From contig JAKZAN010000001.1 of assembly GCA_023053545.1 (NCBI GenBank), positions 3,120,565 to 3,184,564 of the forward strand: DNA of 64,000 nucleotides, in the 5' to 3' direction. The stretch comes from Lepidurus packardi. Lineage: Eukaryota; Arthropoda; Branchiopoda; Notostraca; Triopsidae. Positions 1 to 64,000 of the stretch are shown one piece after another (position 1 is the stretch's first letter; every line of letters starts with the position of its first letter). Below the pieces are notes generated by a model. It saw nothing but the letters and a program-made list of their open reading frames with translations. It had not been told where the DNA came from and ran no database searches. The position numbers and the translations under genes are program-made.

Positions 1-656
1 CCATTCAGTTAAATTGCCCGTTAATCCTTCATCAGGAATGTGCCACAATTTGACCTACAAAGAGAAAAGAACATCAATCATCACGAAAACCTTAAGAAAA
101 AAAAGAATTGTAACAAATAATTGTATTACTGTGCAGTCTTCGGAGGAAGAAGCGATAACGTTATCACTAAAGGGATTCCATTTTAAGTCCATCACCGGAC
201 CCGTGTGTCCTGTGACTTTACCTGTGGTTAAATCTAATCTGCCCGTCATCTCCAGGCTAAGAACCACAAAGGATCCACCTCCCGCCACTTCCTAAAAAAA
301 TACGCCACAATATAAGAAAATAAAAGGAAATAGTTACACAACAACTTGGCAAAAAAAGTCGATCAATTAAACTATAAACTACCCCATTAACATTGAAAAG
401 AAACTGGAAAAAATTAAAAGTACTAAATCGACAGATAAAAAAGTACTAAACCTGCAAGATATTCAATTATAAACCATGTAAGCAAAATAAAGATATTTAT
501 TACCGTGATAATGGCCAGGAATTTGGGATTGACAGCGCAGCATTGAGAATCGTGGGCGCTTTTCGTGATTTTGACATTCTCGTAGCATTTTTCTTTGCGT
601 ACGGCTTGGCCATAGACATGCCGGAATTTGGACGTACGGACGCCCCTAAACGGCAA
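1..656 (-). CDS. Coronin, N-terminal part (partial at both ends)
   Basis: Coronins are WD40 beta-propeller proteins that bind F-actin and regulate Arp2/3 and cofilin at the cell cortex. Three minus-strand exons are visible: 504..656, 130..291 and 1..54, the last cut by the window edge. All junctions are phase 0 with GT-AG borders. The first exon encodes the conserved start of the family ([16 protein letters not shown], then [11 protein letters not shown]). The second gives GGGSFVVL and a WD repeat ([27 protein letters not shown]). The third continues [15 protein letters not shown]. The first exon begins with TTG directly after a splice acceptor (AG at 658-657), so the initiator ATG must lie in an upstream exon that I could not identify. 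About 123 residues are visible of a protein usually 450-550 long. The family call is firm; the coronin subtype is not. Confidence 0.93.
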
Positions 657-3641
657 CTATAAAGACAAAGACATGAAAAATATTAACTTCGATGATTAAC
701 AACTACCCACATCGTTAGAGTTGGACTTTAAATCTCTACCCTAAAAATGAATCTCTGTTTTCCTTTATTATTGTTAATTTCTTACTTAAAACGATTATTC
801 CGAGGTTGTGAGACAAATTAAAAACTGGGAAAGATGCCAAGGGAGTTTTTGACTCCCGAATTTGGCTGATCTTAATCTTTTCCGAAGAAAATCCTACGTT
901 TAAGCTAAACTTTTTGTTGCAGAAGCCTTTTTCTGCTCTACCCTTGAACTAACAAACATGTCATGCCGCTCGCTCAACTTTAGAACTCCAAGAAACCCAC
1001 GAAATCCCCGAAACGCTCGTTATAACTTTTGCCCTTTTCGGTTTTGGGACTACGAAAAGTTTTAAAACTATTTACAGTCTGTGGAGTTATATTTCTTTTA
1101 TTCTCTGTTTTATTTTTACCTGAGTGTTTGTCATTGGACTGGCTGGGCTCTCAAACCTGCAACAAATTAACATAAAATCATTAAAAGGAGTCTTTAGAGA
1201 CCAAATTAGTTCAAAATCCCCCCTCCCCAATACATTAATCAAATGCGTGAATCAAATTAGTCCAAAATAGTTACTCTACAATTATTTTAAACTTTATAAA
1301 TACGAAACTGTAAATGCGTAAATAAAATAAGTGGTGTGAATTAACTAGATAAGGGAATATGCATGGCTTAATTCAACTCTTAGATCTCACTAAAAAAAAA
1401 CTTAAAAAGGGAAATAGTGAGAATCTACTACTAAATATTTTCCATTACAAATTTAAACCAGTGACTGATTGAAAATGACCCATCCAGAATTGACATTTTA
1501 TACGCATTGCATGACAAATAAAATTAATAGCAAATAACACAGGGAAAATAAAAATAGTCGCCACGCTTGCACGCTCATTTTCCAAAACACTTTGACTTGC
1601 ATTTCAACTTTTTTATGTAAAAAAAAATTGCGGCTTGGGAAGCAAAATTCCTGCCTTGACTTTTCGCTCCCGTTACAGCAACTTTTACGCTTCTCAGCCC
1701 GAGGTAGTACTGTACGACCGTAAAGAAACACGAAAATGTAACGAACAGTCAAAAGAGAAAACGGAGGTGGGAGATGAGAAGCATATGGCGTGTTCTACAT
1801 CAGCTCAACACAGATGCTTCTTTAGGTCAATTACCACCTTGCGCTCGGAATATGAAAAAAAGGAATAAATAGGATTTGGTTCAAAAAGGAGCATACGAAA
1901 ATCGAGGTTAGTTCCAATTACTAGTAGACCCTGACTGCTATCTATAGAGTACAAGCTCACATTTTACTTAAAAATCCTTGAAAAAAAGCCTGAACGCTAA
2001 ACGAAAATAATACTTTATTTAACTACACTTTTTAGCCTTAAAGCTAACTAAATTACTGGATGTTTGAATTCTGATAAAATTCCGTCCGAGATTTTCCAAC
2101 AAAAAACATACAAAGTTAGGTTAAACACCGTGTTTAAGACTAAACCAAACCTAATTTTGTACGTTTTTATGTGAGAATAGAAATCAAATTTTTAAATGAG
2201 TACAATTATCTTCGAGAGCTTAAAACAAAATAAAACCTGAGGGAAAAGAACCAGGGCGTTAATTATCAATTAGAGCGAAAGGCATTAACAAAACTTGTTG
2301 CTATTCGGGTGCAGGTTTACGCCCTAAGTTGCGTTACCCAAGGTTGTATACAAAGGCCCTAAAAAAAGCCCAAAAGAGTCTTTCCGGTGCCCAGATTTCC
2401 ATCTTTAAAGCGAATTATGGACCTAAAAGCTCGTGACGTAGAGCAAATGGAGCAGAATACGGGTCAGCTAAGCATGAACGTTCCAAACGTGTCAGGAGCT
2501 TGCATGAGATAACAAGTTATCACTAAAACTTGACCCTCCTCAAACTCTCAAAACAAGTCTCGCCACCAAAAATTAATTGAAATGCGATGCAAGCCAAGTG
2601 CAGGGCGTGACGGACCTTCGTAATTAAGAAGTCCACAAAAACTTTGTAGGGTAAAACTCCTCACAATTATGCTTGCTGCACAGCCGGGATTGACGTCACG
2701 TGTTTCACATATTATAAAACTAATAAAGGTTTTTAAGACTTTCTTGAAGTTATTTTACTTGAAAAGAAGGTTAATTACAGGCCGGTAATGATCACGACAT
2801 CACACAGGGAGACTAACTAAAACCAAGTTTAAATTCTTCGTTAGGACGAGAAACTTGACTCTGCAAGAGGGAAGGACGGTCGAGAAGTGAAGCTGAAACG
2901 CTCGCGGGTTTGTTATTTAAGGCTTTGTTAGAAGCGGACGGTCCGACGCCGGCAACGACGACATGTGAGACCAAACCCAACCCACAAAAGACTAAGTAAT
3001 AATGTAAACCAACAGATTTTTCCTCATGCTCAGCAAATTATGATAACAGAAAAAGGGAAGAAGAAGAGTTAAATAATTCACACCTAGCAGGTTCCACGCT
3101 TTTCTCTTTTTCCCATATCTAAATAGTTTGAAGATGAGAGAGTTCCCAGCTCATTAATTTATTTTTTGACACTTGCTGTAACACTTGGTTTGGGCAGAGC
3201 GCCTAACCGTGGAGAAAGCTTTTTGGGGAATACCGTTTGTTGATGAAAACTATTATGGATCAAACTTGGCCAGCTGTCAGGGATGCAAAAAGGGACCGTT
3301 TCCCAATGTCAATGACCAAGTAGCGAGAGATTTCTTTCTTTCCATTTATACGGGGGGGGGGGGGGGAAAGAACGCTCTTTCAAAATTTTCTGTCGTTTCA
3401 AATACTTGTTTGTTTGGAAAGAAGTATAACAAGAAGCCCTATTTACCTTTTCATGTTTGCACCCTAGCAATATAAACAAACAAAACCCGCGCCTTTGTGC
3501 ATTGCGATGACCGAAACCCCGCCCTTTGCATCGATCGAAGGACGTTAAGCTAGCCTGACCCTCTCTGTAGCAAACCGCACAAAAGCGGGTTCAGACATGT
3601 TGTAGGAGGCGTCTAAGCGCCTTCTTACTTAACTTTACTAC

Positions 3642-3751
3642 ACCTAACCCAACCTAATTTAACTTAACCTAACCCAACCCAATCAACCTAACCTAACCTG
3701 ACTTAACTTATACTAAACTAACTTAGCCTATCCTAACGTAACCTAACCTAA
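3642..3751 (+). repeat. Degenerate CCTAA-rich array
   Basis: Repeated variants of CCTAAC, CCCAAC and CTTAAC run for about 110 bp. The unit resembles the arthropod telomeric repeat (TTAGG)n read on the complementary strand, but it is too degenerate and too internal to be a telomere. It forms the left internal arm of the inverted-repeat element at 3550-4188. Confidence 0.75.
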
Positions 3752-4003
3752 AAACGCCCCGCCTGGACCAAAATAGGCTCGGGTATGGTTTGCTGCTGAC
3801 CGCAAGGTCCCCCTAACATGGCTGAACCCGCTTTATGCAAGTTGCTGCGTTTAATGTAAACAAAAAAAGCACTGTTTAGAAGGACCCTTTCCTGTTTAGA
3901 TTAAAAATAGCAAACCGCATAAAAGCGGGTTCAGCCATGTTAGGGGAGGTGCCTTGCGATCCGCGGCAAATCATACCAGTCTCATTTTGCTCCGATGGGG
4001 CCT

Positions 4004-4096
4004 TTTTAGGTTAGGTTACGTTACGATACGTTAAGTTAGGTTGGCTGGGTTGGGTTAGGTAAGTTAAGTTAGGCTAGGTTAGGCTAAGTTAAGTTG
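4004..4096 (-). repeat. Degenerate TTAGG-rich array, opposed to the 3642-3751 array
   Basis: Variants of GGTTAG and AAGTTAG run for about 90 bp. They are the mirror image of the CCTAA-rich stretch 250 bp upstream, so the two could pair as hairpin arms. This is the right internal arm of the element at 3550-4188. Confidence 0.75.
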
Positions 4097-4884
4097 GATA
4101 GAACGCTTACATGACTCTTGAAACATGTCTCAATCCGCTTTTATGCGTTTTGCAGCTTTTAGACGTAAACAAGAAAGGGTCAGGCTAGTCAGTGCTCTGT
4201 ATGTACTACTCTCACCGCGTCGTCTTCGGTAGCTTCATATAGTAGATAGCCTCTATACTATTAGTGAAATTATCATTTAGAAACAACAATGTATTATGAA
4301 AAATACCAAAGAAACTTATCAAGGTGTTGCGGTTGTAACTCAACTGTATTCAATGATTCGCGACTCGCCCCTGCCGTCTCACGCGGTCGACCCCTGCTTT
4401 ACAGAGCGCTGAGTTTGACTCATGACACAAGGAGACTTACCCCATGTTGACACCCAACCGTTTCACCAAACACGGGAGATACTAACACAGCGGAAAGCGA
4501 AACGCGAATACACACGAGAACGAATACAAAGGCGAAACGTTTAGTGAAATAATCAACTCTTTCCTTCTTTGGAGCGCAAGTTATGCAATATTTATACGTA
4601 TCTCAAAGAAATTCCTTTTGTGCTTAAATTAGGTTACTTGCTACTCTATTAGCACAATTTTGTCGGCTAAGGCGCTGTCAATTTACCCGCACCTTGGGTA
4701 CAGCCATGTCACATAAAAAAAACTTTGCACGAAAAATTAGGCTTTTAAAAAAGTTTACTTCACGGCCATTCCAACAGTAGAGTTTTTCATTATTTGGATT
4801 ACCTTGCGTGAGAAATATAGACATACAAATGTTGGACTCCGCGAGCTTCTCTAACTGCGATCGGCTGAACTTTTGAGTTCTTAG

Positions 4885-5380
4885 ACTTAGATCATATGTA
4901 CCAGGGGTTCTCAAACTTTTTCGTTCGCGACGCACTAATAGTATCCCCCAATTCGCCTCGGCGCCCCTCGGAACATATTCGCAGCTCGCGCGGATATTAG
5001 CTTTATTAGATTATCGTGAATAAGTTCAGATGGAGAAAAAATTAGGTGAACAAAAACCTTTGACTTCGTTTGGCATTCGGAATCCCTACAACCTTTTTCC
5101 ATTGACCAAACAATTCTACGTTAGACCTTGAATACCTGTTCGAGATCACGGAGCTTGTTAATTGTAATTTTGGAAATATTAAAAATGCACCATTGTTTCT
5201 CACGGAGTCATAGATTTTTTTTATCCAAGTGCTACTTGAGCCAAACCATGGAAACCTTGACAAGATTAAACAAAATCCGCCATGAGTGTGGCCAAATCTA
5301 CTAGTGGCGCCCCCGGTTACTCTGTACGCACCGCAGCATATCGCATGCCCTATCTATAGTATATATGATCTAAGTTCTTA
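4885..5380. mobile_element. Possible degenerate hAT-like non-autonomous element
   Basis: The sequence CAGGGGTTCTCAAAC followed by a T run and GCGACGC at 4902-4930 resembles the terminal repeat of many hAT (Charlie-type) elements. A matching right terminus with an 8-bp target duplication was not found. A 13-bp inverted pair (acttagatcatat at 4885-4897, its complement at 5363-5375) flanks the segment. Open frames inside it have no recognisable transposase motif. The call rests on terminus similarity only. Confidence 0.35.
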
Positions 5381-5848
5381 GCGTTACCGTGGTGGCTTTT
5401 AAGAGTTATCTTATAATATATCAGACACTATTAACATTAGGTGTATACTTATTGTGCCAAGTTACTGCTATTTAACATATTACAGATCGGTTTAGCTGAA
5501 ATTCCCCTTCAAGTCATACTCGAAAGCGTTTCAATCGATAGATAAAATTTCCGCATTCACCGAACGACCGGAGGGACACGCCTCCGCGCAATTGTTCGCT
5601 CGTTCGCCTACGATATCTAGAACCCAAACAAATCGACGTGAGTACGTAGGATCTTATTCTGTCGCATTAAGTGATTAAGAACGTTCGCCATAATGGGAAA
5701 GAGTCACTTTGCTGATTGCTTTTCATTTTAGATTCTTCTAATCTCCAGTTGGCTTGAAAGGACCCCACCGCCTGTGGATAACCGTATTTTTATTGCTGAA
5801 CAAAGAATCTTTTCATTGTTGTGTTATTTAGAATCAATTTAATAAGCC

Positions 5849-8800
5849 ATGGTGTTTGAAACGTTGGTTGTAAAGGTTTTAAACCGATTTTTGGGAAGCT
5901 TTGTTGAAAACTTAGATGCGTCACAGCTCAAGCTCGGCATTTTCGGAGGTAATTTTTCACATCAGCACCATTAACTTGAATGCAAAGTGTATTAGAATAA
6001 AATAATTTTTATTCCACTAATCTACTTATTATTTGAAGGCGGAAATGTTACATTAGGAAAGTTAGTTTTGAAACAGAGCGCTTTGGATGATCTGGGGCTC
6101 CCTGTAAAAACCATTGCTGGCTATGTAGGTAAGTTATTGATTGTTCGTCTGTTTTTTTGTCTTAAAAGTTGGGAATTGCTAATCTCGCGTCCAGCTTAAA
6201 CGTAGAACTCCTGTTTGTCTCCTACAGGAAAATTGATGCTAAAACTCCCCTTGACAAATATCTATACCGGACCCATCATTGTAACCATTGAAGGCCTCTC
6301 CCTTTTAGCTGTTCCGCTTCAAGCTGTCAAATACGATGGGCAAAAAGAAGAGCAAGCGCTCCAAGAAGCCAAACAACGTCACCTAAGCGCTATAGAACTT
6401 GCGAAGATCAAGCACGACACGCCCACTGATGCCGCTGAAGACTCCTTGGTGGAGAAAATCAAAGCTTCGGTCCTACAACGCGTCCAGATTGTCATCCAAG
6501 ACGTCCATTTACGTTACGAAGATGAGTTGACGAATGCCCAGTATCCTATGGCGTTGGGTTTCACGTTAAACAATTTATCTATTGATACTACGGATGAAAA
6601 TTGGACTCCTACCATCGTCCAAGAGATCACAAACCGTTTTTTCAAAGTAAAATTTCTTCTTTAAAAGTTTATTCTCTTTTGTCAACGCTTAATTTCAATG
6701 TAATAAAGGTTACATTTTGTATTTATATTTTGCAGCTAGCAAGATTGGGAAGTTTGGCTTTTTATTGGATCTGCGATGCAGAATTGATATCCAGACTTGA
6801 ACCTAATGCTCTAGGTGAAGCGTTCCAGCAAGGGATAGCTAAAAGCAATCGAAGACCTTACGAAGACTCTTACAGTAGCTTGTTATTTTGTTGTTTGAAA
6901 GTAAATTGTATGGATCTTTCCTCTCGTTTAGTACTGGGACCTATTACTTCCTTCGCCCAGTTAAGTTTGAATCTTAAACCTGAGATTGATGGTTCGAATT
7001 ACACAATTCCCAAGCTTTTGGCCGATTTGGTTATCGAAGAACTTTCAATTGGTAAATATTATATAAAAGTAGAAGATCATTTGAAGATCCTCTCAAACCT
7101 CCTCTTAAAGGTTTGAGTAAGCAGCAATACGGCAATGTCATCAAGTTGTTGCACTCTATGATGTTAATGAATCGCTCCGCGCCGTACAGGAAGTACCGCC
7201 CAGAGCTTCAAGAATATAAAAATCATGCCAGAGAATGGTGGAAGTTCGCAATTACGAGCGTTAAGGAAGTGGAAGTGGCTCGTCGTCTTCGGAACTGGCG
7301 CTGGTCAAATATAAAGCAGCACCGCACAACTTGCAAACAGTATTTGCAGCTCTACAAGTACAAATTACTAGCCAAAAGTCTGACGAACGAACAGCAGCAG
7401 CAAATAGACCAGTGCGAAAAGATTTTGGATGTTTTCAACATTACTGTCATCCGACGTCAGGCAGAGGTTGAAGTATGATCCTGAAAAACTTTTCGTTTAT
7501 TACCCTATCTTTACAAATATTTCTTTCTTGCTGTCTTTTTTTCTTTTTCTTTATTTTATTATTACAGGCGGAACGGTCCCGGATTGAAAAGGCCAAGGAA
7601 GATAGTGCCAAGAAAGGATGGTTTGGGGGATGGTTGTCATGGGGCGGGAAAGCGGCCAGCAGCCAGACGGAGAGTTTAGCGGATGAAGTTGGTAAGTCCA
7701 GTCGATGAAAAAATACGAAAAGTAGACATAAAAAGCAGATTGAAATGCTGGTTTTTGGGTGTCTTCATTTTCAGCCAAGATGTTCCAGGCCGAAATGTCC
7801 ACTGAAGAAAAAGCCAAGTTATTTGAGGTCATCGGGTACGAAGAAAACGCGACACCAGCCATTTACCCGAAGCATTTTGTAGAAACCCGAATTGCTTTTA
7901 CCCTAAACCGGCTGTCAGTTTTACTCCACGATACGGAGGACAAAACCCAGCCCGTGATTTTACTCATGTCCTTGGATAAAGTCCAAGCTTTAGTAGAACA
8001 GCGCCCATCAGCTCAAGCTATTAAGTAAATAATAACAATAGTAATGAATAGTAATAGTAAATTAAAAATGATAAGAATAATGAGATACAAATTCCCAGAA
8101 AATCTTGCATTGATTTTTTACTCTTATTTAGGGTGGCGACACAAGTGGGGGAATTTTTCATTGAAGGTTCGCCAAACGCGTTGCAGACTCCACAGTTGGC
8201 TACTTCCTTTCAAGGCACTCAAAGCGAGTCTTTATTGAATATCATTTTCGAGACTCATCCATTGGGAGAAATTTGCGATCAGCGTTTAAAGCTGAAAGCG
8301 TTGCCTCTGATAGTAACCTACCACGCTCAAACGGTGAATCGAGTAGTTGATATGTTCCGCACTGCTCCTGAAGCTTCCAATCTCAGCCAGTAAACACAGC
8401 AAAAATAAATTGAACATTTCTATAGCAAATGCATTTTTAATGATTTCTCTGGATTTTTATTTTAGATTGCAGGCAGCAGCAAAGCAGAAGTTTGAAGACT
8501 TGAAGGAAAAGTCAGTGATGGGCTTGCAGTACGCAATAGAAAAGCAACCAGTACTGGATTTAGATGTGGATATTGCTGGATCGTATATCCTAATTCCTCA
8601 AGGCGGGAGTTATGAGAAGTAGAACTTCTATTTTATCAAGAAAATAGAAATTCTATTAAGGTTTTCTTGTCTTTGCCAGGGATAAGAACTTAGTGGCTGT
8701 GAATATGGGTAGTTTGCATTTCAGAAGCTTGACAAAGACGCGGAATCCCAGTGTTAGTCAAATGGCAAGAGCTGGCAGTACCGAGGGCGAAATTTTGCAG

Positions 8801-11800
8801 GAAATGATGGCTTCTTCTTATGACAAATTTGCATTGGAACTGCGCGACATGCAGGTAAAACTTTGAAACGTATCATCGAATTAATTTATTTTTCAACAGA
8901 ATAAATGGAAATATTATTTATGAATTGATTGGTATTTTATCGTGCGAAATTAGGTATTGTCTTTGTTTGGAGGAGAAGATTGGCTCAAAGCCTTGCAGGA
9001 TAAATTGTACAAATCGCATATGCTAAGACCTTTATCGATTCAGCTTGTGTTGGAGAAATGTCTGATTTTAGACGACCCTCGCTTACCCATTACTAAAATC
9101 TCTGGGTCACTACCCAATTTGCATTTAGCAATCCAAGGTATTTTCACAGAAATTGGGAATTTCATTTATTAAAATTAACCTTTTAATAAAAAAAAAAAAT
9201 ATATAGATACGAGATTGATTAACATGGGAGTTATAATACAAAGTATTCCCCTGCCGTCCAACCCTGAGGCAGAAGCAGCATCAGCAGGGCTACTGGCTGT
9301 TTCAGAGGACAACGAATATACGACTAACAACGCCTTACGGCGACTGGAAGCGCTGGATGCGTCTCTAAACCCCGCCCCCTTTTCTAGTCCAACGTCACAA
9401 TTGACCCAAGTCCAGTTGTCATTCGATGTCAACGGTATTATTTTCATTATATAAGCTTTTCTTATTTTTTGGGTCGTAAGGACGTTTTATTCAATTAGTT
9501 GAGCTAAACTTCATGTTTTTTAGACGTCAGGTTGGAATATGCTGTGCAAAATGAACAATTAGTCGTGGTCCCTTTGTTGGAGTTCCATATGGTGCAGCTG
9601 AGCTCCAGTTTAAACCTTAAGAGCTGGGAATCTCACGTAGGATTGTCTTTAACCGGGTTAAGGCTTTGGTATTGCCCCAAACCGACCGAAGAAGATGAAA
9701 ATCTTGTTAATCCTGAAGACAGGAAAGTCGCTATAATAAGCACGGAAGGCAAGGGCCAGTCGTGTCTTCTCACTATGCATTACCTGAAGGTAAATATCAA
9801 ATTGGGATTTCTAAAAGTTCACATGTAATTGCTACAATTTTTCTGTTGACTTGAAGGTGGAAAGGCAGTCGCCGGATTTTGCTACCAAATATGAAGCGGT
9901 GGAGCAGGTATTGGATGTTCAGCTGTGCGATTTGGACGTCAATTTGCAGCAAGAAGTGCTCTTAAGCATCCTGCAACTCTCCAACGACCTTTCAACGCGT
10001 TTAGAGCAGATTCAGACAGACGTTGAAGGCAGAAACAAAGCTAGAAACGTGGCTGAAAACAGCGAGATTAAAACAAATGCGGATAAAACTGCCGAGAAAC
10101 TTGGAGCAGGTGAGATTTCACGATTGTTTAGAAATCCAGTAAACATAACGTTTGAATTTTCTACTTTTTGTACAGCCTTTCAGAGGATCTGTGAGTTTGA
10201 AACGTATTCCGTAGTTCAGATCAATGGTTAATTATGCACTAGTCTGAATAGCAAGCGTAAGAGTAGAAAAGTAACGAACTTTTCTTTCCTTTTATATGCA
10301 CAGCTAAGACGAAACCGGTTAAAGTGGGACGAGAAGGAACACATTTCTTAGTTCGCGCACAAATGGCCCGTTTGCAGGCGAGTTTGGGTCGCCAGACTCG
10401 AACCCTCGCCGTAGTGGCCTTTAGTGGATTGAACGTGGAAGTGAGGCTGCAGCCGTCCAAACTCACCGTGACCACGCACTTGAAAAACGTCAGCGTCATT
10501 GATCCCAACGCCACTTTGTATCATACGGTAATATTTGTCTTCAGAATTGGGTTTTAGTAGAGCCTTTTATAGAAACGTTTTTGTTCATTTTTTGGTCCCA
10601 TTTCTGGGGTACAGATTGTGGGAGTAGTGGATGAAAACGCCTTCCATGCCCAATTTGTGCTCTACAATGGGGCCACGGAGAATGAAGGATATTTAGACAT
10701 GGAATCGGTGGATATAGCCATCAAATTGGCTACCGGCCGCCTCAAAATCGTTTACCTGAACAAGTTCATTCAGGACCTTCTGGTAAAGAAACTGTTTTAA
10801 TCTTTAATAGCACTGAACTACATTTAATATTTAATTGTTATTTTTTTCAGTGTTATTTATTTTGTTTGTTAACTTTTGATCCGTTTAGAGCTTTGTAGAT
10901 AAGTTCCAAGCTGCCAAGACAGCTATTATTGAAGCTTCGGCGCAAGCAGCTCAAGCAGCTCGTCAGAACGTCCAAGAAGCTTACGCCAAGGCTTTGAGAG
11001 TGGCGCTAGATATTAAAATGATTGCGCCATTGATTTATATCCCTCAAACGACTTCGAGTTGCAATGTTTTGGTAGCAGATTTGGGACAGTTAAATCTCAA
11101 GAACCATTTTGTGATGCAAGGAGTCCGGAACGAGATTGGATTGCCTGCAGTCTTGGATTTAATTGATATTACGCTTGAAAATCTCAAACTGTCTAGGTAA
11201 TATCTATTCCCATTATCTTATTTAATAGTTTAGTATGTTAATTAAAATGAGTTATGTTATTTTAATATGTTAATTAAAAATAAGTTATGTTATTTTAATA
11301 TGTTAATTAAAATTTTTGTTGCAGTAGGCTTACAAGCCTACGCCCGCTACTATTAAAAAGAAAAAATTTGCTAATTATCTGTGTTATCACATGTATATCA
11401 CATGTCTTAATTTAGGGCGTTAACCGAAGGTAAGGACAATCGTGTGAAAGCAGAATGTGTATTACTGCACCCAGTTTCATTTGAACTTAAAGTTGTGCGA
11501 AATTTAACAGCCAACTGGTACATTGGGTCCCCGGATTTAGAGATTAAGATCTGTTTAGGAGTTGTACAAGTAAAAATTGTTGTGAAAAAAATCGAATTTT
11601 TCTTAATGTTTTGTCTATTTTAGGCGAATTTGAGCGAAGAAGACTATGCCGTTGCTATGGGGACGTTACTTGACAATCTGGCTGAAGGGGTTGGTGCTTT
11701 TGATTCGAGTCATACAGATGGGGATGTTACATTAACGTCTTCTTTGGCTGTTTCCCAAGGCCAAACGCCAATTACTGATCATTCTTCGCCAGGTAAATGA

Positions 11801-14800
11801 ATTTGCGAGTAATAGGATGTTCATAAGCACTAATTTAAAGAAAAAATTGATTTGGTAGCGGGTTCCCAAGATTCGGCAGAAACTATCTTGTCTCAAGTGG
11901 GTGTAGTGAGGAAAACGTTGACTTTCGTGATCGTTTTGGACACAATGCAGCTGGATTTATTTGCTGGATCGACAGAACTGGTAAGGTAAAATATATTTTT
12001 AGTACTTCTGAACATTTTTGGTGGTTTGTGAACAGGTGAAAGGCACGGTGAGCCATGACAAGCAAAAAGCCTTAGCCCAAATAGCCCTGAAACGCTTGGA
12101 CCTGTCTGGCTACATTATGTCGGACAACTCCATGGAAGCAGATGTGGTTTTGACGTCTATTTGGCTGGAAGATACTCGCCCCACTCTCAAAAGAGCCATA
12201 ACTCGCTTACTGGAGCCCAAATGGACGGCCACGGGCTCGAAAGCGATGATCCATGTCAGCTATAAAAAGAACGCTCTCAGCGAGGAAGATGGTAAGGAAA
12301 ATTGCTCTATAGACTGAAGATTCTGAAAAAAGTTTTACTCTTAAAAATTTTAAGACTAATTTACTAAAGAATAAATGTCTGGTTTAGTGAACGTCAAGAT
12401 TTGTGGATTCACCCTCATTTTGAACCTAAATTACCTTCTGCGTTTGGGAGCCTTCGTCTCGGGCAGTCATAACAGCGGAAGCTGTGCACCTGCTCCTAAG
12501 CCCACCGAAGTGAAAAATATAGGAGGAGGCGGGGCTACTGGGAAGGGACCGGGAAATCAGGCCGTCCTAACCGTGAGCGTTAAAATGGAAAAACCAGATA
12601 TCGTTCTCATGGAGAACCTTGAGAACGAAGAGAGCAATGTCCTTATCCTGAATGTAATTATAAGTGAAATATTTCTTCTCGCAAAGTAACTCTTTGCGTC
12701 AAATTGTGTTTTTGTCTTTCGTTTTAGACCGAGGCGGACTTGAAATTGCTAATGATATCAGATTGTGTAAACCTTGCAGGAAATATCCTCAACTTGCATA
12801 TCGTTTCATGTGCTTTCCGGTCTGAAAAACGACGAGATACCACAGCTGAAGTATACCAACTATTTTCGATGAAATTGAAATTTTTTTATTATTCTTATTT
12901 GTTTTAATTGTTTTTTAAACTTTCATTAAAGGTGTTGAGACCATGCTCGATTACAGTCCATGCAAGCTCAACTAACGACAAAGACATGCGAGTCAACGTG
13001 GATATTTCCGATGTCCTCTTATCCGTTTCACCGGGTGAGAAAAATTCATTTGCTTTTTCTAAACATTCTCCAGTTTGGGCTAATGATGCTATATTCGTTT
13101 ATCTTAAGGCACGATTGAAATGCTGTCCCATATTAGTGCCACTTTGCTGCCCGGCGCGGAGGAAACCGGTCCTGAAGATCGCGTTGTGTCCGATTACTCG
13201 GATTTGTGGTCAACAAAAGCTATTCCGGATCTGCAACTAGATTTTATGGCAGCTGGTAATTCTTAATTACTAATTGAACGATAAAACAATGGGCAGTGTT
13301 GAATAGAAGGATGATTTTCTCGTCTTTGTGGCGTTATAGATATGGCTGAGGAAGGTTTGCTGGTTGGAGTCCAATCCGAAGCCCCTTGCAGGCCCACTAT
13401 CGTGGAGCAATTGATTCTCAAGTTGGAACATTTCACGTTCTACCTGGAAGTGGGCAGAGGCAACAGAACCACGCCCATGATCCTCCTGGAGAGCGTACTC
13501 CATGGCGAAATTCGCAACTGGAGCTCTTTGGTAATTTTTATTCCGCTCATACCTTCTCATCTTTTTTTTTTTTTTTTTTTTTACCTATTATTATTATTAT
13601 GAAAATGTTTTGCTTTTTTCATAGTTTGAAGCTTCCCTAAACTTAAGCTTGGAAATGGCGTATTATAACAGCAACATGGCGTTATGGGAACCTTTGTTGG
13701 AGCCTGTGGAGCATACTGTTAATAGTAGCGTCCACCGTAAGCCCTGGGAACTCGTTTTAAAGGTAAGAAAAATTCACTCTTAAAGAATAATATTTTTTAA
13801 TTATTTTTTATAATTATTTTTTTTAAATCATATATTTTAAAATCACATTTTTTAATAATATTTTTTTTATATTTTCATGTTGTATTAATTTTGTTTAAAA
13901 AAAAAAAAAAAAAAATTATTTTCGTAGCTCAAGAAAAATCTGGACGTGGTTATTCGGACCCCCAGCGAGGAGGATTTCCTCATGCCAGGAGACCAAGAGC
14001 CCCCAAATATGTGCATAAGTATCGAGTCCGCCGATGTGATGGAATTAACTGTTACCAAAACCTTTTTGGACGTTACGACCGTCCTAAGCGAAGCGTTTGC
14101 TGACGCAGTGAAGCAGCAATTGTCCCAGAAACAAGTTCCAGCTGCGCCCTATTTGGTCCGGAATGATTTGGACATTGATGTTGTTATTAGTCTCAGCCAG
14201 AGTGACTTTAAGGTATATTTTCTGAAATTGAACGTTTAAGTTTTTTTTTATTATTTATTTCTGTTGCTGATTTTGTAGTTGACTACCCAGCACAAAGTAA
14301 GCGACGTGGTGCTGGAGCCTGGAGCAGAAGTGGGACTAATACCAGCAGCCGCCAAAACGCGCTCGGTATTGAGGGAACAAGAAGTTCGTCAAGAAAAAAC
14401 GTTAGCCTTGCAAATCCCAGCCCTGAATTACTCGCATAGCATTCCAGTATCCAGAGCAGATCGCCGATATTTGCCCACGACTCATCGTCTTGAAAGAAGT
14501 GGGGATATGATGGGGGTGGTCGTGGATATCGTCAACGAGTTTGGATTCCGACACATCACTATCCGCAGCATTGTCAAAGTATTGTGCCTTTTGTTGAGGA
14601 GAAAGCAGAATGGATGTATTTTGCTGTGTTTAGTTGGTGAACCACATGAAGACGTTTATCGATGTTTATTACATGACCAAACGGGGGAACGAGTTGGCGG
14701 GAATAGGACGATTGGAAGGCTGTGGTGTACTGCATATGACCACGCAAGCCTTGTACACGCCTACTGGGGAGATTTTCTTCGCGCCTGATAAGTACAAAGG

Positions 14801-17800
14801 CGAAAATTTAGGTTCTACTTCTTAAAGTTTTTTTTTTTCCTAACAGTTACAGCGTTTCTATAGTACCTTTCATTTGGAGGGATATTCGCAACCAAGGATC
14901 TATGACTGCTACATTGCAATGCGTTCCCAAGACGAATCCCGAGGGCGAGCCTTTCTATTTGCAAGTAAAGTTGAACAATTCGTTTTTCCTTTTTTTTTAA
15001 GGGTTCATGTATACCTTTTGTTATTTTACATTTGTTTGTTTAATTAAAGGGTAGCTACTACTACAAAATTTCTTTACAGGTAACAGTAAAAAGCAAGCGA
15101 ATCCAAAGTTGTTTATTTGTTGGTTTTTGGCATTTCAGGGCCCAGAGCTTGAACTTGTGACGTTTTTGTTCTGTAGAAATTAATTAATTTTCTGATATGA
15201 TACTTTTTAGGTGAGTGGATCTATGGATTACATCCATATGGAAGATACCAGTCGAGTACGGCTAAACAGTACGTGCTATGAGATCCATGTACGTCCGACA
15301 GCTGTTTTGCACAACTTGCTACCCATCCCGGTACGGACGGTGCCAGCAGGAAGTTGGTCCGAGAAGGAAGTACTGCCTGGCGAGAGTTTGTACTTGACTT
15401 CGTTAAATCCAGGCTCTGGGTCTTTGGTTTTGAAGGTAATTCGAGGGAAATTGGTTGACTTGGACCGAACAATGCCTTAATTTTTTTTCTTCTATTTAAA
15501 CAGATTTTAAATTATCTGGACCGCGACTGGCTGTGCAAAGAGGCTGTATCATTGAATCCTAACCAATTATCTGTTTGGACTTTTGATTCAGTTGAAGGAA
15601 GCGTTAAAGTATCTCTGGATTTGGGTATACACGCCGTCCGGAAAGAAGGCGGGACCTTACATCTTTCATTGTATTGCCCTTTTTGGATGAGTAATCGTAC
15701 TGGCTTGCTCCTGAGCTACAGAGTAAGTTTCTTGAAGCAATTTTTGTCATCGGACGATTCTTCTCATTTTTAGACGAGTTTTACTCTTTGAAGAATTGAG
15801 ATCTTTGGGAAAAATTGCGAAAAGTCTTAACGAAAATGGGGTGTAATTTTTATTTTATTTTTTGTGTTATTAGCGATCTAGTAAGCGAGTGCGGCGGAAG
15901 GGCAAAAAGGAGGGGTTACAGGTTAGGTTTGGCATTCCATTTTTCGCCAATTTTTTTTGGGGGAAAAAGTCCTTTACATTAAAAAAAGAAATTTGTCTAG
16001 TCTTGGGCGTCTTCTCTTACTATGGCTTCTATTTCTTCGTTTTCTTTGGTGGCAGACGAAGGGGTGAGTCTTTCTAAAAGGGGCTATTGTTTTTTGTATT
16101 TTTTCGATTGTTTTTATTAGCTAGATATAATATTGCTCGATTTTTTTTCCAATTTTCGTTGAAAGCATGCGATATGATATCTTAACCTGAATTTAGCAGT
16201 CTGTTCCCAAAAAAAGCAGGCCGAGCTGATGGGATTGGCGGGAAATATGTGGTAACAATTGTTTTGCAATGCGAAATGAAAACTCCAGAAAAAGGAAAAA
16301 GGCAACTAACAATTTACGCATGTTTTGTTCTTGTCTTTGTATTCAGGGCGAGGATCAGAACGTATTTCATCATCCAGAAAACTTGGAAGAACCGATCCTC
16401 TTTTCTTTCAAAGCCAAGGCGTTTTTTGGCAAGAAGAAAGCATCACTACGAGTAGAAGACTCGGATTGGTCCGACAAGTTCTCCTTGGATGTAGCCGGTA
16501 GTTCCGGTACTGTCACCTGCCGGTCCCTTTTGTGCACCTTTCGGGTATAATTCCGGATTTTTTTTCGATTAATTATTTTTCTTTGGTTCATTGTGAACAA
16601 ACGTTTGCTTTTTACATTTTAATTTCGTATTTTTGTTGTTTCTATTCTTGACATAGTTGACTTATTGTTGGCCGTTGCTTTTTAATCGCACGTTCTTCAT
16701 TTGTGCAGGTGGGAATCCAAATTAGTTTGTGTCGGAGTGGATTAACCAAGCAAATCACGTTTTTACCTTACCACGTGATCACCAATTTAGCGCCGTTTGA
16801 TTTGGAAGTGCGGGAAGCGGACGTAGAGCATTACGATTGGTTGGCCTTGCCGTCTGAGAAATCGGTGCCTTTCTGGCCACGTTCCACAGGGAAAAAATGG
16901 ATTATCTTTCGGGTTCAAGACACCGAGGATGAAACCACGCCTATTTCGTACGACCATGAGAAGGCGACTCTCTTACAGCTCGATAATAAGGTGAATACAA
17001 TAGCTTTCTTTGAGTGGAATTGAATTGAATTATTTATTCATTTTCTGTTTTGTAGTTTGGCGGAATTCAAGTGGATTTCCAAATTTCCGAATCTTCGATA
17101 ATGATGACTTGCGAGCCCTACCAGACAGGATTGGCACCAGTACTCGTGATAAACCACAGCTTGAACAGCAGCCTGGAATACCGTGAAGAAGGAATCAATA
17201 CGCGAGGGTATGAAAATAAAAAGGAGAACAAAAAGCGGAACTTCTTTCTCGCGTTTTTTAATCCCGAAAGATAATAATATTGTTGCCCTTATCCGTCGTT
17301 CTGTTAGAATTTTGAAGCCTCAGCAAGCCGCATATTACACATGGTACGATCCCAATGGGCCTCGGAAATTCGTCTGGAAATGCGGGAAGAAGGAAATCCA
17401 TAATGATTTACAAAAGGTATGTTTTCCCATTTCCATGGAAATAGGAAAATTCTCCAGTATTCTAAATTATTCCCTTTTTATTTTTCGCCCCCAAAAATAA
17501 ATAAATTAAAAAAGGATGAGTCGGGAACAGTGCCGTTAGAAGATGGAGTAGAATTGCGTTGGGTGTCGTTCCTGTCAGGCCGCCAAAGAGTACTCCTCAT
17601 TACGCCAGAAGTGCCATTAGCCATGGAGTTAATGAGCGGCGGACATTTCGAGCGCGTGGCCCAAGAAATTACGATATCAATTATGGGCGTGGGCTTATCC
17701 TTGGTTGACAATCTCAATCACCAAGAAGTAGTCTACATTGCCATCACCAGGTATTCGTCTAATTAATTTTTTTAAATTGAGAATAACGGGGAAAATACTT

Positions 17801-20800
17801 GTAAATTCTCCTTTTTTTTTTATTTCCGTGTTTCTTTTCGATTTAGCTCTGGCGTTGTATGGGAGAGTGCCAAAAAGGGAAAGAGATTCCGTGCAATGAG
17901 TATCAAAGATTGTCACATGCTGGAAGAAGCCTACACCAAATATAACCAGAGAAAAAAAGTGGGGAAACACGTAACTGGTAGACAAACTTTGGATGAAGCT
18001 TTAGAGGTTAGACATGGATTTACATTTAAGTTTTGCCCCTCATTACAAGTTGAATTTTTTTATAATACTAATGATACGTTGAATTTTATTTGAATTAAAT
18101 TGAACTTTTCAATTTAAACGAAATAGAACCAAATTTATATTTATATTTATTATTAAAATAAGTATACGTATTTTTTTACTAATTATTTTTCACCCCTGTT
18201 TAAGGTGGACTTTGAGAATATGATTCTGCACAAGTCAGGCGAAAGGGATTTGAAAAGGATTTTCCAACCTGGTTTATGGCTGCAATTGCAAACTTCTCCG
18301 CATCGCCGACTTGTGCACGCGAGGCTCAACCGTCTCCAGATTGATAACCAACTCCCGGATTGCGTTTTCCCCATCGTTTTGGCCCCTGTACCACCACCTA
18401 AAAGCGTTGCGGCAGAATCAGGTAAGAAAATTAGATCGCCTTCGCATTTTTTTTTCTGACATTCTTTGGTATTTTAAGTTCCGAAACCATTGTTGGAGCT
18501 GAGTGTGGTGGAGCGATTGGTGGAGAAGAGCCCCGTGCAACAATTTCAGTATTTGAAGTTATTGGTCCAAGAATTGCATTTCCGAGCGGACATGGCGTTA
18601 ATCAATGGCTTGGCGGACATGTTCGCTGTAACCTCGGAAATGCAATCGGAGAAGGAAATGGTAAGAATGGGGAGGAGGTATTGTCATCTCACAACCTTCA
18701 AAAAGTCTTCTTCGAACGGGACGAGTAATCTGCAGTTATGGTGTAGAAGGAGAACATGGAGAAAGATATAATGGCACTTGTCCGCGACCTCAAAGGGCAT
18801 GCCGCCTTGGAATTTAAGCACGACACGGAGAATTACTTTGGCTCTCTCCATCTTTCTCCTCTAAAGGTAATTTTTTAACTTTTGTTAACTTTTATTCATA
18901 TTTTCAACCTAGTGTCGTACTTTATTCGCCATTGAAAGCGTTTGATTACTTTTAGTGTAGTTTCTGAGTCCATCCTTATTTATTTCTCTACGATTTACCT
19001 TAGAGGAATATTTTCTGGGTATTTTTGGTTATTTTGAAGGATTAGTGACGACAATCACTGCTGCAGAAATATTCCCATTTAAATCTGATATTTTCGTCAG
19101 AATCTGATTTTATAAATCATTTCATTCAAAGTGCTATTTTTATTGGCTCAGAAATTCGAACTGGTTGGAATTATTATTATTCTAAAAAAAAATATCTTGA
19201 TGCTTAGATCCACCTGAGCTTTTCAAATACGGGCAAAGGCACGGGTAAAAATCCTGAAGGTTCCCGCGTGTTCAGCGTGTTATTGCAGAGTGTAGGCGTG
19301 ACTGTTACTGAAGTCCAGGATGTCGTTTTCAGGTATTTTCGCTAGTTTAGAAGTGGTAAAGAGTAAATAAAAGACTGATTTTTTTTTGTCAGGTTGGCTT
19401 ACTTTGAACGTAGCTCCACGTTTATGAGCTGGCGGCAATTGATGAGCGAATTGCAATGGCATTACGTGGGGCAGGCGATGAAACAACTTTATGTCCTCGT
19501 ACTTGGATTGGACGTTATTGGCAATCCATTCGGGCTAGCCGTTGGCTTCGGCAAAGGAGTGGAACAGTTGTTCTACGAACCTTTTCAAGTACTTTCTATT
19601 TCTACTAATTCCAAAACCTTATTTCTTTATAAATTAATTTTCAATAAACGTAAATAGATGAAGTACGAGTAAAATGCCTCGATTATTCACATATCCGTGT
19701 TTGTTTTTGTAATCTACTAAAAGCTAAATTCAAGAAATAACCTGCATATTTTTGTTTATATTTTGTTTATTGTAAATGGTTTGCTGTTAAATTTGTAAGT
19801 TTCTGGTCCAATAATCCATTTCATGTTTCTTTCAAGGGGGCGATTCAAGGACCCGGGGAATTTGCAGAAGGCTTAGCTTTGGGCGTTCGTAGTTTATTCG
19901 GCCATACTGTCAGTGGAGCGGCAGGTGCCATTTCTCGCATTACTGGTACGTTGGGCAAAGGCATTGCTGCCTTAACCTTTGACGAAGACTATCAGCAGAA
20001 ACGGCGACAAAACTTAGTGCGGCGACCCCAAAACATCCAAGAAAACTTGGCTCAAGGAGGCAAAGGCTTATTTATGGTACTGCATTATTTCATTAGTGCG
20101 AAAAACACCAAGCTGATTGGAAAGGATCTAAATCTCTTCTTTTCTTTTTTCCCTTTCTCTCTTTTTATTTAACCCAGGGATTTGTGGAAGGAGTTAGTGG
20201 CGTGATTACCAAGCCAATTGAAGGAGCTCAGCAAGACGGCTTTGAAGGCTTTTTCAAAGGGGCTGGCAAAGGATTAGTTGGATTAGTAACCCGACCAACG
20301 GCTGGAATTGTCGATTTTGCTTCCGGGTCCTTTGATGCTGTCAAGAGGTAAAAAAATATTGAGCTACTACTTCTCTACTGGGGAAGAGAATTCGTTGAAA
20401 TTGGAGTCACTCTCGATATTGCTCTTTCTTTCCCTTGTTGGGACAAATTCTTGAGCTAAACATGGCAAAATTCTCCTTGCATTGTTAAATTTGGCGGTAG
20501 CGTGCCTCTTTTTATTTCTTTACTTTCTTCTTTACTTTCGTTTCATTTAAGAGTTTAAAGAGAAGTGAGGCTAAAATGTGGTCTTTTTGGTCCCTGTTGT
20601 TCCACTTAGGGTGACGGAAGTGAGTGAAGAGCAAGCGAAATTGCGTCCTCCGCGTTTCTTGCAGCCAGACGGGGTGGTTCGACCCTTTACGTGCCTGGAA
20701 GCGGAAGGAGGCGCTTTATTGCGGGTAAAAGTCGTTACCTTGAATAAAGCCTGTGCTGTCAGCAAGTGAATCGAGCATGGGAGAACTCTAATCTTTCGTT

Positions 20801-21439
20801 TGTTTCGTGTCTGGGGGATGTGTATAGGAAGTGGAAAAAGGACGCCTAGCTAGTACGGATCATTATGTGGCTCATATGAATGTTAAGAGCGGTGGTGGAA
20901 GTGAAGGAAAAGCCATTTTGCTGATAACGGACCGACGAGTGGTATTGTTGTCGCGCCATGAGCTGTTTGGACAATGGCAGGCAAGGGAAAAAAGAAAACG
21001 AAGATTACGGAAAGAAGAAAAAACGGAAGATCACTGTTGTGGTTTGTTTTCTAATTCCGAAACGTTTTTATTCAGGTGGAATGGGGTTACACTTGGGACG
21101 AATTGTCGAGCACACCCCAAGCTACCAAAGACGGTCTTTTCATTCCAATTCGACCATCCAAGAAGAAAGTTTTGGGGCTCTTTTCGTCATCCGAAACGGG
21201 AAAACATGTTTTCCTGAGCAACGAACGTGCAACTGTAAGTTTTTCCTAGAAAAGTTAATTTTGTATTCATAATTTTCTGAGGAATGAGACAGAATTCTCG
21301 GTACTTTTTGTAGAAATAATCCTAGGAATAAGTTGTGAGTTTGTTTTTTAATCCAATTTTATTGTTATTTTTGTTTTTGTCTTCATAGTGGATGATTCGC
21401 AAAATGGAAGATTGCATGAAAACGGGAACAGGGCAGTAA
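5849..21439 (+). CDS. Vps13: VPS13 lipid-transfer protein (VPS13A/C type)
   Basis: VPS13 proteins are rod-like bridges that move bulk lipid between organelles at membrane contact sites. I built 54 coding exons from ATG 5849 to TAA 21437-21439, all phase-consistent, giving about 3254 residues (fly Vps13 and human VPS13A are of similar length). Exons are 5849-5948, 6039-6128, 6228-6646, 6736-6874, 6932-7051, 7111-7472, 7568-7691, 7775-8024, 8132-8389, 8466-8618, and so on to 21076-21234 and 21389-21439. Domains in order: Chorein N (about residues 1-115, [15 protein letters not shown]); the linker [11 protein letters not shown] near 430; the middle lipid-channel repeats; the SHR-BD/VAB region (about 2025-2625, [19 protein letters not shown] following); ATG2-C-like helices (about 2895-3095); and a C-terminal PH-like domain. 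No UBA domain was seen, arguing against VPS13D. Apparent frame breaks at 7052 and 14792 are ordinary short introns. Confidence 0.95.
10176..10190 (+). other. Candidate optional 15-nt microexon of VPS13
   Basis: A pyrimidine-rich acceptor ending TTTTTGTACAG precedes 15 bases (CCTTTCAGAGGATCT) followed by the donor GTGAGT. The segment lies in the intron between coding exons 10-109 end (10109) and 10304. It is a multiple of three and fits the phase 1 junction on both sides. Inclusion would add five residues, and skipping also keeps the frame. Whether it is used cannot be told from DNA alone. Confidence 0.45.
11234..11313 (+). repeat. AT-rich tandem repeat in a VPS13 intron
   Basis: About two and a half copies of a 32-33 bp unit beginning TATGTTAATTAAAA start at 11234, 11266 and 11299. 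The array lies inside the intron 11197-11415. Confidence 0.8.
16056..16063 (+). other. Inferred 8-nt microexon of VPS13 (exon 36)
   Basis: Eight bases (ACGAAGGG) sit between a CAG acceptor and a GTGAGT donor. The preceding exon (15874-15921) ends in phase 0. The next likely exon (16197 or 16200 to 16251) is open only if entered in phase 2, and this 8-mer supplies exactly that shift. Exons 36 and 37 together total 63 nt, so they could be skipped as a pair without breaking the frame. Exon 35 (48 nt) is also phase 0 to 0. The set would encode a basic linker in the VAB region. Confidence 0.5.
20981..21075 (+). other. GC-AG intron in the VPS13 C-terminal PH-like region
   Basis: The exon ends ...CAATGGCAG at 20980 and the intron starts GCAAGG, a consensus match for the minor GC donor class. 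It ends TTATTCAG at 21075. Joining here keeps phase 0 and restores the expected continuation [12 protein letters not shown] dinucleotides further downstream give the wrong phase, so a GC donor is the simplest model. Confidence 0.65.
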
Positions 21440-21935
21440 AAGTAAGGGCTAAAAGTGGGCGGGGCTTAAGTAAACATTAAAAAAGAGAGATAAATCTTTG
21501 GATCCGCGCCGCATTAGTTAGCAAAATTGCTGTTTATACTTTTTCTGTTCTTATATTGTAGAAAATCATATTTTTGTTCGACTGGTTTTATGGCGTAGAA
21601 AATTTTTACCCATTTCAAGCTTCGCATGGTTCAATGTCGATGTCTTAATCACACGTTATACTTCTAATTCCAATTTTTTTTTTTTTTTTTGCTAGTTCAT
21701 GTGATACAACTTCCTTAGAATTGATTTCGATTTTTAAGGGTTTTAAGGACAAAAAGAGAAAAAAAACCGCTAGTGCCTCTTTAACCCAAATTTGCATCTC
21801 TCTCTCTCTCTCTCTCTCGGAAATAGAACGGCTTTCAAACCCCCCAAAAAATTCTAGATCAAATTTATCTTCTCTGCTGTGGGGAACTTATCACTGAATT
21901 AAATATTGCCTTTTACATGGTGGGAGGAGTTTTTT
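21440..21935. other. Convergent 3' spacer between VPS13 and GluCl-A
   Basis: Only 496 bp separate the two stop codons, so the 3' UTRs of these convergent genes must be short or overlapping. The stretch contains poly-T tracts (near 21668-21690) and a CT microsatellite (21797-21818). I could not assign a polyadenylation signal to either gene with confidence. Confidence 0.6.
21797..21818 (+). repeat. (CT)n microsatellite
   Basis: Eleven uninterrupted TC units lie in the spacer between the VPS13 and GluCl-A 3' ends. Confidence 0.95.
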
Positions 21936-24900
21936 TCATATTTTGCCTTCTTGGGTCAGATAAGTGACCCAATAAACGACGTTGAAAAGGGCAAAGACGA
22001 AGGGAAAAATTATGCGTGAAATGACGTCAATCCGTTTGGAGCGAAATTGGAATTGGCCCAGCCAGGAAGTGCAGCGTTGGCGGGTGCGAGCCGCATGGGA
22101 AGTGGGGGCCATAGTTCCAGCATTCCGGACGTGCAAATCGCAGTGATCCTGCTCCAGTAGGCAGCCTTCCGCGCGAGTAGGACGCATCAAGGGCTTCTGC
22201 TAAGGTAAGGGAATACGAACACCAAAAAAAGAAAAGGAAAAAATCAGTTTTGTCGTGCGAAATACAAAGTGTTTCCAAGAAATACATAAAACGTATCCTG
22301 AAGAATTACCACGTTTTATTCCTAGAGGGCAACAAGCACGAAAATGAAATTCTTGTGTTCAGAATAGAGTAAATAATACAGAAAATATGTTTCTGAATGT
22401 TCCACGTGGTTCTGGTGTAACGAAAGTGTCATCTACGGTACCTAAAATTTTTCTTACTATTTTAAGCGTGAAAATAAACAACAACAACCAGACACAACAG
22501 CACAGATGACTTGATCCTGAAAGTAGAGCAAATACATCAATAGATTTCTAAAAGGGTCACGTGGCTTGAGTGACGTAACGAACGTGTCGCCTATGGTAGC
22601 TTTGCCGGGAATGTTTTGTTTTCATTTTATGCGTGCATATAGTTCAAAAATTGAGCTTCATCTGCGCATTAGTAGAGGCAGTAGCGTGAAAATACATAGT
22701 AACCATGGTAAGAGACATCGTAAGCCGTGACACTTCCGTTATATCACGGCAGAAAGTTTACGCCTCAGTAGCTCAGCTCATGAAAGGATCTTCAGGAAAA
22801 TTGCGAAAATTATTCGTTGGTCTCAGAATAACATTTCGTATTTGTAAGTAGTAACCAAAATAGCACTGCGTGATTTTTAAAAAAGTTAATTTTTTTCTTT
22901 TTTTTTTTTTTTTTTTTTTTTTTGGTTTTACGATTGATTGGATTTAATTTGGCTTTTAGGATATAAGTGAAAGCAAATGGAAGGGATATTTTTTGGTTTT
23001 CTCATAGAACACAAAAAAGGTTTGGGGTGGAGTTTGACGGAAGTGATCCCTAATGTTTGTCTTATCTTGGGATACATGTTGAAGAGCTTCAGGCTTGGTG
23101 GTTTAAGTTTAGTAGTGGAGGAGAAGGGGGGAAGTGGGGCTATAGCAAGCCAGAAAGCCACTTATGGGGATATCTCGAGCTGCTCTTGTTCAGGAGAAAA
23201 GAGCATTGTTGAAAATTTTGTAGCGAGTACGAAAGTCTCGAGGTCGATATGTACATGCTTCCTTTTGTCGGTTATTTTTCCTTAGCTAAGCTGAAAGGAA
23301 TGCTACGAAAAATATCGAAGGCCAAGAAGATAAGAAATGATGCAGACGAAGTGCGTCTTTCCGTTTTAGCCTTTGCTGGCCGGATTCTGTGCGGATGATC
23401 GATATATGCATTCATCTGTGGGGACTGAGCTTAGAGTTATGGAGGATTCACTGGCGACGCACATTTTGGCCACGACTCAAAACAAATTTCATAGCGGTAG
23501 GTATTATAAAGAATAAACAAAATGCAAACTAAACTCTGTGTAAATATAAGTATACATAATTGTAGAGAAATCTTTTAAAATTTAGTTTTAAAAAAAATGT
23601 TAATTAAAAAAATTTAAATTTTTTTTTAAATTTAATTACGAGCCACAGATACAATGTTAGCCTATTCGCGAAGCGAAGGCTCTTCATCGGCTTAGAATTA
23701 TGGTAACAAACTTCGTGTCCGTAGCGTGTTGAATGCTCAGGTACTACGTAGATAATTAAACGAAAGCTCACCTAAGGAAACATGAAGATTGAGTGTAAAT
23801 TATATAAATTTTTCTAGAGCTCCTTCTTTAGAAAACGTCTTGTTTACATCTCCATCTCTCCCAATTATTGCTAAACCTAGCGACAGGGATTGCTGCGGGG
23901 CAGGAGTCAAGAAGGGAGAAACCGAGAGACTGAAAGGAACAAAAAAAAAACTAACATTACCATGGGGAAATTGTTTCTTTCTTGTTCGAGGAGCGCTTCA
24001 GATTCGAGAGCAGCTTGGTGCTCGATTTCCCATTGGCGTCGATGTTTCTTGAGCTTTTCACGGTGAGCGTCAGAGCGCGATGCATAGTTGACCAGGGCAA
24101 ATTCCAACAATGCCCCAAAGACGAAAGTCAAGCAAACGCCTGTCCAAACGTCAATAGCTTTGGTGTAGGAAACCGGCGGTAAGGAATTGTTGATGGAAGT
24201 CGTCTGTGTTGCCATAGTCAAAAGCGTCGTGACACCCAAAGAAACGCGGGCTGGAACAGCGTTGGCGTCCAACCAAAAGGAAACCCAAGACACGATCACC
24301 AACATGCAGCATGGAATGTAAATCTGGATTAAGTAGTAGCTGAACTCGCGTTTGAATCGAAGATCCACGACCAAGCACGAATAACCCCCTAAAACACATA
24401 TACCAAGAGATTATATTGAAACGGTTTCCACCCTTTCAAGTGCGAACATTTCTTTTGACTTGCATAAGAAAGGAAAGTTTTTTATTATTTAAAAGGGAAT
24501 TCAAAGGAATATAAAAGGAATAGATTCTGCTTAGGTAAAGCCAGTTTTTATTATACTATTTCGTGTCTGTTTATGTGCCATGTTTTTCACTAAATTGAGG
24601 GCTTATTTATACTACAGTAGACCGTGAAAAGTGCCAGTCGCACTATAGTCTTTACCTAATTCGCTCCCTAACGGCAAGAATGGGCGAAATCCACTATTTT
24701 ACATACGTTTTCTACAAGGTTACATGATCTGCAGAAAACGTACGTAAAACGGTGGATTTCGCCCATCCTTGCAGCTAGGGAGCGAATTTGGTAAAGACTC
24801 TATAGAGGGCGGCAAGGAACAGCAGACGGAATTTCAAAACGTTCGACAGCTTGGGCTGTGATCAGTTGACTTTTCGATTTGTGGGATTAGTTATTGTGAA

Positions 24901-27900
24901 ATATCCGAGATATCCTATGTTCTTTTGCAAATTTAACTAGTCTACAACACTAGTATAATAGGTAACGTAACGCAACATGTTTAATGATATTGTTGATTAT
25001 TTTCTTAACAATTTCCTAAAATACACTTATAAACGAAGTAACTAGATTTATCCTGGACCAGTCACGCATGATTTTTACAACCACAACTAATGCTCATGTT
25101 CTATTGTAAGTTACAGACCAAAATGTTTGCTAATTTCGTGTTTGTGTCGACTGCGGTAATTTTCAATCAAATGAGGTGTTTTTATCCTTTTAAATTTTGA
25201 AGGCTTTAAATAGGGAATGCCAAAGCGTTCAGTTTCTTGAGTGCGGCTTAGCTTAGTTCCACTCTATTCTCTAAATAACCAAAGTTCTAGCACTTGTACC
25301 GATTAAACTTAGAGCTGAAGCACAGAAACTAAGGCTCTCCCAGAATTAGGGCTGTACGTGCTATGCAAATCTTAGCCTACATTATTCAAATATAAGAATG
25401 GTCCAGGAATGCAACAGCAGCAGTGTAGTTCTACTTCTATGGTTAATTTTTAATTAGCATGTACAATGAAGTCCTATCCCTCTGGTGTGTTTTACTCCAT
25501 GCCCTCCTAAGCCCTTCAACAATAGATAGAAGAACTACAATTCCAGTACCGCTGTTTTTCCCGCAAATATGTGAAGGTCTGCGTTCGTGTCGTTTTGGCT
25601 GAATCCCCCATTCATGGCAAACCCGGAAAGTGTTTTCTCTTTTTCAGTTCCCTAGATACGCCATGAAAATATGAGAATGGCAAAAGATAGAAAGCTTCAT
25701 ATTTCCCAAACTTGCTTACTGTTCAAGTCAAAGTAGAATAATTATTAAAATATGACCACTCATGAAATGTTATATAGTTGCTCCAGTCCTCATGAGGGAC
25801 TATCACTGTATTCATCGTAACGTGCTACGTATTTTCTGTTCCTACTGCTATACAATGCTCCCCTCGTTAGTGTTTTGAGTACGGTCTCGCACAGTCACAA
25901 GTTGTTTCCTAATCTCCTATCGCCTTCGATGTCGAAGGATTTACTTGAGAATGCGGTCTCATTTCAAGGATGAAATTCGGGGAACTAATGAAACAAAATA
26001 ACTACTACATGGTAAGTCCATTACTGCAGTGAGAAAGATGACTTCAAATCGAACTTACCCGTGTTGGTCTTTTGTGTGCAGTAATCCGTCCCAAATTGCT
26101 GCAAACTTTGGAAGAACGTAATTAAAATGAATCGTACTTTAAAAGTTTTTTTATCTCTGGAAAGCTATAATAAGTTGTTTTGTAAATAACAACGTATTTC
26201 TTATAAATATATTTTAGGAAATAATTTTCCAGCATTAATTGAAGAAAACGTCTCTTACGTGAAACGAGGCAGTTGCATATTCTTGTTCACTTGCACAGGG
26301 TCGCCTTCTCGCCACAGGAAAACCTTTGAATCAATAGTAAACACAACTTAATAACCATAACCCCAGCTGTTGTTGAAAGTTCTAAAAGCAAGTATATCTT
26401 ATTTGCGTATCAAAAATAGTTTTGGGTTACCAAATCGTCGGTCGTCCAACCATCTTTTTTTGCGAGAGCAAAGGGGAGAAATCGGATAAGTTGTTTAAAG
26501 AATAAATTCTACTTTCAACGTAATTAACTTAAGTAACAGTAATTTATAACAGAAATACGAAATTTTTAAAAAGCGCAAACTATATACACTGCGTGGCAAC
26601 TTGCGAGGTTCCCGTTCCCCAATCCCATTCTCGTTCAAAAAGACGGCTCCGCTCGGCTTTAGAATTCGTAGTTTGCAATTCTAAGAGCCATGAACACGAG
26701 GGGTTGACTATGTTAAAGGGTCTAAGGTCTTGCATAGATAATTGACCTCTGTCAGGCTAGTGGCCTGCTGCTGGCGTTTGCAAATAAAACACACACAAAA
26801 TTCCAGTATTTTATGATTTACGCACTGTAGACTCTTCAAAACAAGCGAAAACCAAAGATAACAAAACAAGAATCCTAACAAAATTCTCAAAAATCGGAAG
26901 GATCTATTGAAGAAAAAATTGAAACGGAGGTAAAAATCCCCCACTAAAGAAAGCAAAATTGTATTGTCACTTACAGCTTGTCATTCTGAGAGAGCATGTT
27001 TGACGATCTAAACGTAGAGCAGGAAATAGGCAAGAGAGAAAAAAGTTAAACATTGTAGATTATTGAATTCGGGAGCCGGATATGGAGGGAAAGTATTCAT
27101 ATATTGCTTTTCTAGAAATTAATGACATAATACAGAAGAGAGTCTTCTTACCAAGCGGAAAGAGCTGCAGATTCATAGGGCAGGATAGCAACAAAGACAA
27201 CCTGTAAGCAAATGAATTCACGAGGAAAAAAAATTGAAGAGGAAAATTAAGAAAAAAGAGAGAATTGAAAAGTTTAACTTTGTCTCTCTAGTTTTGAGTT
27301 TTTGACGTTTGATTTACCTAATGCTGTACAAAACTTGACCATTTGGAAAGATACGGACGTAGACGTTGGGCACAATAATATTATGGAAGTGGCCCCTTTT
27401 CTCGTTGGTGAAGAACAGATCAGGCATCCATATTTTCATTGGGTCTGCCACTGTCAGATATTTAACTCGGCCTAAGAAAAAGCAGTCGATGAAAACTACA
27501 TATTTTCACTTTGCTTTCTCAGGCCTTGGATATAATGGGGTTTCGAGAGCATTTCTTTATCTAATTATAGTTGCACTTTAAAAAATGTACACATTAATCT
27601 ACCAAAATAATTTAAAGGTACATTCTGTTCTTAGGATAAAAAGACGTCCATTCAATAGTTTTTTTTTTTTATTTTAGTCGATGGAAGTGTTGAAAGAGGT
27701 AGCATTACTTAGTGTAGCTTACCTAGCCCATTCTCGTTATATTTCAAACGTTCATCGAGCCATTCTTCACGGAACGTGAGTTGCACTGCATAGTCCTGTT
27801 AAGCGGAAATATTATGAGAGCAAAGAAAAAATAATGACTTCTAAAGTTCAACGTCAGGGGTTCTTCTTACCATTTGGATGTCACTGATGGAAACAATGTT

Positions 27901-30208
27901 GCGGAAGAGGACATTAATTCGCACTAGCACCGGGCCATCTGTGGGTGGAGTTGTAAAACAGAAAATGGGAACACAGAAAATTGATTTTAGAGGTACGTTT
28001 TCCTTCCTCATTGCGAGTGGATAAGTTTTGGCGAGGAAAAAAAGAATTTGCCGCTTTGGTGGGCTTTATTTCTTTTTTGTACCTGAATTATTTAGTCCTG
28101 CTGGTCGAATCCGTTTGTCGTAATGAGCAGGCGCTAAAATTTTGTCCAAGACTTGCTTTTCGCGCTCTCGAGCATTCAGTTTGGCAGCCGAACCTGAAGA
28201 AGCCGAAGAAGCCACGCCCCCTCTGTTAGCGTCACCGCCTGAGGCTGAAGGTTCCCGTGACGAAAAGGGTTCCCTCGAAAGTACTTGTCCTAAAGCTCTG
28301 CCAAAGCAACATTCACTAGTTTATTTGGTCTTCTAAGTTTCGTTTCAGGAACAACAAAAAATTTGGAGCATAAAAAGTCCCGAATCGGCGAGTTGAACTG
28401 TTTTAAAGTGTAAAGAGTTCAATTCACGGACGAGAAAGACAAAAATATGAAGAAAAACTTGCCATCTTTTATGAAATGCTTCCCTTTTTTTGGGTCCGCA
28501 ATGCGGCGCCAAGACGCTTTTGATGTATTTTTTTTACTATTCCTGTTCCCTTTTCTTTTGCTATACTTTGGGCCATCCCAGTCGTACCCAACGTTTTTTC
28601 TTTTTCTTTTTGAGCTATTGTACCATAGTAGTCGCCAGGGCGTCTTATTGACGTCTTGGGCCTATTAAGTTAGATAGATACTCTTCCACTACTGGCACCA
28701 TCAACAGCATCGTACTGTAATGCCCAGTAGCAAGGGAAGGGAAAACCCCATAAAACGATATGTTCTGGCAAAGACTCGTTAACGAAAAGGGGGTAGGATC
28801 AGAGTTTGCTTGAGATATTGATGTCCGATTAAGTTCCCGTAGCTTTTCTGCTATAGGGTGAAGGTCGTTTGTCCTTGTCGCGGTTAAGACAAAGCTCAAT
28901 TCTGCGTCTGGAGTTGGGGCAGAACTTTACAGCCTTTCAAAAGATGTATTGAAATTTTTCCCCTTTTTATTTCGTATATCTCTTAAATAAATAGCAATAA
29001 AGTACGTAAAGACAGATAGAGGGTAATGGATTTTTTTTGGAGGGGATCATAGTAATTTTTTACTTTGGCTCAGGCGGTTGTTTGTTTTATGAGCCTTAAT
29101 AAGGAGGTGACGGCTGTGGTGTGCAGCCACACATAAGGAAAAACTGTTGGCGTGTATCTTCGTTCCCCCGTTTTATTGCTAGGTGTTACTGCACTCACCC
29201 CCACCCCCACCCCCCCTGTTCATGCGGCAGATATTACAGTTATGAGAGAGCAAACCCGACAACCCCTAAAATTCTGTTTCACTCGTTGTTGGCCTCCCTT
29301 TTTCGGATTTCTAGTTCAGAAGGAAATTGTTGAAATCGATTCAGTTTCCATACACACTCTCGACACGACCGTAGAGCAGGAAATTTTACTGTGTGAAAAG
29401 AGGAAGAATTTGACATCAGTTTCCAGTCTTGCCACGCCTACTGACTTGATCCAGGTGGCAACTCCCGTTCTTTATACTTTGCCTTTTTGGATAGTAATGG
29501 ACTCGTTACCAGGTGTCTAGAAGTACATTGTTTGTGTAGTTCTGTATGAAACTCTCTCGTTTAACCCCCAAACAATGGTAGCCTACAGCAAAGCAAAAAG
29601 CCTGTTTACGAGTTCGTAACGTCATTTTCCCCGTTTCTCAGGTAGAACTGCATCCTAGGAATAAGGCGTCCCAAAACTGATTGGGTGGAGTGACGTCAAA
29701 GCTACCAAACATTACTACCATTAAACTTGCTTTCTAAAAAAATAAGAAATAAGTCCTTCAAAGAGTTAGGAATGTATCTGTTGATGCAATCTTTTGGGAT
29801 TTTAGGAGGTGCTAGTACAGTACTATATTATCCAGCCCCCCCCCCCCCTCCCCCAGAAAAAAAAAAAGATAGCTACTGATAAAAATAAGTCCAATTGGGA
29901 TTTGTGTAACGAGTCAGGCTAAGGGGGACCGTTTCCACCGGTTAACTTTTCGAATTCATTATGTGCGTCATTCACCACTGGAAAGGCAGGCTGGGGTAAC
30001 GCTACGACTCCGGTGTAACCTCCAGAGAAACGTTGGTAGCTTTAATTTTTGACGGGATAGCTACACTTGAAAATTATTTCCCAGTAAGTCATGAACAACA
30101 ATGTGAAAACTTAAATGAAAAAGGGGAAAAGGAAATTTTACGTACGTGTTGAATACGGAAATTAATCCGAAGAATACAAATATCCATGAGTACAAGCGTT
30201 CCATTCTC
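21936..30208 (-). CDS. GluCl: Glutamate-gated chloride channel subunit (GluCl-A)
   Basis: This is a Cys-loop ligand-gated anion channel of nerve and muscle membranes, gated by glutamate and the target of macrocyclic lactones. Twelve minus-strand coding exons have matching phases: 30146-30204 (ATG at 30204), 28083-28297, 27871-27938, 27723-27795, 27318-27471, 27152-27201, 26975-27007, 26431-26453, 26259-26323, 26059-26105, 23961-24388, and 21936-22196 or 22199. The product is about 491 residues: signal peptide [20 protein letters not shown], ligand domain with [12 protein letters not shown], Cys-loop Cys197-Cys211 ([15 protein letters not shown]), second disulfide Cys256-Cys267, TM1-TM3 (about 279-360, [17 protein letters not shown] in TM2), and TM4 near the C terminus. 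The Pro-Ala-Arg entry to TM2 fits anion selectivity. The coding start follows a splice acceptor at 30210-30209, so a 5' UTR exon lies upstream. Large introns (22200-23960, 24389-26058, 28298-30145) hold repeats but no recognised gene. Confidence 0.95.
22400..22750. repeat. Diverged repeated segments in the last GluCl-A intron
   Basis: Segments near 22402-22443 and 22556-22604 share CACGTGG, then a GTAACGAA.GTGTC block, then a CTA.GGTA block. An inverted relative (GACACTTCCGTTA) lies near 22730-22742. The pattern suggests an old MITE or a local duplication. No coding content was seen. Confidence 0.4.
22890..22923 (+). repeat. Poly-T tract in a GluCl-A intron
   Basis: About 33 T residues are interrupted by a single C. 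On the gene's own strand this is poly-A. It may be a retroposon tail, but no body of an element was recognised beside it. Confidence 0.85.
24644..24804. mobile_element. Foldback MITE-like palindrome in a GluCl-A intron
   Basis: Two arms of about 70 bp are near-perfect reverse complements separated by about 20 bp. The left arm includes TCTTTACC, AATTCGCTCCCTA and GGGCGAAATCCAC; the right arm carries their complements. The outer ends are TATAG-like on both sides, compatible with a TA target duplication. The element is non-coding and sits in the intron between the exons at 24388 and 26059. Confidence 0.8.
29836..29848 (+). repeat. Poly-C tract
   Basis: Thirteen C residues, followed after a T by five more, lie inside the first GluCl-A coding intron. 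Confidence 0.9.
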
Positions 30209-30799
30209 CTAGGAGAGAATTTTTGTTAAATTAAATACAGAATTATTACTTTTGTACCTCAAACTAGAAATAATTTCTATCCGTAAAGACATTTATTCGA
30301 TGGGATCAAGTGCAAGGGATTTATTGTAACGAAGGAACGTGCTCCATGGGTACATTAGACGGATTGATGTGAGCAAGGATGGATCGATGTTGGATCTCTT
30401 AGCAAGCAAGTTGAAATTAATTATGCATGGTCTGTACAAAGCCCAAAAAGCTCTCCAAAAAAGGGTTTATTTAATGAAAGTAAAAAAAGCACAAAAAAAA
30501 AGAAGAAGATATTGTTACACAAAATTGATTTTCTAACCAATTGAAAAGGATTTGGCTTCCTCTACGGAGTGAAACATTCCTTCACGCCTGTAGGGAAACG
30601 ATTACAAGTTATGGTCCGTCACGCGCTGTTGCTTTGCTTATACTTTTGTTACAAAAAAAAATAAAAAATAATGTGTAGAAAATTAGAATAAGACGCTTTT
30701 TTCCGCTTTTTTGGAAATATCATATGGCTGCGCGTCTCGATTTTAGTTTCCTATCATTTCCGCGTTCTCGATAAATATTTAAGGTTGTAAATTGGCTTA

Positions 30800-31016
30800 A
30801 CGTGTTGACCTTATGACGACTATACGCACCGTAGGTTTGACGTGACATTGACCTAATATTCACCTGACACTGTTTTAACTCTATTATCCGACCTGACCTC
30901 ACTGAGACTGATCTTTATTCAACTTCATTGTGGACGTATGACCTTTTAGTCTTCCCTTTCCTTCTCTTGTATAAATGCTCATCTTTTGGTGAATAAAGTC
31001 AGTCATACGTTGACAT
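30800..31016 (+). mobile_element. Possible solo-LTR-like segment
   Basis: The segment has a TATA-like TATAAATG near 30971 followed about 20 bases later by GAATAAAG and an ACA-like end before 31016. This order of promoter and polyadenylation signals is typical of a retroelement LTR. No second copy, primer-binding site or target duplication was seen, so the call is weak. Confidence 0.15.
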
Positions 31017-31020
31017 ATAT

Positions 31021-31105
31021 ATCGATTAATCCGGTATTGCCAAAAGAGCCCATCCGACTCGGATGGGCTCCTGAGCGCTCTTTTGGCAATACCAGATTAA
31101 TCGAT
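31021..31105. mobile_element. 85-bp foldback hairpin
   Basis: Outer arms of 28 bases, beginning ATCGATTAATC, match as inverted repeats with one mismatch. After a 9-base bulge on the right side, a further 10-base stem (GCCCATCCGA) closes the loop. The element is preceded by an AT run, as is common for TA-targeting MITEs. It has no coding content. Confidence 0.75.
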
Positions 31106-31995
31106 AAGCTAACTTCGTTCTTTTTTTACATGTCAGGGTGAAAAAGCAGTCCAATGGATCCTTCTTTTTGTTGTCACTGCAGAAATACGATGACGTTCTC
31201 GGTGTTCGTAATTTCTTCGAAGGAACATATAGACAGTCTTATTTTTGTCATGCGCCTAGGTGAGCTTACCGATTAAATTTCGATTTCCTGAACGGGAATC
31301 ACAGGAATCGAAGAATTTCTCGTAGCTGTCTTAGAAATGTCGGGGGAAAAAATACCCAAATTGTTCACAAGGAATAAAACCAACCGTTCTTCGAGTCCGA
31401 GCAGGTATATATCGCTACGTAATATTTTAAGGGGCTACGGGGGTCGATACTCCCGTAGGAGGTGGCGAAATACCCGACAACGACACGTAAAAAGGGTTGG
31501 TTGTCAGCTTCAGTGAGACATGATTGTGTGTGAGAATATCCCTCTTCCCGTCACTTAAAGGTGACGGAACGCTCAGAGAGACCTATACGAGTGTCTGTCC
31601 TAATTGAAAAATGAGCGCCTTCTCGTCTAAAGACCGTGCGTTTTTCCTGATTTGTTTGGTTCTTTCCTACGATTATTTTCCGCAGAAGCGTGAGAGAGGG
31701 AGGACGACTCGGGATAAACGAGTCAGCCTATGATTTCTGACAGACCTAATAGAACACGCTGTCGTGATTTGCTGAGTATTTTTTGCTTTTGCAGTTTATT
31801 AATGATGATCTTTCTTCTTGTTTTGCATTGCTGTTAAGGTTACAGAGAAAAGAGCAAGATGGCGTAACAAGAAAGAAGCTGAAGAAGGAAGAGAGATATT
31901 GATGATCCTCGGATCAAGTGTTAGTATATGACTCGACATGAACATGAAGCACGGAGTCACATAAAAAAAGAAAAGAAAAATAAAGGAAAAAAGGA

Positions 31996-32007
31996 GGGGG
32001 GGGGGGG
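31996..32007 (+). repeat. Poly-G tract
   Basis: Twelve G residues lie within a purine-rich (A/G) stretch of about 75 bases (31965-32040). Confidence 0.9.
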
Positions 32008-32935
32008 AGGAAGAAAAAGAGGAAAGAGTTGAGAAAAGTACTGCGCGGGCGACTCTGATTGGTATTACAATTTCCCCAAAGGGTGAAAATTTATAATTTA
32101 GAGGAATGCTATCATTATTGTACTGTTTCAGTTCCGAACACTATTTTTGATATGATATTAATCACGTTTTCAGCTTGATCTTCGTTAACGCGTACTGATA
32201 CAATAATGAAAAAGAACAGAGACGTATGATATAAGATACTGGAATTACGACAAGCCAAGACCAAGTATCAATGGTTAATACTTAACAAAACCTAATTTTA
32301 GAAAGAACAGCTTATCGTTCATACTGAATTATAAACCCCCCAAAACTATTAATCGATGTGGATTTATTGACAATGGTAGTTAATAAGTAATTATTCATTT
32401 TTGCTTAAATACTAAAGTTTTTAAGCTCCTGATTGTCTTGAATTTTAAGTTCGCCTGTATTACTGATTTAGGACTATTTAATTACTAATAACTTGTATTC
32501 CCCCACAAAGATTACGTTAGCATTACATAACGTTACAATTGTTTTCAAGTTAACTGGTCGGGTAATCTAGCACGGAGGAGTAAACATTGAATGAGCCATT
32601 ATTATATTATGGAGTAAACATTGAATAGAAGTCCCTTATTTTTCTTAAAGGCAAGCAGTAACAATATTTTTGCTTATTTATAGCTTCGTTATTCATTTTA
32701 AAAACATCTTTTAAAATTTTTATAGCAATTTTCTTAGGCAGCTTTTTGTTATTTCTCTTAAAGTAACACCCTTCATTTAACGAAATCTCAGCATTTCTGT
32801 ATGGAACTAAGCTTCCAAGGTTCCATATAATAAACATAAATACCGGCGGATCGTTTTTTTCTTCAGATAGAGTGCTTATTTTCCTCCCCTCTGCAGTTTA
32901 TATAACCATCGAAATACTGTTTTTGTTACAGAAAT

Positions 32936-33127
32936 GTCGGAAAAAAAGAACTCAGAACTCGCGCGTCAGAATAGCTAAGAAAGAAAGCCCCGTTCCTGGG
33001 ATAAGAACTATGGACTTTCGCGGAAAGGCCTTCGATCAGAGATATGGTCAGCGGGTCAACTCAGCAGAACAGCTAATCAGGATCACGGCTGTTCCCAAGG
33101 CTCCGGAAAGAAAAAGTCTCCTCAAAA
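32936..33127 (+). other. Exon-like open segment of unknown identity
   Basis: A good acceptor (TTTTTGTTACAG) opens an uninterrupted frame that ends at a consensus donor (GTGAGC) near 33128. A second acceptor (TATTTCAG at 33295-33302) leads into another open stretch that joins in phase, starting PLEYSNSELLRQLISS. The predicted peptide is basic and matches no family I know. It could be a lineage-specific gene, a non-coding exon or chance. Confidence 0.2.
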
Positions 33128-36100
33128 TACGTGAGCTTTCTTCCATTTCTGTTTCTTTTCTTGCTTAGATCTCCTTTCTTATACATTCTTTTGCTTTGTA
33201 AAAAAAAAATTGTAAATGTACAATGAAAATACGTATATCTGTTATTATATCCAAATTGTACCGCCGTTTCCCATACTTTATATATTAATTTTCGTATTTC
33301 AGCATTGGAATACTCCAACAGTGAATTACTTCGACAATTAATATCTTCAGTAGTGAACTCTCAAAAAATAGAATTCGGAGACCACTGCTGTAAAATTCAC
33401 AAAATTGTCACAAGAAGAGTTCGATTTCATTCCGGGCGATTTCTTTCGGTTCAACCTCAACATCCTCGGCAGTGGCTTCTAAGAATCTCATTTTCTTTTA
33501 AAGCAATAGTTGATCAAGCCTATTTCCGTCTAAATTGTTTCTTCTTAGTCCATTTCAGCCGGTGATGAGGAGTAGGACTCTTTCTTGTGAGGATAAGACA
33601 ACTCGTGTCTAGTTTGTACTAATTGGGACCAGCGAAGATTTCCTTTGGACGTAGACCTTCTTAACCCCCGGGCGCAAAGACCTGAACAAAGCTATGCCTT
33701 CTTTGGTAGTTAATAACTAACTTTATAGAAAATATTCTTGCTAAAATTTGGGGGATTTCTTCTTAATTTTTATAGCTGCATTTTTTATACAAAACGTAGG
33801 AACGGAAAAGACATAATGTGCGTCAGTGCTTTAAACATAATTTTATTAAAAAAATCCCCTTCGATCGCTATTACCCCGCCGATTCTTGGAATCGGACCAT
33901 AAAATCCAGGGGTGCAGCGTCTATTCTTCCTGGCGCGGACCCAAAAGTTGTTTCAATAGGTTATGTAGAAAGAAAAGGTTCTTCATCTAGAAGTAAGAGG
34001 AAGAAGATCTGTAACGGTCCCTCCCGGAAAAAGCTATTAGCTTCATCGGCCCAGAAAGGGGCGGTGCTTTTAGTATCCCAACATCTTTGTGTGCCCTCGA
34101 GTCCATCGTATGCATCGACCGACTCATTTTCCAAAGCTTCTTCTTGCTTTTTTGCCAATTGGTTTTTCTTTCCACGATTGGCTCGTTATTATTAAACGCG
34201 TGTGTTAGGATATCCAGGGGTTTTTCTTACGGGGTGAAAAGGCGGGGCTAAACCATCTTGGTCTTGGTCCCGTATTGTCTTTAGGATACGCATTTATCGA
34301 TTAAATGTAAAGATTGCCGAGGCTTAGGGACTTTAGACTCTTGCTTATGCCTTTCACTTCTGTTATTTCTGCGAGAAGGCGGGGTTAAAGCCTTACCAGC
34401 CTCTCTCTCGCAGTGAAGTGATTCGGTAGTGAATAAGCAAGGCATCGTTTTTCTACTTTTTTTTACTCAGTTTTATTCAATTAGGATCTTACCTTCAACT
34501 GCTGTAGTTACTCTCTGCAGATGTTATTTTTCAGAAATTATTTCTGAACTTTGTGGTAAAATTTCCCGAGATTGAAGGGAAAGCAATTCCGAAGCAATTT
34601 CTGGGCTTAGGCTGAGCACTGCATAGCTTCTACTCACAGAATGTGACACTCACTCAGACAGTTTAATTAAAACAGAAAGTCTTCAGAAAGTGGGGGTTAG
34701 GTGGGACAAATGGATATCTTCACTTGCTCAAGAGCGTCTTTGTCATGTTGAAAGGCAACGCGAGGTGGATACAACTTGCTCCTTCTCCAGGGTAGAAAAC
34801 AGGAATGGGATACCGTTCGGCGCGAATTTACACTCCTGTCCGGGTAATAGGCAAGACGGAGCAGTAACAGAAACCCCGCCACGTTCGCTGTACGTTGCTC
34901 ACCACACGCCATCTAACAGTTACAGGAAAAGCTTATCGTGCATCCCACCAAAATCGCCAGCGGCCAAACTAACGGCCGTTTTTCAAAATGTCGGCTTTAC
35001 TTTGAATTATAATACTAAATACTTACAAATAATATAATAATACTTAAAAATAAATACTTAGCTATGTACTATCTGTATTTATTTATGACACTATTATCCC
35101 TACTTTTGTTCAGTCTTCTGTTGCGCAATACTCTGCATGTGGGGAAATAATTAACTTTTTGTTTTTGGGGGGCCCACAACATCCCTTTTATCTCTCCGCT
35201 TGATTAAAGGGGTCATGGAAACAGTTAAAGTGGTGACTAGACTGGTATTTTGCGATTTTACGGAATATTAGGTAAAAATATGTGTATCTTAAGGGTATAG
35301 TTACTTTTCAAATATTAATTTATGTAACAAGCAAAATATATATTTGGGCAGATGCTTGTAGTTCCAATTCTCTATAGGTAAAAAAGCAGTCTGGGAGATT
35401 TTTCAATAATTTTAGTAGCGTACAATTTTGGACGCAACATGCTTGAGAGAAAAAGTTGGAAATTGTTTTAAGGGGTCTCAGGGTGTATTGATCGTTCGCG
35501 TGTATGGGAAGTAGGTTACGTAGAGACGGTAAACTTGCAAGAACCTGCGAAACTATTGCTGTGGCTATTTAAAAAAAATTGTACTTATGTTTTTAACAGT
35601 TTATTTAGAGACAAGTGATTTGGAGTGAAAATGATCGCATGAGATATTGCAAAGTTTGCAAATGGTCAAAATCGGTTGACCATATCTCATGTTTTAAGTT
35701 GGTGATCAATAGTGTTTGGTCGATATGCAAAGTGTATGTCCCTGGAAAAGTAGGTTCCGTGCTGTTCTCGTCAAGCCATAGCACATCAGCAATGCAAAGA
35801 CGCGACTAGTTCCCAAGGGTTTTTAATTACACATAAGACACGAGCAATTCGAGCGATGTACCGACATGCAGAGGACACAATATGCACCCTTAGGGATGAG
35901 GCAAGGAAAAGGGGGATCACTGTGGGGTGAAGCTAGAGACTTCTTTCTGATGAATTATGATACATAGGATAGCTTTTAATTATCTACTTTCATCTGTTAT
36001 ACAAACTTTTTGACATAATGGACGAGTATTGAATAGCTGACGAATTTTCATTTCAGTATTGACGATTTGTATCCTTTTACTAACTAAATATTCGTAACAC

Positions 36101-36676
36101 CGTTGTTATTTTTAGTAAAGTAGTATTAAAATTTATGTTGCTCGAATGATTTTCTAGCATTTTCTAGTATTGGAGAAAGTGAAGTAATGTTAGATTTTCT
36201 AAAGAAAAGATGCAAAAATTAAAGTGTTAAAATACTCTAGAAACTAAAAAAAAAACTTTTTCCCACAAGATGTAAGATGTATATATACGCCTACGGAAAA
36301 AAGGGTTATTTGCTGCATTTTGTGTAGTTCTTGCTTCGGAATTATAGATTGTAAAAACCTTTTTAACAAGACGCCCTGGCAGGGGTTCATTTGGGGTTGA
36401 GTTCTCGGACTTGCACAAGATTTGATACGGAATTATACTAAATTAAAAGATAGATGTTTCCTAATTGAGCCCTTCCTTCTATTGTTCCTCAACAACAATT
36501 TCATCTAAATTAAGCGAAACTCTCTTCAAGTGATTCTCCGATTACGAGTCGCTTGTCCCTTGAGTAGCTTTCATACCGGGATTTGGCCAGCATACCAACA
36601 AGCGATCGAAGTAACACCTAAAACAAAGGTCTTTCACTCTCTTTTCCTTTATTTATTTTATTGTTCATAACTAACG

Positions 36677-36690
36677 CCCCCCCCCCCCCC
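36677..36690 (+). repeat. Poly-C tract
   Basis: Fourteen uninterrupted C residues in intergenic DNA, with nothing recognised beside them. Confidence 0.9.
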
Positions 36691-37558
36691 TAAAATATCT
36701 CATTTACCTTTCATCAAATTGATCAACATTATTTATCGCCGTCAGTTTAGCGACCGTAGTAACACCTGTGCGATAATTTTTACGTTCCTTTTTGTTTATT
36801 TACTTTTTCTTAGTTAAAACGCCCCTAAAATACTTAAGTTTAATTGGAATTCATTGCAATTATTTATCGCCGACACCTTATAAGTGTTCAAATATGAACG
36901 TAACGTAAAGGCTAATGAGTTATTCATGTATAAAATACGGCCGTCAGGGGAACTACAATCAACATCCGTAAGTTTTTTTTATACACGTTTATTTAAAAAT
37001 TACGTCTTCATCTCCATTTGTCACGCTGCTGGTGGCCGTTTTAGGGTCTGGCGAGTTTCTGAGAAGAAACCTTATAAAAAATGAACATGAACTGTTTTCC
37101 TTCTGCTTAGTTACAGGGAAGACTGGGGAAGCTTCACAGGGTTGAATAGAGGGAGCTAGCTGAGGGGACTCGAAAGGATACGTTAGCAATTAATCACAAG
37201 CCTTGTATGATCGCTGGGGTATACTTTCTGGAAGCGCAGGGTAGAAAATTGTATAGCGAGAAAGCGTATAGAGGGACGTGCCATGCATGCTACATGCCCC
37301 TTTATATATCTATTGGACGATGGGTTTTCTCTTTTACTTTCTGGTAGGAAAGGGGTCCCCCACCCAGTCCTTTGATACGTGCCCCCTGTGACGCCTCTCC
37401 TCTTTTTGTCCTTTATCGATACTTACTCGTGACATAGTTTACACTTTCCCCACATTGCGTGTGACACTTTTGGGGTAAAACTAGGGGGAAGGCGGTGGGT
37501 AGCAGCGTGGGTAGTGTAAGCAAATCCAAATGGGGCACGGAATGGCGTGCTACTGACG

Positions 37559-37741
<183 letters not shown>

Positions 37742-37974
37742 GATATATAGATATAGATATGTAGAGAGAGAGATAAATGTGATGACGTTCGCTAGGGGGC
37801 TACGAAAGGAGGTTTCGTTAGGGTGGTGGTAGTGGTGGTGGGCCAAAGTAGTGGTGTTTCTTGTGCGACGTGATCAATATCCCTCTGGAGATGCTCTTGC
37901 TCCTTAGCTCCCCGTCTCGGTCTCACAGTCTCGACTCGCACTTGGCAAGTTTCAACCCCCTGATTGCGACGTTT

Positions 37975-38132
37975 CCCTTTTAGCTTCTCTCTCTCCTCTC
38001 CCTGATCCTGCTGCTCCTCTCTTTTCCCTTCCTCTCTCTCTCACTCTCTGTATTCTCTTACTCGCTCGCTGAACTCTCGTAAGTCCCGATAGCTTCCATC
38101 GCCACCGCCACGGCCGCTGTTTGGAGTGCCAG
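37975..38132 (+). promoter_or_regulatory. Candidate non-coding first exon (5' UTR) with strong donor
   Basis: A long CT-rich tract (37975-38060) leads into a GC-richer stretch that ends in TGCCAG followed by GTAAGT at 38133. That is a near-ideal splice donor with no long open frame before it. The only plus-strand gene downstream is GluCl-B, whose first coding exon starts at an acceptor at 54338. A 16-kb 5' UTR intron linking the two is therefore plausible. This is inference; the donor could serve an unrelated transcript. Confidence 0.3.
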
Positions 38133-41100
38133 GTAAGTCACGCCCAATCATCCGGAGCGTCGCCGAGGTGCCGGACGTATTCCTCTAGTTCTGCTCGTGT
38201 TTCTCCGTACCCTGGAAATTGAGTGTCGGTTTCTTTTCCGCGTTATTTTCTCTTCAGTGCTCCTTCACGTGGTTGTACGTAGAGCTTTCTAGGTGGTACG
38301 ACGAAAAGCTCTCGAGTGTTACCATTTTGGCTCTCCCGGTTCCTAGTTCACTCGAGTACGAAGCTAAAACAAAGCGGTAAGAAATGTGTAAAATCTTGTA
38401 TTTTTCTTTTTGTAAGGAGAATTTTTTTTTTATTTTATGGTTATCTAATCGATTAGAGTAGTTTAATTTTTTCTCGGGAGGTAAGGAGGCCAAATTGTGA
38501 CTTAAACGAATCTTCCGAGTCTTTTGCATCGGAAGTTTGTTTGGGTCGTCATTATATGGTTGCTATCAGATTAGTTAGACTATGCAGGCCAGCATAGAGG
38601 TTATCTCTGCCTGAGTATAGTCTTGTGAGGATTAATGAATAGTTTTAAAGCAAGTGTATCGCTCTTGCGGGGAGGGCTGAGATTGCGGGCTCGTTTTGGG
38701 GGGTTCGGGATAATATACAAGAAAGTTTTTAGATCACGAAGAGGAAAAGATTGGTGAAGGAAGACATGTCCAGGTCAGGACCATCTATATCCATCACCGA
38801 GGGTACCAGGAAGTTTCTGAACCAGCCTTCATTGGTAGATAGATACACCGTACCGTGTCCTGCTACTACCCACCCTCCTCTTGGTGTGGTCCCCTAGCTG
38901 GAAAAAAAAGAAACGGGATCCTGGGGTGCATATATCGATCTATCTATATACCTCCCAGTAAAGAAGGGGTTAAGGTTCCTGTCCCTAATTAAGCGACTGC
39001 GGTGGACGTCAACTTTGTACATTTTCAGCAGTAATGTCCTATAGACAGATCTCAAAGAACGCGCACTAACCTAGAGAGTTTTAATTTGATTGTGTCATTA
39101 ACATCTGGACAGGAGATTTGTTTGCTCTAAGAGCTATCGATCGGTTTTCTTCTGGTAGTTGAGGAGAATGGTGAGGAGAGGGCAGAACACGGGCTAAAGA
39201 AAGCGACGCCAAGATATTGACTCGGAAAAAGATTACCTACTTTTCGTGACACGTAGATATTTTCCCGGGGATTGCTGTAGAGCCTGGATTATTTAAATTT
39301 CTGCGTACGTATAACGTTTGAGAGGTTTAGATTCTGTGGATAAAATTGAGTTTTAAAATAGAGAGAGTTCGTGGCGATTTATGCGTTTTCGCTTCAGTGA
39401 TTTCCGTAACCGAGTTTCTGCAGAAAATGTCTGTGATTTTCAATCTCTGTGACAATATTGACTGTTGCGTTAAAAGTACTCACGTTGAGTTCTTTTTAAT
39501 TTTATATTTCTATAAAATCATGTTTTGACGGTTTAGAATGTTTTACTCCGAACGATTTCAAGAATTTATGTAACCCTATTACTGCAGCGTATTTCTCCAG
39601 AAATGGGTGTTCCTCTGATACAAACAGGTCTTCGATTATAGGGGATATTTTTGAAATCCGATAGGACATTTCTTTAACAGAATTTTCAGACAAATTACGT
39701 ACCTTTTTGAGTTTGTGCATGTATATGGATCTCGTCATTTTTGTATTGCGATGATGGTACTGCATTTATTTAAAACTCGTTGAGAAAATTAGAGCTCCTT
39801 GTTACTTAACCCCGTTACTCCAAACCTGAAATCGGCTTCTTTTTGTATGTCTCTACTTTTGCATTCTTTCCTTTTTTTTCTTGTGAAACTGTAGTACCGT
39901 GGGACGTGATTAAAGACGTGTAAATGGAATTTCATGGTTAAACATTTATTTCTCTTGATGTTCGCCTTTCTATTTCAAATTTCTGCATAAATCTGGGCTC
40001 TAAAGACAAAAATCCTATGTGCAATTTGTCTTCAGAAATTTGGACTTAAAATTCTCCTATTTTCGATTAAATAGCAACTTGATTGCTAAAAAATGGGAAT
40101 GAAAAATAATTAGTTATTAAATAAACTGTTTAATGTGTTTGCCTAATTTCAACTTTTAACTACAATATATCTGCTGTAGGTGTTTGGCGCCCGCTGATTG
40201 GGTCCTTCCAGGCCGTATATTGCTGCTGCTACGGGACTCTACGTTCCTATATGTATACACTCAAAGTATAACTAGCCTACACTCGAAAATCTTGGCCAAA
40301 AGTCTCGGGGAGGTATATATACAATACCTCGTTTTCCCTTTTCTCCCAGGACACATGGTCCGTCCCTTCCCTTTCCCTTCCCGCAAGCTCCCCTCGCAGC
40401 ATTTCGCAGTAATAGCCTCCAAGAGCCAAAGTTTTGAAGGAGAGAGGGAAGGGAACCAGGCTTGTGAAAACGCTTTGGCCCCAGCGCCCTCCCATCACCC
40501 GTTTCGCACCCTGTTTGACCAACTTGTGTTGATTTAATTGCAGATGAACAGTTGGTGGTGACTTGCTCCACTTTAAACTTGCTCTTATTTTTTATTCTTT
40601 TTTTTTTTAAAGAAAATAATAATAAAAGAGGTAGAAAAAGAAAAGAAAGACTTATTGAAAAGCACCACCCCCGTTCGTCCCTGCCTTTCCTTCTTCGGTA
40701 TACAGGAACCCCCACTCTCCCTCCAAATGGAAATCGCCTAACCCGCGACTGCTGATCGCTCGCTCGCACGACATATGGGACATTTTGCATATGCCGCCAA
40801 CCCTCGCCAACGCCAAGACTTAAAGTACGTGAAGCTCATATCACTGTATATATATTCGCCCTCTTTTTTTATATTCCACTCCCAATATTGTAGAAACTGC
40901 AGTAAATCATACCCAGACTTCATATGAATTTCTCTTCACTTTCAAATAAGATTTCTCTACAGCCTGCAATAACGTGTCCTAAAATGTGGTCAAAAACTGT
41001 CCGCAGTACTTCAATATTGCGCACCCCGAATTGATTAGAAATAGCAAACACATACATCCAAGACTCTAAAATAGTATTTCTGCTGTTCAATTTAATCTGT

Positions 41101-43334
41101 AGTCATTCTCTTCCCAAAAGTTAGGTAAAAAAAGACCTCCAATCGGCCAGTAGTTTGTCTCGATTTCGAAGGATTCTTGGAGACGGGATGAGATTTAAAG
41201 TAAAATGAACAGAAATCTGAAGAATTTTTCTTAATAGGATGCTTTTCTGGCTTTAAGGTGGGTTTGACAAGACTTACAATAGTGGATGCACAATTGGAAC
41301 GAATGGAAGTGGATGAGTTTTGAGTTTTAGAGTTGAAGGTGTTTTAAACTTTTGCTGCACCATTCCGAATCTGTTTAATTTATGTCTAGAAATTATCGTT
41401 TTGGAGTAACAATCTCATTAGCATGGCAAGTTATGAGCTCCGGGTAGCTTCATAAAGCGTCCAATTAAATTGAACTTTTCTGGGGTGCCCAGTTTTCGGC
41501 GCCAAATTAATTTTGACTGCTGCGCCAGAATCTAATACTCTCTTGCTCTTCTCTTTTCTGTCCTTTTCTTTTTTAAGTTTTCTTCTTTTTCTTAATCTTA
41601 CCAAGAAGAAGAATACAAAAATAAAATCAAGTGCAATTTCAGGAGAAACGTTTCATATCCAAGGCCCAAATTTTTACCTTTCCCGTTAGAGTCGCGCCGT
41701 GACGCAGAATGGTGACGCAATGGGTGGAAATTGTAAGGTATTTTTCAAGTTATAAGCCAATATGTTGTTCTTTTTTATTTTGTAGTGAAATCTCTTGACA
41801 ATTGTTAAGGGAATTTAACCAAAAAGTAGTCAGTTAAATCTCTACCCGTAAGCAATTAAACCTTGTCTCCTTATTTAAGTTGAGAAATATAATCATATAA
41901 GCTGAAATAATTTGAAAACTCAAATCAATTAATTACATTCCTCATCTGCGTGAAAAAGAGCAAAAGGTGCACATTTGAAAACAGCCATCCCGTGTATATT
42001 ATTGTACCGTATCTTAAAAACTGCATGCAAATCGACTAGGTGGGTTGTAGAATTATTCTGTTTGGCAATTAGTTCGGGCGTCCATAAACTTTCATACAAA
42101 GCACGTTGCGCCTCCTAGTGCTAGCTTGTGTGTAACAAAATTAAGCTATACGGAGAAGCCTTAATGCTTTTTTTCTTTGGGGGTAGGGGTGTAGGGTAAA
42201 ACGAAGGAAGGTTTTGCAGTAATAACGAACTCCACTCTTTAGGAGTTGAAAGAGAAAGACAAGAGAAGGATTCTTAGGGGCCCCTTGACAAGTTCTGAGC
42301 CACGTATACGAGGCAATCACCTTTGTTGAGCCGTTCTCAAGCGGCAAGGGGACACCCGCGAGATTGCCAAGCTACCAAAAAATAATCGTTCAAGAACCCT
42401 GTACCAAAAATCGCTATCCCCTCTTCTTTTTTTATTTTTATTATTTTCCCTCCTGTCCAGTTCTTTTCATCCCCAGAAATAAAAGACAAAACCCTGCTCC
42501 CATAAAACATAACCAAAACGTGGAACGGGGGACTTCCAGGCGCCATTTATATAACTCTTAGTTTGAGCAAAGGGACAGGCTGAAGGGTGGAGGATGAAAG
42601 GGTGAGTTATCCATGACTGCTGGGCTTGTTGTCTTGGTTTTCATGTTCAAGTTGGTGGTTTATTTCTGGACCGCTTTAGCCGCCATTTCTGCCAAGGTCT
42701 TTATTACAAGAATTAGTAAGCTATTTCTTCGGGGCAAGGCAGAATCGTTTATTCTTTTGGTTGAGGTTTAAACATTGCTCTTTTGGATAGGGGTATAATT
42801 CGACATTTCTGTCCTGCGTTGCTGACTTGTCCGGTAACTGACTGACTTATCTATGTAGATGGAATTGGAAGAGAGCCCAAAGGTAGAATATCGCCAGTAA
42901 TAGAAACATTATTTGGCAGACAGGCTTTTCTGATGGCAGAAATATTGTCGATAGCGCGAATAGTGAACAATTTTCATTTTACCTTCGCTGGCAGATTTTC
43001 TTTTTATTTTATCTTAAGCCTATTCTGCTCCTTTTTGGAAGCTAGGGGAAAGCTTTTTCTTTTCTTCGCGGTATTAAAGAAAGGCTTTAGAAATTTCGTT
43101 AGAATTTATCGTAAAAGCACTTCACATTGTTAGAGGCAAGCTACAAGCAATGCTTCTCCTTTCCCTTTGTGTATATAAAAGCGAAGGACTCCCCCTTCCA
43201 AAAAAATTTTTTTAAAAATTGGGAAGAACTGTTTACTGCTTACTGTTTTCTTGTAGCTTTTTTTCGATATTTTCCAGTATTTTTCCTGGGGAAAGCTTGG
43301 CAATATATACACATTAATATATATACACATTATT

Positions 43335-43366
43335 TCTAATTTCAGATGCAAGCATCTGAAATTAGA
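43335..43366. repeat. Perfect 32-bp palindrome
   Basis: Fifteen-base arms beginning TCTAATTTCAGATGC are exact inverted repeats around a 2-base AA spacer. No flanking terminal repeats or genes were recognised. It could be a cruciform site, a protein-binding palindrome or a minimal foldback element. Confidence 0.85.
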
Positions 43367-44201
43367 CATAATATTCTAGAAGTAAACTAAGCTATAATTC
43401 TTCGTTAAATGTTTGAAGTTAAACGCTTTGACTTTGAATTTCAGGCAAATTGCAAAGTCCTGCACCGGAATGTGCCATGCTCTAGCCTCAACGCAATAGG
43501 AAATATCATAAATGTGCTATTTCTGTTTACCGATTCCGACAACTAAAAGGGGTTTGGAAGGGTTGAGGAAAAGTAACTTAACTTTTTGCTTTGTTTTCTT
43601 CTTTTGGCTGACTTAACGTTTTCACTCAAACCAAACCAATTGCTTTGTATGTTTTAGTTTGAGATTATGGCGTTATTTCTCCTTCCTCCTGTGTGATAGT
43701 TCGCTTTACTTCCCATTACTACTTGATATTAAAGGAGCCCCAAAGATTCTCTGATAAGCTTTTCTGAGGGGGACGTATAACTTAGTGTATTATAAACTAA
43801 CGAAAGGTCTCGTATTACTGTAGCAGAAATTCCTTCCAGAAAGGGGAAAGTTTTGGAAAGAATCACACCGGCCCCCAACACACCTTCTCCTTCTCGTAAT
43901 TGATTTAGCAGTGACTATTGTGCCAAGCACTCTATAGAGACTCTTCTTTCTCTTCTACTTCTGAGTATCTAGTGCCCAAGCCAAGCCCGAGAAGGAACGT
44001 TTTTTACGCTTATTGCCTTTGCCTTGTGTGTGCGCTTAACAACAAACAGCTAACAATTCGTCTCAGCGTGGCTTGCTGTCGAAGCAGCACCAGCAAGGTT
44101 TTCTTTACCGTCGCTATGTACATTTGCCGAGAACCCCACGGGCTTGTGCATTTTCCCTTCTACTCCCAAAATTATTGATTTTAGTCGAGCACAGGAAGTT
44201 G

Positions 44202-44202
44202 C

Positions 44203-44227
<25 letters not shown>
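44202..44227 (+). repeat. (CA)n microsatellite
   Basis: Thirteen CA units in intergenic DNA. Confidence 0.95.
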
Positions 44228-44233
<6 letters not shown>

Positions 44234-44926
44234 GATGAGGTCGTTGGTAATATAGATAAGCGAAACTATATAGTATAGCTAAGAAAAATAAAAAAGAGGT
44301 CCCCCACTGTGCTCCAGCACTCATAGTTTAAGCTAATAACAAAAAAGAGAAGAAAAAGAAGAAGGAATTTCTTCCTGAATTCTTCTTAGTAACTCCAAAA
44401 GCGTCACGTGGACGTTCCCCTCCACATAAAGCTTATTAGGGACGCTATAGGGCTCCTGAACGCAACTTGATCGCGGGTTCTCCATCTCATCAAGTTTTCT
44501 TTGCAAACCCAGCCCAGATAATATACCCACTAGAATGTTACAGCCTAGCGTGGAACTTTTTTAGTGTGTGAGAGGCTTTCCTTGCAAGTTTTTTTTGGCA
44601 TGGAAGTTATCCAGGCAAATCGGGCGGATCGTTGCAATTCGGTCAACTGACGACCCAACTAACTTGCTCACACACAGGATTGTGTGGTTGGCGCTGCCCA
44701 GTTATATCTCTGCGAACTCGGACGGTATGGGCAAATTGCTTTCCTCAATCTCGCGGCTATGAATCTGTTTTACGTTCGATTCTGTCGCGCTCCGCTGCGG
44801 CAGCTACAGGCAAAGAATTAGACCCGTAAACTCATGCGTCACGAACTGGGCAACCAATGAATTGCCGGGCCAAGCTGCTCAGCTTCCAGGGGACTTGCTG
44901 TAAACTTGTTCAGGTATATACACCAA

Positions 44927-44954
44927 GGGGCGGGGCGGGGGGGGGGGGGGGGGG
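44927..44954 (+). repeat. G-rich tract with an 18-base G run
   Basis: Two GGGG blocks, each followed by one C, lead into 18 consecutive G residues (44937-44954). The pattern can form a G-quadruplex on the plus strand. Such runs are also prone to sequencing error. Confidence 0.9.
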
Positions 44955-47900
44955 ATGAAAAGAAATAACCAAACAACTTGACAGGTAAGAAAGGTTGGGT
45001 TGTTTATGTAGACGCTCTAATATATCTTTTTTGGTACTGGTAAGCAGAAATTTAACACTGCACCGAAAGGACAAAGTTATCAAGCTTACGTATTTGATAT
45101 CAAGCTTATTTATTTGATAAATATATTATAAAATAAGGATTAATAAGGATTATAATAAAATCATAAGTCCCGACCTGCTAGCAATAATCAAGAATTCGCT
45201 TTTGGTACGCGGTGCTTTAAAAGCATTACCGAAACAATTTTCACAGCACCTTTGTAGCAACATCCCGAGCCATTCTTTTTTTTAAAAAAATGCTTTGAAA
45301 TGCTTTCTTTTTTTAAAAAAAAAAAGAAAAGGGTGTAGGTTCAAGCTTAAATATTGATTGGCATCGCAAGGGTGGCTGTTGGGTGGCGTAAGGGTGGCTG
45401 CTTTTTTCCTTGTTTCGTTCGTCGTGAAGAGACTCTTCATCAGGCCAACATTTTTCCGCTTCCCAATCCCCCAATCCCAGTCACCTAACCACCTACTCTC
45501 GTGGAACTAAGACCATTTGGATGTTTTGCTAACCCGCTACCATGAACCCTATTGCCATTAGAGGTAGCACTATCAGCTATGCAGCTCTCTCGGGTCTCTT
45601 ATCCTGTCTCCTCTCTCTAATTTTCAAATGTAGCGTAATAATAATATACCCGATACATTCCCTCCTTCAGAAAATCCTAAAACAAACCTCCGGAAACCAA
45701 GAAAAAGGGATACCGGTTCGCTTAAACGATAACGCTTAGGTTCTTCCATTCGTCTTTCAAAGCATTTTTGATTGACTACACGAAGATTTCCGTACTAGCA
45801 GGTGGTAGTAAGAATCTTCCACTAGCCAATAGTGTTGCCTCAGGGACACAAAGAAATAAAAGCTTTAAGTCCTGAGCTTTTTTCTTGATGGCATTAACAA
45901 GATTTTTCGTTCCCTAATGGGTTGAAAAAGCTAGCACCGGTACTTTTTTCTTTATTTTTCATTTCGTTCATTTCTTCTTCGGCGTTCTTAATGCTGCGTC
46001 GCTGCGTTGGGCGTTTTTGATTAGCAAGGAGGACGATGGGGAAAGGCGTAATAGGTACACAGGTCTCAGAAGTCTACTCTGCTGTAATATTAAAGAAGAC
46101 AACGAGCCGGAAAATACGACTTGTGGTTTCCTGTGTAGTACTATTCCTTTCTCTTCCTCCCTCTTCCCTCTTGCACAATCCTAATCGAATTCCGCCGCGA
46201 GCTGCTGTGTGTTCTTCCTTGGGTTTAAACCTCTTTAAATTTTCCTTTGGAGGAACAAGATGCTAAGGAATCTCGTTCTATTTTGTCTGCTTCTGGCAGG
46301 TGTATTTCTATGGAAGGAAATTACTAGATAGAGCTCGTTAGGTTCACTTTTATTAAGTTTCTTTTCCCCTTTTCTTGCTGCTTTTTAGGAACAGAGTACG
46401 GTTTACGGAGGATAGGGATCGTACCTACTACTTTTTTGTTGTGAAAACCAAGTTTGAGCCATGTTTCCCTCGAGTTAGTGCATGGCAGTTGAAAGAGCTC
46501 GTTAATCTGTTTAGGGAAACTAAGAGTAACATGCTGCTCTTGCTTCTGCCCACTAAGCATCATCTCTTCCAAAACTTTTGGAAAACAAGAAATTTTAGGG
46601 GATGGCAATTCTTATTTTTTCTCCAACCAGCTAGTTTTCCTTTGTAATTCTTCAGTATATTACTGCCACCCTGAGAAGGAGGGAGAAATAAGGCAGACAT
46701 TTATGGTCCAGACTCCCTAGCGAGGTACACCCAATTGCCGGTTTGCTTGGGCTATTTCTTCAGCTAATGAAAGTAGTATATTCTGCAATCTCTGTAAAAT
46801 ATGTTAGCGAAGGTTATTCTTTTAGTTTTGGGTTAGTTATTTGTTACACAACAAGCTTCTAGTACCGGCATATAGCATCCACGAGGCACGCGCAGTACCC
46901 ATTTAATGTTTTTCACTTGGAAGCTAAAATACATTTATTTGATAGAAGCATCACTGTCTAATTCTGTAGAAAAAAAGGTTACCTGACCGTCCTTTAAGCG
47001 CAGTAATACTAATTCTTCTCGTATTCAATGTCGTGTCAGTAATACGGCAGCGACCTCCTGCTAGTGTAATAATCGTCAGTTCGAGTTCATTGTTCCTCCT
47101 AACAATCCAAAATACTTTAGGAATAAGTAGAGCATTAGTTAATTTGTCTGTCAACTTATTTCTACTTGAAATACTATAAGTAAGGAAGCAATATGCCATC
47201 GCACTAATCATGTAGTAAGCACCGTTAAAGCGAGCATTGTTATCAATAATTTGGCTATTTCTTCCGATTTTTTTACAGCAGTTACTGGTCTGTGAGTTTA
47301 ATCTAGCCATTTCTACCTATTGTGTGTCGAGTGGCAGCAAATTGAGAATTATCTTAGGCTCGATCGACATGGTATGACTTTGCAATTTTTTTTCATTATT
47401 TCCAAAGTTTTTAGGTCACGTCGTTTCGTGTTGTGTCGATAGTAGCCTTTCATGCGGAAATATAAAACAGAGCGAATAGTTGTTCTCGTCTGTGAAAGTA
47501 CTAGCGAGCATGAAGGGAGAATTTGGCTCAGGGAACAGTAATAGCACACGCACGTGCCAAAAGCGTTAACTATATCTCTTCCATAATTCTTTTTTTGTTA
47601 AAGAAAAAATGTAAGTGGTGAAAATTATAGAAATTATGTTGACGGTTAATAAGGGGAGCGATGAAAGGCGAACGTTGCATTTCTTTTCGTTGTTCTCTTC
47701 CCCCCAACAGAAATAACAGAGGTGTGGAAAAAAAGAGGTTTGGATCAAAACCACCCTACAAAAAAGCAAAGCTATATAGGACTGGCAGGTCGACAACCAG
47801 CTAAGCGGTTAATGGGGCTAGTAAAGTTCCCCTTCTCAAAGTCTTGTCTTTTCTTTCTTTTCCCCTTAAAAGTCGCAAAAAAAGTGCAGCGAGTTTTTTA

Positions 47901-50900
47901 AGCACAAATACCCGACTTAAATACACCCAGCAATATGCGGTAAAACTTGACTTTGCGGTGAAAGAAATCATTTACATTTTCATTAAACGAGTCGCTTGAA
48001 GCGTGTAGCAGGCTTTAATAGCCGAAACTATGTGCATCGAAGTGCAGCTGATTCCGAGTTGGTGACTTGTTCGTAATTCCCATCAAAATTAAGCGAGTTA
48101 TGGTCGATTCTATATGACCGAGTCCCAGGGGATATCCTGCCCTGAGGGAGGAGCTAGCAGTGCTGCCTCCACCAGTCACGTAAGCGCGTTCTTGCTTGGA
48201 TCCCCCTCCGCTGGCTCCCCCTCCCCTTTCTCTTCCGCCTCAAAGCCCCGTGGTTAAGGGGGTAAAAATGAAGCTTTTCCCGGCAAAATTTTAGCTCCTA
48301 CGCAACTTGGAAGTGACGGAGTGACATTTGGTCAAATAAAAAATAAGCCTTTTTAGCTATAACTAATCGTGTATGCAAGCCTTTAGCTTGAATAAATCGA
48401 AACTAGGAGAAGAAAAGTTAGAATTTTGTATAAAAAGGTAACTGAAAATTCGATACCTAGAAACTTGTGTTTAGCTTTATAAAAAATTGCTATTTTCTCT
48501 AAAGGGTTTGTGTGTAGTGGTCAGAGGCGCAATATTTGGAGCTAACAAGTCTATTTGTAGAAATTTGAACCTTAAATATCTGCGTGTAATTGTAGTATTT
48601 CTAGTTTAAAAAAAACTGTTTATTGAGAGCTTTAGCTTTATAGTGACAGACAGTTGAATTAGAGAATTTCATTGGTTACAAGAAAGAAGAAATCCATAAC
48701 TTGACCTCTAACAACAGCGTATGGTATAATTTATATAAGGGAGACAATTCCAATTTCAGGTACTGTTTTGTATCCCAAAAGGCAAAGGCGGTGATGGGGG
48801 AGGGGTGAAGAAGGATGTTGAATGTAAATCGATAAAAAGAGCAAGTTTGCTGCAGTTTTCTTAGAAAGGCCCTGCATTGCTACGTTACCAATTCCAACAA
48901 AGTTTTCCGTTCTCGACTTTTGAAACATCAATGTCAATTCCTTTCCATGCTATGCCTCCTTTTCCAACCCGTTGAAGGAACTATTACGGTTGTCTTTCCC
49001 TGGGGCTTGCTGGCTTGCCACGTAGAGCTTGTACCACACCGTTTCTGTGCCCAGTTTACTCGTTTTTGGTGGTCAGCCAAAGAGAACCTTCTGTCTGCCA
49101 AGCCGCGGTATCTGTTTATGCAAGTGGTAAGGAGTCATTTGCGCACGCATTTTGGGGGTTTTAGACGAGATGCCAAATAATATTATAATACAGTGGAAGC
49201 TTGTATCTCCATTGAGATCACGGAAAAAGCTGTGTTTAATTTTATTAATATTTAGACCTTCACTTGAATGATATAGCCTTTCCTTGTAATGTGTGTTTAG
49301 TGTACCCTCATTACTCGGTTAATGGAGATACATGTACTTAAGTACGTATTTAGGACTTTCACGTGTGCTTAGCACGCTTTAGCCCGGTAGCATTGGGGAG
49401 CACATAAAGATTCTTGAATAAAAAATATGAGAGGTTAGTATAAAGGTTCTCGACAGTAAGTATACGAAGTGTCTATGGAGATTTTTTCTGATTTGTTGCA
49501 TTCATCAATTCGAAAACATTAATTAGGATGTCAGCTAAACTATACGGGAGCCTTAATGAAAAACAAAAGAGATAAAAAAAACGATTCCAAGTGCAGTTGG
49601 CACTGAACTGTAAGTGGTAACGAATTGCCTAGTTCTTCGTTATTCTGCGTCTCACAGTTATACGTCACGAAAGAGGCTTTCTCAGGGCTGTCAAAGCCTG
49701 TACCGCCAGTAATACGTAAGAAAAAAAAATACATTTCCTTCCCAAGTCGATTTTTTTGCCTTTAAGTCAGGGACCCTCGAAAAATGGGACGGGGAATAAA
49801 ACAAGAAGTTTTCTGTGAAATTGGGAAGGTGTTTGTATGCTCTATCAAGCAATAAGAAACCTTCCTCCAGTCCAGTAATTGCGTCCCATTTTAGGGGCCG
49901 ACGAGGCTCAAAACGAGAAGAAAACTTCTGGACCCAGCAGCGTCCTTTATTTAGACCTTTTCCCGGCGACGAGGAGAAACTTAAGGAAAAAGAAATAGAG
50001 CGCGTAGATATTTCTAGAAAAGAAAATCAGGGAGCACTCTTAAGCCACGCCTATTGGAAGAGTAAAACTCGCGGCTAGCGTAAAAGTTCCTGGTCTTCGT
50101 GTCCAAATGACTCGACGTGAAATAGCTTAGTCGTATGGCTAGACTAATCATGCAGATATATAGTTTCAGGAGCCTCTCAAGACTTTTATTTGCCTAAAAA
50201 CAATGTCAAGAACATCGTAATTTGCTGCCTTTAACCCAAATATCTGAGTCTGACATTGAGTCACAAAAGAGATGCTAACATTTAAACTGCAGAATTGTTT
50301 TACAAGCCTGGAGAATTCCTTCCATTATGGCCTTTTAATTATACCATTCGAAGGAAAGACAAGGTAAAGTCGAGTAATATTGAACTTACAGACTTTAGGA
50401 ATTCCGTTCCCCGAACTTGGTTTCCGTCTGTCCTGTCTGTCAGTTGGTATCAGTTATGTCCTTGTGAAATGCTATCGAAAATCGCGATCTGTGATCCAGT
50501 TGTAGGCTGTCAACACCAACAGCACTCACCCAACCAGATATGAATGTGGAAGGGGAGGAGTCACACATTTTTGACAACAACAGTGATTTCCTCGTTGCAC
50601 AGTTCGTGTTAATCTCTATTCTATTAAATCGTTTCAACCAGCTCATGGTTTATCGACTACTTGACGACAGATTTAAATGTATATTATCAGACAGGTTGAC
50701 AAAAGTTAATAGTCTACCAACAGACTGACAGTGACGCGTTCGATAATGATTTTGTCTGATGTTTTTAATGCAAAACTTAGTTTGCATTTATACTTTCACT
50801 TGGTTTCTATTTAAGCTTATGTTAGGTTTAAGCTTATTTTAAGCTTAAGGTTAAGCTTATGTTATGTTATGTTACGTTTCTGTTGGTCTATCAGTCATAT

Positions 50901-53900
50901 TTTTTATATTGATATCGACACTTTTTTTCGACAAAGAAAAGCAAAACTTGAATTGTACAGTCGAATTATTTCCGTATAACACGTTTCTTTTTTTACGTTT
51001 TAATAGCCCCGAAGAACTGGAGTCTTCAATTCGGGTAAATTTTTAAAGGGTAAAATTACCCCTAAGTTTTCATTGCCAGTGTAAATCAACTCGTTTAATT
51101 CGCTTTTACGCTATGTCAGTAAAAATTACTTCCCTTTTGGCTAAAGGGGCTAAAGCTAAGCCTTGCCAGCCAAGTTTTGCACGTTAATGGGACCCATTTG
51201 GGGTTGTTTTGACCCTCTCTATCGGGAAGGGAATGATTACAAGCTGATTCACCCTCATAGCACTTTTCTTTCCCCTTTGGAAGAAAATGTTTTGTTTTTT
51301 TTGCTGGGGTGAAGTTACATCTCCCTCACATTTTGAGCTCGCTGACTACTACAGCGTTTAGGGCCGCTGAAAAAGAAGTTAAAAGAGGAAGGGATTTGGA
51401 ATGCGCCATGCCGGGCTCGTACGGACCTCACGGGAAAACCATTTATCCGAACAATCTGGCTTCGTTAGTGACTCCTCAAAAAATTCCCTGGCTTTTTTGG
51501 AAACCCCTTATTAGGACCCCCTTTTTCCAAGAAACAAAACAAATTTCCCGCCATTTTCTGAAACAAAGAAAAAAAAACCCCAAGTCGTTCAACATTGCTG
51601 CTACTGCAGCAATCACGATATATGTTTGTTTGTACTAGAGGGTTTATGGTCACCCCGACAGCAAATTTGTTATACAATGTTCCCTTCAGAGAAGATATAC
51701 TGCGATGTCTAGATGTCTATTTCTGTCATTGGGATTGCGTGCCAAATTCTCTTGCTTTTCGTTGTGCTTGTAACCGTGGGCGGCTTTGCTTTGACTAAGC
51801 AAATTTGTTTTGGGGACAGCTAATGCCAAATGGACGTCAGACAAGTGAGACACGCAAAAATATTGAACAAGTTTTCCCCGGGGCTTTTAATTGCAACAGT
51901 TATAATTAACTTTTCTTTGGGTCAGACCATCGCAGACCATCGCACTGGGTATAGAAGTGAGATTACAATGCACATAAAAACGTCGGAGACTGAAATAAAG
52001 AACACAAAGAAGAAGACGAGGAGAGAAAGAAAGGGAGAGAGACAGACATGGAAGAAGTTTGGGGAGAATTTATATGCGAAATGGGAAGAGTTTCTTTTGT
52101 CTTTTGATCTTGACGATTCTTCTTTGACGGTTCATAAAGTGAGTAATAGATTGCTTTCTACCCCTTCCTCCTTTTCCTTCTCCGATTCTAAAGCTATGCA
52201 TGTAGCGAGCTACCTCTTTGTACTCTCTAAAAGGATTCTAAGCAAATCACAGGAAAGTTATAGAGGCTGTAGTGTATAGTATTGGTATAAACTAACGCTA
52301 TAATAAGCCTGAGCGTGAACGAATACACATCACTTTGAAGATCCAAGATTGGGTCCATTTTATTTTGTATTTATTTTTTATGTTATCTTTGGCAGTAAGT
52401 TTTTGAGATAAAATACAGAAGGGTTTGATACAAAATGCTTTTTACGGATTTTGAAGCACAACGAAGGAATTGTGGGCTCAATAACTTTTCGAATAGCGAT
52501 AACTTGCATTCGTATGGATTTACACTCGCTATCTTGAGTAATATGCTTAAGAACATTTTAAAGTAAGCAATATTGCCGCAAGGGAAGTCCAAATGGCTTC
52601 TTTTTGGCCAACAATGAAACAGAATCAGGCGGCGAAGAGCGCCCTACTGGCATATGTCCTCTATCTATCCGCCCATTCTGCCATCAAGGCACTTCTAAGG
52701 AAAAACTAAATTAAGATCTATAGCTCATCCAGTATGTTCCCTTTTTTCTGTATACAATGTGAAGGGAAAGAACTTTCCTTTGTGTCGCGTGGTGAAGCAA
52801 AGTGTAATTAAATTAGGAATCTGTCACGACGTGGAGCTCTTGTGGGAACAGTGAATAACCCACTTGAGCAAGGAATAAATACCACAGCCACGATACACGA
52901 AAGCCACCAGAATGCTTTTTAGTATGCTGGTCTTGTTGTATGGTGGTCAGTAAGGTATGCTATAGGCTTACCACATCTCAATCCTTGGAGATAGCTTTAT
53001 TTCTTTCCCACAGCAGAACTCAAGAGTGTAGAAATAAAGAAAGGTATACGTGTATAGGTAATTATTTAGACTTAGCCTTATTATGAATATTTTTATCGTT
53101 TTCTATCTTCATACAAAAAGAGGGCCAACAAAGACGCTTTGGCCCTTTTTTAGCCGATTCTTTTGAAAAATTTGGGAAATTTGGAAAACTGAAGTAAATT
53201 ATTGAAAGAAATAAAGACTGAGACCATGCAAAACAATGATAAACAGCAACGGAGCAGAAATGAACACCAAGAGAAAATATAGACTCTCATAAGTAGAAGG
53301 GAAATATCATCTCTGTTTTGCAAACAAAGATATAATGTATAACCCTCTGTTAGCATAGTAGACAGAGAAAGAGAGTGAGTGGAGTACGAGTACGATTAAA
53401 ACTCTCGTAAATTATTAGGTAATGGAAAAGCTCCCGTGAATCCTAACATTGATTTATACGAGCGTATATTTTCACAACCGTTCAGTATTTGCCTCATTCC
53501 ATTACTGCAGCATTACAGGCATATGTTAATGAATTTTGCAAAATTATGAGATTCATATAGTTTATTCTAGGTGCAATTTATTTTTCACAGTAATTGGGAT
53601 TTTGTTTCTTACTTTCATAAATTAGTCAGTAAACTAATTCTATCAATATTTCTTCTGTTCAATTGCTGTTGGATAATTACACAGCCAGCAAAATCAAATA
53701 CTCACTAATAGCCTTAAATCTTCTATCCATTTGTGATTAGGATTGCGTTTCAAGCTACGGAAAAGTTTATAGTAAAGAAATGCATAATTTTTGGCGTGGA
53801 ATTTGATTCTATGAGGTTAATAATTATGCCGATAGGAGGCTACCATACCTTCTTGTTTCGCTTCCTTCGCTATAACTCGATCCTGTTCAATCCAGATGTA

Positions 53901-54337
53901 AAGTTTTCTCTATATACCTTTGTAAAGAATCGTTTTACGTTCGAAATTGAGTGCACTAGACCATTTGTAGTGTAATATAAGCTCACGTGTATAAACTGCG
54001 CTTCCTTACCCCAGACGGGGGAACCCAATATTGGTGAAATGTGGATTCCACACCGCCATCAAAGAAAGCAAGAGTGGGAGCAGTTTAAATCGCATGATGA
54101 AAACTGGTAATGGAGATTATTCCAATAAAGCGATGATTAATGTTGTTTTACACTCATGATATCATTCTTGGAGCTTAGCAATCCGTAATACTATATATTA
54201 CGGAATGGTAGCAAATGATAGTTAAACGCTGTGTGCTCCCCGTACGACTATACCTTCTTATAAGCTATTTCGAAATTAGAGGAGAAGAGTCATAATAGAT
54301 TATTAACGGAAATGGAATTTCCTATCTTCATTTTCAG

Positions 54338-57300
54338 ATTGGTGCGCTAACTTCACGGATTATAAGTTTAAATTAGCGGAAAATCGGAATTTCGGGAGAA
54401 GAAGATGAATTTACACAGAATGCACAACAAAATTGCCTGGCATTGGTGCTGCTTCCTTGGAATTTTGGTGATATCAGATTTAGCGTAAGTTTGAACGAAA
54501 AATTCATCACTGCTCGTTTATTTAACTTTGGGTTGAATAAATGTTAAACTTGACTCCATTCTTGACATACTTATTTATTAGAATAAATCAATAAATTCTT
54601 TGAAAATATTCAGCTTTCGAACATGATGTTTTTCAATATTCAAGATCTGTTTGACTTCCCGTATAGCTTAGCTTGTATTCGCTCAAGCTACTGTAAGGTG
54701 GCAAGGTTAATATGGATGTATGTGAACGCGCGTGGCTTCTGTGCAGAAACGGCATGCGTTGGTAACTTGATCACGACATACTCAATTGTCTTGCAGGTTT
54801 GTATTACAAAATACAATAAAACCTAGAAATTGACATTAAAAATTTGCAAATTTTGCTTGTTTTTGCATAGGCGTCAAGATGAATTTCATTCATTTGCATT
54901 TCTCAAATTGTTGAAGGAAAAATTATGAAAAACTAGACTCTTATTAACATTACTGTCAATAGCTTTTTCAAGAAACTCACTTTTTTCGTAAGAGCGTTCT
55001 GCTTTCTCCATGCTATCATGTCATGGCATGATTGACTAAGCTACACGGGAAATTCGTTTCGGAAACAAACATTTCGGATTCTAACGAATACGTTCCTATT
55101 TGGGATTTAGGTTTGGACAAATGGGCGGATCTGCCTCACAACTGAAAATTAATTACCGTGAAAGAGAAAAACAGATTTTAGACAAAATTCTTAGCCCTGG
55201 GCATTACGACCGCCGTATTCGTCCCTCTGGCGTTAACAATACTGGTAAGTGTCACGATGTATTTCCTTAACGTTATTTTTGGGGAGAGATATAGTACAAT
55301 AAAAAGGGGAGATTCCCGATGAGTGAAGTAGGTTATGAAGTTAAATTTTTTTTTGCTTCAATCATATTTATGTTCTTGTTTATTATTATTAAAATTTTAT
55401 TAAAATTATTATTAAATTTTCCAAAACTTTTCCTTAAGTTCGCGATTTCTGGTTAGGGTCCAAAACTAGTCACAAAATTATTTTTTTCAAAAAAGGAGAC
55501 GAAAACAGTTTATTTGAAGTATTTAATTTTTTGTTCTCTCTCCCTCTCTTTCTCTTTTCTCCATTGCTACTTTTTCCTAAAAAAAATGGGGCGTGAAAAA
55601 TCTTATGCATTCAGACGGACCTACTTTTGTAATTATCAACATTATGATCAGAAGTTTTCCAACTATAAGCGACAATCGAATGGTGAGAAAAAAACAAGAA
55701 TCTTGCAAATTTTTTTTAAGTTCTGGATTGGTCTGTCGTTTTTTAACACCAAAACAAGTAAAAAAAATAAAAAATGCCAAGGACTTGACCGAGTCCCCCC
55801 AAATTTTGTTTATTATTTCTTGATGTCTCTTTTGATTAGGAGAATGTTATCCATTTTTGAATGTGGCTTCTACGCGTTTTTAATTTTTGTTTTTTTGTTT
55901 GTATTTTTATTGTAGTATTTATTGTAATACATACTTTTATTAGAAAAGTAATAGTGCATGGTGGGATCGGGAGTAATTTGTCGTTAATGTTTTCTTTTTG
56001 GGCTGTAATTCCCCCGCCGAGAACCGTAGATTTTATAGTTTCTTAGACAGTATTTATAGTTGTTTCTTGTTTAAAAAAAAAGAATAAAAAAAATAAAGTA
56101 ACGAAATGACCGGGAAAAACTAGTTAAGAAACCAAAAGTTTCAGTTGGTTCGAAGAAACATTATTTTTGTGGTTCGTTATATCCCCGCCAGATGGTCCCG
56201 TGTTCGTGGATATCAACTTATTAGTGCGAACCATCAACAAAATTGATGATTATAAAATGGTGAGTCTACTGGTGTCACAAAACTCCTGTTTCTCCCTCAG
56301 AATTTTTTCTTTACATGGATGGAAGCAATTTCAAACGGAATTAGGCAATAAGTTTTAGTTATTACAAAGAAAATGACTAAAAAGGAGTCCGCACCTCACC
56401 CAAAGAGTCCGCACCTCACCCAAGGAGTCCGCACCTCACCCAAACCAAAATGTCCGTCTTTTTAGCTTATTTCCTTATTGTTTAGCACTCTAGATACAGC
56501 AGTAATTAATTTTCACTCGTCAGCAAACATTTTCAATTGCTTTCAAATCTTTCAATTGCAATTCACGTTCAACAGACTCAGAGCTAATGAATAAGAGCCA
56601 ATGTTAGGTTATGTAGTTTAATAACAATAAACAGGTTCCTTTCTCTTCATATTGTAAATAATGGAAGCAATTTCGGTGGAGTTTGTGGGGGGTTGCGGGG
56701 TTTAGTTGAGGCAAACCCCCAGGAAGCCAGCTGACTTGATTAGGTTCGTTTTGGGAAAAAACGGCACGGATTTCGCCTGCACTAGTAAAAAAAAACGTTA
56801 AGTGTTTAATAATTATAACAGCGATCCAGTATTTCTCTTCGCAGTAAGATTTACTTCCCAACGAATTCAGATTTGTTTCACAAAACTTATTTTTTTAAAT
56901 AATAGAACCTTGATCGTTGCGGTAACGATTGAAGTTCTAAAGTTCAAGAGTATTCAGTTTTAGTTTCTTCTGAAATTTTTTCTTCCCTCTACCCTTCAAT
57001 TATGTGAATCTGTTTGGAATTCTGATTTATGTGAATCCGTTTGGAATTTTGAATTATGTGAATCTGTTTGGAATTTTGCGGATTATCTGTTTACATACCT
57101 TTTGTACGAATTAGCTTTGATTTTAGTAGATAGAAATCCCAGAGAGGATCAAATGTTTGAAACTGTCAAAAAAGCGAATGACAGAGGCTGCGAGAAGGTT
57201 ATGATAATCGAACCACCCCAAAAGATCGACTTTGTGACTTACCAAGGATTCCACGTATCGGTGCCCAACTCCGAATACAAAGGGCTCATAACCCTTTCCA

Positions 57301-60300
57301 AATCCAACAGAAATGTCATAGTCAGTTGTGTAAAGGAGCTCTACATCATCCTTCAAATCACTTCCCCACATTCCCTCCCTATCACGGTGATTGAAATCTG
57401 TAGGCGACATATGACAGATACCCACACTGCTACGTACTATATGGGATAGATGTAAACATCTGAGCCCAGACATAGTACTCACAGGCGATTTCAATTTTCA
57501 TCACTGGTGGTGGGAGAACAAATCGACAGACGAGGCAGGCAACCTTTTGACTGACTTTGGACACAGACAGAACTTTGACTTACTAAACAAATAGGACACT
57601 GTTCCACATTAGACTTGACATTCGCGACGCCCCAGACTCTAACACAAGTGAAACACTACCTGCTAAACAATGATACTTTTATAAACGAATCGGACCACGC
57701 CGCAATAGTCATAGACTTTCTTTCACATAGTATAAACCACCTTCTACTCACATTTGGAACTACTACAAAGCAAATTGGCCACAACTGAACACAGACTTGG
57801 CAGCAGACATCCTCCAAAATATCTCAGTTTGCACTGACCTACAGACTCCACATGACATTGACGCAGCCTTGTATTGTTTAACTAGGCTAATCACACGCAC
57901 CATATTGAGCAACATCCTGAAATGGATAATCGGGAACAAAACTAACCCTTGGTGGAACTCTAGTCTGAAGTCCTTGCGAAAGCAAACTGCCAACTTACAC
58001 AAACTTCACCGGGTCTCGCAAAATCCACAGAGTGAAGAGGCATGGAAACGTACTAAAAACCAATACAGAACGGATGTTCCCAAAACCGGAGAGCTCTATT
58101 GGAATGCCAAACTTCAAACTCCAACAACAGAATATTGTGGAACTGGAATAGATCCCTTCGCCAATCCTCTAACCACAACCGATTCAATGAAGTTTTTAAC
58201 AATGATGAAAAACCATTTATCGACACAAAGTCCAGACTAGATTTCATGGCCACGGAATTTTTTAATGCTCATCATCAAACACCTACCCCCTTACCACCCT
58301 TTCGACCTACCAAACGTACGAACCATCCAATCACTCCGGACGAAGTTACTGCTATCCTTAAGGACATCCCTCCCCTAAAAGCCACCGGACATTATGATAT
58401 ACAAGCAATAGTTTTGAAAAACACATGGAAAACAGTTGGTTTCACAATTTTAAGAATTTATAATGCAATTCTTTTAAATATCCACTTTCCAACCCACTGG
58501 AAAAACGCGAAAGTTCTTGCTCTACCCAAATACAACAAGGAGAACTACACATGTGTAAAAACTTTTCGCCGTATATTTCTACTACCAGTACTAGGCAAAG
58601 TATTGTAGTAGGCGATATCAAAAAGGCTATCAGCTCATTTGAGGGAGGAAACCTACTCTCCAACATGCAATGGGGATTCCGGCCTAACCGTTCAACTACA
58701 GACGCTCTCATGACTTTGACCGATTCAGTTTTGAGTAGCTATAGCAAACGCAAGATCACCACAGCCTTACTCCTTGATATCAAAGGGGCATTTGACAACG
58801 TGGACTACGGAAAGCTCATACAAATTGTAAAAAAGTACATCCCACTTATACATGCCTCATCCAAAGCTTCCTGGCCGATCGGATGGAATTCGTCTCACAC
58901 AACGGCTCATCTAGCAACTAATTCCTATCCGCAAAGTTGTACCACAAGGTTCACCGTTTTCTCTGTTGCTTTTTCTTATATACATAGATAGCGCACTGGA
59001 TCTCACCAAAGGCAAGAGAGTCAAACTGATTCATACCGAGAGTCATACCGAAAGTTTCTTTATAGTACACTTCCTCTCAACATCCCCTCCCTCCCCCTAC
59101 CTTCTACCCTTCCCTCCCCCACTGTAATTAGCCCAATTTTTGAAAGTTTTGGAAATCAAATGACCAATAAGTAGATTGGCAATAAGCTATTGCCTACGCC
59201 GGTTAATAATTTTAAGAAAATCCAAGAGAGTGTTACTCCTTTTCTGGAATCCATTTATCACTGAAGTAATGCCAAAAGAGGAAATAATAACTAACTTCAA
59301 ACACATGAAGCTAAAAGCAGGGTTAGTATAACAGGATTGGCCTTTTGGAATTGGAAGAAAGTTAACATTTTTCCTTCAGATATTCGTTTCTTAGATGCAG
59401 ATCTGTTTCAATCTTGTTTAATTTATTCTTCCCTTTTTCTCTGAGAAAGGCTCATTTTAATGAACCGGATGGTTTAATAACATGGAAAATTACAACTTAG
59501 TTATTTTAAATCTTCTAAAAGCAAACGTGTTTATGCCTTTTCCTAAACAGTTTAAGTGAACGCAGAAATTATGTAGTTCTGTACCTTGTGAATTTCACAG
59601 CTTCTATAATTGTAAATCCTTGTAGAACACCCCCCTCCGTGATTTTTTTCCCTAGTATTTTAAGAGGCCATTTTGGGTTTTACCATTTTCTTCCGTTTTG
59701 CACCGCATGAGAGCGCGGGCATGAGAGAATTCCCAGGAATGGTTGTCGTGCCTAAACTGAATTAATATTATGTGTTCCTGTTTGCTTTTCTACTAGTAGG
59801 GATTTCCCATGGATACGTTCTAACTAATTATCGTATAATTTCTTCGTTATAGGAATACAGTACGCAAATTACTTTCCGGGAAGAATGGATTGATGAACGC
59901 CTCAAGTTTAATGACCTAGGTAAGAAAAAAAACAAATAACAATAATAACACAAATTAGCAAACTCTGTAATCAATAACTCGTTTTACCTACCTCCCTTTT
60001 ATAGATGTTATTAACTAATCCATATCTGTAACTCGAGAATAACCACTTGTATTTACCCTACATAATTTAGTCAAAAACCCACTTGTTAGTTGTACAATTA
60101 ATTAATTATTAGATTGTTACTGCAGAAAAGAATTTTAAGCAGAAAAATTAGAAATGAGATAACTTGCTTGCAGATATTTCGAGTACCATAAGCTTCCTAT
60201 CAAACAGATTTTTGCAAATTCCTTATCTTCTGGAAGTATTATCAAAGACATTAAAAATAATTATGCCCAAATAGCCCAAATAATTTTCAATTAAACTAAA

Positions 60301-63300
60301 TTTCTTAAAGCTTATTATAGAATCCTAATCAATCACTTCTGCCCATCCATTTTCAGTTAAGGTTCCCATAAAGCTTTACTTCCGCGACACGTTTTTTATA
60401 CACGAGTTACCACAAGGTGGCGGCACGTGCTTTGCATGCGTGCAAACCATGCGTACTGCTCCTGTACGTAGATGGAACGGCGTAGAAGATAACTTTAGAA
60501 TCACATTTTCGATTTGCTTGAAGAAACTATAGTAAAATATCTATATGTCCTATAATATCTAGGACATAAACATTCAAAGCTCAACGGTTTCGCTTCTTTT
60601 TTCCAAATTAAGTTACTTAATTTGCATACGTTCTCGAATTATCTGATTATATTATTGCGTCTTTCAAATTTAGGAAGGTTAAAATAAAACGGTATATATT
60701 TCTTTCAAATTAATTTCAAATCTCCTACATCTTATAGGGCGGATCAAGTACTTGACGTTGACTGATCCCAATAAAGTATGGATGCCCGATCTGTTCTTTT
60801 CCAACGAGCGCGAAGGACATTTCCACAACATAATTGTGCCTAATGTTTACGTACGCATTTTCCCTAATGGCGCTGTTTTATACAGTATTCGGTAAGTCTA
60901 TTTTTAAGCAGCTTAGACTTTTATATCCTTCGATATGCATCATGGTATACATTACTATTCCACTTTCTGGCTCAGAAAATCTTCCTTTCCCTCATTTCGT
61001 ACAGTATTCTTATTTTTTGTGTCTTTCTTTGTCAGTCAGGAACCCTAAAGATAGCAACTTCAGCAAGCGCATTACCATGACAAATACTAGCGAGGGCAAT
61101 TATTCCTGATTCTAGATCCCTCTCCCCCTCTGTTGTCTCTGATACGCTTACGTGGATCTATCCCTTCTTATTTCTCTCTCTCTCTTTTCTGTTTGGCAAG
61201 CTCGTGAGGCCTGTAAGGATCCACTTCTTTCTTGCCCCTCCAGTTTGATCCTTTTTTTATTATACATTTATCTATTTGTGGAAAAGGTAGTGTAGATTGA
61301 GTAGCAAAATGATTGAAGGGGCAATTTCGCGTGGGATTTTATATATGATAAGTTGTATTCAAGCAGGATTGATTTTTTAGCATTGTGTATATGAGGTGTC
61401 GGATGAGTTATTGATTCCTCGAGCTTCAAGTCCTTGGCAAGGGAAAGGAAAAATAATCCGCCGGATGGGTGAAGCCAAAAAAATAATCACTCGGAAACGG
61501 CAACACACAAGTTTTGACGTTCCTGTCCTTTTACGTCCTTTGATAAGCATTGAATTCCTATTTACAAGCTCCAATCTAGGATTTCTTCTTCCCTCCCTGT
61601 TAACTTATCACCCCAACCCCCACCAAAGAAATAATTCTTTAATGAATTCGTTCGTTTTCGTTTGTATATATGTTTGCAGGGTCTCCTTGACGTTGTCCTG
61701 TCCCATGAATCTCAAGCTGTACCCTATGGATAAACAGAAATGCCTCTTGAATATGATCAGTTGTAAGTATTGTTAGCAAATCAAGAAGGGTTTAGAATTA
61801 AATAAGAAAAAATCTTAGATTAATATATCTTCCATTTACATTTCCGCAGATGGATGGACTACTGACGACTTGGTATTCTTATGGAGGTAAAAAAAATCTA
61901 TTGTATTATAAAAACTATGTAGGCTGCCGTATAGCATTAAACAGCATGGAGAAATCAGACCTAAAATTTGAAAATTAGTCTGAACAATGCACATTAATTA
62001 AGTTAATCTTTCATCTACGAGAAAAAAAGAAAAGGTCGTACGTGTTGAAACCGTCATCCACAGGGCAACATTCTATTGATTTCTTCAAGAAAGCCTCGTG
62101 CAAGTTGATGAAGCTATAATGTTAGCATGAACGCCGGTCTCTGCGCAGAACCAAAGCGCATTAATTCACCACCGTACGAAACACGTTGCGTCAACTTGTG
62201 ATAGCTAAATTAACGGGTTAAGCTGTACGTGAGCTTTACAATAATTCTAAAAATATTCAAGTTCTGATGACAAGTAAAGAGTGATGTTTTTTTTAAATGA
62301 CACAAGACGAATAACCGGAAAATAAATAACCTTTTTCTTACAGATCAGGCGATCCCGTGCAAGTAGCACCTAATATGCACCTACCGCGTTTTATTCTTGA
62401 AAAGTTTAACACAGATTACTGCAACAGTAAAACCAATACAGGTATGCGAACTAAACTTATATAGGTACATTTTTAATAAAACTTGAGAGATTCTAATATA
62501 ATTTTTCTAATTGCTTACTTTCCTTTCTATCATTGGTTTCTTAAAATAGGCGAATATTCCTGTCTATTAGTAGAGTTACTCTTCAAGCGAGAATTCAGCT
62601 ACTACCTGATCCAAATTTATATTCCGTGCTGTATGTTGGTAATCGTGTCATGGGTATCGTTTTGGTTGGACGCGAACGCAGTTCCCGCCAGAGTGTCCTT
62701 AGGCGTTACGACGCTCTTAACCATGGCTACCCAAACCACTGGCATCAACAATTCCTTGCCTCCGGTTTCTTACACCAAAGCTATCGACGTTTGGACTGGG
62801 GTTTGCCTCACCTTCGTCTTTGGAGCACTGCTAGAATTCGCGTTGGTTAACTACGCTTCACGTTCAGATGCTCATCGAGAGAAGATCAAAAAGCAACGCA
62901 GACAGTGGGAACTGGACCACCAAGCCGCCATGGAGGCGGCTGCGGCGGCCTCTGCAGCTGCCGTGGCTGAGAATCGCCTCGAAGATGGTGTCAACACCTT
63001 TGCCATGGTACGTATTGCAATAAAATCAAATTAAAAGATTATTTTTATAAAGTGGGTTTGTAATTCGTTTGTGACTTTCTTTTAAGAAGCCCTTTGCACG
63101 TTTACGAGGCGACGTGATGACTTTGGACAAAGCTCGGCAATGCGAACTTCGTATGTCTGCTCCCAAACGCGATAGTTGCTGGCGGTCATGGATTTCTAAA
63201 TTTCCGTCACGTTCCAAGCGTATTGATGTCGTTTCCAGGATCATCTTCCCGGTGATTTTCGCGTTTTTCAACTTGGTTTATTGGTTCACGTATTTACTCC

Positions 63301-63323
63301 GCGAGAATGTCGAAGACGAGTAA
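54338..63323 (+). CDS. GluCl: Glutamate-gated chloride channel subunit (GluCl-B)
   Basis: This is a second Cys-loop glutamate-gated chloride channel subunit, paralogous to the one at 21.9-30.2 kb. Coding exons are 54405-54484 (ATG 54405, signal peptide with core [11 protein letters not shown]), 55111-55244, exon 3 as either 55615-55682 or 56192-56259, 59853-59919, 60738-60891, 61680-61762, 61850-61886, 62344-62441, 62550-63007 and 63087-63323. All phases agree, giving about 471 residues. Visible marks are [12 protein letters not shown], the Cys-loop Cys175-Cys189 ([15 protein letters not shown]), a second disulfide Cys234-Cys245, TM1-TM3 (about 257-340), the TM3 Gly324 in DVWTGVCL, an alanine-rich M3-M4 loop, and TM4 followed by an acidic tail. 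The first coding exon begins at an acceptor (54336-54337), so the 5' UTR continues upstream. The intron 56260-59852 contains a dead LINE and tandem repeats. Confidence 0.95.
55615..55682 (+). other. GluCl-B exon 3, alternative copy 1
   Basis: This 68-nt exon has a CAG acceptor and a GTGAGA donor, entered in phase 1 and left in phase 0. It encodes [20 protein letters not shown] and ends NRM. The ISD-type ending resembles exon 3 of the paralogue GluCl-A ([10 protein letters not shown]) and one of the insect exon 3 variants. Length and phase are identical to the copy at 56192, so only one can be used per mRNA. Confidence 0.85.
56192..56259 (+). other. GluCl-B exon 3, alternative copy 2
   Basis: This 68-nt exon has a CAG acceptor and a GTGAGT donor, with the same phases as the copy at 55615. 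It encodes [20 protein letters not shown] and ends YKM. The KIDD-type ending resembles the other insect exon 3 variant (SISKIDD). Using both copies would break the reading frame (136 nt), so splicing must be mutually exclusive. Confidence 0.88.
56383..56443 (+). repeat. 20-bp tandem repeat, three copies
   Basis: Three near-identical copies of a 20-bp unit starting GGAGTCCGCACC lie in the intron just after the second exon 3 copy. Confidence 0.9.
57000..57078 (+). repeat. About 27-bp tandem repeat, three copies
   Basis: Three copies of a unit beginning TATGTGAATC.GTTTGGAAT lie directly before the degenerate LINE. Confidence 0.85.
57102..59040 (+). mobile_element. Degenerate non-LTR retrotransposon (LINE), intronic
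   Basis: Fragments of a single LINE polyprotein appear in order but in several frames. First comes an endonuclease-exonuclease part with [13 protein letters not shown] near 57500 and [10 protein letters not shown] near 57690. Next is a PWWN linker near 57950. A reverse-transcriptase fingers region follows ([27 protein letters not shown] near 58580). Then come [13 protein letters not shown] and [12 protein letters not shown] near 58770, and [20 protein letters not shown] near 58930-58995. Stops and frameshifts interrupt every part, and the sequence ends before the second catalytic Asp box of the transcriptase. The copy is therefore truncated and dead. The order and motifs fit the Jockey/I group of elements. 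It lies in the same orientation as GluCl-B. Confidence 0.85.
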
Positions 63324-64000
63324 AAAAAAAACGAAACACAAGTAAAAGGTTTGACAATCTTTTCTATCGTCCCACATACAAAAACTAAGTTAATTTCTTG
63401 GTTCAAATAAGAGGACGAGCTAATCCTTAAATGTAACCTAAATTTTTAAGCGATTCTTTAAAAAAAATTCAATTAATTCATTTCAAAAGGATATTGTGTG
63501 GCGTTCTCGGCCTCATTTTTACGATAAAAGAAAGGCAAAATAACGCGCTTTGATGCCAGAAAGGAATTTATGGTAGATAATTTAGATAGTAGGAATTTTG
63601 GCCAGCCCGATCTGCTCAATGCTCTCAGTATTGGGGCTTTTGTATAAACCTGAAAGGGAAGGAGGGAGCCAAAAAAAATTAAGAGAAACAAGGGGTGGGG
63701 GGACACTGTATGTAACGATTATTTATCTGTTTTGTTTTAAACATATATAATTAAATATCCCCCCAAATTGAAACTTATTTTGTCAACGGTTTTCTCGATG
63801 TAGCTTCTTTGTTTTGGCAACACTTGGAAGAAATATGGAAAGGAAAAGTTATAGAGAAAGAAAACAATTGTTCTTGTTGAAGTTAAGTTAAAAAATTTGC
63901 GTTGGTATCTGTGATTAGGTTTAATAATTTATATACCTGAATGGAGAAAAAAGGTGCGGAACGAAAATTTTGGTGCAATCTTCAGTTGCGATTTTAAAGG
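63324..64000. other. GluCl-B 3' flank
   Basis: This AT-rich sequence follows the GluCl-B stop codon. It probably holds the 3' UTR, but I could not fix a polyadenylation site. No open frame with recognisable content reaches the window edge. Confidence 0.5.

Follow-up and report, generated by a model that had tools for sequence, protein, structure and literature searches.

In insects, GluCl, the receptor of ivermectin-type drugs, is well known to be made in alternative versions that differ in exon 3 (PMC10380907, PMC2064938, PMC7017565). In Tribolium this exon is 68 bp long and encodes 23 amino acids, and its tandem copies are alternatively spliced between shared constitutive neighbors (PMC10380907, PMC2064938). 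Three copies are present in Tribolium, with 56.5-73.9% identity among them (PMC10380907), and two in the fly and the bee. The exon 3 variants of Bombyx are described as having similar EC50 and different Imax values; those of Musca have similar EC50 and Imax for both glutamate and ivermectin and differ in blocker sensitivity (PMC10380907). In Bombyx, exon 3 splicing alters the size of the response, most likely through cell-surface expression (PMC12960926, citing Furutani et al. 2014). The homologous ligand-binding-domain exon of the insect GABA receptor RDL is also duplicated and alternatively spliced, as exons 3a/3b(/3c) (PMC2064938).

Here we describe a GluCl locus from a non-insect pancrustacean, Lepidurus packardi. 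Insects have one GluCl gene, whereas we observe two, and only one of them, GluCl-B, carries a pair of exon 3 copies. The pair resembles the insect exon in its 68-nt length, in its position just upstream of the exon encoding Loop D and in consisting of two tandem copies of the same phase. The copies are 48% identical (11/23 residues), below the range given for Tribolium. Alternative GluCl exon 3 is thus already known; the less usual feature here is that, of two old paralogues, one has the pair and the other has a single type. As the best explanation overall, to which we give a probability of roughly 0.65, we propose that cassette choice in GluCl-B tunes receptor output and that the pair predates the split between the two genes, is shared with insects and lost one member in GluCl-A. 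Among the literature matches listed we found no paper on crustacean GluCl exon 3 alternatives, and the available portions of two crustacean GluCl papers (PMC10038264, PMC5096308) make no mention of them.

Two divergently oriented GluCl genes

The window, the whole 64,000-nt stretch of DNA analyzed here, is part of a contig of 14.0 Mb; the assembly comprises 344 contigs and totals 108.6 Mb. Two divergently oriented GluCl genes are present in the window, with GluCl-A encoded on the minus strand and GluCl-B on the plus strand. The GluCl-B exon model (54405-63323, +) is open from the start codon to TM4. Exon 1 (54405-54484), with the start codon and a presumed signal peptide, and exon 2 (55111-55244) precede the two versions of exon 3; these are followed by exon 4 (59853-59919), exon 5 (60738-60891), exon 6 (61680-61762) with the Cys-loop, exon 7 (61850-61886), exon 8 (62344-62441), exon 9 (62550-63007) with TM1-TM3, and exon 10 (63087-63323) with TM4 and the stop codon, whose acceptor possibly lies 3 nt further on. 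The best phmmer match of the GluCl-B protein containing exon 3b is 3rhw GluCl alpha (E 1.5e-111), and GluCl-B carries the Cys-loop, the second Cys pair, the PAR motif before TM2, and the TM1-TM3 and TM4 segments. The GluCl-A model (21936-28297, -) runs from exon 2 (28297-28083) to a TM4 exon read by eye (22196-21936), the first exon lying outside the model. The introns around exon 3 are common to both genes. Between the Cys-loop and TM1 the intron positions differ, GluCl-A having extra or shifted introns (27151-27008 and 26430-26106, -) compared with the corresponding region of GluCl-B (61680-62441, +).

A genome search with the TM1-TM3 segment of GluCl-B gave 21 matches. Among the best candidates, which were scored, GluCl-B itself was recovered at 100% and GluCl-A at 96%, and the remaining channels reached at most 57% identity to the query, except for one 28-residue stretch at 61%. 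We therefore take the genome to have two GluCl genes on the basis of these similarities.

Anatomy and reading frame of the exon 3 cassettes

The initial annotation had proposed that GluCl-B contains two mutually exclusive 68-nt versions of exon 3, one of an ISD type and one of a KIDD type, between the exons at 55111-55244 and 59853-59919. Our gene model agrees with all of these exons. Cassette 3a (ISD type, 55615-55682, +) and cassette 3b (KIDD type, 56192-56259, +) are separated by an intron of 509 bp (55683-56191); both are open, are bounded by AG and GT, start in phase 1 and end in phase 0. Each encodes a 23-residue peptide, the first codon of 3a being split with exon 2. GluCl-A has a single exon 3 of ISD type (27871-27938, -), also encoding 23 residues, with flanking introns of 144 and 75 bp, as had been described, and no second copy or relic was found in its locus.

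The reading frame makes the choice between the cassettes consequential. With either cassette alone, GluCl-B encodes an open 471-residue receptor from the start codon to TM4. As a 68-nt exon shifts the frame, inclusion of both cassettes leads to a stop at codon 105 and omission of both leads to one at codon 85; each premature stop is followed by several exon junctions. The cassettes should therefore be mutually exclusive in effect at the protein level, an exclusivity that we infer from the frame. Transcripts with both cassettes or with neither would be destroyed, presumably by nonsense-mediated decay, and GluCl-B would make two receptor isoforms by choosing one of the two tandem exons.

Search for further copies

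We scanned the window for further cassettes and found only three places scoring at least 25, namely the three known cassettes. These score 111-119 in the scan, whose reference set included them; pairwise scores among the three are 57-61 BLOSUM62 units, and the maximum of 30 mononucleotide shuffles of the window was 32. A third or decayed copy was not found between exons 2 and 4 of GluCl-B (55245-59852), nor was a second cassette or relic around GluCl-A (32000-26000, -), with or without a splice-site requirement, and nothing further rose above the background set for both loci by 20 shuffles of the GluCl-B stretch. Genome searches with each cassette joined to its exon 4 gave three matches each, all within GluCl-A or GluCl-B, and located each cassette once. 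Each of these searches missed the other two cassettes, such that they exclude close copies only and equally diverged ones would escape. No relatives were found by tblastn in further genome contigs and viral contigs.

Additionally, we scanned 13 stretches, each of up to 9.9 kb and covering a subset of the other anion-channel genes, for a duplicated exon 3. Seven of these (L032, L033, L034, L035, L037, L042 and L043) contained 68-nt candidates resembling exon 3, with scores of 27-53, some of them near the shuffle maximum. In L034 there was a second 68-nt candidate, on the opposite strand and without the motif; the candidates in L031, L040 and L041 differed from 68 nt in length, and L036, L038 and L039 yielded none. 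No convincing second copy of exon 3 was seen in any of the 13 stretches. Insect RDL has a duplicated exon 3, whereas a single exon 3 was seen in the RDL-like gene L033 over the 9.9 kb covered by the scan. Two genes, L032 and L033, are RDL-like and read PARVSLG at TM2, with Ser at the 2' place. Insect RDL has Ala at this place, and we take the Ser in both genes to be a natural residue of the dieldrin-resistance type.

Conservation and divergence of the cassettes

In each cassette pair, codon positions 1 and 2 match more often than position 3: 28/44 versus 5/22 between A-3 and B-3a (p=0.002), 28/44 versus 6/22 between A-3 and B-3b (p=0.005), and 26/44 versus 7/22 between B-3a and B-3b (p=0.03), without correction for the three tests. 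Agreement at third codon positions is close to random among the cassettes, and four-fold degenerate sites are saturated between GluCl-A and GluCl-B, with 31/111 identical. Both GluCl-B cassettes thus look maintained, and selection on the encoded protein would have preserved them for long.

Exon 3 (12/22, using 3b) is the least conserved of nine exons compared between GluCl-A and GluCl-B, a comparison that covers exon 1 by one residue only and leaves out the TM4 exon. B-3a and B-3b are identical at 34 of 68 nucleotides and 10/22 residues, and A-3 matches them at 10/22 and 12/22, respectively; counted over 23 residues, A-3 shares 11 with B-3a and 13 with B-3b. Identity to C. elegans GluCl alpha is 13/23 for B-3b, 10/23 for A-3 and 7/23 for B-3a, and B-3a is closer to the glycine receptors alpha1/alpha3 (9/23) than to the worm channel. 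B-3b matches provisional sequences of Drosophila 3a at 14/23 and of 3b at 13/23. At the level of motifs, A-3 and B-3a have I-S-D in common and B-3b and C. elegans GluCl alpha have R-T-I-x-K-I-D in common; the fifth residue is Phe in both GluCl-B cassettes and not in GluCl-A. BLOSUM62 scores are 61 for the B-3a/B-3b pair and 57 and 60 for the two pairings of a GluCl-B cassette with A-3.

Possible effect of the exon swap on the receptor

By alignment to 3rhw, the cassette corresponds to residues 25-47 of C. elegans GluCl, the part of the ligand-binding domain made up of the beta1 strand and the beta1-beta2 loop. The Loop G arginine (R37) is present in each of the three cassettes, and the Loop D arginine (R56) lies in the TFREEW motif of exon 4. 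R37, on the beta1 sheet, is described as salt-bridged to the alpha-carboxyl group of glutamate (PMC4178172). Changing the Loop G arginine of AVR-14B (R76N) leaves ivermectin currents and no substantial gating by glutamate (PMC4338433), and the effect of this arginine is ascribed to hydrogen bonds of its side chain rather than to its charge (PMC5339774). Modeling in Tribolium placed the exon 3 region near the glutamate pocket without direct contact (PMC10380907). Our mapping disagrees with that model because R37 lies in exon 3; it places the glutamate-contacting Loop G arginine within the alternative exon, a role not credited to exon 3 in the modeling study (PMC10380907).

In the coupling loop, positions 39-46, 6 of 8 positions vary among the three cassettes, versus 7 of 15 elsewhere. 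At C. elegans position 45, A-3 has Ile, B-3a has Asn and B-3b has Tyr. The worm residue V45, in the beta1-beta2 loop, meets P268 of the M2-M3 loop during gating (PMC4178172). The cassettes thus differ in a loop that contacts the pore domain at its M2-M3 loop. As the swap leaves the glutamate arginine unchanged and replaces the coupling loop, it should tune output and not transmitter identity. Our best reading of the sequence is thus that the GluCl-B cassettes are a mutually exclusive exon pair altering receptor output with glutamate recognition retained. Every isoform would keep the Loop G arginine and recognize glutamate unchanged, and the swap would most likely act through gating coupling, the number of receptors at the surface, or both.

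Several alternatives bear on this reading. The pair could be real and the swap could act on receptor assembly and surface number, not on gating coupling. The title of Furutani et al. 2014 likewise attributes the Bombyx effect to cell-surface expression. We give this explanation somewhat less than an even chance: the Bombyx effect is ascribed to surface expression (PMC12960926), but the Lepidurus cassettes differ at a loop to which the coupling of ligand binding with gating is assigned (PMC4178172). It is improbable, in our view, that only the KIDD exon is used, with B-3a decaying or rarely used and its job taken over by GluCl-A. Such decay would fit B-3a being the cassette least like C. elegans GluCl, the residues Pro-40 and Asn-45 that it carries, and a pyrimidine content beside its acceptor that is the poorest of 19 examined; however, its frame is open, both splice sites are intact, the Loop G arginine is kept, and its codon positions 1 and 2 are conserved relative to position 3. 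An assembly artefact or unmerged haplotypes can hardly account for the pair, given that the cassettes share only half of their nucleotides, that the introns around them are dissimilar and that the contig is 14 Mb long.

Origin of the cassette pair

The initial annotation had left open whether the exon was duplicated after the gene split or a copy was lost from GluCl-A. Loss in GluCl-A is favored by our analysis, although not significantly. In a quartet of A-3, B-3a, B-3b and C. elegans (23 residues), the tree joining A-3 with B-3a and B-3b with C. elegans is best by 2.0 lnL, and the other two trees, with AU p values of 0.15 and 0.24, are not rejected. When provisional sequences of the two Drosophila cassettes were added to give six taxa, a class-wise tree was the best of five tried, by 3.2 to 5.3 lnL, with none of the four others rejected (AU p 0.27-0.35). 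As for a correspondence of each copy to an insect cassette class, the best tree groups the cassettes by class, not significantly, and raw identities are mixed. The ISD label rests mainly on a short motif, because A-3 is nearer to B-3b than to B-3a and B-3b is about equally close to both Drosophila cassettes.

A duplication within GluCl-B after the split, independent of insects, would make the ISD and KIDD likeness a convergence on a repeatedly duplicated segment. We consider this unlikely, although several observations agree with it. The quartet test does not reject it (delta lnL 2.0, AU p 0.15), the homologous exon is also duplicated in insect RDL (PMC2064938), the two GluCl-B cassettes share the fifth-residue Phe that is absent from GluCl-A, and their mutual score is slightly above their scores with A-3. 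Among related anion channels, vertebrate GLRA2 also has an exon duplicated in tandem, presumably exon 3A/3B; this glycine receptor has Asn in place of the Loop G arginine and its duplication is taken as independent. GLRA2, GluClAlpha and avr-14 are listed together among convergent tandem exon duplications, the exon being unspecified there (PMC9741552). However, in residue identities B-3a is as diverged from B-3b as from A-3, which speaks against the cassettes having been duplicated after the two genes separated, and a late origin does not fit the I-S-D motif shared by A-3 and B-3a or the R-T-I-x-K-I-D motif shared by B-3b and C. elegans GluCl alpha.

We therefore hold, with moderate confidence, that the cassette duplication probably predates the A/B split and that GluCl-A then lost its KIDD copy. 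Under this early origin the ISD/KIDD duplication would probably be shared with insects, GluCl-A would have become a fixed ISD-type gene, and GluCl-B would have kept both cassettes, with its ISD copy drifting. We suggest more tentatively, with the odds somewhat against it, that the pair is older than the divergence of crustaceans and hexapods and has persisted since then, and that after the gene duplication GluCl-A became a fixed ISD subunit and GluCl-B a switchable one, whose splicing would decide which type of coupling loop an A/B receptor contains. Common ancestry with the insect pair would make the splice choice older than insects and mean that it has outlasted synonymous saturation by far, and if it is ancient, a splice choice has partly been turned into a gene choice. 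The two-gene arrangement would then be a natural test of gene duplication replacing alternative splicing. Nervous-system transcriptomes of a crab and a lobster are reported to contain one GluCl transcript each (PMC5096308), suggesting that the A/B duplication need not be general to crustaceans.

Splice-site setting of the cassettes

The acceptor of exon 3a is unusual among the 19 acceptors that we examined, a survey that left out the first and last introns of GluCl-A. Only 10 of its last 20 nucleotides are pyrimidines, the lowest count, with the others at 12-16. An uninterrupted 29-nt pyrimidine run (55534-55562, +) ends 52 nt upstream of this acceptor and holds the only 25/25 pyrimidine window of the survey. 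The run lies inside the AG-free zone of exon 3a, which is 93 nt long, second to that of one GluCl-A intron (97 nt). As an impression from the letters, this suggests that use of exon 3a is regulated and that its branch point is distant, and that the pyrimidine run is a possible splicing control region.

The 509-bp spacing of the cassettes is not too short to splice. We found no sign of an RNA structure enforcing exclusion in the two single introns folded, which fold no better than shuffles (z 0.78 and, for the 509-bp intron, 0.72). The intron from exon 3b to exon 4 is 3.6 kb long, the longest of GluCl-B, and holds a retrotransposon remnant, probably non-LTR, consisting of broken reading-frame pieces (57102-58991, +). 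Of two pieces searched, one matches the reverse transcriptase family PF00078 (E 7.7e-10). Short tandem repeats lie downstream of exon 3b at 56385-56444 (3 x 20 bp) and 56998-57078 (3 x 27 bp).

Other observations in the genome

We also observed 41 cox1-family matches in the assembly. Many of these, on contigs C1-C6, C21 and C38 among others, contain TGA and other stops and look like nuclear mitochondrial copies, and long stop-free cox1-family frames on contigs C43, C52 and C214 look like bacterial contigs inside the assembly. Contigs C1-C6 measure 10.7-14.0 Mb and five others inspected 25-161 kb, sizes that would agree with six chromosomes in a tadpole shrimp. One nuclear mitochondrial copy, L024, has the order tRNA, nad2, two minus-strand tRNAs, cox1, tRNA, cox2, tRNA; its tRNAs were called by Rfam (one of the five just below the gathering score) and none by ARAGORN, and the nad2 and cox2 assignments come from inspection of the table-5 translation by eye. 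The COX1 protein seems to be of branchiopod and not of insect type. By its anticodon, the tRNA that separates cox1 from cox2 is Leu-UUR. A Leu-UUR tRNA between these two genes is a mark of Pancrustacea. Most of the branchiopod mitochondrial genomes that have been analyzed are described as having the Pancrustacea order (PMC8942981).
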